Positions 1 through 64,000 of a DNA stretch of 64,000 nt are shown here, piece after piece. The translations under genes were made by a program, and so were the position numbers. Source of the stretch: Granulicella sp. L60 (GTDB lineage Bacteria; Acidobacteriota; Terriglobia; Terriglobales; Acidobacteriaceae); the NCBI RefSeq assembly GCF_009765825.1, contig NZ_LMUR01000018.1, positions 434,135 to 498,134 on the forward strand. Direction: 5' to 3'. Positions within the stretch are counted from its first letter, which is position 1. Each line of letters begins with the position of its first letter. The notes under the pieces were generated by a model. The model was not told the origin of the DNA. It searched no databases and saw nothing but the letters and a program-made list of their open reading frames with translations.

Positions 1-1993
1 TTGGCTTGAGATCGACGAAGTACTCCGTGTTGAAGAAGCCTGTGACGTCGGTGCCGTCGTCGGGACGTCCGGTCTGACTGACGACCTTTGTTACCTCCGG
101 AAAAGAGGAGAGCACGATACGCGCCTGGTTCATGATGCGCAGGCTCTCCGTGGGGCCGGTGCTAGGCGCAAGCGTGCCACGCACCCAGATGGCGCCCTCA
201 TCAAGGTGTGGAAGAAACTCAGAGCCGATGACGCCGCTGAGTCCAAGAAACAGAGCGAGAGCAAGCGCGAATCCTGCTCCGCCTATGGTGGCCCAGCGAT
301 GCTCGATGGCCCAACGCACAGCATGGCGATAGCGATCCGTGAGCCATGCCATGACAGGGTTCTGCCACTCCGTTGTGCCCTTGGGGAAGAGCAGGCTCGC
401 GAGAACAGGTGCGATGACGATAGAGAAGACCAGCGCGCCAAGGAGAGCGAAGGCGACGGTCCAGGCCATAGGACGGAAGAGACGGCCTTCCACTGCCTGC
501 AGAGTAAAGATAGGTAGGTAAGCGGTGATGATGATGCCGATGGCGTAGAAGACAGGACGTTGTACTTCGTGTGCAGCTTCGCGAATCTGTTCTGCGGGCG
601 AGAGCGAATCTTTGCGCTGATGGCTGAGATGGCGAACGATGTTCTCCACCATGACGACGGCACCGTCGACGACCATGCCGAAGTCGAGTGCGCCAAGGGA
701 GAGAAGATTCGCAGGAATGTGCCGGAGATCGAGACAGATGGAGGCGAAGAGGAGTGCGAAGGGAATGGTGAGCGAGACGATGAGAGCGCCGCGAACGTTA
801 CCCAGGAAGAGGAAGAGGATGATGACAACGAGGATGATGCCTTCGGTGAGGTTGTGCAGCACCGTATGGGTCGTATAGTGAAGCAGGTCGCTGCGGTCAA
901 GGAAGGGGACGATCTTTACTCCGGGCGGCAGGACGTGATCGTTGAGCTCGTCCACCTTCTGATGAATGCCCGCCAGAGCAAACTCTGAATCGTCTCCTTT
1001 CTGCAGAGCGACGATGCCTTCTACTACATCACCGTCGTCGATGATCTTGCCGTCTTCGCGGTGGATAACATCCGAGTTCGCCTTTTTTCCCGAACGGTCG
1101 ATGCAGGGGTCGCTTGCACTGGAGGAGTTCGGTGGCTCGGGCGCTGAAGTGCCTCCGAATCGGCAGGCCTTGCCGATCTGGCCGAGGCGAATCTTTGGAC
1201 CTTGAACGACGGTGGCGATATCCCTGACGCGGAGCGCGGTGCCGGACTGTGTCTTGAGGACAGTCTCTTCGATATCCTTGACGGTCCGGTAGAGCCCGAC
1301 CTCGCGGATGTTGATCTGCTGCTGGCCCTGCTCGATAAAGCTGCCGCCGGCGTTGGTGTTGTTGTTGGCGAGCTGCTGCTCGACCTGTCCGATGCTGAGA
1401 CCGTAGGCGACAAGCTTGTCGGGATCGACGCGGACCTGGTACTCGCGCGTCATGCCGCCGAAGCTGGAGACGTCGACCACTCCGGGAACGGACTTCAACT
1501 GCTTCTCGATCGTCCAGTCCTCAAGCGACTTGAGGTCCATGTTGTCGTAGAGGGGGTTGGTACTGCGCAGCGTGTACCAGTAGATCTGGCCGACGGGGCT
1601 CCAGTCGGTGCCGATCTGCGGCTGCAGCCCCGCAGGCAGCGTGACCTGCGAGAGGCGCTCCAGAACCTTTTCGCGGTTCCAGTCGTTCACCGAGTCGTCG
1701 TCGAAGATGATGCTGAGGCTCGAGATGCCGGCGAGCGAGGTGGACCGCAGGTGGGTCATGTGCGGAATGCCGGCCATCTGAATCTCGAGCGGAATTGTAA
1801 CCTGCTGCTCGATCTCTTCGGCGGCGCGGCCCGGCCACTGGGTGATGACCTGAACGTAGTTATTCGCGACGTCCGGATAGGCTTCCACGGGGAGATTGTG
1901 GAAGGAGACGATGCCCCAGGCGAAGAGCATAACCGCAAGGCCGAGCACCATCCAGCGATTGTTCAGTGAAAAATCGACGAGCTTACGAATCAT
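1..1993 (-). CDS. cusA: CusA/CzcA-family heavy-metal RND efflux pump, 3' part missing
   Basis: Inner-membrane proton/metal antiporter of the HME-RND family, the pump of a tripartite efflux complex. The frame is open from the ATG at 1993 to the window edge (about 660 of the usual ~1040 residues). The N-terminus reads MIRKLVDFSLNNRWMVLG, followed by VEAYPDV and the porter-domain motif ITQWPGRAAEEIEQQVTIP, all typical of CusA/CzcA. Further on come the first large periplasmic loop and the TM4 motif DFGMVVDGAVVMVENI with acidic residues of the proton relay. The start overlaps the stop of the adaptor gene by one base (TAATG), so the two are translationally coupled. Metal specificity (Cu/Ag against Zn/Co/Ni) cannot be fixed from this part; the nearby Cu(I) ATPase favours Cu/Ag. 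Confidence 0.93.
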   Translation of the reverse strand, partial: MIRKLVDFSLNNRWMVLGLAVMLFAWGIVSFHNLPVEAYPDVANNYVQVITQWPGRAAEEIEQQVTIPLEIQMAGIPHMTHLRSTSLAGISSLSIIFDDDSVNDWNREKVLERLSQVTLPAGLQPQIGTDWSPVGQIYWYTLRSTNPLYDNMDLKSLEDWTIEKQLKSVPGVVDVSSFGGMTREYQVRVDPDKLVAYGLSIGQVEQQLANNNTNAGGSFIEQGQQQINIREVGLYRTVKDIEETVLKTQSGTALRVRDIATVVQGPKIRLGQIGKACRFGGTSAPEPPNSSSASDPCIDRSGKKANSDVIHREDGKIIDDGDVVEGIVALQKGDDSEFALAGIHQKVDELNDHVLPPGVKIVPFLDRSDLLHYTTHTVLHNLTEGIILVVIILFLFLGNVRGALIVSLTIPFALLFASICLDLRHIPANLLSLGALDFGMVVDGAVVMVENIVRHLSHQRKDSLSPAEQIREAAHEVQRPVFYAIGIIITAYLPIFTLQAVEGRLFRPMAWTVAFALLGALVFSIVIAPVLASLLFPKGTTEWQNPVMAWLTDRYRHAVRWAIEHRWATIGGAGFALALALFLGLSGVIGSEFLPHLDEGAIWVRGTLAPSTGPTESLRIMNQARIVLSSFPEVTKVVSQTGRPDDGTDVTGFFNTEYFVDLKP

Positions 1994-3141
1994 TACTGAT
2001 CCGCCGTATTCTGCAGGGCGAGGGCGTTGGATACGACCTGCTGGCCCGCGTTGATGCCAGAGAGAATCTCCTGCATATTGCCCGGCAACATGCTTCCCCC
2101 TTGCACAGGAATGCGACGGAACTTGCCGTCTCCGGCAGGCACATAGACCCAGTCGCGATCGTGCAGATGCAGGACTGCGGATGCCGGAACCTGCGCGCGC
2201 GTCTGCAGAGTCTTGCCGTGAATCGTTGCTGTGGCGAACATGCCGACACGCATCAGGGTGTTCGGGTTTTCGACCTGGATGCGTACCTTGGCAGTGCGTA
2301 TCTGTGGGTCGAGCACCGCGCCGATATCGCTGATGACACCGGTGAGGACGCGGTCAGGATAGGCGGTAAGGCGGATGTCAGCCTTCTGTCCGAGATGAAC
2401 GTCAGGAAGATCGTTCTCGTAGACATCGCAGATGATCCACACGTGCGATAGATCGGCGATCGTGAAAGCATTGGACGAACCGGAGTAAGTGACGCCCGCG
2501 GCGCCTGCGTTCGTAACGTTTTGCGCAATGATGTAGCCGGAGGCGGGGGCGTAGACCTTTACGATCGCGGCTGGGTGGTTCTTGTCTACGCCGAGAACGC
2601 GAAGCTGCTCCTCGGACGCGGCTAGTGCTGCCTTTGCATCATCTTCGGCGTTCTGCGCGATCTCGACCTGGCTGTTGGGAATCGCTCCTTTTTCATTGAG
2701 GAGTTTTGCGCGGTCCAACTGCACCTGGGTGAGGCGTTCGTCGTTGACAGCCTTGAGGTACTGACTGAAGGCTCCGGAGACGTCGGTGCTCTGGACATCC
2801 ATCAGAAGCTGACCCTTTTTAACGTAGTCCCCAATGCGAGCATGCACCTCGAGAACACGGCCAGAGGCAATCGAGATGACGGGAATCGTGCGGGAGATGT
2901 CGGGGTTGACCGTGCCGGTGACCTGCAGAGTCGAGGTCGCCTGATAGCTTGTCGCTGGGACGACGGTGAACTGATCGGGATGATCGACGTGAACTAGATT
3001 CACATCTGCATCGGGTTGGACGACCGCCGGAGGAGGAGCTTCGCTTTTAGGATCAGCGGGCTTACCGTTGCAACCTGTAAAAAACCAGGCGCCGAAACAA
3101 AACAGGATCGTGGCAGGTTGCCGAAGACTCAGTGCACTCAT
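1993..3141 (-). CDS. cusB: CusB/CzcB-type periplasmic adaptor lipoprotein of an RND metal pump
   Basis: Membrane fusion protein (HlyD/CusB family, 382 aa) that links the RND pump to an outer-membrane channel. The N-terminus is a lipoprotein signal with lipobox FTGC, then a proline-rich linker. A barrel-sandwich (lipoyl-like) region with GRVLEVHARIGDYVKKGQ is followed by a coiled coil (about residues 140-190) and the second lipoyl half VYAPASGYIIAQNV. The beta-barrel segment contains VRIQVENPNTLMRVGMFATATI, close to CusB/CzcB consensus. It overlaps cusA by one base. No outer-membrane factor (CusC/TolC) gene is in view. No N-terminal Met-rich metal-binding segment is obvious. Confidence 0.9.
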   Translation of the reverse strand: MSALSLRQPATILFCFGAWFFTGCNGKPADPKSEAPPPAVVQPDADVNLVHVDHPDQFTVVPATSYQATSTLQVTGTVNPDISRTIPVISIASGRVLEVHARIGDYVKKGQLLMDVQSTDVSGAFSQYLKAVNDERLTQVQLDRAKLLNEKGAIPNSQVEIAQNAEDDAKAALAASEEQLRVLGVDKNHPAAIVKVYAPASGYIIAQNVTNAGAAGVTYSGSSNAFTIADLSHVWIICDVYENDLPDVHLGQKADIRLTAYPDRVLTGVISDIGAVLDPQIRTAKVRIQVENPNTLMRVGMFATATIHGKTLQTRAQVPASAVLHLHDRDWVYVPAGDGKFRRIPVQGGSMLPGNMQEILSGINAGQQVVSNALALQNTADQ

Positions 3142-3507
3142 CGCGTAAACTCGTTATCTCCCATAGGATCAAGCCAGTACTGCTTCCATCTTAGAGATTA
3201 TCCGACCTACGCGATCCAAGGTGGGTCGTTGAGAGACCCGCCGTAAAAGCGCAATTCGAAAGACTTAGCCCTTTGTTCGAAGAAAGTGCCATAGGTAAAT
3301 TCTACCGTTTGCAAACCATCCGTGCGCCTATCTTTTGGCTAGCTGCGGTGATGTTTCGGCTAACCGCGTAGACTGTCATGACGGATGGGCCACGCTGGAA
3401 GACGCATAAATTCTTTTACATTTGATGTATCGCTTCCATGCGTGCGCACCAACTCGAGAGATCTGCCTCAGGCATGTGACGATCTCCTGTAGCGCCGTAT
3501 AAAATCT
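3142..3507. other. Divergent intergenic region between cusB and the two-component system
   Basis: 366 bases with no gene. It must carry promoters for cusBA (minus) and the kinase/regulator pair (plus). A short hairpin lies at 3220-3242 (GGTGGGTC against GACCCGCC, one wobble). Two TTCGAA palindromes are centred about 21 bases apart near 3256 and 3277, roughly two helical turns, which would suit a dimeric regulator. No convincing -35/-10 pair could be fixed by eye. Confidence 0.4.
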
Positions 3508-4899
3508 ATGACCTTCCGTCTATTCCGAGAGACCAGGAAATCGCTTCTACTGCGCGCCGGCTTGCTGGTGGCGCTGATCGCGATTGCCGACTGGCGTATT
3601 GACGCCGAGATTCCGCTCGGGTTTCTCTATCTGCTGCCGATGCTGCTTGTGGGAAGAGTGCTGAACCGATGGCAGATCTGCGCAACCGCGATCGCATGCA
3701 CCTGTCTGACCGAGGCCTTCAACGGATTGTCGTGGACGCCTGCCGTGGGGCTGCCACGCGACATCCTTACCTTTGCGGCATTCGCGGGGATTGGCCTGTT
3801 TGTGTATAGCGTGGTCCGCAATCGACAGACGGCAAGCGAATACACGCTCCAGATAGAAAGCGAGATCACAGCGCGGCAGGACGCCGAGGAGCAGATGAAG
3901 GTGCTGATCGAGAGCAGCCCGGCGGCGATCTTTACCACCGATGCGTCCGGACATTTTCTGCTGGCGAACGAGGCCGCGCACAAACTGTTCGCCGTTGCAC
4001 CTGCGAGTCTGGCGGGCACGTCGATTCATCGCTATCTACCGTCACTACTCAATCTGCCGTTCGCGCGCCAAGAGGGACGCACCTTCCGCACTGTCATGCA
4101 GTGCCATGGCACGCGTCAGAACGGCGAGGTCTTTCTTGCGGATATCTGGTTCTCGACCTACCAGACAAGCGTAGGCGCGCGTCTGGCCGCAATGGTCGTT
4201 GACATATCCGAAGACCTGAGGACGCACGAAGAGTCCAGTCTGCATCAGCTTCTAAGCGGCTCACGCATTCTGGTAGCGGCTGTCTCGCATGAGATTCGAA
4301 ACGTCTGCGCGGCGATTGCGGTGGTTCATCAAAACATGAGACGCAGTCGTTCGCTCGAGAATGATAAGGACTTCGAGGCGTTCGGAACATTGATTCAGTC
4401 GCTGGAGAAGATCGCGGCAATGGATCTGCAAGATAAATCGAACCGCGCAACGAGCGTGAATCTTCAGGCGCTCTTCGATGAACTGCGGATCGTTGTTGGG
4501 CCAACGCTGGAGGAAGATGGAATCCAATTCCATATTGCGAGCGCGCCGGAGATGCTCGAGGTACTGGCCGACAGACCCAGCTTAATGCAGGTGTTTCTCA
4601 ACCTGATCAAGAACAGCGAAAGAGCGCTGCAGCGGCAGCCGGTGAAGATGTTAGACATCAGAGTAGAGATATCTGGAACGCGTGTGTTGGCGAGCTTCGT
4701 CGATAGCGGCTGCGGAGTGAAAAATCCTGAGGACTTGTTCAAACCATTTCAACAACGGGCAGAGTCTACTGGACTCGGACTTTACCTGTCGCGAGCGTTC
4801 ATGCGTTCGTTTCAGGGCGACCTGCGTTTTGAGCCGACATCTCAAGGCGCATGCTTTGTCGTTGAGCTCTCTGCTTGGGACGAAGGAGGGCATGATTGA
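3508..4899 (+). CDS. Membrane PAS-domain sensor histidine kinase
   Basis: 463 aa. Four hydrophobic segments fill residues ~13-103, followed by a short coiled coil and a PAS domain (~130-235, starting at LIESSPAAIFTTDASGHF). The HisKA H-box is VSHEIRN with the likely phosphorylated His261, the N box is NLIKNSERAL near 365-374, and the G boxes are DSGCGV (Asp399) and GLGLYLSR. All catalytic motifs are intact. The stop overlaps the following response regulator, so the two form one operon. The pair lies between the CusBA-type operon and the copper ATPase, so metal sensing is possible, but the sensor segment is membrane-embedded and shows no recognisable metal-binding motif. Confidence 0.9.
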   Translation: MTFRLFRETRKSLLLRAGLLVALIAIADWRIDAEIPLGFLYLLPMLLVGRVLNRWQICATAIACTCLTEAFNGLSWTPAVGLPRDILTFAAFAGIGLFVYSVVRNRQTASEYTLQIESEITARQDAEEQMKVLIESSPAAIFTTDASGHFLLANEAAHKLFAVAPASLAGTSIHRYLPSLLNLPFARQEGRTFRTVMQCHGTRQNGEVFLADIWFSTYQTSVGARLAAMVVDISEDLRTHEESSLHQLLSGSRILVAAVSHEIRNVCAAIAVVHQNMRRSRSLENDKDFEAFGTLIQSLEKIAAMDLQDKSNRATSVNLQALFDELRIVVGPTLEEDGIQFHIASAPEMLEVLADRPSLMQVFLNLIKNSERALQRQPVKMLDIRVEISGTRVLASFVDSGCGVKNPEDLFKPFQQRAESTGLGLYLSRAFMRSFQGDLRFEPTSQGACFVVELSAWDEGGHD

Positions 4900-5555
4900 T
4901 GGATCAGCATATACGCGTTCTGATCGTCGATGACCACACGCTCTTTCGCGAGAGCCTGAGCAGGTTGCTTGAGGCCGATATGGACTGCGAGATACGCGGG
5001 ACATGTGCGTCTGTAGAAGAAGCGCTGAAGGTGATTGCAAGGGAGACGATCGATCTAGTGCTGCTGGACTACGATCTCGGCTTCGAACAGGGATTGCAGT
5101 TTCTGCCGGAGAGCAGGTCGCGGGGCTTCGTGGGACAGGTGCTGATGGTAACTGGCGGAATGAGCGAGGCGTTCATGCTGCGTGCGCTCGATCAGGGCGC
5201 GTCCGGAGTTTTTTTGAAGAGCAGTCCATTGGCGGAACTGATCCAGGCGATTCGCCGCGTTTTTCAAGGTGAGATGTGGATCGACTCCGGCCTCGTGAAG
5301 GGGCTGGTCGCAAGCTCTCGTCAGCGCAGCGTCGAGACCAGCCAGGGGATGCTGAGTGCACGTGAACGAAGTGTTCTCCGCTGTGTCTTTGAAGGCTTGA
5401 GCAACAAGGAGATTGGGCAACAGCTCAGCATCTCCGAAGGCTCCGTGAAAGCAGCCCTGCAACAGCTCTTTGCGCGAACGGGCGTGCGCACCAGAAGCCA
5501 GCTGGTAAGGATCGCTGTGGAGCGCCACTCGAACGACTGGTTGAACGAGACATAG
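4899..5555 (+). CDS. NarL/FixJ-family response regulator
   Basis: 218 aa from the ATG at 4899, which overlaps the kinase stop (TGATG) and has GGAGGG eight bases upstream. A TTG three bases earlier is also in frame, but its spacing is poorer. The receiver domain has the acidic pocket DD at 11-12, phospho-acceptor Asp57 (LVLLDYDLG) and the conserved Lys in VFLKSSPLAEL. The C-terminal LuxR-type HTH reads LSARERSVLRCVFEGLSNKEIGQ in two pieces with EGSVKAALQQLF. It is the cognate partner of the upstream kinase. Targets are not visible; neighbouring cusBA and copA are candidates. The gene ends one base before the converging stop of the P-type ATPase gene. Confidence 0.93.
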   Translation: MDQHIRVLIVDDHTLFRESLSRLLEADMDCEIRGTCASVEEALKVIARETIDLVLLDYDLGFEQGLQFLPESRSRGFVGQVLMVTGGMSEAFMLRALDQGASGVFLKSSPLAELIQAIRRVFQGEMWIDSGLVKGLVASSRQRSVETSQGMLSARERSVLRCVFEGLSNKEIGQQLSISEGSVKAALQQLFARTGVRTRSQLVRIAVERHSNDWLNET

Positions 5556-5556
5556 G

Positions 5557-8001
5557 TTAGAGCTTTGCGCTGCGTAAGCGCAACGAGTTAGCGATAACCG
5601 ATACAGAGCTGAAGCTCATAGCCGCTGCTGCGATCATCGGGCTCAATAGCAGACCGAAGATCGGGTACAAGAGGCCAGCTGCAACCGGCACACCCATGGC
5701 GTTGTAGATGAACGCAAAGAAGAGATTCTGCCGAATATTGCCCATGGTGCGTTGGCTAAGCCGTCGAGCCTTGAGGATGCCGCGGAGATCGCCGCTGATC
5801 AGCGTGATGCCTCCCGCGGCAATCGCCACATCTGTTCCAGTGCCCATCGCAATCCCCACGTTCGCCTGTGCCAGAGCAGGCGCATCGTTGACGCCATCGC
5901 CTACCATCGCAACGATCTTGCCTTGAGACTGCAGCGCTTTGATGACATCTGCCTTTCTTCCGGGCAGAACATCCGCCTCGAATTCAATTCCCAGTCTGGA
6001 GGCAACAGCCGCGGCGGTAGTGCGATTGTCACCCGTGACCATGATGACTCTGAGACCGGCGTCTTTCAACTCTTTGATTGCTTCGACAGAGGATGGCTTA
6101 ATCGGATCTGTAACAGCCACAAGTCCAGCGAGCCTTCCGCCGCTGGCAAGAAACATGACCGTCTGGCCATCCTGTCGCATCTCTTTGGCTTGCCCTTGTA
6201 ATGGATCAGGAACGATGCGCAGCTCCCGCATGAGCGACTCATTGCCTACGGCGATATGCCGGCTATTGACAGTGCCGGTTACACCTCTTCCAGTGATGGA
6301 ACGGAACTCCGTAGCTGACTGTAGTTCGATTTCCTTTTCTCTCGCGGAAGCAAGAATGGCCGCAGCGAGAGGATGTTCACTGCCGCGTTCGAGGCTTGCG
6401 ACAGACTGAAGAAGCTGCGTCTCCTCGAAGCCGTCGATTGTGACGATCGAAGTAAGTCGAGGCTTGCCTTCGGTAAGCGTGCCGGTCTTGTCGACGACCA
6501 AGACGTCAACTTTTTCGAAGGTCTCAAGAGTCTCCGCGTCGCGAATCAGAACTCCTTCGGTTGCGCCGCGGCCGGTGCCGACCATAATAGACATCGGAGT
6601 GGCAAGTCCAAGTGCACACGGGCATGCAATGATCAGTACCGCAACTGCGTTAACAAGGGCGTGAGCATAACGCGGTTCAGGTCCCAGAACCGCCCAAAGG
6701 ATTGCAGTAACTGCCGCAGCCGCAAGCACGGCAGGGACGAACCACGAGGCGATCTTGTCGGCGAGGCGTTGAATGGGAGCGCGCGTGCGCTGAGCTTCGC
6801 TGACCATTTTGACGATCTGCGAGAGCAGCGTATCGGCGCCGACGCGCTCAGCCAGCATGATCAGGCTGCCCGTACCGTTCAGTGTGCCACCTACCAGCTT
6901 TTCACCAACCGATTTCTCGACGGGAATCGACTCGCCCGTGACCATGGATTCGTCCACAGCACTGCGGCCCTCTACAACCGAACCGTCGGTAGGAATCTTC
7001 TCGCCAGGACGTACTCGGAGGCGGTCGCCAACCTGCACATCAGCGAGCGGCACGTCAGCCTCTGTTCCGGTGCTCGAGATACGCCTCGCAGTCTTCGGTG
7101 CAAAGCCGAGCAAAGCCTTGATAGCACTTCCGGTTTGACTGCGTGCGCGCAGCTCCAGCACCTGTCCCAACAGCACGAGAACAATGATGACCGACGCAGC
7201 CTCAAAATAAAGACCGGCGCCTCCGGAGGCATCTCGAAAAGAGGGAGGAAAGATGCCAGGCGCAACCACCGCCACCACGCTATAGAGATAAGCAGCTCCG
7301 GAGCCAATCGCAATCAGGGTGAACATATTCAGGCTGCGGTGAATGATGGAAGACCAGCCGCGCTCAAAAAAAGGCCAGCCTGCCCACAGAACGACCACAG
7401 TAGCCAGTGCAAACTCAAACCAGCCGAGCATCGCGCCGGCGAGGACATGCTGCACAGGATGCCCCGGCAGCAGATCGGAGACCATGATCGCGAGCAGAGG
7501 AAGCGTAAGAGCTGTGCCTATCCATAGGCGCCGCGTCATGCTGACCAGCTCCGGGTTCGGAGCATCCTCTAATGATATGGTCCGAGGCTCAAGAGCCATG
7601 CCGCAGATGGGACAGCTACCCGGACCATCCCGCACGATCTCGGGGTGCATAGGGCAGGTATATTCCGTGCGCACGGACGCTGCGAATGGATTGATCGCAT
7701 CAAGAGCCATCCCGCACTTCGGGCAGGGCTTTTGTGTGCTCTCGTGCACCTCAGGATGCATTGGGCAGGTGAACCCATCTTTTGGCGCAGCCAACGCGGA
7801 AGAAGTCGCAACGATAGGACCAGTCACGACAGTTGAAACCGTACGCCGAGAGCCGTCATAGGCAGCGGGGTTTGCTTCAAACTTCTTCAGGCAGGACTGT
7901 GAGCAGAAATACCATCTCTTGCCGCCGTGTTCACTCGACCACTTCGCTGTGTCAATGGACACCTTCATTCCACAGACCGGATCGATCGATATTGCATTCA
8001 T
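5557..8001 (-). CDS. copA: Cu(I)-exporting P1B-type ATPase with YHS and heavy-metal-binding N-terminal domains
   Basis: 814 aa. It exports monovalent copper (or silver) from the cytoplasm using ATP. The N-terminus lacks the usual HMA (GMxCxxC) domain. It has instead a YHS domain (DPVCGMKV with Cys33 and Cys37), then two heavy-metal-binding repeats ([10 protein letters not shown]...CPKCGM near 78-98 and YTCPMHPEI...CPICGM near 114-135). The ATPase core has TGES at 355-358, the transmembrane metal site CPC at 460-462, phosphorylated Asp504 in DKTGTLT, TGDN, and [10 protein letters not shown]7 (FIYNAMGVP) and TM8 (MSFSSVSV) carry the N/Y and M..SS ligands of the Cu(I) subgroup. The gene converges on the response regulator gene with a one-base gap. 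Confidence 0.93.
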
Positions 8002-8178
8002 CTTAGCCTTTCAACGCGGCACGTCACATCGCGCACAACTCATTGGATGATAAAGGCTAAGATCGGTCGCACCGGCGCTGAGCCGCGGCCTATGCCCCGG
8101 TGTTTATCGAATGAAGGTGGAAGACTATTGGTTTTCCTTACAATATTGCCTGTTTAGCATGAATTGAGCTTGGGAACA

Positions 8179-9228
8179 TTACTTCGCAGGATAGGCTTTC
8201 GTCGCGCCATTTCTTGAGTTGTAAACTTCGAAGCGTCCGTCTTCAAGCGCCGTCACTTTCAGATAATGCCCCGAATCCGTCCCGTGCAGATTGGCGATAC
8301 GGCGCTCAACCACATTGTGTGCCGACCCGCCCTCTTCGGAGTAGTGCAACTGCCACAGGTCTTCTAGTCCTGGCGCCTTGGTGACGACATCCCATACCGG
8401 CGGCGATCCACCTTTCGTAGCGCCGTTATCCATAATCGCAACCCGCGGACTGATCGCATCCACCAACGCCGGACTGCTGCTCTGCGACCATCCATGATGC
8501 GAGACGACGAGCAGATCGATATGCCCAAGTTTATTGGTTGGGCACATAAATTCCATCTCCTTGTCCCAGGTCAGATCGCCGAGGTCCAAAATCCTTAGCT
8601 TACCGAAGGTCAGAATCACGCCCAAGGAGCGTGCATTCTCCGTCTGATCGGTCGGACGTTTCGCCGAAACGGCACAGAAGGAGTTGGCGTCTCCAGCGCC
8701 AGGAAGCGATCGTGGCAGAAAGTTGCCATCCGCGCTGATCACCTCTGTCTTCAGTTCAGGGATAGGCAGCATGTCGCCGGGCTTTGCCACGATATGTCCA
8801 TAGTGACCATCCGCCAGGACCTTCTGGTAGGCCGCATATACCTGAGAGGTCGTAGCGTCGCTGGTCTCGCGGTTCGGCCCATGGTCGATAAAGGTGCCTA
8901 CAGGGATCTTCTCCACCAACTGCGGCACCCCACCCGTATGGTCCACGTGATAGTGAGTAAGCAATACATAGTCGATGCGGCTGATTCCTGCCGCTTTGGC
9001 CGCGGCAGCGATCCGGTTCGCATCGCGCCCTTCATTTTCTGGCCAGCCGGTATCGATCAGCAAAGAGTGCCCGTACGGAGTGACGAAGAGGGACGATTGT
9101 CCGCCTTCCACATCGATGAAGTAAATCTGAAGTGGATAATGAGGTGCGGCAAAAGCGCTAAAGGATATCCCACTGATTCCGATCATCACTACCATGCGCA
9201 GGAGTCTTCTAATTGAAGGAAAATTCAT
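8179..9228 (-). CDS. Exported metallo-beta-lactamase-fold hydrolase (ComEC C-terminal-like)
   Basis: 349 aa with a signal peptide (residues 1-28, cleavage after SAFA). The mature part begins like the ComEC/Rec2 hydrolase domain (YFIDVEGGQSSLFVTP). It keeps the zinc motif THYHVDH (His92, His94, Asp96, His97) and a later VVSHHGWSQSS motif. There are no membrane competence segments, so this is a free periplasmic enzyme rather than a DNA-uptake channel. The substrate is unknown; phosphodiesterase or nuclease activity is one family possibility. It is separated by 177 bases from copA, which lies downstream on the same strand. Confidence 0.8.
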   Translation of the reverse strand: MNFPSIRRLLRMVVMIGISGISFSAFAAPHYPLQIYFIDVEGGQSSLFVTPYGHSLLIDTGWPENEGRDANRIAAAAKAAGISRIDYVLLTHYHVDHTGGVPQLVEKIPVGTFIDHGPNRETSDATTSQVYAAYQKVLADGHYGHIVAKPGDMLPIPELKTEVISADGNFLPRSLPGAGDANSFCAVSAKRPTDQTENARSLGVILTFGKLRILDLGDLTWDKEMEFMCPTNKLGHIDLLVVSHHGWSQSSSPALVDAISPRVAIMDNGATKGGSPPVWDVVTKAPGLEDLWQLHYSEEGGSAHNVVERRIANLHGTDSGHYLKVTALEDGRFEVYNSRNGATKAYPAK

Positions 9229-9484
9229 ACCAGCACTGTAACCCTTTCGTGCCAGACGTGGAAAGTACGACCAGCAACCAGCCTCTTAATCCCATTCACA
9301 TAGCGCATGGTGAACGATCCAGTGCTTTGTCGAATAAACTACACGATAGTGGTGGTCGGAGCTAACGCGATAAGGGGTTTCACCGATTGCCTTCGAAGCG
9401 CAGAATCAAAGCACTAAAACCAATCTGCAAGTACCGCGAGATCATCCGAACCAATCACTGCCGAACGAACAAGGAGACGATAAA

Positions 9485-10306
9485 ATGAAGACCATCACGA
9501 CGAAAGACGGCACATCGATCTATTACAAAGATTGGGGCAAAGGACAGCCCATCGTGTTCTCTCATGGCTGGCCGCTGAATGCGGACGCTTGGGATGCCCA
9601 GATGCTCTTCCTCGGCGATCACGGTTATCGCGTTATTGCGCACGACCGCCGCAGCCACGGTCGCTCCGGCCAGACCTGGGACGGCAACGAGATGGATACC
9701 TACGCCGACGATCTTGCCACCCTCTTCGAAACGCTCGATCTGAAGGACGTCGTCATGGTTGGCCACTCTACTGGAGGCGGCGAGGTCGCTCGTTATCTTG
9801 GTCGTCACGGCAGCAAACGTGTTGCTAAAGCCGTCCTCATCAGCGCGGTTCCACCGCTTATGCTCAAGACGGAGAAGAACCCCGGTGGCCTGCCCATCGA
9901 GGTATTCGACGGCATCCGCGCCGGCACTGCTGCCGACCGTTCGCAGTTCTTCATCGACCTCAGCCTGCCCTTTTATGGATACAACCGGGCCGGAGCCAAA
10001 ATCTCCCAGGGCGTCCGCGACAACTTCTGGTTCCAGGGTATGCAGGGTGGGCACAAGGGAGAGTACGACTGTATCAAGGCCTTCTCCGAGACCGACTTCA
10101 CCGAGGATCTCAAGAAGATCGACATTCCCGTGCTCGTCCTGCACGGTGACGACGACCAGATTGTGCCCATCGACGCGGCTGGCCGCATGTCTGCCAAGAT
10201 TGTGAAGAACGCCAAACTCAAGGTCTACCCCGGCTACCCCCACGGCATGTGCCAGATACACGCTGATGAAATCAACGCTGATCTGCTTGCATTTATCAAG
10301 TCCTGA
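9485..10306 (+). CDS. Alpha/beta hydrolase, non-heme chloroperoxidase-like
   Basis: 273 aa, the normal length of the cofactor-free haloperoxidase/esterase family. It has the oxyanion region [12 protein letters not shown], nucleophile elbow GHSTGGGE (Ser near 97), the acid residue in [11 protein letters not shown] and the final His in YPGYPHGM. The start is supported by AAGGAGA six to seven bases upstream. It is cytoplasmic, with no signal peptide. Such enzymes act as esterases or perhydrolases in vitro; the natural substrate is not deducible. It is transcribed alone, diverging from the metallo-hydrolase and converging on the radical SAM cluster. Confidence 0.88.
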
Positions 10307-10318
10307 TCTCTAAGGTTT

Positions 10319-10347
10319 GGGTGACCGCTATCCCGGCGGTCTCACCC
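10319..10347. terminator. Terminator-like hairpin between convergent genes
   Basis: GGGTGACCGC pairs with GCGGTCTCACCC with a two-base bulge and a seven-base loop. It lies in the 97-base gap where the chloroperoxidase gene and the radical SAM operon converge. There is no T-tract on either side, so intrinsic termination is uncertain. Confidence 0.35.
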
Positions 10348-10403
10348 AGATCTCATCTAAGAGATAGGTCGCCGTCGTCGAGCGTGAAAATAGCCACATG
10401 CTC

Positions 10404-11435
10404 TTACGCGGGCCGATAGTTCAGAGAACAGACGCAGCGCTGGCATGTAGGATTCGTCGCGATATCCAGTGAGCTGCGAAATGACAGTGCTGCCGGACTG
10501 TTGATGGCCTGATAGAGCGTCTGGTGTTTGATATTTCCCACTGATCCATGAAAGAAGCACGGCCGCACGCTGCCGTCGATCTCTACCACCGCGGAGACCC
10601 ACGGTGCGTTACACAGCGGAGCAGCAGGGCGCGACAAGCCAAGGTGCGCGCGGAACCGTTCCACAATCAGCCTCAGCTTCGCCGGGCTCTCGACGATAAA
10701 TCCACTATCAATATCATCCGCGCGCTCTTCGATCATTGAAATCATCTCGCGATCAAGCGCTGCGAGTTCTAAGGCGGTAAGTGCCACCTCGCTCTGACGC
10801 TCAGGCTCCCACGGGCGATCGCGATTGAAAGCCTGGGACGACAGATCCGCCGCGAGAAACGAGATGCTGTCGAAGTTCATGCGTTTTACTGCGGCAACCG
10901 TCTCGCGCAGATGAGTATGGTTAAACTTCTGAATCGTCGTTCGGCAGTTGATCACGATCGTAGGGCGCAGGCGGCGCACCTCTGCCATGCCTCGCTCGAT
11001 GAGCGCAAGTGCGTTCCGCACACGACGAATATGGTCGTGAACGGGAGCTGGCCCATCGATGGATATGATGACATCCGTAAAATATTCCGCGACGACTGCG
11101 GCGTGTTTGTAGAGCAGCAGGCCAGTGGTTAGTAAAGTAAGCCGGATATCGAGTTGACGGAAGAAATCGCACAGGCTTTCGAGTCGAGTGTGCAGAAGAG
11201 GCTCGCCCCCGGTAAGAACAACGTGTTGCACGCCGAGCCTCTTCAGGGAATCGCGATGACGCTCGAGATCCTCATGCTGTAATTCGTCGTGTTCTTTTCG
11301 TCTCCAGATGTCGCACATCACGCAGCGGCAGTTGCAGTTGCTATGCACGTTCAGAAGAAGGATAGGGAGCTGTTGTACGCGAGACATCTCATCTGGTGGC
11401 GCCTCAATAGGATGGATACTATAGAGCTGCGACAT
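10404..11435 (-). CDS. Radical SAM protein with SPASM-like C-terminal cysteines (last gene of cluster)
   Basis: 343 aa from the ATG at 11435, which overlaps the preceding stop by 17 bases; a further-upstream start would overlap by about 80 bases and adds non-conserved sequence. The radical SAM cluster site is CNCRCVMC (CxxxCxxC at Cys34, 38, 41), followed by the SAM-binding LTGGEPLL. The C-terminal part has a SPASM-like pattern: Cys before NAPW, then DGSVRPCFFHGSVGNI, then CQRCVC. This family architecture occurs in peptide-modifying maturases and in other enzymes binding auxiliary [4Fe-4S] clusters. No precursor peptide gene was found in the cluster. As the last gene of the run, it may carry out a late step. 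Confidence 0.85.
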   Translation of the reverse strand: MSQLYSIHPIEAPPDEMSRVQQLPILLLNVHSNCNCRCVMCDIWRRKEHDELQHEDLERHRDSLKRLGVQHVVLTGGEPLLHTRLESLCDFFRQLDIRLTLLTTGLLLYKHAAVVAEYFTDVIISIDGPAPVHDHIRRVRNALALIERGMAEVRRLRPTIVINCRTTIQKFNHTHLRETVAAVKRMNFDSISFLAADLSSQAFNRDRPWEPERQSEVALTALELAALDREMISMIEERADDIDSGFIVESPAKLRLIVERFRAHLGLSRPAAPLCNAPWVSAVVEIDGSVRPCFFHGSVGNIKHQTLYQAINSPAALSFRSSLDIATNPTCQRCVCSLNYRPA

Positions 11436-13362
11436 GGCGCACCGCCTTACCGCCCAGACGTAATTCGCCTTTACCGAGAACCTCTTCTGCAGAGGCAAAA
11501 AGAAAATCTAGGGGAGCACGCACCCATCGCATGTGTCCTTCCACCTCGAGTAGTTGCATCCCCACCCGTGCTTGTTGCGGCGTGCATTCGTAGATTTCAG
11601 CGGAAGCCATCTGAACGTTGCCGGAGATCATGACGAGTTCGATCTGATCGAATCTCAAATGCGCGACCGCCAGAGCTGGTTCGACATGAGGCGTACGAAC
11701 AGCGATCAAGTCCGCAACTCCCCCGTCGATAATCTCGCCTTCGCCATCGCGCAGACGAAGAATGGCGGCAGCTCCGCGTGTCACCATCTCATACGCCATG
11801 GTGGATGAGATTCCTGTCTGCTCATGCGCGTAATGAATCTCGTCGAGAAGGTCACCTGCACCGGTAAGAGGAGAGTCGCTCCCTAAAGCGATCCTGCGAA
11901 CCGAGTTGAGCCTCTCAAGTGACGGCGATTGATGGAACAGAAACTGATTGGAGCTAGGGCATGCGATTACCGCTGCATTGCGACTATTGATCAGCTCGAC
12001 ATCTTCTTTAGAGAGACCAAGTCCATGAACAAGTACTGTCCGATCATCTAGAAGAGACATCTCTTCAAGCCGCGTAATCTCACCGCAGGCCTCTACGTCC
12101 ACTCCTTCCGCTGCGTGAACAATGAACGGAGCATCGTGTGGAGTATCGCAAAACGTATGTGTGATCTCCGGGGCGAGGGCAAGAGAGTGAGACCATCGAA
12201 GATGTGAGACGACCCGCACCGGAAACTCTGTATGCGCAAAGTCAGGATGTGCGGGATTATGGTGGCAAACGGTCGTCACACCGCACAGCAGGTTGCGTAT
12301 AGTTCCCCACCATAGACGAGTCGATTTAGGAACCTGTCGATGTCGAGCGATGGTCTCTGCATGACGCGAGTGAATCTCCCTGGACCACTCCGTTGCATTT
12401 AGGTACGGATCCTCTTCAGAGTTCCGTCCAAGGTTTGGGAAGAGAGCAAACTCTAAATGGTCGTGCGCGTTGATAAGGCCGGGGAGAACCAGAAGACCAG
12501 AGAGGTCAAGAACAGATCTCGAAGCAACAGTTGCGGCAACGATAGCCGACGCGATGCGCCCCTTCGCTATATTCACCGTAGTTCCGTTGACTGTGGCCGG
12601 CCCGGACGAAATCGACGCATTCGTCAGCAGTAGCTCGTGAGGCGCCTGAAGATCAGAAGATGTGCGGTTCTTCTGTAGCTTGAGGATGTAGATTGCCGGC
12701 ACATCCGTAAGTCTGTCGTACTCCTCTAGTTTTCCGGATCGTTCAAAGATGAAACGTTCCGGTTCGTCGAAAGCGGGCGTTATCGCATGTTGCAGGCTGA
12801 ATCCCGACTTTTGGAATGCGGCTACAACCAGCGCCAGAGAACGGTCAAACCACGGAACTTCAAAATACTCACCGCCACACCGAAAGCTTCGACTCCACCC
12901 GCGAGAAGATGCTGTGTCGGGATTCAAATCAGAGAGGAGCAGTGTTCCGCCGGGACGCAGCACTCGGCTGCACTCGCGCGCGAAATTATCCAGATCCGGG
13001 AGATAGCTGAGGACAAAAGAGGAAAGAAGTACATCCACGGAGCCGTCGCTTACAGGCAGCGAGGAGCAGTCCCCGAGATGAAGCTGCGCCGTATCGTCAA
13101 GCTTGCTCTTAGCATGATCAAGCATGGCTGAAGAAGCGTCGATACCGCTCAACGATGCTGGCCCAAGCGCAGCGAGTTTGCCAAGCCAGCGTCCGGTACC
13201 GCAGCCTGCTTCGAAGACGCATTTCCCTCCGAGCGTCGGCAACAGCGCTTCGAGATGACGTTCCTCCAGCGTAAACATAGGATTATTCTGTTCGTCGTAG
13301 ATAGACGCCCAGATATCGAATTCCGTCAGCGGCGAAGGACTCGAGTTTGCGGTGACACTCAT
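11419..13362 (-). CDS. Fusion of a SAM-dependent methyltransferase and an amidohydrolase
   Basis: 647 aa. Residues ~1-230 form a class I methyltransferase (motif I FEAGCGTGRW, acidic GIDASSAM, then GDCSSLPVSDGSVD). Residues ~243-647 form a metal-dependent amidohydrolase of the cytosine-deaminase/AtzA-like group: HxH at His300/His302 (NAHDHLEF), His416 (IVHAAEG), His446 (LVHGLGL) and Asp496 (LGSDSPLT). Both halves appear catalytically complete, and a linker of ~15 residues (KNRTSSDLQAP) joins them in one uninterrupted frame. The start overlaps the upstream radical SAM stop by four bases (ATGA). The family suggests hydrolytic deamination or dechlorination-type chemistry on an N-heterocycle, coupled to methylation; the actual substrate is unknown. 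Confidence 0.85.
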   Translation of the reverse strand: MSVTANSSPSPLTEFDIWASIYDEQNNPMFTLEERHLEALLPTLGGKCVFEAGCGTGRWLGKLAALGPASLSGIDASSAMLDHAKSKLDDTAQLHLGDCSSLPVSDGSVDVLLSSFVLSYLPDLDNFARECSRVLRPGGTLLLSDLNPDTASSRGWSRSFRCGGEYFEVPWFDRSLALVVAAFQKSGFSLQHAITPAFDEPERFIFERSGKLEEYDRLTDVPAIYILKLQKNRTSSDLQAPHELLLTNASISSGPATVNGTTVNIAKGRIASAIVAATVASRSVLDLSGLLVLPGLINAHDHLEFALFPNLGRNSEEDPYLNATEWSREIHSRHAETIARHRQVPKSTRLWWGTIRNLLCGVTTVCHHNPAHPDFAHTEFPVRVVSHLRWSHSLALAPEITHTFCDTPHDAPFIVHAAEGVDVEACGEITRLEEMSLLDDRTVLVHGLGLSKEDVELINSRNAAVIACPSSNQFLFHQSPSLERLNSVRRIALGSDSPLTGAGDLLDEIHYAHEQTGISSTMAYEMVTRGAAAILRLRDGEGEIIDGGVADLIAVRTPHVEPALAVAHLRFDQIELVMISGNVQMASAEIYECTPQQARVGMQLLEVEGHMRWVRAPLDFLFASAEEVLGKGELRLGGKAVRHVAAL

Positions 13363-14834
13363 AAGCTTTCGCGCTTAGGTTTACGAAGCGCAATCAAATG
13401 GTTGGCCAGATGGAGCTCCACAGGAAAACTATAGATGTGAAGTGCATATCGCCACGCGCTCAGCATCTTCAACAGCCTGCGACTCCACTGTGGAGCACGA
13501 ATATCCTGAACCGTAGGCCACCGCGAGCCGACAACGATCTCAAAGTTATCGATGAGACGTTTGGTCTTCATCTTGAGCCACGGTGCATGCGTGTCGATGC
13601 GAAGTGTGAAGTCCATCCACTCTTTAGTGGCCCACTCTGCGGGCGTGTCCGGAAAATTGATCTTCGCGTCGATGTTGCCATACATCTCGCCACCGGCCTT
13701 ATGAGTCTGGGGCGTAGGCGTGTAGTGCTGAATAATGATTTCGGAGTCAGGATTGATCCGCTTGATCTTGCGGATAAAGCGAAGAGTCTCCCGCGTGTCT
13801 CGCTCAGGATCATTCGGGTTGCCGATGACGAAGGAAAACTCTGGGATGATGCCAAACTGATACGTTCTTTTAGCGATCTCAAGCGTCTGCGCGGTCGTAA
13901 TTCCTTTCTGCATCTCGTCAAGCACCCAATCCGAGCCGGACTCCGCGCCGAAGAAGATCATGGTGCAGCCGGCTCGCTTGATCGCGGCGAAGGTCTCATC
14001 CGAGTAGCGAGACATAATATCCACACGCGCCTCGCACCACCAGCGAAGGTTGAGGTGAGCCATCCTGTCGCAAAGCTCCCGCGCGTGGTCCTCGCGAAGA
14101 AAAAAATTCATGTCGTAGAACTGCACCGAGTCCGCGCCATACCGTTCCACAAGGTGCGTAAGAATCGCGACCGTGCGCTCCGGCGACTCCATCTTTTCCT
14201 TATTTCCATAGGCCGCATGAACGCCGCAAAAGGAGCAGTTGAAAGGGCAGCCTATACTCGCATGGTGGACCGCTGTCCGTTTACCAAAGAATGAAGGACG
14301 CAGATATGTCTCGGTCGGCAGACGATGAAAAGGAGACCAGGGAAACTCATCCGGACCTTTCATCGGACGTTCTGCATTACTGCGCTGCAAGCCAAACTGA
14401 TCCTTGTACGAAAGTCCAAGGATCGACTCGAAGCTGCGTCTTCCGCGCAGCGCGTCCATCAGTTCCAGCAGTGTATCTTCTCCCTGTCCGCGCACGATGA
14501 AGTCGACATAACGCGCATTCAGTGCAGATTCAGGATAGATAGAAGGGAAGTAGCCGCCCCAGCAGATCTTGACGTCAGGGCGCAGTCGGCGAATCTCGCG
14601 AGAGGTTTCCATAGCTGCAACCATCTGTGGCCCTGGCATGGTCGATACGCCAAGAAGCTCCACGTTATGCCGATCGATCAGGCCGAGAATAACGGCAGTG
14701 GGATCATCTTCCAGATTGCCGTCGACAATCTCATATTCCTCGCGGCCTTCCAGCACTGCCGCAAGCGCCAAAACTGCAAGAGGTAGACGGCGATTGCGCG
14801 GTCGAGTGGCTCTTGGATGGAAGAGTACGATCAT
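13359..14834 (-). CDS. B12-binding-domain-type radical SAM protein (BchE/HpnJ-like)
   Basis: 491 aa. The N-terminal Rossmann-like B12-binding-type domain (~1-140) includes GVSTMPGPQM and ICWGGYFPS but no DxHxxG, so base-off binding is expected. The radical SAM core has CPFNCSFC (CxxxCxxC), then FYDMNFFLR and FFGAESGSDWVLD, all typical of the BchE-like superfamily. A C-terminal extension of ~120 residues has basic and aromatic stretches. Such enzymes methylate unactivated carbon or phosphorus, or carry out cyclisations and rearrangements. Start and stop overlap its neighbours by four bases each, so it is firmly within the operon. Confidence 0.88.
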   Translation of the reverse strand: MIVLFHPRATRPRNRRLPLAVLALAAVLEGREEYEIVDGNLEDDPTAVILGLIDRHNVELLGVSTMPGPQMVAAMETSREIRRLRPDVKICWGGYFPSIYPESALNARYVDFIVRGQGEDTLLELMDALRGRRSFESILGLSYKDQFGLQRSNAERPMKGPDEFPWSPFHRLPTETYLRPSFFGKRTAVHHASIGCPFNCSFCGVHAAYGNKEKMESPERTVAILTHLVERYGADSVQFYDMNFFLREDHARELCDRMAHLNLRWWCEARVDIMSRYSDETFAAIKRAGCTMIFFGAESGSDWVLDEMQKGITTAQTLEIAKRTYQFGIIPEFSFVIGNPNDPERDTRETLRFIRKIKRINPDSEIIIQHYTPTPQTHKAGGEMYGNIDAKINFPDTPAEWATKEWMDFTLRIDTHAPWLKMKTKRLIDNFEIVVGSRWPTVQDIRAPQWSRRLLKMLSAWRYALHIYSFPVELHLANHLIALRKPKRESL

Positions 14835-15829
14835 CGTGCCACCTGTGCCTTATAAATATAAAAACGTGAGGGAGACCTTCGTCGCCGTAGCTTTGCGAGG
14901 AATGGACGCAGAGCCCAACGGACACCATAAAAAGGACGATGCACCGTAAGGTCAAGCTTGAGAGCCGATCTCAGATTATTAATGCGTTCATCAGTAAGAA
15001 ACTCGAGACTTGGAACGGAGTCTGAGGCAAATCCAAAACGCCGCTTGAAGTAGGTCTTCCGCTCTTCCACCATCTCGCGACCGCTGCTCTCGTGGAGATA
15101 CCACGGCGTATCTGCGATCAGCACAGCCCCTCCAGGCGCGGTGCAGCGCAACGCTTCACGGAGTGTTCGGATGTAGTCCGTAGAGTAGTGGAAGGACGAG
15201 TTGAAGATGACTAGGTTGAAGCTGGCATCTGCAAAGGGTAGGTGATCCACTTCAGCCTGTACACGGTGGAAGAGCGGTGAGATGCTGCCTGCATAGTGAC
15301 TCGCCGCACCCAGACCATCGCGATCATTCGTCAGAAGGTCAACAGCCACCGGAGCGTGTCCCATCCTGGCCAGCCGATAGCTAAGCCAGCCGTTGCCAGC
15401 GCCAAGGTCCAGCACTCGAAGAGGTTCGCCCTGACGTGCAGCCATCGTGGAAAGTATGTTGCGTTCTATATATTGGTAAGTCTTTGCACGAATCGACCAT
15501 TGCTGTTGATTTGCACCTGACCGATCCTTCCACGGCAGGGCAAGATAATAAGCCGCATCGCTGCTTCCACGGCCTTCGGCGGCGCGTATCGTCTCATAGT
15601 CTGCGATAAAAAGAGCGAAGTGCTCAATGCGATCCGACGTCAGGCAGCGCCAGATTCCATCCACGCACGGGAAGACGCTCTTACAGATAGGGCAGGTCGC
15701 AGAGATATCTCCGTCTGCATCTTCATGCGAGACTTGCAGCGGGACGACGCATCGAGGACAGCGTAGCAAGATCGCCATCTCTGATACTGACGAAGTTCGC
15801 ACGGACCCCTCAAGGTCAGGCTTCGACAT
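14831..15829 (-). CDS. Class I methyltransferase with N-terminal zinc-ribbon (Trm112-like) segment
   Basis: 332 aa. Residues ~20-60 carry two CxxC pairs (CPRC and CPIC), resembling the Trm112-like zinc domain fused to some natural-product methyltransferases. The SAM-binding core follows with VLDLGAGNGWLSYRLA and AVDLLTNDRDG, then VEADHLPFADASFNLV-like motif IV. The start has GAGGG six bases upstream and overlaps the previous stop by 14 bases. It lies between a second methyltransferase and a radical SAM gene, pointing to modification of the same product. The substrate is unknown. Confidence 0.85.
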   Translation of the reverse strand: MSKPDLEGSVRTSSVSEMAILLRCPRCVVPLQVSHEDADGDISATCPICKSVFPCVDGIWRCLTSDRIEHFALFIADYETIRAAEGRGSSDAAYYLALPWKDRSGANQQQWSIRAKTYQYIERNILSTMAARQGEPLRVLDLGAGNGWLSYRLARMGHAPVAVDLLTNDRDGLGAASHYAGSISPLFHRVQAEVDHLPFADASFNLVIFNSSFHYSTDYIRTLREALRCTAPGGAVLIADTPWYLHESSGREMVEERKTYFKRRFGFASDSVPSLEFLTDERINNLRSALKLDLTVHRPFYGVRWALRPFLAKLRRRRSPSRFYIYKAQVAR

Positions 15830-16646
15830 GGCTCACCCTCTCGAAGCGCAGCAGAATGTGGTCTCCGAAGTTACGAACTCCCGGCAGAGAAGCCACGAAG
15901 CTCTCTAATCGGCACAACACCTCGAAGACACGAGGATGTCTGCGAGCCCAGCCTTCCAAATAAGACGGTGGAACCGTTACACCTATTCCGACACATAAAC
16001 GCAGCTTGAAATAAGGATGAAACGCAGCCTTGAGTTGGCGAAGCGTTGGATAGTAGACAGCAAAAGTATGCTGATTAATAATCGCAACCGTACGGCCAGA
16101 GCAGCGTCGGAACGCCTTGCGCCACCGTCCGATCGATAGGAAGTAAAGTATCTCGGTGATGCAGAAACGAGTGGAGAAGCAGAGTAAGAGTTGAGACTCC
16201 GGCTTTACCAGTCGTGAAAGAGCGGCCGCCGTAGCGGGCAGATCCTCGATGCAGTTGAGTCCGGAAAAGTTAGAGAAGACTCCATCGAACATGCCCGCTT
16301 CCAACTCGTGAACACGCTCTGTAGGCAGATGGATAACGCCGATCGACGACTGCGGCTGCAGAAAACCTGCTCGTCTGCGAGCGATATCGACCATCTCTGA
16401 AGACGCATCGCATGCGAGTACCGTAACTCCCATGCGGGCAAGTTGAAGAGCATCTTCTCCCGTGCCGCAGTTCAGTTCAAGCACCGTATCGCCAGCCCGA
16501 AACGTATTTTGCAGAACGCTCCACACGGAGTTCCGCTGTGTGCGTCCGATCAGGGAAGACGTAAATGTTTCGTCGTAACTCGACGCAGCAAGGTCGAATG
16601 CAAGCCCTGCCGGTGGCGTGTTTGTGCTAAACGAGGATGCTGACAT
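15816..16646 (-). CDS. Class I SAM-dependent methyltransferase
   Basis: 276 aa. Motif I is VLELNCGTGEDALQLA with CDASSEMVDIAR behind it. The N-terminus (AFDLAASSYDETFTSSLIG) is typical of type-11 methyltransferases. The C-terminal half (~150-276) is longer than a minimal enzyme and contains hydrophobic stretches, possibly a substrate lid. The ATG follows the stop of the upstream radical SAM gene directly (TAAATG). It is one of three methyltransferase domains in the run. O-, N- and C-methylation cannot be told apart from sequence alone. Confidence 0.85.
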   Translation of the reverse strand: MSASSFSTNTPPAGLAFDLAASSYDETFTSSLIGRTQRNSVWSVLQNTFRAGDTVLELNCGTGEDALQLARMGVTVLACDASSEMVDIARRRAGFLQPQSSIGVIHLPTERVHELEAGMFDGVFSNFSGLNCIEDLPATAAALSRLVKPESQLLLCFSTRFCITEILYFLSIGRWRKAFRRCSGRTVAIINQHTFAVYYPTLRQLKAAFHPYFKLRLCVGIGVTVPPSYLEGWARRHPRVFEVLCRLESFVASLPGVRNFGDHILLRFERVSHVEA

Positions 16647-18053
16647 TTATGCATCCACCTCGGCCTGGGTTGCAAGCAGCCCTGCACGTGAGACTTGGAT
16701 GTCTGTTTGTAGCTGGTTGAGCAGTGCAATATCTGAGGCCGCATTGTCCTTTAGACGAGAGAGTTCGACCTCATCCCGCAGCAGCTTATCCGCATAGGCG
16801 TAGTAGCGCAGTGAGTGGCGTCCCTTGATCTTAATCTCGCGGTCGGAGCTCTGTCCCCAGGGCTTGAGCTGTACCAGTTTATCTTCTATCTGACGATAGT
16901 AAGGTGTGCCCTTGATTGGATAGGAGACCGTGGTGAAGAAGATGTCAGGCTTCGATTTGCTGACATGCTGGATCGTAGCTTCGATATCCTGCATCTCTTC
17001 ACCCTCGTACCCCCACATCAAGAACATGCCACTCTGAATTTTTCGCTGGCGGCTCATCTCGATCGCACGCTGCACCTGTTCAATCTTCACGCCGCGATCC
17101 ATGGAATCCAGCAGCCGCTGCGAGCCGCTCTCCGAACCGATCCATATGCGGAAGCACCCAAGCTCCTGCAGCAGGTCGAACATCTCATCGTTCAGACGAT
17201 CAGCACGCGAAATGCACTCAAATGGCATACGGAGACCGCGCTGCCGCATCTCTTTCGCATACTCACGCAGCCACGTGTGGTTGATCGTAAAGACGTCATC
17301 GGAGACCCACAGCATATCGGGCGAGTACTCCTTCACCAGCCACTCCACCTCATCGACAACTTTGATCGGATTGCGGCGCCGGTGCGTCTGCCCATACACC
17401 TGATGGCTGCACCACTGGCAGCGGAACGGACAGCCGCGTGCCGTAATGAAATTTACAGAGCCCTTGCCATGGTGTGTGCGCCACGTTTCGACATAGCGTT
17501 GAATGTCTATTGCTTTGCGCGCCGGCCATGGTTGCGCGTCGAGATCCGCTATCTGTGTTCGTGCCGGATTCTGGTGGAAGTGGCCTTCTGCATCCAGATA
17601 AGCGATGCCTGAGATGTCGGACCGCTTTGCATCTGTAGGGGTCTTGGCCACTCGTAACGCAGTAAGTAGCTCTTCCAGCGAATGCTCGCCTTCACCCGAC
17701 ACTACAAAATCCGCGCCCTCCTGTAGATATTCAAGAGCGTATGCACCCGGCTCCGGCCCACCTACAACAACCGTCCAGCCCGCGCTACGTGCAATGCCAG
17801 CAATCTCGACGACATTGCTTCTTGTCATCAGGTTCGCATAGATACCAAGTACGGATGGCTTCTCGGACTGCAGGTGCTGAATCAACGCATCACGACTGGA
17901 GAAGGTCGTGTCGAACACATCGACAGAAAATCCTTTGGAACGCAGATGAGAACAAAGGTAAAGAATGCCCAGCGGCGCATAGGGCTTCATGACCTTCAGC
18001 TCTTTAGGATCTTCGTAAAGAAAATATCCATGCGTAAGCAATAGATCGGGCAT
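16647..18053 (-). CDS. B12-binding-domain-type radical SAM protein
   Basis: 468 aa. The N-terminal domain starts MPDLLLTHGYFLYEDP and contains APLGILYLCSHLRSKGF and VVVGGPEPGAYA. The radical SAM site is CPFRCQWC. Downstream IWIGSESGSQRLLDSMDRG and SGMFLMWGYEGEE match the BchE-like group. It resembles the next upstream gene product in its opening (LLTH...PYAPLGxLY) and active-site surroundings, suggesting an old tandem duplication followed by divergence. The start ATG overlaps the upstream stop by one base (TAATG). Confidence 0.88.
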   Translation of the reverse strand: MPDLLLTHGYFLYEDPKELKVMKPYAPLGILYLCSHLRSKGFSVDVFDTTFSSRDALIQHLQSEKPSVLGIYANLMTRSNVVEIAGIARSAGWTVVVGGPEPGAYALEYLQEGADFVVSGEGEHSLEELLTALRVAKTPTDAKRSDISGIAYLDAEGHFHQNPARTQIADLDAQPWPARKAIDIQRYVETWRTHHGKGSVNFITARGCPFRCQWCSHQVYGQTHRRRNPIKVVDEVEWLVKEYSPDMLWVSDDVFTINHTWLREYAKEMRQRGLRMPFECISRADRLNDEMFDLLQELGCFRIWIGSESGSQRLLDSMDRGVKIEQVQRAIEMSRQRKIQSGMFLMWGYEGEEMQDIEATIQHVSKSKPDIFFTTVSYPIKGTPYYRQIEDKLVQLKPWGQSSDREIKIKGRHSLRYYAYADKLLRDEVELSRLKDNAASDIALLNQLQTDIQVSRAGLLATQAEVDA

Positions 18054-19558
18054 TAGGACTCCGTTGTCCCCGCGAGGAGCTGCACGAGCGGCGCACCGGT
18101 TGAGGAGAACCGAGGTTGCTCGCCCATATCGTCCGAAAGCGTTAGCGCATCTGGATTCCGGCCGTAGCGTTCCATCTCAACGAGGCGTTGCCAGAGCTGT
18201 TGTGCTGATTCATGAGAGGTCGGCGCGGTAGCACTGCTCCACGTTGCAACCTCCGCATGCATGGCGTCGCGCAGCACCCGATAGAACTCATCCGTGTACG
18301 GCGCGGTGAACATGATGCAGAGGTCATCGCTGTTCATCCAGTTTCGTTTGCTTCCAAGCTGCGCCTGCACACGTTCGTAAAAGCGGGTGCCCGGCAGCGG
18401 ATAGCTTAGCGAGACACCGATGTCATCCGGACGTGTCTGGCGTATCACCTCGGCTGTTTCGACGATCTCCGCCCATCCTTCGCCGGGATAGCCGAACTGA
18501 ATAAAATAGCATGCGCGAATATTAGCTTTGCGCAGACGCTCACGCGCGATATAGACATCGGTGAGTGATAGGTTCTTGTCCATGGCGTCCAATATCTTCT
18601 GCGATCCGGACTCCACACCCATCCATATCTCAGCGCAACCAGCTCGTTTCAGTGCAGCCACCGTCGACTCGGACATCAGGTCCGCGCGGGACTGAATCTT
18701 GAAGGGCAACACCGCGCCCTGTAGCTCCATCTCTTTGGCAAACTCTTCGATCCACCGATGATCGAGCGCAAAGATATCGTCTCCAAACCAGATGTGATCG
18801 ACTTGATGGACTACCTTGAGGGTGTGAATCTCCGCTGCCACGGCAGCCGGTTGACGAACCCGAAATTTGTTGCCGGAGATAGGTTTTGCACACCAGTTGC
18901 ATTGATAGGGGCACCCACGGCTGGAGACGACGTTCGTGGAGAAGTAACCATGCGCCTCAGTCCACGCCGCACGGTAGGGCTCCATGTCGATCAGATCACG
19001 CGCCGGTGGCGGCAGCTCTGTCCAGCTTGGATTCTTCGCAGTGGACTCTGCGCTTTGCCTCAGCTTTCCGTCACAGTCGAACGAGACAACACCGGCAACG
19101 TTGAGTGGCTTCTTCGATTGAAGAAGCTCCGCGCAGACATCAATCAACGCCCGTTCCGCCTCGCCATTGAGAACGTAATCGACGTTGTTACGTAGATACT
19201 CTGAAGCATGATCGGTAGCGTCGGACCCGTGAGCGACGACCGTCGCTCCCTGCGCATGTGCCAGTTCCGCAAGCCGATGCGCAGTCGTTCGCATGTGGTC
19301 CAGACACATCTTGGTGACGAAATTGAAGTCGTCCTCATAGATCACCACAATCTCCGGCCGATGCTGTTCAAGCGCACGCGCAAAGCCGCCAAAGGGATCC
19401 TCAGCAAGCATGACGTCGAATACCGCAACCGAGATCCCCGCTGAGCGCAGAGCGGATGCTGCATACAGGGTGCCCAGCGGAGGATAGGGCTGCATCTTGC
19501 GCATCTGCTTTGCGTCGAACCGAAGGTGATTCGAATGTGTCAGTAATACAGTGCTCAC
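18053..19558 (-). CDS. B12-binding-domain-type radical SAM protein
   Basis: 501 aa from a GTG at 19558. This start is preferred because AAAGGAGGG lies seven bases upstream and because the product then begins VSTVLLTHSNHLRF, aligning with the N-terminus of its paralogue at 16647-18053; a start 72 bases further upstream adds unrelated residues. The radical SAM site is CPYQCNWC, with IWMGVESGSQKILDAMDKN later. The B12-type domain includes PYPPLGTLYAASALRSAG. Overlaps the following gene by one base. A 133-base gap with a possible hairpin separates it from the preceding radical SAM gene. Confidence 0.87.
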   Translation of the reverse strand: MSTVLLTHSNHLRFDAKQMRKMQPYPPLGTLYAASALRSAGISVAVFDVMLAEDPFGGFARALEQHRPEIVVIYEDDFNFVTKMCLDHMRTTAHRLAELAHAQGATVVAHGSDATDHASEYLRNNVDYVLNGEAERALIDVCAELLQSKKPLNVAGVVSFDCDGKLRQSAESTAKNPSWTELPPPARDLIDMEPYRAAWTEAHGYFSTNVVSSRGCPYQCNWCAKPISGNKFRVRQPAAVAAEIHTLKVVHQVDHIWFGDDIFALDHRWIEEFAKEMELQGAVLPFKIQSRADLMSESTVAALKRAGCAEIWMGVESGSQKILDAMDKNLSLTDVYIARERLRKANIRACYFIQFGYPGEGWAEIVETAEVIRQTRPDDIGVSLSYPLPGTRFYERVQAQLGSKRNWMNSDDLCIMFTAPYTDEFYRVLRDAMHAEVATWSSATAPTSHESAQQLWQRLVEMERYGRNPDALTLSDDMGEQPRFSSTGAPLVQLLAGTTES

Positions 19559-19691
19559 GCAAGCCCTCCTTTCATGGATCCCGTAAACCTCACGGATCGT
19601 TCCGATACCCCCGCAGCTTTCAGCCCACACAGTGACGATTCAAGAGAAGCCTCGCGGCGGGACAGCCTAAAAGAGCCGTCCGTCTTCCCGC

Positions 19692-21215
19692 TTAGCACGC
19701 AGCCTCCGCCCGTGTGCGGGAGAGCCGCTTCGCATCCACCGCGGGCTTCAATGTTGCCGTCCGCTTCTTCAGCTTGCTATTGAGCCATAGCTCGACAGGC
19801 ATGCCGTAGACGTCATGATCGAGCCGCCAGCGTGCCGGAATCGAGATCGACTTCTGCGCCAGCCTCGTAATCGGGTCCCTGGTGTCCGAGCCGATAGGGA
19901 TGCGGTCGAATGCGATTCGTAGATAGTCACGCGTATTCTGCAGACGCTGGTGATCCTTGCCCTTCAGCCACGGAAGCTTGGTATAACGCGGAAAGAAGTC
20001 AGCCCATCCTTCAAGCGAATCCGGTGGTTCGATACCAATCTCGGCGGCGCGTTTCATAATCGGCGAGCCAGGATAGGGAGTAAAGATGTTGGTCCAGAAC
20101 TCAGCTCCGGGGAAGCGGCGGCAGACGTCCATCATGAAGTCGATGGTCTCCCTGCGCTCCTTGCGGCCCTCCCCGGGGTACGCGAAGATGATGTTGAACG
20201 AGGGGCGAATATCGGCTGCAATGCACCGCGCCGCACTCTCGTAGATCTGGTCAAAGTCCTGGAAGGTCTTGTTCATCAGCTGCAGAATCTTCGGTGAGCC
20301 AGAATCCACACCCTGGCATATCTGCTGCAGTCCTGCGCGGCGCAGTAGTTTCAGATCTTCAGTCGTTAACCGCGAGGTCAAGTTTGTGGTCGCCTGTATG
20401 CTCCACCTGTACTGCGAGTTTGCGCGAACCAATCTCTCGGCGATCTCACGTGCCCGGTCCAGGTCCACCAGGAAGTTGTCGTCGACGACCCATAGCAGTT
20501 CAAGCTTGTACCGGCGGGTAAGATCGACCGTCTCTTCTGCAAACTGTTCAGCACCTAGCGCATTCCACTTGCGTCCGTAGACGCCGCCATTGGTGCAGTA
20601 CGCGCAGTCGAACGGACAGGCCAGGCTCGAGGTATACATCGCCCAGCGTCGTCCGCAGCCACGCTCATACGCATCGAAATCCGCGATCTGATACGCCTTG
20701 GGCGGCATATCCACCAGCGGCCTCAGCGCACGTTCAGGAGTCAGAATCAGCTTGCCGTCGCGTTTGAATCCGATCCCAGGAATGAGGTCCGGTGCCGAGC
20801 CGCTTTCAAGATGCTGAATCAACTCCAGCATCGCATCTTCGCCTTGGCCGCGCACGATGTAGTCCAGGCAGGTCGCCTTCAGCGTCTGATCCGGAAGCAG
20901 TGATGGGTGCCAGCCTCCAAGGATGATAGGAAAGTCAGGATTCCAATCCTTGATGCTCTGCGCCATCTCCACGGTCTCGCGAATCATCGGCCCCGTGACC
21001 AGCGAGACGCCAAGACAAAGTGCATCCTGGACCTCCAGCAGAACACGTTTCTTGAAGTCCGGAGTTATGGTCGAATCGATCAGCACCACTTCGTAGCCGG
21101 CTCGAATCAAGGGCGTCGCCACCGCGAGAATACCTAGCGGAGCAGTAGCCTCCGAACTCGCGAAGGAAGGAAAAAAGAAGACGATTTTCTTAGAGCGGGT
21201 TTTCTGGATGGGCAT
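19692..21215 (-). CDS. B12-binding-domain-type radical SAM protein (first of the run)
   Basis: 507 aa from the ATG at 21215 (an in-frame TTG lies six bases earlier). The N-terminal domain contains TAPLGILAVATPLIRAGYEV and IILGGWHPSLLPDQ. The CxxxCxxC site is CPFDCAYC, followed by LLWVVDDNFLVD and ICQGVDSGSPKILQLMN. The C-terminal extension ends in a basic stretch (KRTATLKPAVDAKRLSRTR). It is the most upstream gene of the eight-gene cluster and probably the first from its promoter. The intergenic region ahead of it carries operator-like repeats. Confidence 0.88.
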   Translation of the reverse strand: MPIQKTRSKKIVFFFPSFASSEATAPLGILAVATPLIRAGYEVVLIDSTITPDFKKRVLLEVQDALCLGVSLVTGPMIRETVEMAQSIKDWNPDFPIILGGWHPSLLPDQTLKATCLDYIVRGQGEDAMLELIQHLESGSAPDLIPGIGFKRDGKLILTPERALRPLVDMPPKAYQIADFDAYERGCGRRWAMYTSSLACPFDCAYCTNGGVYGRKWNALGAEQFAEETVDLTRRYKLELLWVVDDNFLVDLDRAREIAERLVRANSQYRWSIQATTNLTSRLTTEDLKLLRRAGLQQICQGVDSGSPKILQLMNKTFQDFDQIYESAARCIAADIRPSFNIIFAYPGEGRKERRETIDFMMDVCRRFPGAEFWTNIFTPYPGSPIMKRAAEIGIEPPDSLEGWADFFPRYTKLPWLKGKDHQRLQNTRDYLRIAFDRIPIGSDTRDPITRLAQKSISIPARWRLDHDVYGMPVELWLNSKLKKRTATLKPAVDAKRLSRTRAEAAC

Positions 21216-21290
21216 CGGCAACTCAAGCTCGCTAAGAGCGTTCTTACTGATGACGATCCTAGGCTGAGCGCAAAGTGAAGTTGTCGGTGC

Positions 21291-21321
21291 TTTGTCACTC
21301 TTTTGTCACGTTTACGTAAAC
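21291..21321. promoter_or_regulatory. Operator-like direct repeat plus palindrome upstream of the radical SAM cluster
   Basis: Within the 163 bases between the diguanylate cyclase stop and the first radical SAM gene, TTTGTCAC occurs twice with an 11-base period (21291-21298 and 21302-21309). It is followed at once by the perfect 12-base palindrome GTTTACGTAAAC (21310-21321). One-turn spacing of direct repeats next to a palindrome is typical of regulator binding sites. Which regulator binds is unknown; none is encoded in the cluster. Confidence 0.45.
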
Positions 21322-21378
21322 GATCCCCAGCAGCGAACCTGCGCGATCTCAGTATGAGCTTCACGAGAGCCTTTGTCG

Positions 21379-22581
21379 TCAGCTCTTCGCAGGATTGGAG
21401 GAGAGATGCAAAGGTCCAGCATCTTCACTGGAAGGGCTAATAAAACGAACCTGATTGCGTCCGCTCTTCTTCGCAGTGTAGAGCGCGACATCTGCTTCTT
21501 GCAGTAGCTCCGCGCCTGTAATCGATTCGCGCCCATGCGTGGAAGTCGCGCCAAAACTTGCAGTCGTGTGGATCGTCGCAAGTGGCACTGTGCCGCCGTC
21601 CTGCTCCACAGCCATGCGAAGACGCTCCAGAATCGCGTATGACTCTTCCGCATTCGTATGCGGCAGAAGCAATACGAACTCTTCTCCACCCACGCGACCC
21701 AACACATCGGTCTCTCGCAACGTCTGCTTCAGCAGCGCAGCGACTCCGACAAGTACAGCATCGCCTGTGGCATGGCCATGCGTGTCGTTGAGCCGCTTGA
21801 AATGATCGAGATCCACCATGGCAACCGTAAGACTGTATTTATAGCGGGTATAGCGTGCAAGTTCTCGTTCGAGCGCCTGCTCCAGGCCGCGACGATTGAG
21901 CACCTGTGTCAGAGGGTCCAGGATGCTCTGCTGTATCAGGTTCGCCTCCAGCCGCGCATTCATCATCCAGATAAAAGCCAACGGAAGCACGGAGGTGTTC
22001 ACGATGTACGCTACTGCGCTCGTAACCTCAAGCTTCCTCGAAAAGGCATCCGGATCCGCATGAAGCAGAAAGGCGACACCCACGCGAGCAAGCTCAACCA
22101 TGGCGAACACGAAAAGAAATCCTCCCATCAGCAAGCGAGGCGCTCGTGTCGACCGTTCCGTCCCGGTGCACAGAATCACCGCCGCGACGAGAACCTCCAG
22201 AGCGATCGCCAGGTCCGCCAGGGCAAAGCTGCGAACCTGCGCGGGATCGTTGCGCCATGCCAGAAACAAAGGCAGCGTCGCCAGCAGAATCGCGCCGGAG
22301 ATCCACACCGCCTTTTTATAACGGCCCTCAAAGTACACGATGGCTACAGTAGTGAATGCGTAGGAGAGCGGAATCATCTCGAGGTTGATCCCATGACTGA
22401 TCCAGCTCGGCAGATAGTTTGCAAGAAGATCGAAGATAGCGCCTGTCGCATTCGCCAGAAAGCTGTACCAAAGCCAGCGTCGGGTCGCGTCGCTCCAGCG
22501 CTGCAGCGCCAGCACGCCAAAGATGATGGCGAAGCAAAGCAGCTGTATGTCCTGGATCAGAAGAGTCGCGTCTACCAACAT
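21379..22581 (-). CDS. Membrane-anchored GGDEF diguanylate cyclase
   Basis: 400 aa. About seven hydrophobic segments cover residues 1-215, then a GGDEF domain begins at DPLTQVLNRRGLEQ. The active site is GGEEF and the inhibitory site RETD lies five residues before it, so feedback-inhibited synthesis of cyclic di-GMP from GTP is expected. It lies upstream of the radical SAM cluster on the same strand with a 163-base gap, so co-transcription is possible but not required. The signal sensed by the membrane part is unknown. Confidence 0.9.
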   Translation of the reverse strand: MLVDATLLIQDIQLLCFAIIFGVLALQRWSDATRRWLWYSFLANATGAIFDLLANYLPSWISHGINLEMIPLSYAFTTVAIVYFEGRYKKAVWISGAILLATLPLFLAWRNDPAQVRSFALADLAIALEVLVAAVILCTGTERSTRAPRLLMGGFLFVFAMVELARVGVAFLLHADPDAFSRKLEVTSAVAYIVNTSVLPLAFIWMMNARLEANLIQQSILDPLTQVLNRRGLEQALERELARYTRYKYSLTVAMVDLDHFKRLNDTHGHATGDAVLVGVAALLKQTLRETDVLGRVGGEEFVLLLPHTNAEESYAILERLRMAVEQDGGTVPLATIHTTASFGATSTHGRESITGAELLQEADVALYTAKKSGRNQVRFISPSSEDAGPLHLSSNPAKS

Positions 22582-22931
22582 GCAGCTATAGTAGCGTGGA
22601 CTCTCCAGCGTTCTACCGTATGGATTTAAGCTGTACCGATCCTGTAAAGTCCCCGCTCTCGTTCAAAAGAAATGGAGAGCGCACACTCGTAGATGCTCAA
22701 TCGATCCTCGACACCCAACAGCCACCATAGCCTCTTACAGAGTGCAGTACCAGAGCGCGCCACGCTGGCTTCGGTGGCTGTCACGGAACACGCACTAAGC
22801 GAAATCTCGGATCTACTCCAGATCGAATGTCTTATATTTTTTACCGACTATTCAAGTTCAAAGGGTTCCCCTAACTCCACGCTAGCCCTAAGATAGCTCC
22901 AGTACCCCTCTGGTAATCGAGCGGAAGGGCA

Positions 22932-22959
22932 GGGCACCCAACCAGGGGTGCCCTTATTT
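22932..22959 (+). terminator. Intrinsic terminator with no annotated upstream gene
   Basis: GGGCACCC (22932-22939) pairs perfectly with GGGTGCCC (22946-22953) over a six-base loop and is followed by TTATTT. The orientation fits termination of plus-strand transcription. The nearest upstream gene is on the minus strand, so the transcript ended here may be a small RNA from about 22.6-22.95 kb. Confidence 0.6.
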
Positions 22960-23244
22960 GCGTCTGCCGCTGTTTCTACCTGTGCGGACCAACAATCTGC
23001 CGGTGGATGGCGCCCTCAAGATAATCGACTGCACCCGATGCGATTCCTTCCTCAGACCGCGTCGTCGTGACTTCTGACGACATTGAGGCAGTGTTTTATC
23101 TATGCCTGTTGTCCCCTAAGATTCCACCTCTACTCGCAAATCCTTCTCATCCCTGCGACTCGAACTGAAGCCTTAGGTATCAAACCTACTTCGCATGCCA
23201 AGTCCGTGATCCAAAAATGTTATGAGAAGAAAGAATCATAAAAC

Positions 23245-23262
23245 GTACCCCAAAAGGGGTAC
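23245..23262. promoter_or_regulatory. Perfect palindrome GTACCCC-AAAA-GGGGTAC
   Basis: Seven-base perfect arms around four A residues, 311 bases before the Ig-repeat lipoprotein start. It could be a regulator site or an RNA hairpin; there is no T-tract, so it is not a classical terminator. Confidence 0.4.
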
Positions 23263-23572
23263 AGAAGTGCGGTTACCTTTGGGTTATGGTTCGGAGACTA
23301 TCACTTAGCGGTCGTTGCAAACCAAGCTCTAGCCGTACCTCTGTCCGCGTCCGTTAGGACAAGATACGAAAGATTAGGCACCAGCTGATTCCACCTCGCG
23401 TCTCTGTACACGGAGCCTTTTGATGATGGAAGTAGCCGAGTTCCTGAGTCTTTCAGCCGCCGCCTTATTTCTCATACGCGGCGATCTTCGAGACCTCCTT
23501 CTCGACGGTGTCTCACCGCGTTCCTCTTCACCATCGCCTGGCCTCAGCGCAAGCAGAAGTGTGCTTCCCGCC

Positions 23573-26500
23573 ATGAGAACTCGGATGGGTTTCATTCGAG
23601 CCTTGGCCGCGATCGCCGTCTTACTGACGGTCATCGGATGCGGCGGAGGATGGAGCAGCAACGGCGGCCAGCCGCCAGTCATCACCGGTCAACCCGCGAA
23701 CCAGGCTGTACCCGTAGGCCAGACCGCAACCTTCGCCGTGACTGCCACCAGTGCAACCCCGATGACCTACCAGTGGTCTCTGAATGGAACGGCCATCAGC
23801 GGAGCCACCTCCAGCACCTACACCACTCCGGCAACCACCAGCGCCGATAACGGTGCCGTCTTCACCGTCACTGTGACCAACGTCGCAGGCAGCGTCACCA
23901 GCACACCCGCCACCCTTACCGTAGCTATCGGCTCTGCAACGGTCGATCCCAACGCACCGCTCATCATCACGCAACCGGCAAACCAGACCGTGCAGGCCGG
24001 CCAAATCGCCACCTTCACCGTCACGGCCACCGGAGCCGCACCCTTTACCTATCAGTGGTACAAAGGCGGCGTCGCAATCGCGGGCGCAAATTCGAACACC
24101 TACACCACTCCTGCCACAACAAGCGCCGATAGCGGCTCAACCTTCACCGTAACCGTGGCAAACTCTCTGGGAACCGTCACCAGCAACCCGGCTACATTGA
24201 CGGTCATCACCCCAGCCCCCACGCCTCCCTCAATCACCGGTGAACCGATAAACCAGGCAGTAACGGCTGGACAGACGGCGACCTTCAGCGTCACCGCCAC
24301 CGGCACCGGTCCTCTTACGTACCAGTGGTACCAGGGCGGAGTAGCAATCGGCGGAGCCACCTCCAGTACCTACACCACTCCGGCAACCACGGGCACCAAC
24401 AGCGGCTCTATCTACACCGTCGTTGTGACGAGCCCAGGTGGCACCGTCACCAGCACACCCGCCACGTTGACCGTGAACACCGTTCCGATCGTCGTCACCT
24501 CACCCGCAAACCAGACCGTAACGGCAGGCCAAACCGCGACCTTCAACGTAACTGCCAGCGGAACAGGCCCCTTAAGCTACCAGTGGTACCGAGGCGGAGT
24601 TGCGATAGGCGGAGCAACATCGAGCAGTTACACAACCCCAGCAACAGTAAGTAGCGACATCGGCACCATCTTCACCGTCACCGTGACAAACATCGCTGGT
24701 TCAGCCACCAGTGGCCCTGCAACACTCACGGTGAACACCGCTCCCGTCATCACCACGCCACCCGCAAACCAGACCGTAACTGCGGGCCAGACAGCAACCT
24801 TCAACGTCGCCGCCACCGGCACCGCGCCTCTCACGTACCAGTGGTACAAAGACGGAACCTTGATCGCCGGAGCCACGTCCAGCACCTACACAACACCCGC
24901 AACCGTAAGCAGCGACAACGGCTCGCAGTACACCGTCACGGTCACCAACGTCGCCGGATCAGCCAACGGCGGCCCAGCCACGTTGACGGTAAAGAACTCG
25001 ATCCCCGTGGCCTCGTTCCTGGCCTGCAGTCCAATCACGCCGCCCTATAACTCCTCCGCAACCCTGATCCCCACCTTCTCCGGTGGCACCGCCGTCATCG
25101 GGTCCACGGGAGTCGGAACTCTCGACATCACCGCCTCAGCCGTCAGCGGCGGCTCCTACGCAACACTGCTGATAACCGCAGCCAAAACCTACACACTCTC
25201 CGTCACAGGTACAGGAGGCGCAGTCGCCTTCACCACATGCACTGTCGTACCGCTGGGCGTCACCATCTCCAAAATCGTTCCCGGCGACGAGACAGTAGCT
25301 CCCGTAACCCAGAACTTCACCGCAACCGTCTCCGGCGGCGCAACCGACGCCCTCACCTGGACGGCATCCGGTGGAACCTTCGCCGGCAATGTATGGACCT
25401 CGCCAAACACCGTCGGCACCTACACCATCACGGCCACCAGCGTAGACGAACCCTCCGTCTCCGCCAGCACCACCATGACCATTAGCCTTCCGGTGATCAC
25501 TACCCAGCCATCCAGCGAGAACGTCTGCACCAACTCCACGATCAAACTCTCCGTCGTCGCCAGATACGCCACCAGCTTTCAGTGGAACCTCAACGGAACA
25601 CCCATTCAAGGCGCCACAAGCTCCAGCTACTACATCCCCAGCGCCGCTTCCATGGACAGCGGAAACTACACCGTCACCGTAACCAACGGAGCAGGTAGCG
25701 TCACATCAAACGTTGCCAAGGTCGTCGTAGGATCGACCATCACCTCGAACCCTGTCAGTCTTTCCATCCTCATCAATCAGACAGCCACCTTCTCCGTCGC
25801 AGCCACCGGCGAAGCCCCCTTCAGCTATCAGTGGTACGTCATCGCTCCCGGCGCTCCGGCAGCAGTCGCCATCGCCGGAGCAACGTCGAGCACCTACACC
25901 ACCCAGGTCGCAACAACGAACTCGAACGGCGCCCAGTACTTTGCCAAGGTGACCGACGCATGCGGAGGCAGCGCCATCACCAGCGACTCTGCGACCCTGA
26001 TCGTCAACGATGGCCAGGACCCGCCAACGATCATCACCCAACCGATCAGCCAGACCGTCGCGGTAGGCGGCACAGCAACCTTTACTGTGGTAGCGGCAGG
26101 AACTCCCACGCTCCTCTATCAGTGGTATCAAGTCCCCGCCGGAACGACGACGAGTAATGCAATCACCGGCGCCACCTCGGCTAGCTACACCGTGCCGGAC
26201 ACCGCAACCACCATCACTAACGATCAAGACGCCTACTACGTCATCGTCACCAACAGCTACGGCCAGGCCACCTCCATCAAAGCCACTCTGGCCGTAGGCA
26301 GCGGAATCCTGATCACGCAGCAGCCGACAAATCAGTACGTCAACGCGGGATCTCCAGCGACATTCTCCGTAACCGCAGTCTCCGCTCTTACCTTGACGTA
26401 CCAGTGGTTCGTAGCCGCCCCCGGCAGCTCCAGCTTCGAGGTCGTCCCAGGAGCCACCTCCGCAACCTACACACAACCCTCCACGACCACAGCAGAGTCG

Positions 26501-27217
26501 GGCTCGGTCTACTACGTCGTCGTCACCAACGGAACGACATCTCCGGTCACCAGCACTTCGGCAGCCCTCTTCGTCGGAGCTCTATCGGGCATCGGCAACC
26601 TCTGCGAAGGTTGGACATCGCTCGGAGACGCTCTCGCCCCAGACCCCACCTGTTCCGTGCAACTCTCCGCCGCCACAAAAAATCAGGAAGGCAGCATCAT
26701 CTGGCCGACCCTCATCTCCACCGGCGACATCCAGCTCAGCTTCACCATTACCACCAGCGAAGCAAGCGTTCCCCCAGCCGACGGCTTCGCTCTCGTGCTC
26801 GGCGATCCATCGCTCGGAGCAACCCCCACCAGCACCGGCCTCACCGGTGAGGGGCTCGGTGCCGAAGGAATCCCCGGATTCGTCCTCGCATTCGACGACT
26901 TCGAAAATCCAGGCGATCCACCGATTCCATACCTCGGCGTCACCAGAGGAGAAATTCCTCTCTGGAAGAATCCATACTCCAACGTCAACACCAACATCCC
27001 CGCCCTTGCGACGACAGGCTCTACCGTCTCGCACGACTACGTCGTATCCATCGTGCAGGGAATGATGACCGTAACCATGGACGGCACCCAGGTCTTCTCC
27101 GGCAGCGTCTCCGTTCCTCCCGTGGCCTACCTCTACTTCACCGCCTCTACCGGATCGGAGTACGAGCTTGCCATCATCAGCAACCTCTCAGCCACCGTCT
27201 CTGCACCATCCAACTAG
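23573..27217 (+). CDS. Giant lipoprotein with nine Ig-like modules and an L-type-lectin-like C-terminus
   Basis: 1214 aa from the ATG at 23573, chosen because it gives a lipoprotein signal (MRTRMGFIRALAAIAVLLTVIGC). Five consecutive Ig-like modules of ~85 residues follow, each with a QPANQTV-AGQTATF strand, TYQW(Y/S) core Trp, SSTYTTPATT turn and FTVTVTNxAGSVTS strand. Next come two divergent beta modules, including a VTISKIVPGDETVAP Ig-like unit. Four more Ig-like modules start at VITTQPSSENV, TITSNPVSLSI, TIITQPISQTV and LITQQPTNQYV. The last ~200 residues (from GNLCEGWTSLGDAL) contain LSFTITTSEASVPPADGFALV and FVLAFDDFEN, resembling bacterial L-type lectin beta-sandwiches. Probably a surface adhesin or glycan-binding protein. 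Followed closely by a beta-barrel gene. Confidence 0.82.
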   Translation: MRTRMGFIRALAAIAVLLTVIGCGGGWSSNGGQPPVITGQPANQAVPVGQTATFAVTATSATPMTYQWSLNGTAISGATSSTYTTPATTSADNGAVFTVTVTNVAGSVTSTPATLTVAIGSATVDPNAPLIITQPANQTVQAGQIATFTVTATGAAPFTYQWYKGGVAIAGANSNTYTTPATTSADSGSTFTVTVANSLGTVTSNPATLTVITPAPTPPSITGEPINQAVTAGQTATFSVTATGTGPLTYQWYQGGVAIGGATSSTYTTPATTGTNSGSIYTVVVTSPGGTVTSTPATLTVNTVPIVVTSPANQTVTAGQTATFNVTASGTGPLSYQWYRGGVAIGGATSSSYTTPATVSSDIGTIFTVTVTNIAGSATSGPATLTVNTAPVITTPPANQTVTAGQTATFNVAATGTAPLTYQWYKDGTLIAGATSSTYTTPATVSSDNGSQYTVTVTNVAGSANGGPATLTVKNSIPVASFLACSPITPPYNSSATLIPTFSGGTAVIGSTGVGTLDITASAVSGGSYATLLITAAKTYTLSVTGTGGAVAFTTCTVVPLGVTISKIVPGDETVAPVTQNFTATVSGGATDALTWTASGGTFAGNVWTSPNTVGTYTITATSVDEPSVSASTTMTISLPVITTQPSSENVCTNSTIKLSVVARYATSFQWNLNGTPIQGATSSSYYIPSAASMDSGNYTVTVTNGAGSVTSNVAKVVVGSTITSNPVSLSILINQTATFSVAATGEAPFSYQWYVIAPGAPAAVAIAGATSSTYTTQVATTNSNGAQYFAKVTDACGGSAITSDSATLIVNDGQDPPTIITQPISQTVAVGGTATFTVVAAGTPTLLYQWYQVPAGTTTSNAITGATSASYTVPDTATTITNDQDAYYVIVTNSYGQATSIKATLAVGSGILITQQPTNQYVNAGSPATFSVTAVSALTLTYQWFVAAPGSSSFEVVPGATSATYTQPSTTTAESGSVYYVVVTNGTTSPVTSTSAALFVGALSGIGNLCEGWTSLGDALAPDPTCSVQLSAATKNQEGSIIWPTLISTGDIQLSFTITTSEASVPPADGFALVLGDPSLGATPTSTGLTGEGLGAEGIPGFVLAFDDFENPGDPPIPYLGVTRGEIPLWKNPYSNVNTNIPALATTGSTVSHDYVVSIVQGMMTVTMDGTQVFSGSVSVPPVAYLYFTASTGSEYELAIISNLSATVSAPSN

Positions 27218-27245
27218 TCCACCGCGCATGAGGAGACATAGAGTA

Positions 27246-27830
27246 ATGCGATCAGTCGTACTGACATGTGTTCTGCTACTCGGAGTGGCCACCGTCGCTA
27301 AGGCTCAAGCCACCTCCGGTATCTCACATAGCGGAGACGCAGCGTTGGCCTACCACTGGGTCCACACCAACGCTCCTCCGGACGGCGGCTGCGGCTGCTT
27401 TCCCCTGAACGGCGTAGGCCTCTCCGCCTCCTGGAGCTTCGACTCCCAGCTCACCGCAGTCGCGGAGATCAGTGTCGACCACACCGGCAACGCACTCTCC
27501 TCCACCAAATCCCTGACACTAACCTCGTACATGGCCGGAGCGCGCTATCGCCTCCCACGGCCCTGGATGCACGGCGAACACGCCCTCCGCCCCTTTGCCC
27601 AGATCATCGTCGGCGGCGCACACGCTGGCGGCGGAATGGCCGGAGTCGCCGACGGAACATCCGCCTTCGCCGGTCGCATCGGTGGCGGCATCGATCTGCC
27701 AATCAACGAAGGCCTCGCCATCCGACTCATCCAGGGCGACTACTATATGACCACCTTCGCCAACTCCGCAGACAACCGCCAGAACAATCTATTGTTCGGA
27801 GCCGGCGTCGTCCTTCACTGGTACCGATAA
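27246..27830 (+). CDS. Small outer-membrane beta-barrel protein
   Basis: 194 aa from the ATG at 27246, with AGGAGA nine bases upstream. The signal peptide MRSVVLTCVLLLGVATVAKA is cleaved before QATSG. The mature part is an alternating-strand barrel of the OmpX/OmpA-like size: LAYHWVHTN, VGLSASWSFDSQLTAVAEI, YMAGARYRL, RPFAQIIVGGAHAGGG, FAGRIGGGIDLPI and a terminal VVLHWYR ending in an aromatic-rich strand. A CGCF pair near residue 45 could form a disulfide. It begins only 28 bases after the Ig-repeat lipoprotein gene, so both are probably one transcript and act together at the cell surface. Confidence 0.8.
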   Translation: MRSVVLTCVLLLGVATVAKAQATSGISHSGDAALAYHWVHTNAPPDGGCGCFPLNGVGLSASWSFDSQLTAVAEISVDHTGNALSSTKSLTLTSYMAGARYRLPRPWMHGEHALRPFAQIIVGGAHAGGGMAGVADGTSAFAGRIGGGIDLPINEGLAIRLIQGDYYMTTFANSADNRQNNLLFGAGVVLHWYR

Positions 27831-27898
27831 AGCGATCCAAGCCGTCAACCCCTGACATCCACACGGTCTCAGTAATCGCAACGACTGTCTGTATGGAT

Positions 27899-27976
27899 TG
27901 GCGTCCCCGACAAGATTCGAACTTGTGTCTTCGCCATGAGACGGCGGTGTCCTGGGCCTGGCTAGACGACAGGGAC
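27899..27976 (-). tRNA. tRNA-Glu (anticodon CTC)
   Basis: On the minus strand the RNA begins GTCCCTG and ends CGGGGAC-G-CCA, giving a seven-pair acceptor stem with one wobble and an encoded CCA. The T arm is ACAAG-TTCGAAT-CTTGT. The anticodon loop is GTCTCAT, with U33 and anticodon CTC reading GAG. The D arm GTC-loop-GAC has a loop two bases longer than in E. coli tRNA-Glu. The anticodon stem has four pairs with a C-A mismatch at 27-43. The overall sequence closely tracks bacterial tRNA-Glu. Confidence 0.93.
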
Positions 27977-28127
27977 GCTCCAGCGATGACGGCTACCAAC
28001 GACGGCGCCCTCACCCATTCCAACGCTACCATAGAGGCCCACCCCGCCAAAAGTCGCCGGTCCAGTCGCCACACCACCTCCGCTCACGGCATACTGGTAA
28101 CAACCGAGTCCCACCCCGCACCCGCCC

Positions 28128-28859
28128 ATGACCGCAACCAACCGCAGCTTCAAATATCTCGACGCACTCACCACTGCCTTCGTCGTCATCCTTCTCGTCT
28201 CCAACCTCATCGCCCAGAAGGTCTGCCTCATCGGCCCCTTCGGCACCGGTCGCTGGTCCCTCGGCCCCTTCGCGGTCAGTGGAGCCGTACTGCTCTTTCC
28301 CGTCACCTACATCTTTGGAGACGTCTTCACCGAGGTCTATGGCTTCGCCGCCTCCCGTCGAGCCATCTGGCTCGGCTTCTTCGGCACGTCGCTCCTCTAT
28401 GTCATCGCATCCATCGTCATCGCGCTCCCATCCGCCCCCGGCTGGCGCAACCAGCAGGCCTTCGCCACCGTCTTCGGCTTCATCCCCCGCATCCTCACCG
28501 CCAGTCTCATCGCCTTCTGGGCAGGCGAGTTCGCCAACTCCTACACCATGGCTCGCCTCAAGCTCCTCACCAACGGCCGCAAGCTCTGGACGCGAACCAT
28601 CGGCTCCACCGTCGTCGGTCAGGCCGTCGACACCGTCCTGGTCATCACCCTCACCTTCGGCGGCATCTACCCCGTCCGTACCCTGGTCAACATCATCCTC
28701 ACCGGATACGCCCTCAAGGTCGGCTACGAGGTCCTCGCCACCCCCCTCACCTATCTGGTTATCCACTGGCTCAAACAAGCCGAGAACGCCGACGCCTTCG
28801 ACCGCCACGAGAGCTTCAACCCCTTCTCCTTTGCCTCAAAAAACAGCCTCGACGCCTGA
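28128..28859 (+). CDS. yhhQ: Queuosine precursor transporter, YhhQ family
   Basis: 243 aa with about six membrane segments. Family landmarks are LVSNLIAQKV in TM1, FPVTYIFGDVFTEVYGFAASRRAIW after TM2, the segment WAGEFANSYTMARLK, and TRTIGSTVVGQAVDTVLVI followed by KVGYEVLATPLTYLVI. It imports queuine or preQ bases for queuosine modification of GUN-anticodon tRNAs. No queuosine synthesis genes are in the window, fitting a salvage role. It diverges from tRNA-Glu(CTC), which is not a queuosine substrate, so the proximity is probably chance. No preQ1 riboswitch could be recognised upstream. Confidence 0.9.
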   Translation: MTATNRSFKYLDALTTAFVVILLVSNLIAQKVCLIGPFGTGRWSLGPFAVSGAVLLFPVTYIFGDVFTEVYGFAASRRAIWLGFFGTSLLYVIASIVIALPSAPGWRNQQAFATVFGFIPRILTASLIAFWAGEFANSYTMARLKLLTNGRKLWTRTIGSTVVGQAVDTVLVITLTFGGIYPVRTLVNIILTGYALKVGYEVLATPLTYLVIHWLKQAENADAFDRHESFNPFSFASKNSLDA

Positions 28860-28908
28860 TCCGGCCAGAAAATCGGAACCAGCGTCCCCGGCAGGGCGTA
28901 CATTAATG

Positions 28909-28936
28909 AACCGGATGACCGATCTGGTTTTCTTTC
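28909..28936 (+). terminator. Intrinsic terminator after yhhQ
   Basis: AACCGGAT (28909-28916) pairs with ATCTGGTT (28922-28929, one G-U) over a five-base loop, followed by TTCTTTC. It sits 50 bases downstream of the yhhQ stop. Confidence 0.55.
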
Positions 28937-29102
28937 ACCTGAATTTACGAACCCTTACGTCTAACTGCTTCATCTAAAATGGAAATCTAAGCCGTATCCT
29001 CGTAACACATTCCTGCGGAGAGTCTTGTGCTCGTCCGCGACTGTCAGTTTTCACCCGGCAGAAGCGTTGAAGCACTATCTGTAGTTTTGAAGGAGAAGCA
29101 CT

Positions 29103-30194
29103 TTGTCCGAGATCGTAAAAACACGCCGCACTCTCTCCTCACTTGTCGTCGCGGTCGCCTGCGCTGTCTCAGGTTGCAAATCCGCCCCTCCTCCGCAGCC
29201 TCCCCCGCAGGCGATGCCTGTGCAGGTCTCCTCCATCACGCTCTCGCCCGTCGCCAACGCCGACACCTACGTCGCCACCATCAAGAGCCGCCGCTCCTCC
29301 ACCATGCAGCCGCAGGTCGACGGAAATATCGTCAAGATCTACGCCCACGCCGGTCAGGCGGTCAAAGCAGGAGAGGTGCTCATGCGCATCGATCCGCTCA
29401 AGCAGGTCGCCACGGTCGTCTCCCAGCAGGGAACTCAGGCACAGAAGAAGGCTGTCTACGACTACTCCAGGATCGAAGAGGAGCGCCAGCGCAAGCTCTT
29501 TGAGGCCGGTGTCGTCTCGCGTGATGCCTACGATCAGGCCACCCAGGCCTACCAGAACGCCAAGGGCGACTACGAGTCCAACGTCGCCCTCACCGACACC
29601 CAGAAGCAGCAGCTCGCCTACTACGACATCCGCGCTCCCTTCGCCGGCGTCGTCGGCGATATCCCCGTTCACCTCGGCGACTACGTCTCTCCCACCACCG
29701 TCCTCACCACCGTCGACGAAAACGCCGACCTCCAGGCCTACATCTACGTCCCCACCGAGCGCGCCTCCCAGATCCGCACCGGCCTTCCCGTGGAGATCGT
29801 CGACACCGCAGGAAACGTCCTCGCCAAGTCCACCGTCAACTTCCTCTCCCCGCAGGTAGACAACGGTCTGCAGAGCATCCTCGCCAAGGCGGATATTCCA
29901 CACGCCACCGAACGCCTGCGTAACCAGCAGCTCGTCAAGGCTCGCATCACCTGGAGCACCTCACCTGCGCCCACCGTTCCGGTCCTTGCCGTCAGCCTCA
30001 TCGGCGGCCAGTCCTTCGTCTACGTCGCCACACCCAAGGGAGACGGATACGTCGCCCATCAGGTCGCGGTCAATCTCGGCGAGACCGTAGGCAACAACTA
30101 CCCGGTCCTTGGCGGTCTCAAGCCCGGCGACAAAGTCATCCTCTCCGGCCTGCAGTTTCTGCAGGAAGGTGCGCCCGTCAAGCCACTCGGCTAA
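29103..30194 (+). CDS. RND efflux periplasmic adaptor lipoprotein (AcrA/MexA family)
   Basis: 363 aa from a TTG at 29103, supported by GGAG seven bases upstream and by the resulting lipoprotein signal ending AVSGC at Cys25 or so. A proline-rich linker follows (PPPQPPPQAMP). The lipoyl domain has MQPQVDGNIVKIYAHAGQAVKAGE, then a coiled-coil hairpin (~95-165), the second lipoyl half YYDIRAPFAGVVGDIPVHLGDYV and a beta-barrel. The C-terminal membrane-proximal domain ends LGGLKPGDKVILSGLQFL. It bridges the inner-membrane pump encoded next to an outer-membrane channel; no TolC-like gene is in view. Confidence 0.92.
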   Translation: MSEIVKTRRTLSSLVVAVACAVSGCKSAPPPQPPPQAMPVQVSSITLSPVANADTYVATIKSRRSSTMQPQVDGNIVKIYAHAGQAVKAGEVLMRIDPLKQVATVVSQQGTQAQKKAVYDYSRIEEERQRKLFEAGVVSRDAYDQATQAYQNAKGDYESNVALTDTQKQQLAYYDIRAPFAGVVGDIPVHLGDYVSPTTVLTTVDENADLQAYIYVPTERASQIRTGLPVEIVDTAGNVLAKSTVNFLSPQVDNGLQSILAKADIPHATERLRNQQLVKARITWSTSPAPTVPVLAVSLIGGQSFVYVATPKGDGYVAHQVAVNLGETVGNNYPVLGGLKPGDKVILSGLQFLQEGAPVKPLG

Positions 30195-30286
30195 GCAACA
30201 GATGTTCGTCTTACTGCGAAGCCGGCCTCAGGTTCGCACTCTTATTCGCTCCACCCCCGGGCCTACGGTCCGGCCAGAGGTAGCCC

Positions 30287-33200
30287 TTGTTTGTAGATTT
30301 TTTTATCCGTCGCCCGATCTTCGCAACCGTATGCGCCCTGCTTATCGTGCTTGCCGGTGCCGTCTGCATTCCCACGCTGCCCATCTCGCTCTATCCGCAG
30401 CTCGCCCCTCCGCAGGTCGTCGTCACCAGCAACTACATCGGCGCCAACTCCAAGGACGTTGAGTCCGCCGTCACCATCATCCTCGAACAGTCCATCAACG
30501 GCGTCGAGGGTATGCGTTACATGAGCTCGACCAGCTCCAACGACGGCACCTCGGCCATCACCGTCACCTTTGACACCGGCTACGACCTCAACATCGCCGC
30601 CGTCGACGTGCAGAACCGCGTCGCCTCCGTCCAGGGCCGTCTCCCCGCCACCGTCAACAACACCGGCATCAGCATCACCAAGGCCAACTCCAACTTCGTC
30701 CTCGCCGCCGGCTTTATCTCTCCCGACAAATCCCTCTCGCAGGACTTCATCTCCAACTACATCGACGTCTACATCAGCGACGCGCTCAAACGCGTACCCG
30801 GCGTCGGTGCCGTCGTCATCTTCGGCGAACGCAAGTACGCCATGCGTCTCTGGCTCGATCCCAACCGCCTCGCCGCCCGCGGCCTCACCGCCCTCGACGT
30901 CACCAACGCCCTCGCCGAACAGAACGTCGAAGTCCCCGCCGGACAGCTCGGTCAGCAGCCCGCCGATCGCAGCCAGACCTTCCAGATGGCCGTGCGCGTC
31001 GTTGGCCGCTTCAACGACCCCAAGCAGTTTGAAAACATCGTCATCAAAAACAGCAGTACCGCTGGCGGACTCGTTCTCCTCAAAGATATCGGCCGCGCCG
31101 AACTCGGTGCCGAAAGCTACGACACCGACCTGAAGTTCCAGGGAACCGACTTCGCCGGTGGAGAGGCCGTCGGCGTTGGTGTCCAGCAGCTCTCCAACGC
31201 CAACGCCCTCGACGTCGACAAACGCTGCCGCGCCGTCCTCGCCGAGCTCGAAAAGAATTACCCGCCCGGACTCAAAGGCATCATCGCCGTCGACACCACC
31301 CTCGTCATCGGCGAGTCCGTCAAAGAGGTCGTTCAGACCATCGGCGAAGCCATCATCATCGTCATCATCGTCATCTTCCTCTTCCTGCAGGACTGGCGCG
31401 CCACCATCATCCCCGCCGTAACCATCCCGGTCTCCCTCATCGGAACCTTCGCCTTCATCAAGATCTTCGGCTTCTCCATTAACTCGCTCACCCTCTTCGG
31501 CATCACCCTCGCCACAGGACTCGTCGTGGACGACGCCATCGTCGTCATCGAAAACGTCCAGCGCCACCTCTCCGGCCATGCACTCCTGCCGGAAGGCAGC
31601 TCCTCCAAGAGCGACCACGCCGTCTCCACCACCAAAGGCGCGGGCACCGAGATGGAGGCCGTCACCTCCGACCCCCACACCGCCACCAGCGTCGCCATGG
31701 CCGAGGTCACCTCCGCCGTCATCGCGACCTCGCTCGTTCTCATCTCCGTATTTATCCCGGTCAGCTTCTTCCCCGGCACCACCGGCATCCTCTACAAACA
31801 GTTCTCGCTCACCATCGCCTTCTCCATCGCGATCTCCGCCTTCAACGCCCTCACCCTGTCTCCCGCTCTCGCCGCCATCCTCCTTCGCACCGAGACCAAA
31901 CACACCGGCCTGCTCGGCATGATCCTCAACCCCATTGAGACCTTCATCCAATGGATCATCCGCATCTACGCCCGCATGGTCACCTTCGTCGTCCGCATTC
32001 GCTACGTCGTCCTGCTGTTCTTCGCCGGCTCTCTCGCCGCCACGGCGTACATGTACAACCACGTCCCCACGGCCTTCATCCCGCAGGAAGACCAGTCTTA
32101 CTTCCTCATCATCATTCAGACCCCGCCCGGCGCCTCGCTCAGCTACACCTCCGACTTCGCCGACAAGGTCTCCGCCTTCGTCCGAAAAAATGACGGCGTC
32201 TTCGGCACCTTCTCCGTCATGGGCTTCTCGCTCTCCGGCGGTAGCTCGCCAAACTCCGGCCTCATCTTCGCCCCGCTCAAACCCATCGATGAGCGCACCA
32301 AGATGGGCGCCAACTTCAGCGCCAAGGCCATCGTCGCCGACGTCGGTCCCAAGCTCTTCGGCATCCCCGGAGGCATCGCCTTCGCCGCCGAGCCCCCCGC
32401 CATCGCCGGCATCGGCACCGTCGGCGGCTTCCAGTTCATCCTCCAGGACGGCGGACGCAACACCTTCTCCGACATCGACCGCATCGCCCACACCATCGTC
32501 GGCCAGTCCCGCGCCCCCGGCTCCGGACTCACCGGCATGAACACCACCTTCACCGCCAACGATCCTCAGCTTCTCGTCACCATCAACCGCGAGAAGGCAA
32601 AGACCATGGGCGTCCCCTTCACCCAGATCTCTGCCGCCCTCGGCACCTTCATGGGTTCCAGTTACGTCAACGACTTCGACTTCAACAATCGCTCCTACCG
32701 CGTCTACGTCCAGGCCGACGCACCCTTCCGCCGCAACGCGCAGGACCTGCGTCAGTACTACGTCGCCTCCACCACCGGCCAGATGATCCCGCTCGACAAC
32801 CTCGTCAGCATCACCGAGACCTCCGGCCCCCAGGTCATCAACCACTACAACCTCTTCCGCTCGGCTGAGATCGACGGCTCGCCCGCACCCGGCCTCAGCT
32901 CCGGTCAGGGCCTCGACGCCATGGTCAAGCTCTTCGAGAAGAACAAGCTCCAGGGCATGACCTACTCCTGGACCGGTCTCGCACTCGAAGAAGTCGAGTC
33001 CGCCGGCAAAGCCATCATCATCTTCGGCCTCGGCCTTCTCGTCGTGTATCTCACCCTCTCGGCCCAGTACGAAAGCTTCGCGCTTCCGTTCATCATCCTG
33101 CTCGCCGTCCCCACCGCCGTCCTCGGAGCCCTCTCGCTCGTCGCCCTCCGCGGCCTCGACGACGACGTCTACGTTCAAATCGGTCTGGTCATGCTCATCG

Positions 33201-33565
33201 GCCTCTCCGCCAAAAACTCCATCCTTATCGTTGAGTTCGCCGAGCAGCTCATCGGCCAGGGCAAGTCCATCATCGACTCCGCCATCGAGGCTGCCGAGCT
33301 TCGTCTCCGTCCCATCCTCATGACCTCGATCGCCTTCATCCTCGGCGTCGGGCCTCTCTACTTCGCCACCGGCGCCGGAGCCTACGGACGCCACTCCGTC
33401 GGAACCGCCATCATCGGCGGCATGGTTCTCTCCACCGCCCTCAACCTCTTCTTCATCCCTGTCCTCTACGTGATCCTGAAGACCATCCTCGTACGCTTCT
33501 CCGGAGGAGTCGCAGCCCCGTCCCGTCCGATCGAGAAGACCCTCCCGCCCGAGGCCGCACACTAA
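30287..33565 (+). CDS. HAE1-family RND multidrug efflux pump
   Basis: 1092 aa from a TTG at 30287 (AGAGG upstream). The start MFVDFFIRRPIFATVCALLIVLAG is the classic AcrB/MexB N-terminus and PTLPISLYPQLAPPQVVV follows. TM4 carries GLVVDDAIVVIENV with the two relay Asp residues; the interdomain and second-half motifs (PTAFIPQEDQSYFLI, then LSAQYESFALPFIILLAVPTAVLGA) are in place. There is an insertion of ~35 residues after the TM4 motif (HALLPEGSSSKSDHAVSTTKGAG) compared with usual AcrB. It exports hydrophobic drugs or metabolites by proton antiport. A near-full-length open frame on the opposite strand is a codon-bias shadow. Confidence 0.93.
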   Translation: MFVDFFIRRPIFATVCALLIVLAGAVCIPTLPISLYPQLAPPQVVVTSNYIGANSKDVESAVTIILEQSINGVEGMRYMSSTSSNDGTSAITVTFDTGYDLNIAAVDVQNRVASVQGRLPATVNNTGISITKANSNFVLAAGFISPDKSLSQDFISNYIDVYISDALKRVPGVGAVVIFGERKYAMRLWLDPNRLAARGLTALDVTNALAEQNVEVPAGQLGQQPADRSQTFQMAVRVVGRFNDPKQFENIVIKNSSTAGGLVLLKDIGRAELGAESYDTDLKFQGTDFAGGEAVGVGVQQLSNANALDVDKRCRAVLAELEKNYPPGLKGIIAVDTTLVIGESVKEVVQTIGEAIIIVIIVIFLFLQDWRATIIPAVTIPVSLIGTFAFIKIFGFSINSLTLFGITLATGLVVDDAIVVIENVQRHLSGHALLPEGSSSKSDHAVSTTKGAGTEMEAVTSDPHTATSVAMAEVTSAVIATSLVLISVFIPVSFFPGTTGILYKQFSLTIAFSIAISAFNALTLSPALAAILLRTETKHTGLLGMILNPIETFIQWIIRIYARMVTFVVRIRYVVLLFFAGSLAATAYMYNHVPTAFIPQEDQSYFLIIIQTPPGASLSYTSDFADKVSAFVRKNDGVFGTFSVMGFSLSGGSSPNSGLIFAPLKPIDERTKMGANFSAKAIVADVGPKLFGIPGGIAFAAEPPAIAGIGTVGGFQFILQDGGRNTFSDIDRIAHTIVGQSRAPGSGLTGMNTTFTANDPQLLVTINREKAKTMGVPFTQISAALGTFMGSSYVNDFDFNNRSYRVYVQADAPFRRNAQDLRQYYVASTTGQMIPLDNLVSITETSGPQVINHYNLFRSAEIDGSPAPGLSSGQGLDAMVKLFEKNKLQGMTYSWTGLALEEVESAGKAIIIFGLGLLVVYLTLSAQYESFALPFIILLAVPTAVLGALSLVALRGLDDDVYVQIGLVMLIGLSAKNSILIVEFAEQLIGQGKSIIDSAIEAAELRLRPILMTSIAFILGVGPLYFATGAGAYGRHSVGTAIIGGMVLSTALNLFFIPVLYVILKTILVRFSGGVAAPSRPIEKTLPPEAAH

Positions 33566-33580
33566 ACCTCATTCAACCAA

Positions 33581-33615
33581 CCGGCGATAGCAGTTCACCG
33601 CTATCGCCGGTTTTT
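33581..33615 (+). terminator. Strong intrinsic terminator after the RND pump
   Basis: A perfect 11-base stem, CCGGCGATAGC (33581-33591) with GCTATCGCCGG (33600-33610), has an eight-base loop and is followed by TTTTTC. It begins 16 bases after the stop of the efflux pump gene. Confidence 0.92.
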
Positions 33616-33655
33616 CTCGTCCGTCATCCCTCAATCCTCTACCGTTGCCTGCCCC

Positions 33656-33695
33656 TTTGTTTGTCACTCCGCAGCGAAGCGGAGGAATCTGCTGT
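33656..33695. repeat. Short dispersed intergenic repeat (TTTGTTTGTCAnTCCGCAGCG type)
   Basis: TTTGTTTGTCACTCCGCAGC continues into GAAGCGGAGGAATCTGCTGT. A second copy at 61294-61335 shares TTTGTTTGTCA and TCCGCAGCG and ends GGGAATCCGCTGTTCG. CTCCGC/GCGGAG forms a small hairpin. A REP-like element is the likely explanation. Confidence 0.6.
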
Positions 33696-33741
33696 CCTCG
33701 AATCCCACTTACGCTAATCCGCCGCCAAGCTATCATTCCCC

Positions 33742-35025
33742 ATGGCACCCCAAAGCTGGCTTCCCGAAGCCAACCTCCCCACCGCAGACTTCCCCCTGAC
33801 CCACCTCCCCTACGGAGCCGTCGAAGTCCACGGCCAGCAGCATCTCTGCGTAGCCATCGGCACCCACCTCCTCGACCTCTACGCCCTCGCCGAAGCCAAT
33901 CTCCTCCCCACCCATCTCCATCCCGCCTGCCAATCCCCAACCCTCAACGCCCTCCTCACCCAGGGCCATCAAGCCTGGACCCACCTCCGCCAGACCCTCA
34001 CCACCCTCCTCGCAGCCGATGCACCCCACCGCACCCTCACCGAAGCCGCCCTTCACTCCATCGCCGGAGCCACCCTCCTCAAACCCATCGACATCCCCAA
34101 CTACACCGACTTCTACGCCTCCATCCACCACGCCACCCGCGTCGGCCTTCTCTTCCGCCCCGACCAGCCCCTGCTCCCCAACTACAAACACATCCCCATC
34201 GGCTATCACGGCCGCGCCTCCTCCATCGCCGTCAGCGGAACCCCAGTCATTCGCCCCACCGGCCAGACCCGCCCGTCAACTCCATCGGACCAACCATCCT
34301 TCATACCCACCAACGCCCTGGACTACGAACTCGAACTAGCACTCTACATCGGCCAATCCAATCCCCAGGGCACACCCATCCCCATCGAACAGGCCCCCCA
34401 CTACATCTTCGGCATCAGCCTCCTCAACGACTGGTCAGCCCGCGACCTTCAGTCCTGGGAGTACCAACCCCTCGGCCCCTTCCTCGCCAAAAACTTCGCC
34501 ACCACTATCTCCCCCTGGATCACCCCCCTCGCCGCCCTCGAACCCTTCCGTGCCTCCGCCACACCCCGCCCATCCGACGACCCAAAACTCCTCCCATACC
34601 TCCACTCCAAAGCCGACCAGACCCACGGCGCCTTGAATTTAAAACTTGAAGTATTTCTTTCAACCCAAACCATGCGCGACAACAAGCTGCCACCATTCCA
34701 GCTCAGCCAGTCCAACCCCAAAGATCTCTACTGGACCCCAGCCCAACTGGTCACCCATCACACAAGCAACGGCTGTAACCTCCAGATCGGAGACATCCTC
34801 GCCACCGGAACCATCTCCGGCCCCTCTGACGCCTCAGCCGGCTGCCTCCTCGAACTCACCCGCAACGGCTCCGTCCCCATCACCCTCCCCACCGGCGAAT
34901 CCCGAACCTTCCTCCTCGACGGTGACGAGATCATCCTCCGCGCCCACTGCGACGCCCCCGGCCACCCCCGCATCGGCCTCGGCGAATGCCGCGCCACCAT
35001 CCTCCCCGCCCGCTCATCTCTCTAA
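33742..35025 (+). CDS. fahA: Fumarylacetoacetase
   Basis: 427 aa, full length for the enzyme. It hydrolyses 4-fumarylacetoacetate to fumarate and acetoacetate, the last step of tyrosine/homogentisate degradation. The N-terminal SH3-like domain includes LTHLPYGAVE. The catalytic domain shows NYTDFYASIHHATRVG (Asp metal ligand and His general base), YHGRASSIAVSG, LDYELELALYIG (Glu ligands), then SLLNDWSARDLQSWEYQPLGPF and FAKNFATTISPWI. It precedes hppD, another tyrosine-pathway gene, on the same strand with a 419-base gap. Codon use is extreme for C at third positions. Confidence 0.95.
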   Translation: MAPQSWLPEANLPTADFPLTHLPYGAVEVHGQQHLCVAIGTHLLDLYALAEANLLPTHLHPACQSPTLNALLTQGHQAWTHLRQTLTTLLAADAPHRTLTEAALHSIAGATLLKPIDIPNYTDFYASIHHATRVGLLFRPDQPLLPNYKHIPIGYHGRASSIAVSGTPVIRPTGQTRPSTPSDQPSFIPTNALDYELELALYIGQSNPQGTPIPIEQAPHYIFGISLLNDWSARDLQSWEYQPLGPFLAKNFATTISPWITPLAALEPFRASATPRPSDDPKLLPYLHSKADQTHGALNLKLEVFLSTQTMRDNKLPPFQLSQSNPKDLYWTPAQLVTHHTSNGCNLQIGDILATGTISGPSDASAGCLLELTRNGSVPITLPTGESRTFLLDGDEIILRAHCDAPGHPRIGLGECRATILPARSSL

Positions 35026-35444
35026 GCCATATAGATCAAAATTGAATCAAAGCACGCGTCGTAAATTCACGACATCGCCGAACGGCGTCGGCTAAATCTT
35101 CAAATAAAGTATCGAGCATGCCTCAGAAACCGGGCAAAATCAGCATGTCAAGCGGCAAACTCACCTAAGTCCATCAAACTAAACCGCATCCACGTTGCCG
35201 ATCAGTTATGCCCAAACCGTTAAACTGGTTATAGAGATCAAATAGTTCAGGAACTCGAGGGACCCATAGCAGTCGAAAGTTGTTCGCCGTAACAGTCAAC
35301 GTGCAAGTAGAAGTCCAGACCTAAAGTATCTGAATCGAAGACTTTGCGCCAAATCAGGGGGAGTGGGGGAGGGGTGGGCCTAGCCAACTCCATGCCATCG
35401 GCATATCCTCATCCCTGCATCGAACTGAACTGGAGAAACTTGCC
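35026..35444. other. Intergenic region between fahA and hppD
   Basis: 419 bases with no protein gene. Small inverted repeats occur at 35058-35073 (GTCGT-AAATTC-ACGAC) and just after it (GCCGAACGGC). AT-rich stretches such as GGTTATAGAGATCAAAT near 35230 could include a promoter for hppD. GGAGAAA precedes the hppD ATG. Confidence 0.4.
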
Positions 35445-36575
35445 ATGGCTACATCGACTCTCGCTCACAACGCACCAACGACGACCGAAGACTTCCTCCC
35501 GCTCAAGGGAACCGACCACGTCGAGTTCTACGTCGGCAACGCCCGCCAGTCCGCCTACTTCTATCGCGCAGCCTTCGGCATGTCCCTCGTCGCCTACGCC
35601 GGCCCCGAGACCGGTCAGCGCGACCGTGCCAGCTACGTCCTCCAGCAGGGCAAGGTGCGCTTCGTCCTCACCACCGCCCTCCGCTCCGACTCTGAAATCT
35701 CCCGCCACGTCGAAAAGCACGGTGACGGCGTCCACGCCATCGCCCTCTGGGTCGACGACGCCACCCAAGCCTGGAAAGAGACCACCAGCCGCGGTGCCAC
35801 CAGCGTTCAGCCACCCACCGAAGTCTCCGACACCCACGGCCGCGTCACCACCTCCAGCATCGCCGCCTACGGCGACACCATCCACACCTTCGTCGAACGC
35901 ACCGACTACAAAGGCGCCTTCTTCCCCAACTACAAAGCCATCCCCCACGACCCCATCGCCCGCCCCGTCGGCCTGCTTCACATCGATCACATCGTAGGCA
36001 ACGTCGGCTGGAACTCCATGAACCAGTGGGTCGACTTCTACCGCGACGTCATGGGCTTCGGCCTCTACCAGCACTTCGACGACAACGACATCTCCACCGA
36101 GTACTCCGCCCTCATGTCCAAGGTCATGGCCAACGGCAACGGATACGTCAAGTTCCCCATCAACGAGCCCGCCGAAGGCCGCCGCAAGTCCCAGATCGAG
36201 GAGTACCTCGACTTCTACGGCGGTCCCGGAGTCCAGCACATGGCCCTTGCCACCAACGACATCCTCGCCACCGTAGCCGCCATGAAGCACCAGGGCGTCG
36301 ACTTCCTCACCGTCCCCCACTCCTACTACACCGAGCTGCAGGATCGCATCGGCAAGATCGACGAGCCCATCCACGAGCTGGAAAAACTCGGTATTCTCGT
36401 CGACCGAGACAACGAAGGCTACATGCTCCAGATCTTCACCAAGCCCGTCGAAGACCGCCCCACCGTCTTCTACGAGATCATCCAGCGCAAAGGCAGCCGC
36501 AGCTTCGGCAAAGGAAACTTCAAAGCCCTCTTCGAAGCCATCGAGCGCGAACAAGAGCTCCGCGGCAACCTCTAA
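35445..36575 (+). CDS. hppD: 4-hydroxyphenylpyruvate dioxygenase
   Basis: 376 aa. The Fe(II) enzyme converts 4-hydroxyphenylpyruvate to homogentisate. It has two vicinal-oxygen-chelate halves. The metal ligands are the His of LHIDHIVGNV, the His of GVQHMALAT and the Glu of FYEIIQRKGS. The C-terminal gate helix FGKGNFKALFEAIEREQELRGNL is intact, as in active HPPDs. It pairs functionally with the fumarylacetoacetase gene just upstream; homogentisate dioxygenase and maleylacetoacetate isomerase are not in the window. A copy of the 95-bp hairpin repeat lies 28 bases after the stop. Confidence 0.96.
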   Translation: MATSTLAHNAPTTTEDFLPLKGTDHVEFYVGNARQSAYFYRAAFGMSLVAYAGPETGQRDRASYVLQQGKVRFVLTTALRSDSEISRHVEKHGDGVHAIALWVDDATQAWKETTSRGATSVQPPTEVSDTHGRVTTSSIAAYGDTIHTFVERTDYKGAFFPNYKAIPHDPIARPVGLLHIDHIVGNVGWNSMNQWVDFYRDVMGFGLYQHFDDNDISTEYSALMSKVMANGNGYVKFPINEPAEGRRKSQIEEYLDFYGGPGVQHMALATNDILATVAAMKHQGVDFLTVPHSYYTELQDRIGKIDEPIHELEKLGILVDRDNEGYMLQIFTKPVEDRPTVFYEIIQRKGSRSFGKGNFKALFEAIEREQELRGNL

Positions 36576-36603
36576 CCATCTCCCGCTGGCCGAAACCCAA
36601 GCC

Positions 36604-36698
36604 GACCAGCGGGAGGCCCCAAGAATCTGGCATCCCCACGACCGGTAAAAAAGTCACGAAGTGACCTCCCCACGAGCAGTGGACCCGTCCGGCAGGAC
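36604..36698 (+). repeat. Dispersed ~95-bp hairpin repeat, copy A
   Basis: Starts GACCAGCGGGAGG, has a variable middle, then AAGTCACGAAGTGACC, a stem CCAC-GAGCA-GTGG, and ends CCCGTCCGGCAGGAC. The same order occurs in copies B (55637-55730) and C (58531-58626). It lies 28 bases after hppD. Confidence 0.88.
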
Positions 36699-36782
36699 CG
36701 ATCTTCTAAATGTATAAATATCCGTTACAAATGAATAATCATTAGTGTTGACGCGGCTTTTGCGCTCATCCATGCTCTCCAT

Positions 36783-37670
36783 ATGAGCACGCAGCCAATC
36801 GAGATCACTAACCCGGCGATCCTCTCCACCGCATCTTCCACTCCCGCAAGCTTCCTGATGTGTCCTCCCCGGCTCTACGACGTCAACTACGTCATCAACC
36901 CCTGGATGGCCGGCAACGTCCACGCCTCCTCGCGCGAACGCGCAGCCGAGCAGTGGGAGCACCTCTACCAGGCCGTCAGCGAAGTAGCCGAAGTCCAACT
37001 CATCGACCCACAACCCGGCTCGCCCGACATGGTCTTCACCGCCAACGCCGGTCTCGAACGCAGCGGCATCGTCGCCATCAGCAGCTTCTTCCACCCCGAG
37101 CGCCAGGGCGAAGAGCCACACTTCCGCCAGTGGTTCCACAACGCCGGCTACCTCGTCATCGACACCCCGCGCTCAACGCCCTTCGAGGGCGAAGGCGACG
37201 CCCTCTTCAGCACCGACGGCACCCGTCTCTGGGTCGGCTACGGCCCCCGTACCACACCCTCCAGCCATCAGCCCCTACGAAAGATCTGGAACATCGAGGT
37301 CGCCTCGCTCCACCTCATCGATCCCCGCTTCTACCACCTCGACACCTGCTTCGCCCCGCTCGAAGGCGGCTATGCCATGTACTTTCCAAAGGCCTTCGAC
37401 CAAGCCTCGCTCGAGAAGATCGAAGACTTCTACCCAGCAGAAAAACGAATTATCGTCAGCGAAGCCGATGCCGTATGTTTCGCCTGCAATGCAATCAACG
37501 TCGACCGCACGATCATCCTCAACCAGGTCAGCAGGGAACTAAGCGCCCAGCTCGAGTCCAAAGGCTTCCATGTCGTCCAGGTCGCCCTCAGCGAGTTCCT
37601 CAAGGCCGGCGGCGCAGCCAAGTGCCTCGTCATGAAGCTGAGCCCACCACCCAGCACGCTCAGCGCCTAA
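36783..37670 (+). CDS. Arginine-deiminase-fold hydrolase (DDAH/citrullinase-like)
   Basis: 295 aa of the amidinotransferase/DDAH superfamily, which hydrolyses guanidino or ureido groups (dimethylarginine, arginine, citrulline) through a Cys-His-Asp/Glu site. Landmarks are MCPPRLYDVNYVINPWM, PGSPDMVFTANAG (substrate-binding Asp), FEGEGDALF, FYHLDTCFAPLEGGYAMYF (catalytic His) and the C-terminal GGAAKCLVMKL with nucleophile Cys281. All core residues are present. It is cytoplasmic and apparently transcribed alone. Distinguishing dimethylarginine hydrolase from citrullinase or arginine deiminase needs more than motif reading. Confidence 0.85.
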   Translation: MSTQPIEITNPAILSTASSTPASFLMCPPRLYDVNYVINPWMAGNVHASSRERAAEQWEHLYQAVSEVAEVQLIDPQPGSPDMVFTANAGLERSGIVAISSFFHPERQGEEPHFRQWFHNAGYLVIDTPRSTPFEGEGDALFSTDGTRLWVGYGPRTTPSSHQPLRKIWNIEVASLHLIDPRFYHLDTCFAPLEGGYAMYFPKAFDQASLEKIEDFYPAEKRIIVSEADAVCFACNAINVDRTIILNQVSRELSAQLESKGFHVVQVALSEFLKAGGAAKCLVMKLSPPPSTLSA

Positions 37671-37675
37671 AACAC

Positions 37676-37715
37676 ACTGGCCCGATGTTCACGCAGAATC
37701 GAACATCGGGCCAGT
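37676..37715. terminator. Bidirectional terminator-like inverted repeat
   Basis: A perfect 15-base inverted repeat (ACTGGCCCGATGTTC at 37676-37690 with its complement at 37701-37715) with a ten-base loop. It fills the 103-base gap between two convergent genes. There is no clear T-run on either strand, but the stem is very stable. Confidence 0.65.
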
Positions 37716-37773
37716 GCGCGTACCAACTCCGCCGCGCATAGAAACGTTCCGCTCATCCGTCTACTGAAATCGT

Positions 37774-38541
37774 CTACTGAAATCTCAGATAAACATTACC
37801 TGCAGTCGAAAACGTAACCTTCGCGGTAGATCCCGAATTTGCCATCGTCGCACCGGTCCAGCTCCCTGTTGTCACCCACTGCCCAGCCTGCAGTCCCCCA
37901 GTTCGTGCAGCCCCCTCATTGGCGAGCCACGGCAGCAGCCGCATCAGGTCGCCTGACGTATTCGACCCCGTCCGCTCCACCCTAACCACACCATCCACGG
38001 CGATCACGACATGTTCGGTTTTGAAGTCGATCTTCTTCCAGTCATCGACCGCCGGACCATAGACAAATCCACCATGCATCTGCAGATCGCCGATCATGGA
38101 TAGCCGTTCTATCGTAAGAGGCGTTTCGAAGCCACTCTCAAGCACCTCGATCGCTGGATGACAACTTGCAATCGCCTTCACGACTTCCTCCATCGTGTAA
38201 GGAGTAGCTCGTGGCGGCAGATCCTCCCCCATCCGAAACGCAATCTCCGACTCCAGACCACGCAGCCGCCGAACGCCTTCCATCGTCACCTCACTCGCCG
38301 CGATCCACGCCAGTGGCATCGGCGCAAACATCGGTGTCGCCTCAGCTGTGGGAGCACCCACCTTCCATCCGCCGATATCGCCATAGGCCGCGGCGATACG
38401 ATCCTGCAGGAAATAGGCTTCCTCTAAACTCTCCGGCCGCAACTCCGCAGGTAGATCTGCAATCGGTGTCCCTGTCCGCCGTGCATCGAGCAGCAGGTCC
38501 GCCGCGTCCGTTAGCTGTTGTTCTCTGGCTCCAGTCATCAT
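37774..38541 (-). CDS. 2-keto-4-pentenoate hydratase-like protein (FAH/MhpD family)
   Basis: 255 aa from the ATG at 38541 (GGAAA upstream; a TTG 18 bases earlier is also open). Like MhpD/HpaH hydratases it has an N-terminal helical part with ADLPAELRPESLEEAYFLQD, then GGWKVGAPT, LESEIAFRMGEDLPPR (Glu metal ligands), AIEVLESGF and GQWVTTGSWTGATMANSG. Hydratases of this group act in aromatic meta-cleavage pathways; here no other meta-cleavage gene is adjacent, so the in vivo reaction is open. It follows the large PIG-L gene by 47 bases on the same strand and may be co-transcribed. Confidence 0.8.
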   Translation of the reverse strand: MMTGAREQQLTDAADLLLDARRTGTPIADLPAELRPESLEEAYFLQDRIAAAYGDIGGWKVGAPTAEATPMFAPMPLAWIAASEVTMEGVRRLRGLESEIAFRMGEDLPPRATPYTMEEVVKAIASCHPAIEVLESGFETPLTIERLSMIGDLQMHGGFVYGPAVDDWKKIDFKTEHVVIAVDGVVRVERTGSNTSGDLMRLLPWLANEGAARTGGLQAGQWVTTGSWTGATMANSGSTAKVTFSTAGNVYLRFQ

Positions 38542-38588
38542 GTTTCCAGTGTCTCTCAACCCGACCGCTTCTGTCTCCCAGTCGAGCG

Positions 38589-41408
38589 CTACTTCAAGTC
38601 CCTGCTCTTTCCCAAACTCAACAGATTCGCAAACAACCGATAGGCTCCCGGCACACCCTCCGGCAGCTCACGATAGAGAGCAAAGGCCACATACACATAA
38701 ACACCCTTGCCCGTCTTCGCCACCAGCAGGCCGCCCTTTTGCGGGTCCTGTCCCGGATCATGCGTCTCCAGCAGCGCCTGATACTGCGGATCCCAACTCT
38801 CCATGAAGCTGTGTCCACGTTCTTCCACCCACCCATCAAAGTCCCGCTCCGTAATCCTGTTCGGCCAGCTCAGCGCCGGACTCTCCGGCATCAGCAGTTT
38901 CACCGGCGCGGCCTCGTTCACCACCTTCTCTTCTTCCCCCAGCGAGTACGGATAAGGTCCATAGTCGAACGTCCCGCGGTTGTACTGAACAATCACCACG
39001 CCGCCGTTTCTCGCATACTTCAGCAACTGCCCATTCGCCGCCGCCAGTCCAGGATGCGCCGCATACGCCCGCACTCCAAGCACCACCACGTCATATCCCG
39101 ACAGCTTGCCACCGGCCACATCATCCATCGTCAGCGTCGTCGCATGCACCCCAAGGTTTTCAAGCGAGGCCTGCACCTCGTCCCCCGTCCCTGGCAGATA
39201 TCCCACCTTCAATCCCGGCGCGACTTTCACATCCACGCCTCGCGCCTTATAGGTGGCCGGTCTGTAAAGATTCGCCGGCAACACCCCCGCGTACCCAACC
39301 GTCTCGTACCCCTCGCGATAGTCCTTACCCGCATAGGTAGCCACCGCCGTCATCGTATAAGCAGTCTCCGAGATCTTCTCCGGTGTCACCACAAACGGCA
39401 CCTCAACCGAATCTCCGTCCTTCGCCAGCGAGAACTCTCCCCGCTCCGGTGAAGCCGTCCAACCCGGTGGCAGTTCCAGCTTTACCGTTCCAGCTGCCGG
39501 TCCCTTCACATTGCTCTTCACCTGCGCCGTCATCATCAGCGTCTTCTCGGTAAGCGGAACCACCCCAGCCGCCGGCGACACCTGCACCGAGATCGCCGGA
39601 GCAACCACCAGCGGCTCATACACCGTACCCTGTCCCGTCACGCGATGCAGCGTCTGCACCACCTGCCCCAGCCGCACCCCTACGCCGTCATAATCAACCG
39701 TCACCCACGCCGTCAAAGGAGGCAAGGGAAGCGAGGCATTCCGCATCGCCGGATCAGCCACATCATAGTAAGCCTGCTCGATCCCCGGCCGCGAAAAAGG
39801 AGGCCGTGTCGCCTTCGCATCCACAGGCAGCTTCACCGTGAAACGCACATCATCAGCCTTATCACCCGCTATCGTGACGTCTCCAGCTCTTGCGTCGGCT
39901 CTAGCAGAGGTCGCACCCGCGCTCGACTCCAGCCCCGAAGCCGTCACCTTTACCGGCACATTGCTTCCATTTACAACACGCACCTGTACCGCGAACGTCT
40001 GCCCCGGCACGGCAGTCACAAAGGTATCGTTGCCGTCGCCGATCCGAGCAAATGGCCCCGTCTCCGCCTTCCCCGCCACCTGCGCCCGCAGACTCAATCC
40101 CAACGCCTCCACCAGCGCATCATTGAACTGCACCCGCTTCACCCTAAGCTCATGCAGCACGTCGAACTTCTCTTGAGCTGCCAGTCCGCTCGCCTCTACC
40201 TTCGCAATCAACGCATCCGTAGCCTTCAACCCATCACTCAGAAACGGAGCAGTCTTCTCCGGCGCAGCAATCTTGTAACTCGCCATCGCCTGCTGCACCA
40301 ACCCATCGATCTTCGCCAGGTCTTGCTTCAAAAATCTCGTCTCATCCGGAGCAAGCGAAGCAACTCCCGTCAGCGAAACATCCACGCCATCGAAGAAACT
40401 CTTCTCCTGCTCACCCGAAGAAACTCTAGACCCATACCGGTGATACGGCACATCGAACTCCCCCGCCGCCGGAATCCCCATCCCACCATTCTGCGTCTTC
40501 TGCTGCCCCAGCCCCAGCCGCCCAAACTGCAGATAGCTCATCCCCAGCACCGGGCTATAGTCACCCTCCGGCACCGTCACATTCGCCTTCGGAGACTCCG
40601 TCGTCCACACCTTCGTCACGTAGTTATAAAACCGTGCCGGCGCATACTTCCCCGTCGCATAGTCGTACATGCCCTTCTCCGATACAGAGAAGAACGGCAC
40701 GCGCCCATACACCTTCAGCGGACTCCACGGCATCAGCCCCTGCGCAATCTGATCCGGAAAGACCTTCGGATCACCCGCCGCCTCAAACACCTCCTGCGCC
40801 ATCTCACCCGAGACCTGGTGCTGCCCATGCCCGTCTGTAATCCCACCGATAAACACTGCCGTCACCACCAGCGGCCGATACAGCCTCACCGCCCGCACCG
40901 CGTCGTACAACACGCGATCGTGACCCCAGCTATCGAAGCTCTCCTCCTTCGTCTTCGAAAACCCGAAGTCCAGCTGCGTCCCCCACATCTGGTCGATCCC
41001 CATATACCGCCCAGCGGCCAACAGCTCCTGCGTCCTCACCAGCCCCAGCGCGTCGTCGAAGTCTCCCGACATCAGATTCTGCCCACCCTCGCCCCGGGTC
41101 AGCGTCATCATCGCAACATGCGCGCCCTGGCCTCGCGCTTCATACGTCAACATGCCGCCGTCCTCATCGTCAGGATGCGCCACAATCATCATCAGACTCG
41201 CGCGCGTCCGCAACTTCACCAAACTCTGCCAGAGCGCCGTAGCTCCCTCGTTCGCCGCGATCTCCCGCACCCCAACCGCAGCCCGAACCTGCTCTCCGGC
41301 CAGGTTCGCCGGATCCTGCAGCTTCTGCCCACCCACAGCCCCGCCCGACATTGCAAGCGCCACTGCCGTAACCGCACCCAGGCCCGTAAAACTCCGCATA
41401 ATCGTCAT
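38589..41408 (-). CDS. Large exported PIG-L (LmbE-like) deacetylase with C-terminal ThuA-like domain
   Basis: 939 aa. A signal peptide (residues ~1-27) is followed by a PIG-L deacetylase domain with the zinc motif AHPDDE at 77-82, LTRGEGGQN and the second-His region DGHGQHQ. The middle (~300-700) is beta-rich, with segments such as VPVKVTASGLESSAGAT and VPLTEKTLMMTAQVKSN that look like tandem Ig/NEW3-type domains. The C-terminus (~715-939) from LKVGYLPGTGDEVQASLENLG, with YDVVVLGVRAYAAHP, resembles a glutamine-amidotransferase/ThuA-like fold. Such proteins are recurrent in acidobacteria and bacteroidetes, and are thought to act on glycans in the periplasm. Substrate unknown. Confidence 0.85.
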   Translation of the reverse strand: MTIMRSFTGLGAVTAVALAMSGGAVGGQKLQDPANLAGEQVRAAVGVREIAANEGATALWQSLVKLRTRASLMMIVAHPDDEDGGMLTYEARGQGAHVAMMTLTRGEGGQNLMSGDFDDALGLVRTQELLAAGRYMGIDQMWGTQLDFGFSKTKEESFDSWGHDRVLYDAVRAVRLYRPLVVTAVFIGGITDGHGQHQVSGEMAQEVFEAAGDPKVFPDQIAQGLMPWSPLKVYGRVPFFSVSEKGMYDYATGKYAPARFYNYVTKVWTTESPKANVTVPEGDYSPVLGMSYLQFGRLGLGQQKTQNGGMGIPAAGEFDVPYHRYGSRVSSGEQEKSFFDGVDVSLTGVASLAPDETRFLKQDLAKIDGLVQQAMASYKIAAPEKTAPFLSDGLKATDALIAKVEASGLAAQEKFDVLHELRVKRVQFNDALVEALGLSLRAQVAGKAETGPFARIGDGNDTFVTAVPGQTFAVQVRVVNGSNVPVKVTASGLESSAGATSARADARAGDVTIAGDKADDVRFTVKLPVDAKATRPPFSRPGIEQAYYDVADPAMRNASLPLPPLTAWVTVDYDGVGVRLGQVVQTLHRVTGQGTVYEPLVVAPAISVQVSPAAGVVPLTEKTLMMTAQVKSNVKGPAAGTVKLELPPGWTASPERGEFSLAKDGDSVEVPFVVTPEKISETAYTMTAVATYAGKDYREGYETVGYAGVLPANLYRPATYKARGVDVKVAPGLKVGYLPGTGDEVQASLENLGVHATTLTMDDVAGGKLSGYDVVVLGVRAYAAHPGLAAANGQLLKYARNGGVVIVQYNRGTFDYGPYPYSLGEEEKVVNEAAPVKLLMPESPALSWPNRITERDFDGWVEERGHSFMESWDPQYQALLETHDPGQDPQKGGLLVAKTGKGVYVYVAFALYRELPEGVPGAYRLFANLLSLGKSRDLK

Positions 41409-41536
41409 TAACCTCTAATCTCTCACACCATTCCCCCTGAATCACCCTCAAATCCGCAATCTTAAGCAACAAAGAATCAGGCTCAAGCCACAACAACCCA
41501 GGTAGCTCATTCGTAGATAAGAGCTCTCGCTGGGAT

Positions 41537-42259
41537 ATGGTTTTAAAGATGACAGACCTGCCCGAGAGTCTCTTCGCAAATCCGGTTTGGAGCGCCCTTC
41601 ACAGCGTGCACCGCCGCTTTGCCATCTCGTCCGGAGAAGCCTCTCGCTATCCCGCCGATGTTTCACCCTTCGCCGCAGTCGCCACGCCAGGCGCCGCCGC
41701 GCTCGAGCAGCTTGCCTCGCTCCTCGTGCCGGAAGAGTCGGTCTGGGTCGTCGCTGAAAGCCTTCCCGAAGTACCGAGCCTTCGCTTCAAGACAAAACTC
41801 GAATGCCTGCAGATGGTCTTACCCGAGGACATGAATCTTCCAGCACCATCCATCGACATCGTTCCCCTGTCCAACAGTGACGCCCCGGCGATGGTCGCCC
41901 TCACCGACGCCGCATTCCCCGGTTTCTTCCGCATCCGCACCTGCGAGATGGGTTCCTACTACGGAATCCGATCCGGCGGAGAGCTGATCGCAATGGGGGG
42001 CGAGCGTCTCATGCTCGATGGCTACCCGGAGATCAGCGGCATCTGCACCCATCCTGAACATCGCGGAAAAGGATACGCAGAAGCAATCATCTGGCACATC
42101 GCGCGTGCCCATCGACGCAACGACCTCGTCTCCTGGCTGCATGTAGCCTCACCCAACGAACGCGCCATCAGGCTCTACAGCAGGATGGGCTTCGTCGAAT
42201 CCCGCAGGATCATGCTGCATCGCCTGTCGCTCAAAGCGGAATCAGACAATAACGCTTAG
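41537..42259 (+). CDS. GNAT-family N-acetyltransferase (FR47-like)
   Basis: 240 aa. The C-terminal ~120 residues form the acetyl-CoA-binding domain with EISGICTHPEHRGKGYAEAI (motif A, R/QxxGxG/A), LHVASPNERAIRLYSRMGFV (motif B) and a final MLHRLSL strand. The N-terminal ~115 residues are family-specific and form a partner half domain. The start could be the ATG at 41537 or another at 41549. The substrate is unknown. The stop overlaps the converging end of the permease gene by four bases. Confidence 0.82.
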   Translation: MVLKMTDLPESLFANPVWSALHSVHRRFAISSGEASRYPADVSPFAAVATPGAAALEQLASLLVPEESVWVVAESLPEVPSLRFKTKLECLQMVLPEDMNLPAPSIDIVPLSNSDAPAMVALTDAAFPGFFRIRTCEMGSYYGIRSGGELIAMGGERLMLDGYPEISGICTHPEHRGKGYAEAIIWHIARAHRRNDLVSWLHVASPNERAIRLYSRMGFVESRRIMLHRLSLKAESDNNA

Positions 42260-43572
42260 TGCTTAGCGATGTAGATGAAGCGCAACAGAAAGAGCGTAGC
42301 AAGAAGATAGAGCATCCAGTCCTTGCGTTGCGCCCTCCCCGTAATCACCTGCAACAGTGCATAGCTGGTGAGCCCAAAGCTGAGACCGTCGGCGATCGAC
42401 CACGTAAGCGGAATCGTTGCAACCGTCAGAAACGCCGGAATGCCGATCTGCGGGTCATCCCACTCGATCGTGCCAAGTCCAGTGAGCATAAGTCCGCCAA
42501 CCAGAATCAGCGCGGGCGCAGTGGCGAATGTAGGGATAGGTCCCACCAGTGGAGCTACAAAGAGAGCGCAGAAAAAAAGAAGGCCTGTGACGATTGCAGT
42601 CACGCCCGTGCGCCCTCCCGCAGCCACACCCGCGGATGATTCGATATAGCTGGTCACCGTACTCGTTCCGGTCAGCGAGCCCAGGATAGTCGCAGTAGCA
42701 TCCGCAAAGAAGATGCGGTTGAGCCGGGGGATCGTATGATCCGGCGCAATCAAACCAGCGCGCTGCGTAACAGCAACCAGCGTGCCGATATTGTCGAAGA
42801 GATCGACAAACAGAAAGACGAAGATAATCTCGAACCCGCCAATGCGCAGCGCTCCGGGTATATCAAGATGAAAGGCCGTCGCCTTGATTGCAGAAAGATG
42901 GTACGGCTCAGGCTGCCAGTGAACCTGGTGGCACAGCACCCCAAGAAAAGTAGTCGCCAGCACTCCGATCAACATCGAAGCCCGGATACGCAATACCTGC
43001 AGCACCGCGATGAGCAGCAGCCCAAAGATCGCAAGCGCAGTCTGCGGAGCACGAAGGTTTCCCAGCGTTACCGTGGTCGCGACACTAGGTACGATGATGC
43101 CAGCATTTCGGAAACCGATAAAGGCGATGAATAGTCCAATGCCTCCTCCAACCGCAGCATGAAGCTGATGCGGAATCGCAGCCACTAGCCGCTGCCGAAT
43201 CCCCGAAAAGGTGAGCGCAAGAAAAATAACTCCAGACAGAAAGACAGCGCCCAGCGCAGTCTGCCACGGCACACCCATCCCCTTCACGACGGTATAGGTG
43301 AAGTACGCGTTGAGCCCCATGCCGGGAGCCAGCGCCAGCGGATAGTTCGCAGCCGCTCCCATCAGGATGCTGCCGAACGCTGCGCACAGGCACGTAGCAG
43401 CGGTCACCGCCGCAAGCGGCATACCCGTCTCCGACAGAATCGCCGGATTCACGAAGATGATGTACGCCATCGTGATAAACGTAGTGAGGCCGGCAAGGAT
43501 CTCGGTACGCCAGTTCGTGTCGTGTGCGGAGAAGCCGAAGTACTGTTCCAGGCGTATGCGAATGGGTGTCAG
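42256..43572 (-). CDS. AzgA-type purine (NCS2) permease with a likely CTG start
   Basis: 438 aa if begun at the CTG at 43572. The first ATG (43470) lies inside TM1, but the 34 codons before it encode LEQYFGFSAHDTNWRTEI followed by LAGLTTFITMAYIIFVNP, the conserved N-terminus of AzgA/PbuG permeases. That stretch contains no ATG, GTG or TTG. AGGAG sits six bases before the CTG. Later motifs GMGLNAYFTYTVVKGMG, SGIRQRLVAAIP, LFVDLFDNIGTLVAV and STVTSYIESSAGVAAGGRTG identify the adenine/guanine/hypoxanthine transporter branch. About 12-14 membrane segments. Proton-coupled purine uptake is expected. Confidence 0.88.
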   Translation of the reverse strand: MTPIRIRLEQYFGFSAHDTNWRTEILAGLTTFITMAYIIFVNPAILSETGMPLAAVTAATCLCAAFGSILMGAAANYPLALAPGMGLNAYFTYTVVKGMGVPWQTALGAVFLSGVIFLALTFSGIRQRLVAAIPHQLHAAVGGGIGLFIAFIGFRNAGIIVPSVATTVTLGNLRAPQTALAIFGLLLIAVLQVLRIRASMLIGVLATTFLGVLCHQVHWQPEPYHLSAIKATAFHLDIPGALRIGGFEIIFVFLFVDLFDNIGTLVAVTQRAGLIAPDHTIPRLNRIFFADATATILGSLTGTSTVTSYIESSAGVAAGGRTGVTAIVTGLLFFCALFVAPLVGPIPTFATAPALILVGGLMLTGLGTIEWDDPQIGIPAFLTVATIPLTWSIADGLSFGLTSYALLQVITGRAQRKDWMLYLLATLFLLRFIYIAKH

Positions 43573-43641
43573 GTCGGGCTCCTGTTCAGCGCGGAAACTA
43601 AAATGGGTGGAGTAGCTACAGCATAGCCTGAGAGGAACGGA

Positions 43642-44148
43642 ATGACTGCCGAGGATGTGAAGAAATTATTAGGGCTGCAGCCGCACCCGCGCGAAGGCGG
43701 ATGGTACGTGCGAACCTACGAGTCTGCGGAAACAGTATCACCCAAGGCCTTCAGCGATAGCCGGTACGAAGGCCCGCGACGCACCGGAACCGCAATCTAC
43801 TACCTGCTCGAACCCGGAACCTTCAGTGAGATGCATCGCCTAAAAAGCGACGAGGTCTTCCACTTCTACGCAGGCGACGCAGTAGAGATGCTGCAACTGT
43901 TTCCAGATGGAAAAGGAGCAACCGTGATCATCGGCAACAACCTGCTGCGTGGTCAAAGGCCGCAGATCGTGGTGCCGCGCAACATCTGGCAAGGCTCCAG
44001 ACTGGCCGATGGCGGCCAATGGGCTCTCCTCGGCTGCACGGTTAACCCAGGCTTCGAGTTTGAAGACTACGAGTCCGGCCAGCGCACGGAGTTATGCTCT
44101 GCATGGCCAGAGTTCGCCGAAAAGGTTACGCTGCTCACGCGCGACTAA
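43642..44148 (+). CDS. Cupin-fold DUF985 (cupin_5) protein
   Basis: 168 aa, the normal size. The family signature is LLGLQPHPREGGWYVRTYES near the start, then TAIYYLLEPGTFSEMHRLKSDEVFHFYAGD (cupin motif with His, Glu, His) and NIWQGSRLADGGQWALLGCTVNPGFEFEDYE at the end. AGAGGAA precedes the ATG. Cytoplasmic. Function in the family is unsettled; some members bind sugar nucleotides or act as isomerases. It diverges from the purine permease gene. Confidence 0.88.
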   Translation: MTAEDVKKLLGLQPHPREGGWYVRTYESAETVSPKAFSDSRYEGPRRTGTAIYYLLEPGTFSEMHRLKSDEVFHFYAGDAVEMLQLFPDGKGATVIIGNNLLRGQRPQIVVPRNIWQGSRLADGGQWALLGCTVNPGFEFEDYESGQRTELCSAWPEFAEKVTLLTRD

Positions 44149-44204
44149 GCGTAAGCAGCGTTCACAAAAGTATCGTTCGCAAAAGCTACAACGCCGTCAG
44201 CAAA

Positions 44205-45419
44205 CTAAGCCTTCAGCGTCACATGCGTAGCGTGCATCTGAGCCTTGATCACCAGCTCCGCCGCCAGTAGACACTGCGCCTGGTCCTGCGCAACGTGCGT
44301 CCTGTTCACGATATCCGCAATGAACTGCTGCCCAAACGGAAGCGTTAGGTTATTGCAGTCGATATACCGAGCCTGCTTGCCGTCCACAATAAACAGATTG
44401 TTCCCCTGCTTCTTCACCGCGACGTCCGTGTACTTCCTGACCTCGATGTAACCCTCAGTCCCAAGAATGAACAACCGCCCGTCACCCCACGTCCCCAGGC
44501 CATCCGGAGTAAACCAGTCCAGCCGAACATAACCGAACCCGCGATCTCCGCGCAGCATCATGTCGCCGAAGTCTTGAAACTTCGGCCGCTGCGGATGCGC
44601 CACATTTGCAATCTGCGAAGCCACCACCTGCGCCTCGGTCGAGTTCGTGTAATACAGAAACTGGTCCACCTGATGCGATCCGATGTCGCACAGAATCCCC
44701 CCATAAAGCTCCGGATCCCAGAACCACTCCGGCCGCCCGGTTCCTCCGCCCGCATCGCCATGCCCTTGCGTAATCTGGTGCGGCGCGATGTTGATCGTCT
44801 GAATCACCCTTCCAATCGCACCCGCATGCACAAGCTCCCCAGCCTTCACTGCAGCCTTCACCTCCAGCCGCTCGCTGTACATAATGCCGTAGATTCTATG
44901 CGTCTCTGCAATCGTCTTGCGCACCGCCGCCAGCTGTTCCAGCGTCGTAATCCCCGGCTTGTCGCTCAGATAATCCTTGCCATGCTTCATCACGCGCACA
45001 CCCAGCGGCGCCCGCTGATTCGCAATCGCCGAACTCAGCACCAACTGGATCGAAGCATCGTTGAGAATCTCATCCTCACTCCCCACCATCTTCACATCCG
45101 GATACCGCTTCTTGAACGCGGCAATCTTGTCCGGCTCCGCTCCATACGCCGCGACCATCACGCCGCCGCCGCGCTGCATCGCTCCGATCATCCCGTAGAT
45201 ATGGTCGTGCGCCATGCCGCACACCGCAAACTTCACCGTATACTTAGGCGCCGTCTCCGCATCTTGATTCGGCTGCGCTGACTCATACGTCACGCGTGGG
45301 TCTCCCGGCTCCATCCCCAGCGCCGCGCTGGAGAGTCCCGTCAGCATACCGGCTGAACCAAGCACTCCGCCCGCCGCGCTCTTAAGAAACGCCCGCCGTC
45401 CAATCGTATCTTCACTCAT
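44205..45419 (-). CDS. TAT-exported Gfo/Idh/MocA-family oxidoreductase
   Basis: 404 aa from the ATG at 45419. An ATG six bases further up abuts the AGGAG site with no spacing, whereas 45419 sits six bases from it. The twin-arginine signal is GRRAFLKSAAGGVLGSAGM. The Rossmann part has VKFAVCGMAHDHIYGMI and KDYLSDKPGITTLEQL (equivalent of the catalytic EKP, here DKP). The C-terminal domain has LCDIGSHQVDQFLYYT. These NAD(P)-dependent enzymes act on sugars or cyclitols; periplasmic members may carry a tightly bound cofactor. Transcribed alone, converging on the cupin gene. Confidence 0.88.
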   Translation of the reverse strand: MSEDTIGRRAFLKSAAGGVLGSAGMLTGLSSAALGMEPGDPRVTYESAQPNQDAETAPKYTVKFAVCGMAHDHIYGMIGAMQRGGGVMVAAYGAEPDKIAAFKKRYPDVKMVGSEDEILNDASIQLVLSSAIANQRAPLGVRVMKHGKDYLSDKPGITTLEQLAAVRKTIAETHRIYGIMYSERLEVKAAVKAGELVHAGAIGRVIQTINIAPHQITQGHGDAGGGTGRPEWFWDPELYGGILCDIGSHQVDQFLYYTNSTEAQVVASQIANVAHPQRPKFQDFGDMMLRGDRGFGYVRLDWFTPDGLGTWGDGRLFILGTEGYIEVRKYTDVAVKKQGNNLFIVDGKQARYIDCNNLTLPFGQQFIADIVNRTHVAQDQAQCLLAAELVIKAQMHATHVTLKA

Positions 45420-45641
45420 TGTCATCTCCTGTGCTTCGCAGCGCCGAAATCCATTTCATTCTTGGTCCAAACAAAATACTTCCTTCGTATAACTCTTTGC
45501 AAGTCCGTGCTAAATCTACTAGCACCTCAGCGCCCGTTTCTTCACGGTTTGAGCCTCGAAGATTATCGAAGCCTACACTTCACTTAAATGCTATTCACGA
45601 CAGCCGCTCATTGCAAACGTTGGTGGACACAGATCCCCGCA

Positions 45642-46238
45642 TCACGGGTAGAGTCGCTCCTTGCTCCACGCATCTCCCCGTCGCTCAAACACAAATCTGT
45701 CGTGCAACCGCGCATCTCCATCCATCCAGAACTCGATCCGCTCCGGCAACAGCACATAACCCCGCCAGTACGCAGGCCGCGGAATCTCACAGGGAAACTC
45801 CTCCTCCAACTTCCTCACGCGAGCCTCCAGCACCTCGCGCCCAGCCAGCACGCGGCTCTGTTGCGATGCCACCGCTCCAAGCTGGCTCGCTCTCGACCGG
45901 CTGTGAAAGTAAGCCTCCGCGTCTTCCCCCGGCAGCTCCCTCACGAGCCCGGAGATCCGTACCTGCCGACGCAGCGACTTCCAATGAAAGCACATCGCCG
46001 CTCTCGGATTTTCAGCCAGCTCCAACCCCTTCTGGCTCTCGGCATTCGTATAGAACGCGAACCCCCGCGCGTCTGCCCGCTTCATCAGTACCATACGCAC
46101 ACTCGGCATACCATCCGCCGTAGCAGTCGCCAGCGCCACCGCATTCGGATCGTTCACCTCACTTACTACAGCCTCTTTCATCCACGTATCGAACAACGCC
46201 ATCGGTTCAACGGCAGCCTCAGCTTCGGTCCCATCCAT
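45642..46238 (-). CDS. pdxH: Pyridoxamine 5'-phosphate oxidase
   Basis: 198 aa from the ATG at 46238, which has GGGAG nine bases upstream; the ATG at 46247 would abut that site. FMN enzyme that oxidises PNP/PMP to pyridoxal 5'-phosphate. Motifs are PNAVALATATADGMPSVRMV (FMN site), GFAFYTNAESQKGLELAENP, HWKSLRRQVRISGLV, YFHSRSRASQLGAVASQQS and the C-terminal WRGYVLLPERIEFW with RLHDRFVFERR. The frame stays open upstream for over 1 kb, but this is the antisense of the neighbouring gene. Confidence 0.95.
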   Translation of the reverse strand: MDGTEAEAAVEPMALFDTWMKEAVVSEVNDPNAVALATATADGMPSVRMVLMKRADARGFAFYTNAESQKGLELAENPRAAMCFHWKSLRRQVRISGLVRELPGEDAEAYFHSRSRASQLGAVASQQSRVLAGREVLEARVRKLEEEFPCEIPRPAYWRGYVLLPERIEFWMDGDARLHDRFVFERRGDAWSKERLYP

Positions 46239-46385
46239 AACCAACATCTCCCATTCGTCTGATTCGTCTAAGTCTATAGACGCAAAACAGCCAACAGGCG
46301 CGAAGCCCGGCTGAAAAAGAAATCCCTTCCTTCCCGTCTCATCACCATCTATGATTCGACGACCGAGAGCTAAAGGGAGATCTTC

Positions 46386-47543
46386 ATGGCGAAGAACATC
46401 GTCATCTGCTGTGACGGCACCGGCAACGAGTACTGCGATCACAACTCCAACGTCGTGCAGCTCTACAAAGCCATCATCGTCGACGGCAAACGACAGGTCG
46501 CCTACTACCATCCGGGCCTCGGCACAGAAGGCTCTCCCACCGCCTCCAACAAGCTCAGCGAAGTCCTCTCCGTCGTCGCCGGCCTCGCCTTTGGAGAAGG
46601 CATCCTGCTCTACATCTCCGACGCCTACCGCTATCTGATGAACGTCTACGAAGAGGGCGATAAGGTCTACCTCTTCGGCTTCAGCAGGGGAGCCTACACC
46701 GTCCGCGCCCTCGCCGGAGTCCTGCAGATGTTCGGGCTGCTCTGCCCCGGCAACGACGGCCTCATCTCCTACATCGTCAGGATGTACGCCAAGCGGTCCC
46801 GCGAAGCCGACGGCATGACCAAAACATTCGAGGTCGCCTCGGGATTCAAGAGCACATTCTGCCGCCCCTGCCCGCTCCACCTCGTCGGAGTGTGGGACAC
46901 CGTCAGCTCCGTCGGATGGATCTGGGATCCACTCAAACTCCCCTACACCGCACGCAACCCCGACATGGCCCACGGCCGCCACGCCATCTCCATCGACGAG
47001 CGCCGCTGCTCCTTCCGCAACAACCTCTGGGGCGCGCCATTCCCCGGCCAGGACATCAAGCAGGTGTGGTTCACCGGGGTCCACTCCGACATCGGAGGCT
47101 CCTACGCCGCCACCGAAGCCGGCCTCTCGCAGATCGCCCTGCAATGGATGCTGTGCGAAGCCGTCTCGCTCGGTCTCCTCGTCGACCCCCAACGCGCCAA
47201 TCAGGTTCTCGGCAGAGGTCCCTCCCCCGCCATCGTCGCTCCCAATCCCGCGCAGCCCGAGCACAACTCCCTCAAGGGCGCTTGGTGGATCCTCGAAATC
47301 TTTCCCCACTCGTACTTCGACTCGGTCGAGAAGAGGAAGCGATGGCGCATCCCGAGGGGAGCCCCAAGAACCATCCCGCCCGACTCAGTCTTTCACGAGA
47401 GCGTCTGGAAGAAGATCTCTACCGACCTCAACTACCGCCCAAAAAATCTTCCCTCGGACTTCCTCACCAACCCGGTCTGGAAGACAAGCGCGGAGCCAGA
47501 CGCCGCCTGCATCTTCCCCGAAAAAGCTCCTGATCTTCTCTGA
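46386..47543 (+). CDS. DUF2235 alpha/beta-hydrolase-like protein
   Basis: 385 aa. It opens with IVICCDGTGNEYCD, has the nucleophile elbow LFGFSRGAYTVRALAG (Ser near 103), a VWDTVSSVGW segment (Asp candidate) and VWFTGVHSDIGGSY (His candidate), all signature elements of DUF2235. Related domains are found in T6SS phospholipase effectors, but there is no T6SS gene here and no signal or PAAR/VgrG domain, so a stand-alone cytoplasmic or peripheral lipase/esterase is more likely. AAAGGGAG lies about seven bases before the ATG. Transcribed alone. Confidence 0.85.
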   Translation: MAKNIVICCDGTGNEYCDHNSNVVQLYKAIIVDGKRQVAYYHPGLGTEGSPTASNKLSEVLSVVAGLAFGEGILLYISDAYRYLMNVYEEGDKVYLFGFSRGAYTVRALAGVLQMFGLLCPGNDGLISYIVRMYAKRSREADGMTKTFEVASGFKSTFCRPCPLHLVGVWDTVSSVGWIWDPLKLPYTARNPDMAHGRHAISIDERRCSFRNNLWGAPFPGQDIKQVWFTGVHSDIGGSYAATEAGLSQIALQWMLCEAVSLGLLVDPQRANQVLGRGPSPAIVAPNPAQPEHNSLKGAWWILEIFPHSYFDSVEKRKRWRIPRGAPRTIPPDSVFHESVWKKISTDLNYRPKNLPSDFLTNPVWKTSAEPDAACIFPEKAPDLL

Positions 47544-47632
47544 GACTCTTGAAGAGGAACGAACGAAAAGATAGAACCGTTCCTCTTCGAAGGGCTAATT
47601 CAAAGGAAGAACAGCGAAATGTCTGTCGAGAA

Positions 47633-48364
47633 CTACCCGTCCAGTCCTTCAAACAGATCCGTACCCATCCGCGCCGCCTGCGGCTCCATCGCCGCCACCA
47701 ACGCATAGCGCTCGTCGTCTCCATGTTCTTCGAAGACCATCTTCACCTTCTCCATCAGCGGAGCCTGTGAGACATGCATCAGAAACGCCTTCAGCTTGCG
47801 CTCCTTCGCCGATCGAATATCTAAAACGACCGTCCACGGAATCCTCATCGCCGGTGGCCTGCCCGGAATCGAAAAATCAGCACTCAGGTAATAAAGCCGC
47901 TTAGCCTTGTGCAGCTTCGTCGCATCCGGATAGCGCTTCGCCTGTCCCGCCCAGTGAAACGCCGCCGTCGTCAGCATCGAAGCCATCATGTGGTCAGGAT
48001 GCGAGTTCTGTCCGCCATCGCCGCCAAACGTAATCACCACATCCGGACGAAACCGCTGCATCCGCTCCACCAGCCTGCCCACCGCAACCGAGAACTCGGC
48101 AAACTCTAGCTGAGCATCCTGATAGTCCAACAGCTCATACTCGGTCACGCCCAGCACCTCGCACGACGCGCGAAACTCCTCGCGGCGCATCGCCCCCAGC
48201 GCCTCGCCCGAAGCCGCATCCCCACGATTGGTCGCCGCTTGCCCATCTGTCAGGCAGACCACATACGTCTCGATCCCACGATCCGCAGCCAGCGCCAGCG
48301 CTCCGCCAAACCCAAAACACTCATCATCCGGATGAGCGACCACACACATCAACCTCAAGCCCAC
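47633..48364 (-). CDS. PIG-L family deacetylase (BshB-like size)
   Basis: 243 aa from a GTG at 48364 with GAGGGGG four bases upstream, overlapping the end of rnhB by ten bases. The zinc motif is AHPDDE near 10-15 (MCVVAHPDDECFGFGG). The second histidine motif is SHPDHMMAS. No signal peptide. In this family it may deacetylate GlcNAc-malate (bacillithiol route), mycothiol-type or other GlcNAc substrates. Bacillithiol partners (BshA, BshC) are not in the window. Attached to the end of the ribosomal/RNase block by overlap, suggesting co-transcription. Confidence 0.85.
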   Translation of the reverse strand: MGLRLMCVVAHPDDECFGFGGALALAADRGIETYVVCLTDGQAATNRGDAASGEALGAMRREEFRASCEVLGVTEYELLDYQDAQLEFAEFSVAVGRLVERMQRFRPDVVITFGGDGGQNSHPDHMMASMLTTAAFHWAGQAKRYPDATKLHKAKRLYYLSADFSIPGRPPAMRIPWTVVLDIRSAKERKLKAFLMHVSQAPLMEKVKMVFEEHGDDERYALVAAMEPQAARMGTDLFEGLDG

Positions 48365-49119
48365 TCTGCCCCCTCAAGATCAGCCTCATCAAACAGCAGC
48401 TCAGCCGAGACCACCTCTTCCATCACCGCATCCGGATCGACCCCGCGCACCGGCGCGAAGCTCCTGCGATGCAGCGCACACGGCCCCATCTCCGCCAGCG
48501 CCCTGCGATGTTCCGGCGTGCCATATCCCTTGTGCGATGCCAGTCCGTACCCCGGATGCACCTCATCCAGCTCCCGCATCAACGCGTCCCGATGTACCTT
48601 CGCCACCACCGAAGCCGCTGCAATCGAAAGGCTAAGCGAATCCCCATAGATCAGCTTCGTCTGTTTGCAAGGATGATCCAACCTCATCGCATCGATCAGC
48701 AGATGGTCCGGCTCCACCAGCAGCCCACACACCGCCTGCAGCATCGCAATGCGCGTCGCCTGGTAGATATTCACCCGATCGATCGTCTCCGCATCCACCT
48801 CTGCCACGCAGATCGCAATCGCCATCCCGCGTATCTGCAGGTCAAGCGACTCCCGCTCCTCGCGCGTCAGTTGTTTGGAGTCCTTCAACCCCGCGCCCGC
48901 AAGTTCGTCCATGTACTCCGGCAGAATCACCGCTGCCGCCACCACCGGCCCAAACAGCGCCCCACGCCCCACCTCATCCACACCAGCAATACGCTGAAAT
49001 CCGTAGTACCGCAACGCCTGCTCCGGCGCATCGCTGCACACAAGCTGCCTCAGCATGCGCTGCTTGGCGGTGTTTGCGGTCACGGTTCGCGCAGCGCGTG
49101 GGTAGGGAGTCGAAGCCAT
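48355..49119 (-). CDS. rnhB: Ribonuclease HII
   Basis: 254 aa from the ATG at 49119 (GGAAG five bases upstream). It removes RNA from RNA-DNA hybrids and misincorporated ribonucleotides. The active site is in GVDEVGRGALFGPVVAAAVI (DEG... motif, Asp and Glu), the second acid in LLIDAM, and the conserved SLSIAAASVVAKVHRD. The late motif is YGLASHKGYGTPEHRRAL. It lies after rplS, the common bacterial order. The last ten bases overlap the PIG-L gene. The in-frame extension upstream of 49119 is poorly conserved in character. Confidence 0.93.
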   Translation of the reverse strand: MASTPYPRAARTVTANTAKQRMLRQLVCSDAPEQALRYYGFQRIAGVDEVGRGALFGPVVAAAVILPEYMDELAGAGLKDSKQLTREERESLDLQIRGMAIAICVAEVDAETIDRVNIYQATRIAMLQAVCGLLVEPDHLLIDAMRLDHPCKQTKLIYGDSLSLSIAAASVVAKVHRDALMRELDEVHPGYGLASHKGYGTPEHRRALAEMGPCALHRRSFAPVRGVDPDAVMEEVVSAELLFDEADLEGAEWA

Positions 49120-49154
49120 TGCTCTTCCAGTCGAGTGTAAACCCGGCGCGCAGA

Positions 49155-49184
49155 ACGAAGCCACGACCGGAGTCGTGGCTTCGT
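49155..49184. terminator. Stable hairpin between rplS and rnhB
   Basis: ACGAAGCCACGAC (49155-49167) pairs perfectly with GTCGTGGCTTCGT (49172-49184) around a CGGA tetraloop. Reading the minus strand, it follows rplS and precedes rnhB; only a short TTCT follows, so it may be a partial terminator or an mRNA-end stabiliser that sets the L19 : RNase HII ratio. Confidence 0.55.
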
Positions 49185-49230
49185 GGAAAACGTGGAACGA
49201 ATAAAAGAATGAAAGCAGGGAAGCGAAGGC

Positions 49231-49590
49231 TTACTTGGTGGCGCGCTCAACCTCGCGCAGACGAGCGGCCTTACCGCGCAGACCGCGCAGGTAAAACAGC
49301 TTCGAACGGCGAACCTGGTACGAGCGAACCTTCTCGACCTTATCGACGACCTTGGAGTTGTAAGGGAAGATGCGCTCGACGCCCTGGCCGAAGCTCATCT
49401 TGCGAACCGTGAACGAGCCCTGTGCGCCCTTGCGGCATGCGATAACCATACCCTCAAACGCCTGCAGACGCTCTTTCTCGCCTTCACGAATCTTTACTTG
49501 CACACGAACTGTATCGCCAGGGGCGAACGCGGGTAAATCGGTCCGCTCGAACTTCGCGGCCAGCTTCTGCATAATCGGATGAATGGACAT
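49231..49590 (-). CDS. rplS: 50S ribosomal protein L19
   Basis: 119 aa, standard length. Recognised by [61 protein letters not shown] and [18 protein letters not shown]. It sits at the 30S-50S interface. It belongs to the rpsP-rimM-trmD-rplS block, but here is separated from trmD by a gene on the other strand, so it must be transcribed from its own promoter or by read-through. Confidence 0.97.
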
Positions 49591-49745
49591 GACACAACTT
49601 TCCTATGTTGGACTCGTCTTTCAGTGTACACCAAAACACCATTTCAGAGCACGTAAATCGATGCCGCACCATCTCCAGACGCCAACGGCCAACCGCCAGC
49701 CCACGCAGACGACACCAGCTATCATCTTCCCATAAACTACTGCCA

Positions 49746-50270
49746 ATGCTCCTCAAACCCGCCGTCGAAGCCGACTATCCCGAAGTCGTGGAACTCGCCA
49801 ACATCGCCTTTCGCGGCACAGGCCCGTCCGCAAGCTGGAACACCGAAGCAGACTTCATCACCGGCCAACGCCTCACCGAGCCTCTGCTCAGAGAAGACCT
49901 CACCGCAAAGCCCCACGCCCAACTCCTCCTCCAACGTGACGCCCCCGGCCAACCCCTCCTCGGATCCGTCTGGCTCGAACCCAGGGACGACCACACTTGG
50001 TACCTCGGCCTCCTCACCATCCGTCCCGATCAGCAGAACCGGCAACTCGGCCGCACCCTTCTCGCCGACGCAGAGTCTTTCGCAAAGCAAGCGGGTGCCC
50101 AGCGCATCCGCATGACCGTCGTCAACGTTCGTGACACACTCATCGCCTGGTACCAACGGCGCGGATACGCTCTAACCGGCGAGACCGCCCCCTTTCCCTA
50201 CGGAGACGAGCGCTTCGGCAAACCTCTACGCGACGACCTCCACTTCGTCGTCCTCGAAAAACCCCTCTAG
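49746..50270 (+). CDS. GNAT-family N-acetyltransferase inserted in the ribosomal block
   Basis: 174 aa from the ATG at 49746; earlier in-frame codons lack GNAT character. LKPAVEADYPEVVELANIAF is a typical first strand-helix, WYLGLLTIRPDQQNRQLGRTLLADAE carries motif A, and IRMTVVNVRDTLIAWYQRRGYALTGET motif B. The substrate is unknown. It is on the plus strand between trmD and rplS, both on the minus strand, and therefore breaks a normally contiguous operon. Confidence 0.88.
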   Translation: MLLKPAVEADYPEVVELANIAFRGTGPSASWNTEADFITGQRLTEPLLREDLTAKPHAQLLLQRDAPGQPLLGSVWLEPRDDHTWYLGLLTIRPDQQNRQLGRTLLADAESFAKQAGAQRIRMTVVNVRDTLIAWYQRRGYALTGETAPFPYGDERFGKPLRDDLHFVVLEKPL

Positions 50271-50299
50271 CTCAGCGAACCATTCGTCCCTGCGCGAAA

Positions 50300-51115
50300 C
50301 TACTCCTGATACCCACGCAGCTCCGCCAGAATCTCCCGATCCTCCTCACTGATCTCCATCTTCTCCAGCAAGTCCGGACGATTCTCCAGCGTCTTCTTCA
50401 ACGCCATCCTCCTCCGCCATCGCCGAATCACCTCATGATTTCCCCCCGCCAGGGCCTCCGGAATCATCACCCCCATAAAATCCGCAGGCCGCGTGTAGTG
50501 CGGATAGTCCAGCAGCCCTCCCGATCCATACGTCGAACGCGGCGGCCCATCCCCCACGCCATCCTCCGCGCCGCCGTCCTCCGCACCAAAGCTCTCAAAC
50601 CGCGATGAGTCCGGATTCCCTAGCGCTCCCGGCAGCAGACGCACCACCGCATCCACAATCACCGCAGCCGCCAGCTCCCCACCCGAGAGCACATAGTCTC
50701 CAATCGAAATCTCGCGGTCGCACATCAACTCGTTCACGCGCTCATCCACACCCTCATAACGCCCGCAGATAATCACCACCCGCTCTGTCTCCGCCAGCTC
50801 CTGCGCCACCGCCTGACTGAACGGCTGCCCCTGCGCCGACAGCAGAATCACCGTCTCCTTCGTCCGTTGCCGGTCACCCTTCGCAGCGATGTTCAGCGTC
50901 TGCACCGCATCGTAGATCGGCTGCGCCTTCAGCACCATCCCCTCGCCGCCGCCAAACGGCCGATCGTCCACCGTGCGATGGCGGTCGTGCGTGAAGCTGC
51001 GCAGATCGTGCGTCGCAATCTCCACCAGCCCCGCAACGCGCGCGCGTTTCAGAATGCCGTAGTCAAAAGGTCCAGCGAAAAAATCAGGAAAGATCGTAAG
51101 AATATCGAAGTGCAT
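50300..51115 (-). CDS. trmD: tRNA (guanine-N1-)-methyltransferase, position 37
   Basis: 271 aa. It makes m1G37 in tRNAs reading CUN, CCN and CGG and prevents +1 frameshifting. The knot-fold SAM site is VIICGRYEGVDERV and ISIGDYVLSGGELAAAVIVDAVVRLLPGALGN. The N-terminus MHFDILTIFPDFFAGPFDYGIL is classic. After the interdomain loop start ESF there is an acidic, Gly-rich insertion (GAEDGGAEDGVGDGPP), where usual TrmD goes almost directly to LLDYPHYTRPADFMG. The insertion lies in the flexible linker that closes over tRNA and is probably tolerated. Confidence 0.96.
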   Translation of the reverse strand: MHFDILTIFPDFFAGPFDYGILKRARVAGLVEIATHDLRSFTHDRHRTVDDRPFGGGEGMVLKAQPIYDAVQTLNIAAKGDRQRTKETVILLSAQGQPFSQAVAQELAETERVVIICGRYEGVDERVNELMCDREISIGDYVLSGGELAAAVIVDAVVRLLPGALGNPDSSRFESFGAEDGGAEDGVGDGPPRSTYGSGGLLDYPHYTRPADFMGVMIPEALAGGNHEVIRRWRRRMALKKTLENRPDLLEKMEISEEDREILAELRGYQE

Positions 51116-51273
51116 AGGTAAGGTCAGTCAGCTCTTTCAACGCCGCAGACTGCACGATATCACTTAGAAGTTGTAGAGCACTGCACCTATATTCCACAAA
51201 AAAGATCAGTGCGATGCTCTACCCTTAAATCACGATGTTCCGACCCCGCAACGCGAGTGAAAAGGTAAACAGA

Positions 51274-52170
51274 ATGCTTCCGGTAAAACTCGCAGCGGCC
51301 CATCTTCTTGCGTTGATTCTGCTCTGCGGCATCGCTCCCGCGCAGCAGATCGCATCATCATCAAATCTTCCCGCATCGCCCCAGCCACAGCCCACCCTCT
51401 ACGCAAAGCTCGACCCCGCATCGCCCTTCACCCTCGACGAACCCGCGCCCAACTCCTCCAGCGGCCATCACTATGTACGCAGCGTCCCAGGGCCACTCGC
51501 AGCGCTGGAGCAGGAAGAGAGCATCCCCTTCCACTCCATCACCATCGGTCTTGCGGCCAGCACCCTCGGAGCCGGCATCGAATTCGCGACACCCGTCGCG
51601 TTCAACTTCAAACTCCGCTCCAGCGTCAACGTCCTCACCTTCGCCCTGCCATTCACCATCCACGGCGTCAACTATGCCTCCGACTTCCACTTCAAATCCG
51701 ACGCCACCACTCTCGACTGGTATCCAAAACACGGTGGATTTCGCGTCAGCCCCGGCATCCTGTACTTCAAAAACTCCGCCAATGCCGTCGCCTCCGTCGG
51801 CCTCGGTCAGAACTTTGAGCTAGGCAGCCAGCCCTTCATCAACAGCGTCGACGACCCCGTCAACGGCACCATGTCCACCGTCTATCATCACGAGTTCGCA
51901 CCCATGTTGACCTTCGGCTTCAGAAACATCGTCCCTTTTCTCGGCAGGCATATCTCGTTGCCGCTCGACTTTGGCCTCGCCTTCACAGGCGCTCCCCAGA
52001 TCGTCGTCAACCTTACCGGAACCGCCTGCACCGATCAGGGCTGTGTCAGCTTCGCATCCAACTCCGAAGCACAGTCCAGCCTCAAGGCCGAGATCACCAG
52101 CCTCAACAACGATCTCAAAAGTTTTCCCGTCTACCCCATCGCCTCGTTGGGCTTCGCCTACCGCTTCTAA
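51274..52170 (+). CDS. Exported hypothetical protein, probable outer-membrane beta-barrel
   Basis: 298 aa from the ATG at 51274 (AAAAGGT upstream). A signal peptide (~1-23) ends before QQIASSS. The mature part has repeated amphipathic strands: FHSITIGLAASTLGAGIEFATPV, FRVSPGILYFKNSANAVASV, HEFAPMLTFGFRNIVPFL, LPLDFGLAFTGAPQIVVNL and a C-terminal PIASLGFAYRF ending in Phe, as in barrel proteins. No known family was recognised. Located on the plus strand between rimM and trmD, interrupting the minus-strand ribosomal block. Confidence 0.7.
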   Translation: MLPVKLAAAHLLALILLCGIAPAQQIASSSNLPASPQPQPTLYAKLDPASPFTLDEPAPNSSSGHHYVRSVPGPLAALEQEESIPFHSITIGLAASTLGAGIEFATPVAFNFKLRSSVNVLTFALPFTIHGVNYASDFHFKSDATTLDWYPKHGGFRVSPGILYFKNSANAVASVGLGQNFELGSQPFINSVDDPVNGTMSTVYHHEFAPMLTFGFRNIVPFLGRHISLPLDFGLAFTGAPQIVVNLTGTACTDQGCVSFASNSEAQSSLKAEITSLNNDLKSFPVYPIASLGFAYRF

Positions 52171-52790
52171 CTCTTCCCGCTTCCGTTTCTCTCGTCCCCA
52201 CCCGCACGATTGACCTCCACCAGGCCCTCCGGCAGCGCCATGTCGATCCGCTTCGCCTCCGTGTCCATCTGCACCAGAAACGTCTTCACAAACGGAATCA
52301 AAATCTCATCCCCGTTCGGCGAGATTACCTCCAGCAGAGGAGCCGCATCTTCCAGCCGCCTCCCCCCATCCGGCGTCATCGCAAACTGCACATCGTCCAC
52401 CACCCCCACCAACACGCCGCCGTCATACACCGTGCAACCCACCAGCTCGCTGATGTAGACCGCCTCTTCGTCCAGTGGCAGCCGCTCCTCGCGAGGCACG
52501 ATCACCTCCAGCCCCGCCAGTGTCTCCGCATCCGAGATCGTCTCCACGCCAGCAAACTGCAGCACGATCCGCCCATCGTTCTTTCCCACCGGCAGCCAGA
52601 ACGCAATCACCTCCGCCGAGCGCGCCGCGGCTTCCTCCCCATCGAAGCCGGGCTTAGCCAGAAACACTCGCTTCTGTTCGTCGAAGCGTTCCGGGAAGTC
52701 AGTAAACAGCTCTGCAAGCACCTCACCCTTCCGGCCCTGGGGCCGAAGCAGATGTGCCAATACGATCCATGCGGGAGCACTTTGTGTCAT
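52167..52790 (-). CDS. rimM: Ribosome maturation factor RimM
   Basis: 207 aa from the ATG at 52790; no clear Shine-Dalgarno, and the frame extends to 52850. It assists 30S head assembly around S19. The N-terminal domain has IVLAHLLRPQGRKGEVLAEL and FAGVETISDAETLAGLEV; the PRC-barrel part has YISELVGCTVYDGG-VLVGVVDDV, LLEVISPNGDEILIPFV and the end RIDMALPEGLVEVN. Follows khpA on the minus strand in the conserved order; its stop overlaps the end of the opposite-strand barrel gene by four bases. Confidence 0.93.
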   Translation of the reverse strand: MTQSAPAWIVLAHLLRPQGRKGEVLAELFTDFPERFDEQKRVFLAKPGFDGEEAAARSAEVIAFWLPVGKNDGRIVLQFAGVETISDAETLAGLEVIVPREERLPLDEEAVYISELVGCTVYDGGVLVGVVDDVQFAMTPDGGRRLEDAAPLLEVISPNGDEILIPFVKTFLVQMDTEAKRIDMALPEGLVEVNRAGGDERNGSGKS

Positions 52791-52902
52791 AAGGAAGAGA
52801 GAGAAGCGGACGACGGAAGGGAGGCGACCGGCGAAAGAACCATGCGACAACCGGTCAGTCCGCCGTTAGCCAACCTATACGCAGTCTACAGATCGATAAA
52901 AT

Positions 52903-53229
52903 CTACAGATCCGACTGCGCTACATCCGGTTGTTGCGTCGACGTTTCCGGCTCTTCCACAATATCAAGCGAGAAGCGATGCTTCAGCTTCATGCTGGCTG
53001 CGCTGAGAATGGTTCGCACCGACCGTGCTGTGCGCCCCTGTTTCCCAATCACCTTGCCGACATCGCCATGTGATACGCGTAGCCGGATCACGGTTCCGTC
53101 TCGGTCTTCAATGGCCTCGACAGAAACCTGGTCCGGATAATCCACCAGGGCACGGGCAATCTCAGTAATAAGGTCTGTCATGTTCTGCACAGGGCTGTTC
53201 CCTGTTTGCGACTGAATGGCCTGAGTCAT
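52903..53229 (-). CDS. khpA: KhpA-type KH-domain RNA-binding protein
   Basis: 108 aa from the ATG at 53229, preceded by AAGG at six bases. A single KH domain: ITEIARALVDYPDQVSVEA, then the GxxG loop GKVIGKQGRTARSVRTIL. In Firmicutes KhpA pairs with KhpB/Jag in RNA regulation and cell division; in many phyla it lies between rpsP and rimM, as here. It has a short N-terminal extension before MTDLITEI and an acidic C-terminal tail (IVEEPETSTQQPDVAQSDL). Confidence 0.92.
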   Translation of the reverse strand: MTQAIQSQTGNSPVQNMTDLITEIARALVDYPDQVSVEAIEDRDGTVIRLRVSHGDVGKVIGKQGRTARSVRTILSAASMKLKHRFSLDIVEEPETSTQQPDVAQSDL

Positions 53230-53509
53230 CACACACCTTCTCGGTTTGAAATCGCGATGCGCCGCTCAAGCCTCTCCCCTTCGTCCCGTCGATGCGGGAT
53301 CTTCTAGGTAGTGCTGAAACGAGCGACACGCCGGTCGTAGGGCTCCGGATCGAAACCCGGTCTTCCACTTTGCAGTTCGATGCAAGACGAGATGCAATAC
53401 CAAGAAGTCTACGTGAAACTTTGCCCGGGCCATCCAGGAAGAACCAACAATGCCAGCTATCTTTGGGAACCGAAAAAGACGTTCCCAAAGTGCGAGAGGA
53501 GGTAACTTC

Positions 53510-53764
53510 TTAGGCGGCCGCTTCGATCTCAGCCGGCTTCTGTGCCATCAACTTCCCAACTCGTTCCGACAACTGGGCGCCATTGCTGGTCCAGTAGTCG
53601 ATCCGGTCGCGCTTCAGATCGAAGGTCGCCGGGTTCGTGCGCGGATTGTAGGTTCCCACCACTTCGATCGAACGACCATTACGGGCGCGATCCTTCTCAA
53701 TAACAACGATGCGATAGTGGGGCTGCTTACGCGCTCCAACGCGCGCCAAACGAATCATCAACAC
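53510..53764 (-). CDS. rpsP: 30S ribosomal protein S16
   Basis: 84 aa if begun at the GTG at 53764, which has AAAGG eight bases upstream; the alternative is the ATG six bases downstream at 53758. MIRLARVGARKQPHYRIVVI, GRSIEVVGTYNPRT and LSERVGKLMAQKPAE are diagnostic. First gene of the block, with a good promoter candidate about 100 bases upstream. Confidence 0.96.
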   Translation of the reverse strand: MLMIRLARVGARKQPHYRIVVIEKDRARNGRSIEVVGTYNPRTNPATFDLKRDRIDYWTSNGAQLSERVGKLMAQKPAEIEAAA

Positions 53765-53863
53765 GGGCAATACCTTTCAAAACATGTTTTTTAGTGGGCT
53801 ATCAACGGCACCGCCGGCAGGTTCCAATCCGGACAGAGGGCGAGATACAGAACCCAACAACTA

Positions 53864-53892
53864 AGTATGGCGGAAAATCGCCGTTTCTGCAA
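53864..53892 (-). promoter_or_regulatory. Sigma-70-like promoter for rpsP
   Basis: Read on the minus strand, TTGCAG (53892-53887) is followed after 17 bases by CATACT (53869-53864), about 100 bases before the rpsP start. A small hairpin (GGCG-CGCC) falls in the spacer. Confidence 0.5.
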
Positions 53893-53980
53893 TCAAATTA
53901 GCTCAAAAAGCTGTTTTCGTGGGTCAAAAAGGCCTCACCCCGAGCCACAAAACCGGACAACAACAAATGTTTCGCCCACG

Positions 53981-54850
53981 TCAATTCGCCGGAAACAGAA
54001 ACCGCAGCACATCCCCAAACCGTGCCGACCAGGCGCTCTCATCGTGCACCGCACCCTCCGCCTCCACGAACGCCAGATCCACCTCGCTCCGCCAGCCCCG
54101 TCGAATCAGCATCTTCTCCAGCGTCTCCGCATCCCGCACGTGCCGCCCGCCCTCCGCCGTCCCAATATCCAGCCAGATCTTCAGCTCCGGCCTCGGCTCC
54201 CTCCGCTCAACCAAACCGAAGATGCTCCGATGATCCCACCACAGCGAAGGAGACATCACCGCCAGCCGCCCAAACACATCCGGACGCTCAAATCCCAGAT
54301 AAAGCGAGATCAGCCCACCCAGCGAAGACCCTCCCAGCGCCGTCCCACCCGCACCCGGCATCGTCCTGTATAGACCGTCAATCATCGGCTTCAACTCCTC
54401 GATCAGCAGCCGCCCATACTTCGCACCCTCGCCTCCACCCATCTTGAAGTCACGCGTCGGCGTGTACTCGGCCATCCTCCGCAGCCCTGTATTGGCCACG
54501 CCCACCAGAATCACCGGCTCCATCTCCCCCTCAAGCGTCAGCCGGTCCGCGGTCGTATGCGCATTCCACGTCCGACCAGCAATATACGAGGTGTGCCCAT
54601 CAAAAAGATTCTGCCCATCATGTAGATAGAAGACAGGGAAGCGTCGCTCCTCCTGCTCCTCATACTGCGGCGGCAGATAGACCGAAACCGCACGGTCGTC
54701 CGGCAGTATCTCCGAGTGAAACGCATGTACCCGGTACCGCGGATTCGACCTCAGCCCATCCGCATCCCCATCCCCCGGAGTCGCAGACTCCGACTCACGC
54801 TCGAACGACTCGAACGCGGCATCCGAAGAAGATGGCGGAAACAGTTCCAA
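53981..54850 (-). CDS. Esterase D/IroE-type alpha/beta hydrolase
   Basis: 289 aa of the putative-esterase family (PF00756 type). The start appears to be the TTG at 54850; no in-frame ATG precedes the conserved part. Key segments are VSVYLPPQYEEQEERRFPVFYLHDGQNLF, nucleophile elbow GGSSLGGLISLYLGFERPDVF (Ser near 185), and a C-terminal GAVHDESAW with the His. No signal peptide. Likely acts on small esters or glycosylated siderophore-type substrates. It diverges from a second esterase-family gene 59 bases away. Confidence 0.85.
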   Translation of the reverse strand: MELFPPSSSDAAFESFERESESATPGDGDADGLRSNPRYRVHAFHSEILPDDRAVSVYLPPQYEEQEERRFPVFYLHDGQNLFDGHTSYIAGRTWNAHTTADRLTLEGEMEPVILVGVANTGLRRMAEYTPTRDFKMGGGEGAKYGRLLIEELKPMIDGLYRTMPGAGGTALGGSSLGGLISLYLGFERPDVFGRLAVMSPSLWWDHRSIFGLVERREPRPELKIWLDIGTAEGGRHVRDAETLEKMLIRRGWRSEVDLAFVEAEGAVHDESAWSARFGDVLRFLFPAN

Positions 54851-54909
54851 TGCGATGGTTGCGGCTCCAGTAAACTACGATTGCATCAGACTAGCAGAGG
54901 TGGCATCCG

Positions 54910-55620
54910 ATGAAGCGCGAGTACAAAAAGTGGTTCTCCCCATCCCTCGGCCGCGACATGGAGATGCTCACCTTCGGCCACGCCGGTCTGCCCACCCTCG
55001 TCTTTCCCACCTCCTGCGGACGCTTCTTTGAGTTTGAAGATCGCGGCATGGTCGCCTCCGTTCACGACAAGCTCGAACACGGCCACGTCCAGCTCTTCTG
55101 CGTAGACTCCGTCGATCAAGAGAGCTGGTACAACCGCTCCGTTCCACCCCGCTGGCGCATCGCCCGACACATGCAGTACGAGCAGTACCTCATGCAGGAA
55201 GTCCTTCCCCTCATGCGCTACGACAACCGCCCCTGCCATCTCGCCGCCACCGGCTGCAGTTTCGGAGGCTTTCACGCGTTCAACATCGCCCTCCGCCATC
55301 CCGACGTCTTCTCCGCCGTCCTCTCCATGAGCGGATGCTTCGACACCGCCGGCTTTCTCTCCGGCTACTACGACGACGACTGTTACTTCAACATCCCCCC
55401 ACACTACCTCGCCAACATCGGCGACCCCTGGTACCTCGACCACTACCGCCGCAACACCTACGTCCTCGCCACCGGCACCCACGACCAGTGCTGGAACGAC
55501 AACGAGCGCATGGCCCAGATCTTCCGCGCCAAAGACATCCCCTGCCGCCTCGACGTCTGGGGCGACGACACCGGACACGACTGGCCCTACTGGCAGAGAA
55601 TGCTTCAAACCTATATCTAA
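54910..55620 (+). CDS. Esterase-family alpha/beta hydrolase associated with an ATP-grasp ligase
   Basis: 236 aa, esterase family. It reads MKREYKKWFSPSLGRDMEMLTFGHAGLPTLVFP (split across the first strands), nucleophile elbow ATGCSFGGFHAFNIALRHPD, SMSGCFD and GDDTGHDWPYW with the His. It lacks a signal peptide. AGAGGTGG precedes the ATG. Directly followed by an ATP-grasp gene and, after a small opposite-strand gene, by a carboxylate-amine ligase, so it may hydrolyse or transfer an acyl/peptidyl product of those ligases. A 95-bp hairpin repeat lies 16 bases after its stop. Confidence 0.85.
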   Translation: MKREYKKWFSPSLGRDMEMLTFGHAGLPTLVFPTSCGRFFEFEDRGMVASVHDKLEHGHVQLFCVDSVDQESWYNRSVPPRWRIARHMQYEQYLMQEVLPLMRYDNRPCHLAATGCSFGGFHAFNIALRHPDVFSAVLSMSGCFDTAGFLSGYYDDDCYFNIPPHYLANIGDPWYLDHYRRNTYVLATGTHDQCWNDNERMAQIFRAKDIPCRLDVWGDDTGHDWPYWQRMLQTYI

Positions 55621-55636
55621 AACCAACCCCTTACCC

Positions 55637-55730
55637 GACCAACGGGAGGACCCAGGCACTCCACCAACCAAGACCGGTACACAAGTCACGAAGTGACCGC
55701 CTCCCGCGTAGGGAGCCCGTCCGGCAGGAC
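55637..55730 (+). repeat. Dispersed ~95-bp hairpin repeat, copy B
   Basis: GACCAACGGGAGGACC start, AAGTCACGAAGTGACC core, central stem CTCCC-GCGTA-GGGAG (sequence different from copies A and C but still paired) and CCCGTCCGGCAGGACA end. Between the esterase and ATP-grasp genes. Confidence 0.88.
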
Positions 55731-55773
55731 ACACCGCAGGAACAACCAAACCCAAACCCGCATGGAGGAATCA

Positions 55774-56826
55774 GTGAAGAAGATTGGCGTTCTGTTCGGA
55801 ATGGAAAATACCTTCCCCGGCGCACTTGTCGACAAGATCAACGCCATGGACCTTGAAGGCATCACCGCGGAGTTCGTTCACCTCGGCGGCGTCACCATGG
55901 CCGAACCCTCCGGCTACTCCGTCATCGTCGATCGCATCTCGCACGACATGCCCTTCTACCGCGCGTTTCTCAAAAATGCGACCCTCACCGGAACCCAGGT
56001 CATCAACAATCCCTTCTGGTGGTCCGCTGACGACAAGTTCTTCAACTACGCCCTCGCCACCAAACTCGGCGTAGCCGTACCCAAAACCGTCCTCCTCCCG
56101 CACAAGTGCTACCCACCCCAGATCAACGCCCGCTCCCTCCGCAACCTCCAGTACCCGCTCGACTGGGATGCCATCTTCCACTACGTCGGCTTCCCCGCAT
56201 TCCTCAAGCCCCACGACGGCGGCGGATGGCGCGACGTCTTCCACGTCCACAACCCCCACGAGTTCTTCCACGCCTACGACCAGACCCGCGACCTCTGCAT
56301 GACCCTCCAGGCCGCCGTCAACTTCCAGGAGTACTTCCGCTGCTACGTCGTCGGCCAGTCTGAAGTCCGCATCATGCCCTACGACCCGCGCCGCCCCCAC
56401 GAGCACCGCTACGTTCTCGACCCACCCGCCTACGATAAGAAGCTCCTCGCCCGCGTAGAGAAGGACGCCTTTACCCTCTGCAAGGCCCTCGGCTACGATC
56501 TCAACACCGTCGAGTTCGCCGTAGAAGACGGCATCCCCTACGCCATCGACTTCATGAACCCCGCCCCCGACGCCGACCTCCACTCCGTCGGCAAAGACAG
56601 CTTCGACTGGATCGTCAACGCCGTCGCAAATCTAGCCGTAAAGAAAGCCCAATCGTCTGACAAAGTAGCCCCCCAGATGAACTGGGCAGGCTTTCTCTCA
56701 TCCGCCCCAGCGCCTGCAAAGAAGGCAGCTCCCAAAAAGGCCGCGCAGAAGACTCCAGCGAAGAAAGCCGCAAAGAAGACCCCATCCGCCCCGAAGAAAA
56801 AAGCTCCCAAGCCTAAGCCTTCCTAG
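55774..56826 (+). CDS. ATP-grasp ligase with Lys/Ala/Pro-rich histone-H1-like tail
   Basis: 350 aa from a GTG at 55774, which has GGAGG five bases upstream; an ATG at 55762 would place that site inside the gene. The body resembles RimK/glutathione-synthetase ATP-grasp enzymes: KKIGVLFGMENTFPGALVD, NPFWWSADDKFFNYALATKLGV, FPAFLKPHDGGGWRDV (ATP-binding Lys and Gly-rich loop), VNFQEYFRCYVVG (Glu), and the metal site VEFAVEDGIPYAIDFMNPAPD. Such ligases join a carboxylate to an amine. The last ~40 residues (from APAKKAAPKKAAQ) are repeats of AKKA/KKTP type like histone H1 tails, suggesting nucleic-acid or polyanion binding. Confidence 0.85.
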   Translation: MKKIGVLFGMENTFPGALVDKINAMDLEGITAEFVHLGGVTMAEPSGYSVIVDRISHDMPFYRAFLKNATLTGTQVINNPFWWSADDKFFNYALATKLGVAVPKTVLLPHKCYPPQINARSLRNLQYPLDWDAIFHYVGFPAFLKPHDGGGWRDVFHVHNPHEFFHAYDQTRDLCMTLQAAVNFQEYFRCYVVGQSEVRIMPYDPRRPHEHRYVLDPPAYDKKLLARVEKDAFTLCKALGYDLNTVEFAVEDGIPYAIDFMNPAPDADLHSVGKDSFDWIVNAVANLAVKKAQSSDKVAPQMNWAGFLSSAPAPAKKAAPKKAAQKTPAKKAAKKTPSAPKKKAPKPKPS

Positions 56827-57215
56827 CAGACACTCGATCCTTTGACCGCTTTGCCCGACGAATCCTCAACGCCCGAAGGAGCTTCTTCCTGACCCTCCAG
56901 GATCACCGGCTTCGTACTCCCGTCCGCCCGTGCTCGCCAGCAGTCAATGATGAACTGTTTCAACGCCTGCCCCTTTGCCTGATCAAGGTAAAGGAAGGCC
57001 GTTCTCGCGACAAACTCTTTTACGGAGTAGTTATAAGCCTTACGCTTCTCGGAAGGCTCGGTTTGGGTAATCGTCAGCGTCGCTGGAATCGCTCTCACTG
57101 CACGATCATCGTTCGGCTCGCCATTTGGATAAACGACAAGCCTCGGCACGGTGTTCTCATACGGATAAGTCACATAACACTGGAAGATATAAGTAGTCAG
57201 TTTTGTATCGGGCAT
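56823..57215 (-). CDS. Small hypothetical protein opposite the ligase genes
   Basis: 130 aa from the ATG at 57215 (GAAGG about ten bases upstream). Not recognised. It begins MPDTKLTTYIFQCYVTYPYENTV, includes PNGEPNDDRAVRAIPATLTITQ and KAYNYSVKEFVARTAFLYLDQAKG, and ends in a polar tail with Cys. No signal or membrane segment. It sits on the minus strand between two plus-strand ligase genes and overlaps the ATP-grasp stop by four bases. Coding is plausible because the codon pattern differs from an antisense shadow and both flanks are non-overlapping. Confidence 0.55.
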   Translation of the reverse strand: MPDTKLTTYIFQCYVTYPYENTVPRLVVYPNGEPNDDRAVRAIPATLTITQTEPSEKRKAYNYSVKEFVARTAFLYLDQAKGQALKQFIIDCWRARADGSTKPVILEGQEEAPSGVEDSSGKAVKGSSVC

Positions 57216-57382
57216 AGTTTGCCAGCCTTCTTGGGATAGCTTGCACTTGGCCCAGTGTCCCGCAAGTCTAGCAAGAAACCGGCCACAGGTGCACTCCCAT
57301 GCCACAGGCGCTAAAAACCAAGCAAGCCTATTCTGCCGCCGGTGGTACGCTGATCTCGCACGGCGCAATCTGCGGAGAGAAC

Positions 57383-58486
57383 ATGCGGCCATCCTTCACG
57401 CTAGGCATCGAAGAGGAGTACCAGACCGTCGACCCCGAAACCCGCGATCTCCGCTCGCACATCGCGACCGAGATGCTCGCCAAAGGCAAGCTCCGCCTCG
57501 AAGAGCGCGTCAAAGCCGAGATGCATCAATCCGTCATCGAGGTCGGCACCCGCATCTGCAGCAACATCCAGGTCGCCCAGCAGGACCTCTTCGACCTCCG
57601 CCGCAACATGATCTCCCTCGCCGAAGAGCACAACCTCCTCCTCGTCGCCGGCGCCACCCATCCCTTCGCCGACTGGCGCGTCCAGGAGATCTACCCCGAC
57701 CCCCGCTACGCCCAGGTCGTCGAAGACCTCCAGCTCGTCGCCCGCGCCAACCTCATCTTCGGCCTCCACGTCCACGTCGGCATCGAAGACCGCGAAGCCG
57801 CCATTCGGATCATGAACTCCATCCGCTACTTCCTCCCCCACATTCTCGCCCTCTCCACCAACTCCCCCTTCTGGCTAGGCATGGAGACCGGCTACAAATC
57901 CTACCGCGCCAAGGTCTTCGAAAACTTCCCCCGCACCAACCTCCCCGACAGCTTCGCCAGCTACTCCGAGTTCGAGAGCTACGTCAATCTCCTCATCAAG
58001 ACCAACTCCATCGACAACGCCAAAAAAATCTGGTGGGACGTCCGCCCCCATCCCTTCTTCGACACCGTCGAAGTCCGCATCTGCGACATCCCCCTCCGCG
58101 CCCAGGAGTCCATCGCCATCGCCGCCCTCATCCAGGCCACCGCCTGCAAGCTCTGGCACCTCCACTCCCGCAACGTCGACTATCGCCAGTACTCACGCGC
58201 CCTTTTGATGGAGAACAAATTTCGCGCCGTCCGCTACGGCATCGACGGCAAGATGATCGACTTCGGCAAACAGACCGAAGTCCCCGTCCGCGAACTCATC
58301 CTCGAGTACCTCGCCTTCATCGACGACGTCCTCGACGAACTCGGCAGCCGCAGCGAGATAGCTTACATCCACACCATGCTCCGCGAAGGCTCCGGCGCCG
58401 ACCGCCAGCTCAAAGTCTTCCGCGAGACCGGCAGCCTCAAAGCCGTCGTCGACTACATGGCCGCCGAAACCCGCTCCGGCCTCTAA
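57383..58486 (+). CDS. Carboxylate-amine ligase of the GCS2/YbdK family
   Basis: 367 aa from the ATG at 57383 (GGAG five bases upstream). Glutamate-cysteine-ligase-like fold: FTLGIEEEYQTVDPETRDLRS at the start (metal-binding Glu residues), HQSVIEVGTRICSNI, NLIFGLHVHVGIEDRE (His/His), STNSPFWLGMETGYKSYRA and WDVRPHPFFDTVEVRICDIP. It uses ATP to join a gamma- or alpha-carboxylate to an amine. E. coli YbdK has only weak GCS activity, so the substrate here is open. It may work with the ATP-grasp ligase encoded upstream. Copy C of the 95-bp repeat follows. Confidence 0.92.
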   Translation: MRPSFTLGIEEEYQTVDPETRDLRSHIATEMLAKGKLRLEERVKAEMHQSVIEVGTRICSNIQVAQQDLFDLRRNMISLAEEHNLLLVAGATHPFADWRVQEIYPDPRYAQVVEDLQLVARANLIFGLHVHVGIEDREAAIRIMNSIRYFLPHILALSTNSPFWLGMETGYKSYRAKVFENFPRTNLPDSFASYSEFESYVNLLIKTNSIDNAKKIWWDVRPHPFFDTVEVRICDIPLRAQESIAIAALIQATACKLWHLHSRNVDYRQYSRALLMENKFRAVRYGIDGKMIDFGKQTEVPVRELILEYLAFIDDVLDELGSRSEIAYIHTMLREGSGADRQLKVFRETGSLKAVVDYMAAETRSGL

Positions 58487-58530
58487 CCCAAATACACCGA
58501 GCGCAGATAAACAAAAAGATCGCCGATTCC

Positions 58531-58626
58531 GACCAACGGGAGGACCAAAGAGACTCATCGCCCCCCAACAAGGTACAAAAGTCACGAAGTGACCTCTCCA
58601 CGAGGAGTGGGCCCGTCCGGCAGGAC
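58531..58626 (+). repeat. Dispersed ~95-bp hairpin repeat, copy C
   Basis: GACCAACGGGAGGACC start, AAGTCACGAAGTGACC core, stem CCAC-GAGGA-GTGG, and CCCGTCCGGCAGGACA end. Lies 44 bases after the carboxylate-amine ligase stop. Confidence 0.88.
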
Positions 58627-58688
58627 ATATCACGCACAAATCCTGTCAAGCCCCATCCACCACAAAACCCGCATCAACAAAGGGGAAT

Positions 58689-58769
58689 CGCGTGGCGTAG
58701 AACCCCCATCCCACGCGGTATAATAGTTATAGAGACAGAAGAAAGCCTCGGCCCAACAGCCGGGGCTTT
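58689..58769 (+). promoter_or_regulatory. Promoter with inverted repeat and downstream leader hairpin
   Basis: CGCGTGG (58689-58695) and CCACGCG (58711-58717) form an inverted repeat directly before a perfect -10 box TATAAT (58719-58724). The presumed transcript then meets an 11-pair hairpin, AAAGCCTCGGC with GCCGGGGCTTT (58742-58769, one wobble), followed by CCTGTTTC and an AAAGGAG site. Only a seven-codon frame (MMTLPRQ) follows, at about 58798. It looks like an attenuated leader or a small RNA rather than an ordinary gene promoter. Confidence 0.5.
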
Positions 58770-59015
58770 CCTGTTTCAAAGGAGAAACACCAACAGAATG
58801 ATGACTTTACCTCGACAATAAATAGCTTGGCTAACCCAAAGGGCCAAAAACTCATTCCCTGATTGGATAATGCAACTTATCCGATCAGTCATAATCTAAA
58901 ATATATATATCGGCGTGTACGTAGAGGGTACATCTGATGGCATAATTCAACATGATCGTAATGGTGCCGATGATGTTGCTGAAGTAACTGCACCAGCCCA
59001 ACGAGAGAGAAGAAA

Positions 59016-59162
59016 ATGACTCAGGCGACCATAAAGAAATTCGAGCAACTGTCTCGGATCACAGACAGGTATACCCCAAAGGATAAGGACAGCAAGAAAG
59101 AGCCGTTTGCTGGTTCTGCGGCGAAATATCATCCTGCGCTGAAGAAGCTTGCCAGCAAGTAA
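59016..59162 (+). CDS. 48-aa basic protein next to a Fic/Doc gene, possible antitoxin
   Basis: 48 codons, ATG at 59016 to TAA at 59160-59162. The product begins MTQATIKKFEQLSRI and ends AAKYHPALKKLASK; it is Lys-rich (12 of 48). A GAGAGAAG stretch precedes the ATG. It lies immediately before, and may overlap by about 14 bases, the reading frame of a Doc-like toxin fragment. Position and size fit an antitoxin of a Doc module (Phd-like genes are usually longer, ~70-80 codons), but no family was recognised. The local sequence is more AT-rich than its surroundings. Confidence 0.5.
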   Translation: MTQATIKKFEQLSRITDRYTPKDKDSKKEPFAGSAAKYHPALKKLASK

Positions 59163-59740
59163 AAGGGTTTTCAGGCTCTCTGCCGCGTACATCGAAGCTC
59201 TACACGATATAGGGCTTTCACAGACATGGCCCGGACTTGAACCAGTCGAAAGATTAAAGATTAACGTGCAGAGACCTGAATTTGCTTGCTTCTGCAGCGA
59301 GTTCACCATATGAGGGCGGCTTTGGGATCGAGTATTACCCTACTCTTGAGGCCAAAGCCGCTTATCTCTTCTTTCATATCGCCACATCCCACATCTTCCA
59401 GAATGGAAACAAGCGGACGGCGGTACTCGCTTTAGATCAGTTTCTATCCGCTAATAGCGTGTATTTAATGATCAGCAATCCTGATATGGAGAAGCTGGCC
59501 GAGTCTACTGCGGACTATAACGAGCGGGGTGAGCCGAGGGATGCGCTACTAGAGCGACTTCAGAGCACAATCGCCAAACAAAGTATCAAGTATGGAGCGC
59601 TCCGCAAGTTCTCCAATAAGGGATATCGATCGATATTGAGATTTCGCAAAGCTATTAGAGAAGACTCACGAAACCAAGCTGGCGCCGAGCCTAGGCAAGC
59701 TATAAGGAAGAGCATACGAATGCCCCATGACCCAGGCTAA
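59149..59740 (+). pseudogene. Fic/Doc-family toxin gene interrupted by a +1 frameshift
   Basis: The frame at 59282-59740 encodes the body of a death-on-curing protein: LNLLASAASSPYEGG, YYPTLEAKAAYLFFHIATSHIFQNGNKRTAVLALDQFLSAN, with the Fic motif HIFQNGNKRT (canonical HPFxxGNKRT). It has no ATG; continuing upstream gives RDLNLLAS, the conserved RDL-LL Doc segment, then a TAA at 59255. The expected N-terminus is found one frame over: SAAYIEALHDIGLSQTWPG in the frame running from TTG 59149. Joining the frames at GTG (59266-59268) and AGA (59270) needs one base removed, so a single-base insertion or a +1 shift separates the halves. The C-terminal ~40 residues extend beyond a normal Doc. Confidence 0.75.
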
Positions 59741-59971
59741 AGCCTTGAGTTAGCCAAGGTTTTATTGCCTTTATCTCGCATACTCTCAGGTTCCTCCTGT
59801 GTTTTGAATACGTTGCACCTGCGAAAATCTCGAAGTCCAGACTTAAGCCACATCGATGGAAGACTTTAGCAAAAATAGATAGGGAAGGGGAGGCACCTTC
59901 AAATCCCTCTCTGTAACTTACCCGTAACACGCTATCCTAGGTTTCAGGCAACACCCGGAAGGCTGGAATAC

Positions 59972-61033
59972 ATGCTCGATCAGATAACACCCGCATCAGT
60001 CGACCTCGCAACGGTCACGTTCCCCGCCGAGTTCATCCCCGGCGCACGCAACGCCGTCACCACCTGCCTGCGCATCCAGCCCGACGAAAAAGTCACCCTC
60101 ATCACCGACGAGCGCTGCCTCACCATCGCCGCCTCGCTCGCCGCCCAGCTCCAGCAGATCGGCTGCACCTGGAACGCCTTCGTCTTGGAGTCCCTCGCCC
60201 CGCGCCCGCTCGTCGATCTTCCCGCCGCCATCCTCGCCGACATGGAGTCCTCGCAGGTCAGCATCTTCGCCGTAGAAGTCCAGCCCAACGAACTGCACTC
60301 CCGCATGCAGATGACCGACGTCGTCAACCGCCGTCGCATGCGCCACGCCCACATGGTCAACATCACCCCCGAGATCATGACCCAGGGAATGCGCGCCGAC
60401 TTCCTCGCCATCGACCGCCTCTCCCAGGCCGTCCTCGACAAGGTCCGCGCCGCCACCTACGTCCGCGCCACCACCCCCGCCGGCACCGACATCTACGCCC
60501 AGCTCAACCCCGACTACCGCTGGTTCAAAACCTCCGGCATCATCTCCACCGAAAAGTGGGGCAACCTCCCCGGCGGCGAGTGCTTCACCGCGCCCGGCGA
60601 AGTCAACGGCGTCTTCGTCGTCGACGGCGTCGTCGGCGATTACCTCTGCGCCCGCTACGGCATCCTCCGCGACACCCCCCTCACCATCAACATCGAAGCC
60701 AATCGCATCACCCGCGTGTCGTCTTCAAACAAGGAACTCGAAAAAGACTTCTGGGCCTACACCCACACCGACGAAAACTCCGACCGCGTCGGCGAGTTCG
60801 CCATCGGCACCAACATCGGCGTCGATCACGTCATCGGCAACATCCTTCAAGACGAAAAGTTCCCCGGCATCCACATCGCCTTCGGAGACCCCTACGGCGC
60901 CCACACCGGAGCCCCCTGGAAGTCCTCCACCCACATCGACGTCGTCGGCCTCGAGTTCAGCATCTGGCTCGGCAACGCCGAAGGCCACGAAGAACAGATC
61001 ATGCAGGACGGCGACTTCCTCATCGACGCCTAG
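59972..61033 (+). CDS. M29-like (thermophilic-type) aminopeptidase
   Basis: 353 aa. Leucyl-aminopeptidase/AmpT-like sequence: VTTCLRIQPDEKVTLITDERCLTIAASLAAQL in the N-terminal domain. The metal-binding C-terminal half has WGNLPGGECFTAPGEVNGVFVVDG (Glu), RVGEFAIGTNIGVDHVIGN (Glu), KFPGIHIAFGDPYGAHTG (His) and SSTHIDVVGLEF (His, Asp). All five expected ligands of the two-metal site seem present. It would release N-terminal residues from peptides; cytoplasmic. GGAAGG lies about nine bases before the ATG. The nearby peptide-ligase genes make a turnover role for their products conceivable, but this is only context. Confidence 0.85.
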   Translation: MLDQITPASVDLATVTFPAEFIPGARNAVTTCLRIQPDEKVTLITDERCLTIAASLAAQLQQIGCTWNAFVLESLAPRPLVDLPAAILADMESSQVSIFAVEVQPNELHSRMQMTDVVNRRRMRHAHMVNITPEIMTQGMRADFLAIDRLSQAVLDKVRAATYVRATTPAGTDIYAQLNPDYRWFKTSGIISTEKWGNLPGGECFTAPGEVNGVFVVDGVVGDYLCARYGILRDTPLTINIEANRITRVSSSNKELEKDFWAYTHTDENSDRVGEFAIGTNIGVDHVIGNILQDEKFPGIHIAFGDPYGAHTGAPWKSSTHIDVVGLEFSIWLGNAEGHEEQIMQDGDFLIDA

Positions 61034-61080
61034 CCGAGAGCGTTTTCGACGCCCCTACCGCAGAATATGCGCCGCAGAGA

Positions 61081-61185
61081 TGAGCGCCGAAAATGATTGC
61101 TGAGGTTGAGTGCCGAGGCTGAGTGCAGAAGTTGAGCACCAAGGTTGAGCACAGAAGTTGAGCAAAGAAGTTGAGCAGAAAAAGT
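61081..61185. repeat. 13-bp tandem repeat, eight copies
   Basis: Units of 13 bases (last 14) with consensus TGAGCACAGAAGT run head to tail from 61081: TGAGCGCCGAAAA, TGATTGCTGAGGT, TGAGTGCCGAGGC, TGAGTGCAGAAGT, TGAGCACCAAGGT, TGAGCACAGAAGT, TGAGCAAAGAAGT, then the longer last unit. Located after the aminopeptidase gene. A period not divisible by three argues against coding. Confidence 0.85.
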
Positions 61186-61186
61186 C

Positions 61187-61335
61187 GTCATTCTGAGCGC
61201 AGCGAAGAACCCCCGTATTTCGTCTTTGCCTTTGTTGTTGCCTGTTCTTGCTCTCGTCGTTGTCCGTTCTTGCCTCTGTTGTTGCCCGCTCTTTTGTTTG
61301 TCATTCCGCAGCGCAGCGAAGGGAATCCGCTGTTC
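61187..61335. repeat. Dispersed acidobacterial-type repeats flanking a 22-bp tandem array
   Basis: GTCATTCTGAGCGCAGCGAA at 61187 and TTTGTTTGTCATTCCGCAGC at 61294 are two versions of a GTCATTCnnAGCGnAGCGAAG element. Between them, GTTGTTGCCTGTTCTTGC recurs with a 22-base period at about 61234, 61256 and 61278. The second element is shared with 33656-33695. The rest of the 61034-61409 gap holds nothing else recognised; a 121-codon minus frame across it consists only of translated repeats. Confidence 0.65.
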
Positions 61336-61409
61336 GCCTTCCCCAAGCACCGCCGCAACTTTAATCTCCCATTGCGGCCTCAACCCAACATCCAACGTCT
61401 AATCAAACT

Positions 61410-62381
61410 ATGAATAAGAAACAGTTAGGCAACTCAGACTTACATCTATCCCCCATCGGCTTCGGCGCATGGGCCATCGGCGGCGGCGACTGGGCCTTCG
61501 CCTGGGGCGACCAGGACGACAACGACTCCATCGCCGCCATCCACAAAGCCCTCGACCTCGGCATCAACTGGATCGACACTGCTGCTGTCTACGGCCTCGG
61601 CCACTCCGAAGAGGTCGTAGCCCGTGCCCTCAAAACCACCTCGCACAAACCCTACATCTTCACCAAGTGCGGCATGGTCTGGGGCGAAAGAGACGCCGAA
61701 GGCAAGCGCGATATCACCAACTCCCTCAAGCAGATTCGCCGCGAAGTCGAAGACAGCCTCCGCCGCCTCCAGGTCGAAACCATCGACCTCTATCAAGTCC
61801 ACTGGCCCAAGCCCGACGAAGAGCTCGAAGAGGCCTGGACCGTCATGGCCGACCTGCAGAAGCAGGGCAAGGTCCGCTACATCGGCGTCTCCAACTTCAG
61901 CCCCGCACAGATGGAGCGCGCCATCAAGATCGCTCCCATCACCTCCAACCAGCCGCCCTACTCCATGCTCAACCGCGCCGTCGAAGCCGAGATCCTCCCC
62001 TTCACCCTCAAGCACAACATCGGCACCATCAACTACGCCCCCATGCACTCCGGCCTGCTCACCGGAGCCATGTCCAAAGAGCGCGTCGCCGCCTTCCCCG
62101 CGAACGACTTCCGCAGCCGCGCCAAGAACTATCAAGAGCCTTACCTCTCCCGCAACCTCGCCATAGCCGACCACCTCAAAGAGATCGGCACCCGCCACAA
62201 CGTCAACGCCGGAGTGGTAGCCATCGCCTGGACGCTCCACAACCCAGCCATCACCGCAGCCATCGTAGGCGGACGCAACGCCAAGCAGGTCGAAGGCGTC
62301 ATCCCAGCCATCACCTTCCGCCTCACCGACGCCGAGTACGCCGAGATCAACGTTTTCCTCGAAGCCCACCCAGCCCCATAA
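61410..62381 (+). CDS. Aldo/keto reductase
   Basis: 323 aa. NADPH-dependent (beta/alpha)8-barrel oxidoreductase. It shows QLGNSDLHLSPIGFGAWAIGG, INWIDTAAVYGLGHSEE (catalytic Asp and Tyr), IFTKCGMVW (catalytic Lys), LYQVHWPKPDEE (His), VRYIGVSNFSPAQME, and the cofactor part AIVGGRNAKQVEGV. Closest in appearance to the general AKR12/13-like sugar-aldehyde group. Follows the intergenic repeat array; transcribed before an ATP-grasp-like gene. Confidence 0.92.
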   Translation: MNKKQLGNSDLHLSPIGFGAWAIGGGDWAFAWGDQDDNDSIAAIHKALDLGINWIDTAAVYGLGHSEEVVARALKTTSHKPYIFTKCGMVWGERDAEGKRDITNSLKQIRREVEDSLRRLQVETIDLYQVHWPKPDEELEEAWTVMADLQKQGKVRYIGVSNFSPAQMERAIKIAPITSNQPPYSMLNRAVEAEILPFTLKHNIGTINYAPMHSGLLTGAMSKERVAAFPANDFRSRAKNYQEPYLSRNLAIADHLKEIGTRHNVNAGVVAIAWTLHNPAITAAIVGGRNAKQVEGVIPAITFRLTDAEYAEINVFLEAHPAP

Positions 62382-62392
62382 CCCAACCCACA

Positions 62393-62417
62393 CCCATGCC
62401 CCGCCAAGGGGCATGGG
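62393..62417. terminator. Stable hairpin after the aldo/keto reductase gene
   Basis: A perfect ten-base stem, CCCATGCCCC (62393-62402) with GGGGCATGGG (62408-62417), has a five-base loop 12 bases past the stop. There is no T-run, so it may be a weak terminator or mRNA-end structure. Confidence 0.5.
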
Positions 62418-62483
62418 CAACCAACAAATATAAGCGCAGAAATCCCAGCACGCCCGGAGACACCACCAGCTAAACTAGCTCGC

Positions 62484-63698
62484 ATGCTCCAACCCTTCCG
62501 CAGCGACTTCAACGCCCGCTTCACCCCCGCCGCTTACGCCGACCTCCTCGCCCGCCTCAACACCCTCACCCGCACCACCGTGGACATCCGCGTAGCCGAA
62601 ACCCCCTGCTTCTTCCCCCCATCCCTCCTCAAAGAACTCAGCGACACCGGCACCGCCCTCACCCACCAACTCCTCGACAACCCCGCCTACCTCGAAGACT
62701 CCAACCGAACCCTCCCTCCGCAGTTCAACGCCGCCAACGAAAATCCCCAGCCCAACTTCATGACCGTAGACTTCGGCCTCGTCCGCAACCCCGACGGCTC
62801 GCTCAGCCCAAAGCTCGTCGAACTCCAGGCCTTCCCCACCGTCTTCGGCTACCAGGACATCCTCGCCCGCCAGTACATCGCCTCCTTCAACCTCGATCCC
62901 GCGCTCACCTGGCATCTCGGCGGCCTCACGGAAGAAACCTACTGGCAGCTCCTCGCCAAAGTCGTCCTCAACCACCACGCTCCCGAAAACGTAGTTCTCC
63001 TCGAGATCGACCCCACCCACCAGAAGACCCTCCCCGACTTCCACATCTACGAAGACAAGCTCGGCATCGCCACCGTTGACATCACCCAGCTCATCAAACG
63101 CGGCAACCGCCTCTTCTACCTCCGTAACGGTCGCGAAGTCCCTATCTATCGCATCTACAACCGCACCATCGTCGACGAGCTCCAGCGCAAAAACATCCAG
63201 TTCCCCTTCGACTACCGCGATCCGCTCGAAGTCGAGTGGGCCGGCCATCCCAACTGGTACTTCCGCATCAGCAAGTTCTCCCTCCCCTATCTCAATCACC
63301 CCTCCGTCCCCAAAGCCGTCTTCCTCGACGACTGGTTCGCCAAACGAAACCTCGCCGGCCTCCCCGAAGACCGCAGCCAGCTCCTGCTCAAACCCCTCTA
63401 CTCCTTCGCCGGCAAGGGCATCCACTTCGCCCCCACCGACGCCGACCTCGCCGCCATCCCCGCCGCCGACCGCCACCTCTACCTCCTCCAGCAGCGCGTC
63501 TCCTTCGCCCCCGTCATCGAAACTCCCCACGGCCCCACCCAGGCCGAGATCCGCATCATGTATCTCTGGCCCGACGGCGGCACCCTCCAACCCGCCATCG
63601 CCCTCGTCCGCCTTGGCCGAGGCCTTATGATGGGTGTCGATCATAACCGCGACCAGCAGTGGGTTGGAAGCTCCGCAGCCCTTATGTCACCTGCCTGA
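62484..63698 (+). CDS. Conserved hypothetical protein with ATP-grasp-like C-terminal half
   Basis: 404 aa. The C-terminal ~150 residues read like an ATP-grasp fold: SQLLLKPLYSFAGKGIHFAP (Lys plus Gly-rich loop), YLLQQRVSFAPVI, EIRIMYLW (Glu-x-Arg) and MMGVDHNRDQQWVGSSAAL. The first 250 residues contain PNFMTVDFGLVRNPDGSL, KLVELQAFPTVFGYQDIL and VVLLEIDPTHQKTLPDF, with features seen in circularly permuted or glutathionylspermidine-synthase-like ATP-grasp proteins. A carboxylate-amine ligase role is inferred only. No signal peptide. Codon usage strongly favours C endings, like its neighbours. Confidence 0.65.
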   Translation: MLQPFRSDFNARFTPAAYADLLARLNTLTRTTVDIRVAETPCFFPPSLLKELSDTGTALTHQLLDNPAYLEDSNRTLPPQFNAANENPQPNFMTVDFGLVRNPDGSLSPKLVELQAFPTVFGYQDILARQYIASFNLDPALTWHLGGLTEETYWQLLAKVVLNHHAPENVVLLEIDPTHQKTLPDFHIYEDKLGIATVDITQLIKRGNRLFYLRNGREVPIYRIYNRTIVDELQRKNIQFPFDYRDPLEVEWAGHPNWYFRISKFSLPYLNHPSVPKAVFLDDWFAKRNLAGLPEDRSQLLLKPLYSFAGKGIHFAPTDADLAAIPAADRHLYLLQQRVSFAPVIETPHGPTQAEIRIMYLWPDGGTLQPAIALVRLGRGLMMGVDHNRDQQWVGSSAALMSPA

Positions 63699-63772
63699 CA
63701 TCCCCTCCAGAAAAATATTCGCAACTCCTCACAGTGCGGTAGACTCCTGTATGTTACGGAGCGTCGCCGACT

Positions 63773-64000
63773 ATGTTTGAAAAACAGCAATCCAAAGAAG
63801 GACTTGTGGGTCAGTGGCAAAAGCCGACTGGAGAGAATCCAGTTCGTACTGCCGTACGTTTTCCTATGAGACTTGCTATTAAGGTTCAAACGGAAGACGG
63901 TGAAATTCAGGCAGTTACAGAAAACATATCAGCCAACGGGCTCCTCTTCATCAGTGATAGTCTCCCCGATGTGGATGCAAGGATCGAATTCACCATCGCT
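63773..64000 (+). CDS. PilZ-domain protein, 5' part only
   Basis: 76 codons visible, open at the window end. The start ATG at 63773 has GGAG 11 bases upstream. RFPMR provides the RxxxR cyclic-di-GMP motif, and ENISANGLLF provides the (D/N)xSxxG motif, with typical spacing (~30 residues). Codon use is less C-biased than the preceding genes. It probably binds cyclic di-GMP; the effector role is unknown. Together with the GGDEF protein it makes two cyclic-di-GMP genes in the window. Confidence 0.8.
   Translation, partial: MFEKQQSKEGLVGQWQKPTGENPVRTAVRFPMRLAIKVQTEDGEIQAVTENISANGLLFISDSLPDVDARIEFTIA

Follow-up and report, generated by a model that had tools for sequence, protein, structure and literature searches.

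What does a compact run of eight genes make when four of its products are B12-binding radical SAM enzymes? Such enzymes are responsible for some of the most demanding carbon chemistry in nature, and few of them have been linked to a substrate. The run is located at 10404–21221 on the minus strand of a 64,000-nucleotide stretch of the genome of Granulicella sp. L60 (contig NZ_LMUR01000018.1, positions 434,135 to 498,134; hereafter the window). The original prediction, made from the DNA letters alone, was that of a dedicated pathway with no recognisable product class. Comparison with relatives instead suggests a class by context, and the cassette is read here as a conserved and possibly movable set of tailoring genes for an unusual surface-glycan building block (a sugar or a glycoside), an interpretation given a probability of roughly 40%. 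No description of the cassette was found in the literature among the matches listed by a full-text search of open-licence papers, as judged by title and the start of the abstract.

Gene content and organization

Of the eight cassette products, four are B12-binding radical SAM enzymes and one is a radical SAM protein of the SPASM type; the remaining three comprise two methyltransferases and a methyltransferase-deaminase fusion (Table 1). The likely starts of A, G and H were chosen by the author from the translations, and with these starts the neighbouring genes overlap by 17 (A/B), 4 (B/C), 4 (C/D), 14 (D/E) and 1 (F/G) bases, E and F abut, and a gap of 133 bases separates G from H. The ORF coordinates therefore agree with the coupling of eight minus-strand genes, gap included, that had been claimed.

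Table 1. Predicted genes of the cassette, from H to A (ORF coordinates in the window)
Gene	Predicted product	Coordinates	Strand	Remarks
H	B12-binding radical SAM enzyme, 509 aa	19692..21221	-	likely ATG start 21215
G	B12-binding radical SAM enzyme	18053..19630	-	likely GTG start 19558
F	B12-binding radical SAM enzyme, 468 aa	16647..18053	-	Pfam domains
E	class I SAM methyltransferase, 276 aa	15816..16646	-	PF13649 50.1 bits
D	class I SAM methyltransferase, 332 aa	14831..15829	-	PF08241 53.5 bits
C	B12-binding radical SAM enzyme, 491 aa	13359..14834	-	PF02310 61.7, PF04055 60.6 bits
B	methyltransferase-deaminase fusion, 647 aa	11419..13362	-	Pfam domains
A	SPASM radical SAM protein	10404..11498	-	likely ATG start 11435

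A GGDEF gene, an alpha/beta hydrolase gene and an MBL-fold gene flank the cassette in the window, and no glycan gene adjoins it. These flanks were rejected as a shared site, as only 4 of 60 congeners have the GGDEF neighbour, and the MBL gene, found in 43 of 60 (the window genome being counted in both cases), is unlinked from the cassette in G018 and G054, two genomes which were compared one by one. No B12 riboswitch was found in the window at the Rfam gathering score, a tRNA being the only match.

Predicted enzymes of the cassette

Pfam analysis agreed with the enzyme types originally assigned, with B12-binding and Radical_SAM domains above the cut-off in C, F, G and H, Radical_SAM and SPASM domains in A, and methyltransferase domains in B, D and E. 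The CxxxCxxC motif is intact in all five radical SAM proteins. On the basis of their domains and this motif, C, F, G and H are placed in the B12-dependent radical SAM superfamily; kinship in radical SAM sequence does not fix the reaction.

H (PF02310 61.6 bits, PF04055 70.2 bits; motif CPFDCAYC) has true copies in 26 type I loci, 74–84% identical to the window protein. G (35.4 and 67.5 bits for the same domains; CPYQCNWC) is the member common to both cassette types and to other phyla, with at least 558 relatives among 593 pattern matches (family alignment A1). Its paralogue F (33% identity; CPFRCQWC) has a median identity of 71% in 27 type I loci, and a search with F at 1e-60 gave matches in 41 of 396 genomes of the phylum, some of them solely via G. 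The most conserved cassette protein is C (CPFNCSFC), with a median identity of 81% in 27 type I loci, while A carries the motif CNCRCVMC (PF04055 60.9 bits, PF13186 42.2 bits). Among the methyltransferases, E also occurs in the majority of sister cassettes and in further phyla and was found in 58 of 80 G-loci (rows below 80 aa left out); D, which has N-terminal CxxC pairs kept within its family, was found in 36 of the 80 and was not found by tblastn in 5 of 27 type I loci.

The closest solved chain to G is AprD4 (6fd2), also the best solved match of C, and at 1e-6 cytosylglucuronate decarboxylase (7vob/7voc) provided the only matches of A. These closest solved relatives are enzymes of sugars or nucleosides, a resemblance counted in favour of a glycan product. 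The best solved matches of F and H are an unnamed protein and the methyltransferase TokK, respectively, so not every relative indicates sugars.

B had been described as a methyltransferase-amidohydrolase fusion. The fusion stands, with the methyltransferase at residues ~1–235 and a metal-dependent deaminase of the amidohydrolase superfamily at 240–647, where Pfam places Amidohydro_1; this half is now assigned more narrowly, to the deaminase branch (AtzA/TrzN, MTA/SAH deaminase, guanine deaminase). It possesses the HxH, H, H and D residues of amidohydrolase-superfamily deaminases, and H300, H302, H416, H446 and D496, presumably metal ligands and proton shuttle, are invariant in 27 aligned sequences. 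The nearest folds to the structure model of B (pLDDT 91.8) are AtzA and the MTA/SAH (adenosine) deaminases. MtaD/DadD (deaminases of 5'-deoxyadenosine, MTA and SAH) and AtzA/TrzN resemble the C-terminal half of B in fold and metal ligands; however, B is only 15–20% identical to them, is fused to a methyltransferase and remains below the listed deaminase models (PRK07228 44/522 bits, PRK08393 59/617, PRK09045 58/540). The two halves are separate adjoining genes in several other loci.

Comparison with named families

No cassette protein reached the cut-off of a listed NCBIfam model, and by Pfam none of the eight proteins has an NRPS, PKS or terpene domain; the prediction of a dedicated pathway outside recognised families, free of such genes, is borne out. 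A hopanoid pathway was rejected, with best cassette scores of 110/577.6 bits for HpnJ and 102/650 for HpnR and the genuine HpnJ of this genome lying outside the cassette at C20:480480–481889 (743 bits). BchE (Mg-protoporphyrin cyclase) and HpnJ share the B12-binding and radical SAM architecture of the cassette enzymes, but F scores 160 bits against the BchE cut-off of 481. TIGR04072, which covers B12/radical SAM proteins of ladderane-type lipid clusters, is the best NCBIfam model for G and the second for H. The scores (G 123, F 122, H 107 and C 75 bits) are below its cut-off of 360, and ladderane and other lipid models were likewise rejected. Genes of the TIGR04072 type cluster with other radical SAM and methyltransferase genes; unlike in those systems, no lipid genes were seen among the cassette neighbour proteins scanned.

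The diol-dehydratase AprD4 of apramycin belongs to the same superfamily as G and C. It acts on a sugar substrate, which would fit the glycan context of the cassette. The AprD4 model NF033070 (cut-off 500) was not reached (G 87, C 63, F 57 and H 47 bits), and the eight-gene run has no gene for a partner reductase. A nucleotidyltransferase is paired with a B12 radical SAM enzyme in the phosphonate pathways of the Fom1/Fom3 and PhpK type, as a nucleotidyltransferase-like gene is in G-loci, but F attains only 132 bits with the PhpK model (cut-off 600). Similarly, A scores 54 bits against a cut-off of 400 for the cytosylglucuronate decarboxylase BlsE/MilG (TIGR04466), and none of the remaining genes of this pathway was noticed in the eight-gene run.

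Conserved gene order and a fifth B12 radical SAM enzyme

Gene counts in relatives were obtained by tblastn, because the longest-first ORF caller misses genes beneath long antisense ORFs. In 41 loci, the window included (rows below 120 or 180 aa left out), the order was HhGFEDCBA in fourteen, HGFEDCBA in eight, EGDB in seven and different in twelve, where h denotes H2; 22 of the 41, the window among them, thus have exactly one of the first two orders. Among the matches listed, carriers include Edaphobacter modestus, E. lichenicola and Granulicella sp. dw_53. As the order recurs in other genera of the Acidobacteriaceae, the grouping of the genes goes beyond chance. Across 27 type I loci, true copies of the cassette genes are 39–87% identical to those of the window; there were only paralogue matches for G in L024 and for G and H in L030, which begins at a contig end. 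The homologues are hence not scattered singletons, and the original prediction survives the comparison of neighbourhoods.

H2 is a fifth B12 radical SAM enzyme, often encoded directly after H in Acidobacteriaceae, where the set then has nine genes instead of eight. It is missing from the window cassette, and the same genome has an unlinked H2 at C19:587352–588845. The original count of four such enzymes is correct for the window run, whereas the fullest set in relatives is five. Retention of H2 in this genome despite its unlinking was counted in favour of the surface-glycan reading.

Exopolysaccharide genes near the cassette

Of 57 genomes bearing B, 49 were passed for analysis and eight were left out; twenty genomes were called sister-cassette, eleven being examined as loci and nine by a deaminase-only match. 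In 39 of the 49, an NTP_transf_5 gene is located no more than 30 kb from the cassette (~1 expected), and at least 11 have Poly_export genes inside the same distance (3.0 expected), these chance levels assuming uniform placement in a fixed 5.3 Mb genome and ignoring shared ancestry. The type I genomes examined have NTP_transf_5 adjoining a Wza(SLBB)-Wzz-Wzx-GT4 locus. In sister cassettes the NTP_transf_5 gene is an operon member and therefore no independent sign of a glycan locus, and the absence of the link from 10 of the 49 genomes counts against a glycan product. The sole NTP_transf_5 gene of the window genome is on another contig (C12) with its exopolysaccharide locus; a Wzx/Wzy locus stands beside the cassette in many relatives, not at the window's own site. 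This separation and the lack of glycan genes around the window cassette also count against the glycan reading.

The core pair of G and E also occurs in Chloroflexi, Bacteroidetes and other phyla, where polysaccharide genes often adjoin it. Outside the Acidobacteria, at least 12 of 39 genomes have a Wzy_C gene no more than 30 kb from G, against 2.2 expected, a number reached in none of 200000 simulations with uniform placement and ancestry ignored. Against the glycan reading, 27 of the 39 have no Wzy_C gene within this distance among the matches listed. Four Anaerolineae-type loci (L132, L141, L143 and L150) show Wzy, GT2, nucleotidyltransferase #6, G, E and Wzx consecutively. The nucleotidyltransferase-like gene #6, a companion of G in 30 of 80 loci, has weak fold matches, none at E 0.001 or better; its homology with NTP_transf_5 was considered and dismissed, none being detected.

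Gene proximity is not function. The frequent location beside surface-sugar genes nevertheless suggests that the cassette probably serves to make or decorate a small molecule of the cell surface, an unusual sugar or otherwise, and these Wzx/Wzy loci, together with the gene content of the sister cassette, replace the earlier verdict of no recognisable product class with a contextual one.

Alternative explanations

The main rival, considered unlikely, is a diffusible metabolite derived from GTP, which would be a methylated pyrimidine, pteridine or nucleoside and might be glycosylated; the deaminase half of B would act on the ring and the radical SAM enzymes would C-methylate it. The pathway would resemble those of the toxoflavin type, which start from GTP cyclohydrolase II, and the sister cassette often encodes its own copy of this enzyme along with glycosyltransferases. 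The cyclohydrolase gene is within the operon in 8 of 11 sister-cassette loci, with the conserved Cys and catalytic stretches intact in eight aligned sequences, and 9 of 11 also have a macrolide-type glycosyltransferase (the one scanned scored 175 bits, below the cut-off of 260). At least three copies of GTP cyclohydrolase II were counted in 9 of 11 sister-cassette genomes tested and in 5 of 24 type I genomes, compared with two in each of six cassette-less genomes, and the gene lies beside the type I loci L038, L041 and L105. The placement of B in a nucleobase-deaminase branch and the nearness of A to cytosylglucuronate decarboxylase also favour such a product, and the lack of an obvious place for GTP cyclohydrolase II in a sugar pathway counts against a glycan. 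However, 19 of 24 type I genomes lack a third copy, as do 2 of the 11 with a sister cassette, and a dedicated enzyme was rejected for the window genome, which has only the two baseline copies of the cassette-less genomes. Only 8 of 80 G-loci have the gene, all acidobacterial and none outside the Acidobacteria within the fetched DNA, and the cross-phylum exopolysaccharide link would be left unexplained. There is also close to an even chance that the deaminase half of B is a pure by-product scavenger (a SAH, MTA or 5'-deoxyadenosine deaminase), which is compatible with any product; B would then be uninformative about it. This is suggested by its nearest solved structures, triazine hydrolases and MTA/SAH (adenosine) deaminases, and by its fusion or adjacency to a methyltransferase, which would make SAH. 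In addition, the deaminase (30 loci) and a nucleoside phosphorylase- or nucleosidase-like gene (10 loci) occur together in none of 80 G-loci, as expected for replacements. Yet the exclusion tracks phylogeny (nine of the ten nucleosidase-like loci are from Chloroflexi and one is from Bacteroidetes), the nucleosidase-like gene reaches no model cut-off, and besides the low identity of the deaminase half to solved deaminases, relatives of B too are below every listed deaminase model, with guanine and 8-oxoguanine deaminase models scoring equally or better in some.

Modification of a membrane lipid or glycolipid, by C-methylation or crosslinking of the hopanoid, ladderane or tetraether kind, is improbable. 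B12 radical SAM methylation of an unactivated carbon has a precedent in 3-methylhopanoids, ladderane-type, HpnJ and HpnR models are among the NCBIfam relatives, and a GT87 protein is located near several cassettes. All scores are nevertheless far below the cut-offs, the best being those given above for BchE and the ladderane model, a genuine HpnJ exists elsewhere in the genome, and lipid-synthesis families are absent from the subset of neighbour proteins scanned. A RiPP pathway with its precursor encoded elsewhere has very little probability, even though SPASM and B12 radical SAM enzymes are frequent peptide modifiers and the HprK-like and NTP_transf_5 neighbours recall lasso peptides, beside which such proteins also occur. 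The lasso-peptide context was abandoned when the locus turned out to be one for exopolysaccharide. None of the clusters among 1539 small ORFs (intergenic regions and 1.5 kb flanks of 28 loci) included the window, and the largest comprised only six and five relatives; with no conserved small ORF adjoining the window cassette, a local peptide precursor is unlikely, in line with the earlier report of no RiPP precursor in the run. Nor did A and the four B12 enzymes reach a listed RiPP model cut-off (best 25 models for A and F). Also against the lasso-peptide context, three of the recurrent small neighbours turned out to be cytochrome- or cupredoxin-like, with a larger one weakly porin-like (E 0.0065) and one without a family.

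Proposed role in surface-glycan tailoring

Under the preferred interpretation of surface-glycan tailoring, the substrate would be a sugar, or a polyol resembling one, which is attached to a nucleotide or lipid carrier and modified successively by the B12 radical SAM enzymes. In the order of steps proposed here, the putative ancestral pair would contribute a radical C-methylation or deoxygenation at an unactivated carbon (G) and a methyl transfer to O or N (E). Further radical steps may be carried out by F, C, H and H2, further methyl transfers by D and the first half of B, and one SPASM radical step by A. The deaminase half of B would remove S-adenosylhomocysteine and 5'-deoxyadenosine, since the pathway would make these by-products in quantity, or would deaminate an intermediate. 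The product, which may be highly methylated or rearranged as first supposed, would be passed to the Wzx/Wzy/Wza machinery for exopolysaccharide, whose genes many relatives carry close to the cassette.

A broader and more doubtful proposal is that the core of G and E, often with a nucleotidyltransferase, represents a widespread and undescribed class of glycan tailoring in the Wzx/Wzy loci of several phyla, which in the Acidobacteriaceae would have expanded to five B12 radical SAM enzymes, acting in succession to C-methylate or otherwise remodel one sugar-like unit. If true, the product would be a kind of surface sugar in which radical chemistry has installed several carbon modifications, and the cassette behind it would be one that relocates and can become dispersed while all its parts are kept. 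Up to five B12 radical SAM enzymes are found in this one conserved gene set of soil acidobacteria, and if the glycan reading holds it would open a class of carbon-modified surface sugars.

Architecture of the Cassette

The original prediction of eight minus-strand genes in a tight run was borne out, as the genes (A to H) are real open reading frames of the window and are arranged as reported. When the junctions were measured with likely internal starts (A at 11435, G at 19558 and H at 21215), six of the seven were overlaps of 1–17 bases or abutments and the seventh (G-H) was a gap of 133 bases. The predicted enzyme make-up was likewise confirmed by Pfam: C, F, G and H each pair a B12-binding with a radical SAM domain, A joins a radical SAM domain to a SPASM domain, D and E carry methyltransferase domains, and B has a methyltransferase domain in its first half and Amidohydro_1 in its second. 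Each of the window's five radical SAM proteins has the CxxxCxxC motif. When residues 31–330 of their relatives (one F fragment left out) were searched for this pattern, it was found in C (29/29), F (28/28), H (26/26), G (37/38), A (27/29) and a fifth B12 radical SAM enzyme, H2 (19/20). Coordinates of other features are collected in the table.

Features within and outside the window
Feature	Position	Strand	Remarks
GGDEF diguanylate cyclase	window 21379-22581	-	directly upstream of H; of 60 congeners (window genome counted), only 4 have a homologue at 1e-80
tRNA	window 27902-27976	-	sole Rfam match at gathering score within the window
Unlinked H2 of the window genome (G000)	G000:C19:587352-588845 = L192:8353-9846	-	497 aa, CPYACNYC; outside the window
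Further methyltransferase gene	L192:6566-7543		0.8 kb downstream of unlinked H2
Nucleotidyltransferase-like family (cluster #6)	L136:7989-8987	+	also at 21 other loci; adjoins G in many non-acidobacterial loci
Extra GTP cyclohydrolase II (example)	L050:13342-13989	-	dedicated copy within the operon at L048-L051 and L055-L058; operon also has a B12 radical SAM enzyme, deaminase and glycosyltransferases
GT87/PD40 protein (cluster 9, with relatives)	L048:5515-7626	-	703 aa; one half a GT87 glycosyltransferase, with PD40 beta-propeller repeats; found near type I and sister cassettes alike

Conservation within the Order

The cassette is patchily distributed across the order. Of 298 genomes, 57 (window genome counted) have B, 31 of these as the full fusion; in the other 241 it was absent at 1e-20. 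Forty loci of ~20 kb each (two of 17.4 kb) were taken and their genes typed by tblastn, giving 41 loci with the window. The order H-H2-G-F-E-D-C-B-A was observed in 14, H-G-F-E-D-C-B-A in eight (the window being one) and H-H2-G-F-E-C-B-A in three. Eleven carried a sister cassette (seven E-G-D-B, one E-G-D-B with an extra antisense hit, one E-G-B and two G-D-B-A), and the remaining five were single variants, one cut by a contig end.

Median tblastn identities to the window over 27 loci of the window's cassette type (type I) were 81% for C, 78% for H, 71% for F, 58% for G, 56% for A, 53% for D (22 loci), 51% for E and 47% for B. The ranges among type I loci with a true copy were 71–87% (C), 74–84% (H, 26 loci), 61–78% (F), 53–66% (G, 25 loci), 47–63% (A), 43–58% (D), 40–58% (E) and 39–54% (B). 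The radical enzymes C, H and F are thus more tightly conserved than the methyltransferases.

H2 is a paralogue of H (38% identity) which occurs in 20 of the 40 loci typed beside the window and is missing from the window cassette. An unlinked H2 does occur in the window genome, on another contig (C19); it is up to 71% identical to those of its relatives, and a FastTree tree placed it inside the H2 clade adjoining that of locus L037, where H2 has likewise moved and sits between B and A. Around the unlinked gene are a GH57 branching enzyme, a peptidase, another methyltransferase and an FAD monooxygenase, none being cassette genes. Its retention suggests that the five B12 radical SAM enzymes (C, F, G, H and H2) work together.

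Wider Distribution of G and Chemistry

A G profile scan of one genome per species (84,980 species) gave at least 558 relatives among the 593 pattern matches listed, of which the best 80 were kept. These include Acidobacteriaceae (Granulicella sp. dw_53, Edaphobacter modestus, E. lichenicola and Acidicapsa dinghuensis) as well as Chloroflexi, Bacteroidetes, Ignavibacteria, Planctomycetes, Gemmatimonadetes and others. By tblastn, the 80 loci held E (58), F (36), D (36), C (34), A (25), H (22), H2 (20), the methyltransferase half of B (29) and cluster #6 (30). In an Acidobacteriota MAG (L138), two very long ORFs of 980 and 926 aa have F-like and H-like matches and are perhaps fused cassette enzymes.

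Among solved structures, G and C are both nearest by sequence to AprD4 (aminoglycoside sugar), A to cytosylglucuronate decarboxylase, H to the methyltransferase TokK and F to an unnamed radical SAM protein (9ccb). The predicted structure of B (pLDDT 91.8) matches AtzA, TrzN and MTA/SAH (adenosine) deaminases at 15–20% identity. Among the best 80 loci the deaminase was found in 30, a nucleoside phosphorylase-like gene in 10 and both together in none, an exclusion which fits interchangeable by-product removal but follows phylogeny. For cluster #6, one of two members scanned had no Pfam match and the other weak matches only; its structure is predicted with good confidence (pLDDT 85), and the fold matches were all weaker than E 0.001, many being MNT antitoxins and aminoglycoside nucleotidyltransferases.

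Sister Cassette and Predicted Role

In the 11 sister loci (L048-L058) B consists of the deaminase only, and F, C and H are matched by paralogues only, while A is found in 2, D in 10 and E in 9. Their companions are NTP_transf_5, a macrolide-type glycosyltransferase, a PhyH dioxygenase and an HprK-like protein (9/11 each), and GTP cyclohydrolase II and a GT87 protein (8/11 each). The cyclohydrolase is an extra copy: two are present in the window genome and in each of six cassette-less genomes, and three or more in 9 of 11 sister-cassette and 5 of 24 type I genomes. In an alignment of eight of its sequences (seven sister-type loci and one of type I, L105, all within L098-L108), the cysteine and catalytic stretches are conserved. 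A GTP-derived metabolite as the product of the cassette is ranked second and is unlikely. A lipid product is ranked lower and is improbable, and a RiPP is placed after it as a very improbable reading.

The most likely reading, with a probability of about 0.4, is a tailoring set for a surface-glycan unit. In four Chloroflexi loci (L132, L141, L143 and L150) Wzy, GT2, #6, G, E and Wzx are consecutive with a GT4 alongside, and in L164 (Chitinophaga sp. YR573) #6, G and E are followed by two proteins of the O-antigen-ligase type (one scoring under its cut-off), a GT4 and an ABC protein. Of the 43 loci from outside the Acidobacteria, four lay on short contigs and were excluded; Wzy_C was mapped in the genomes of the other 39 and lay within 30 kb of G in at least 12, L164 not among them, vs. 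2.2 expected, and 0 of 200000 simulations were as high. In Acidobacteriaceae, an NTP_transf_5 gene is found no more than 30 kb from the cassette in 21 of the 29 type I genomes and in 18 of the 20 sister-type ones (~1 of 49 expected), and Poly_export genes are as close in at least 11 of 49 (3.0 expected); expected counts assume uniform placement and ignore shared ancestry. NTP_transf_5 is the first operon gene in sister cassettes; where type I genomes were examined, it has an SLBB export gene next to it, the locus being identified in the window genome and G029 as Wza-Wzz-Wzx with a GT4-type gene. In the window genome this exopolysaccharide locus, also with Wzy and WecG, is on a contig (C12) without the cassette.

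That the cassette genes are grouped, conserved and distinct from the named families listed is firmly established. So far as congeners were compared, the genes flanking the window cassette marked no site shared with them; the cassette thus seems able to move, yet often lies near exopolysaccharide genes.
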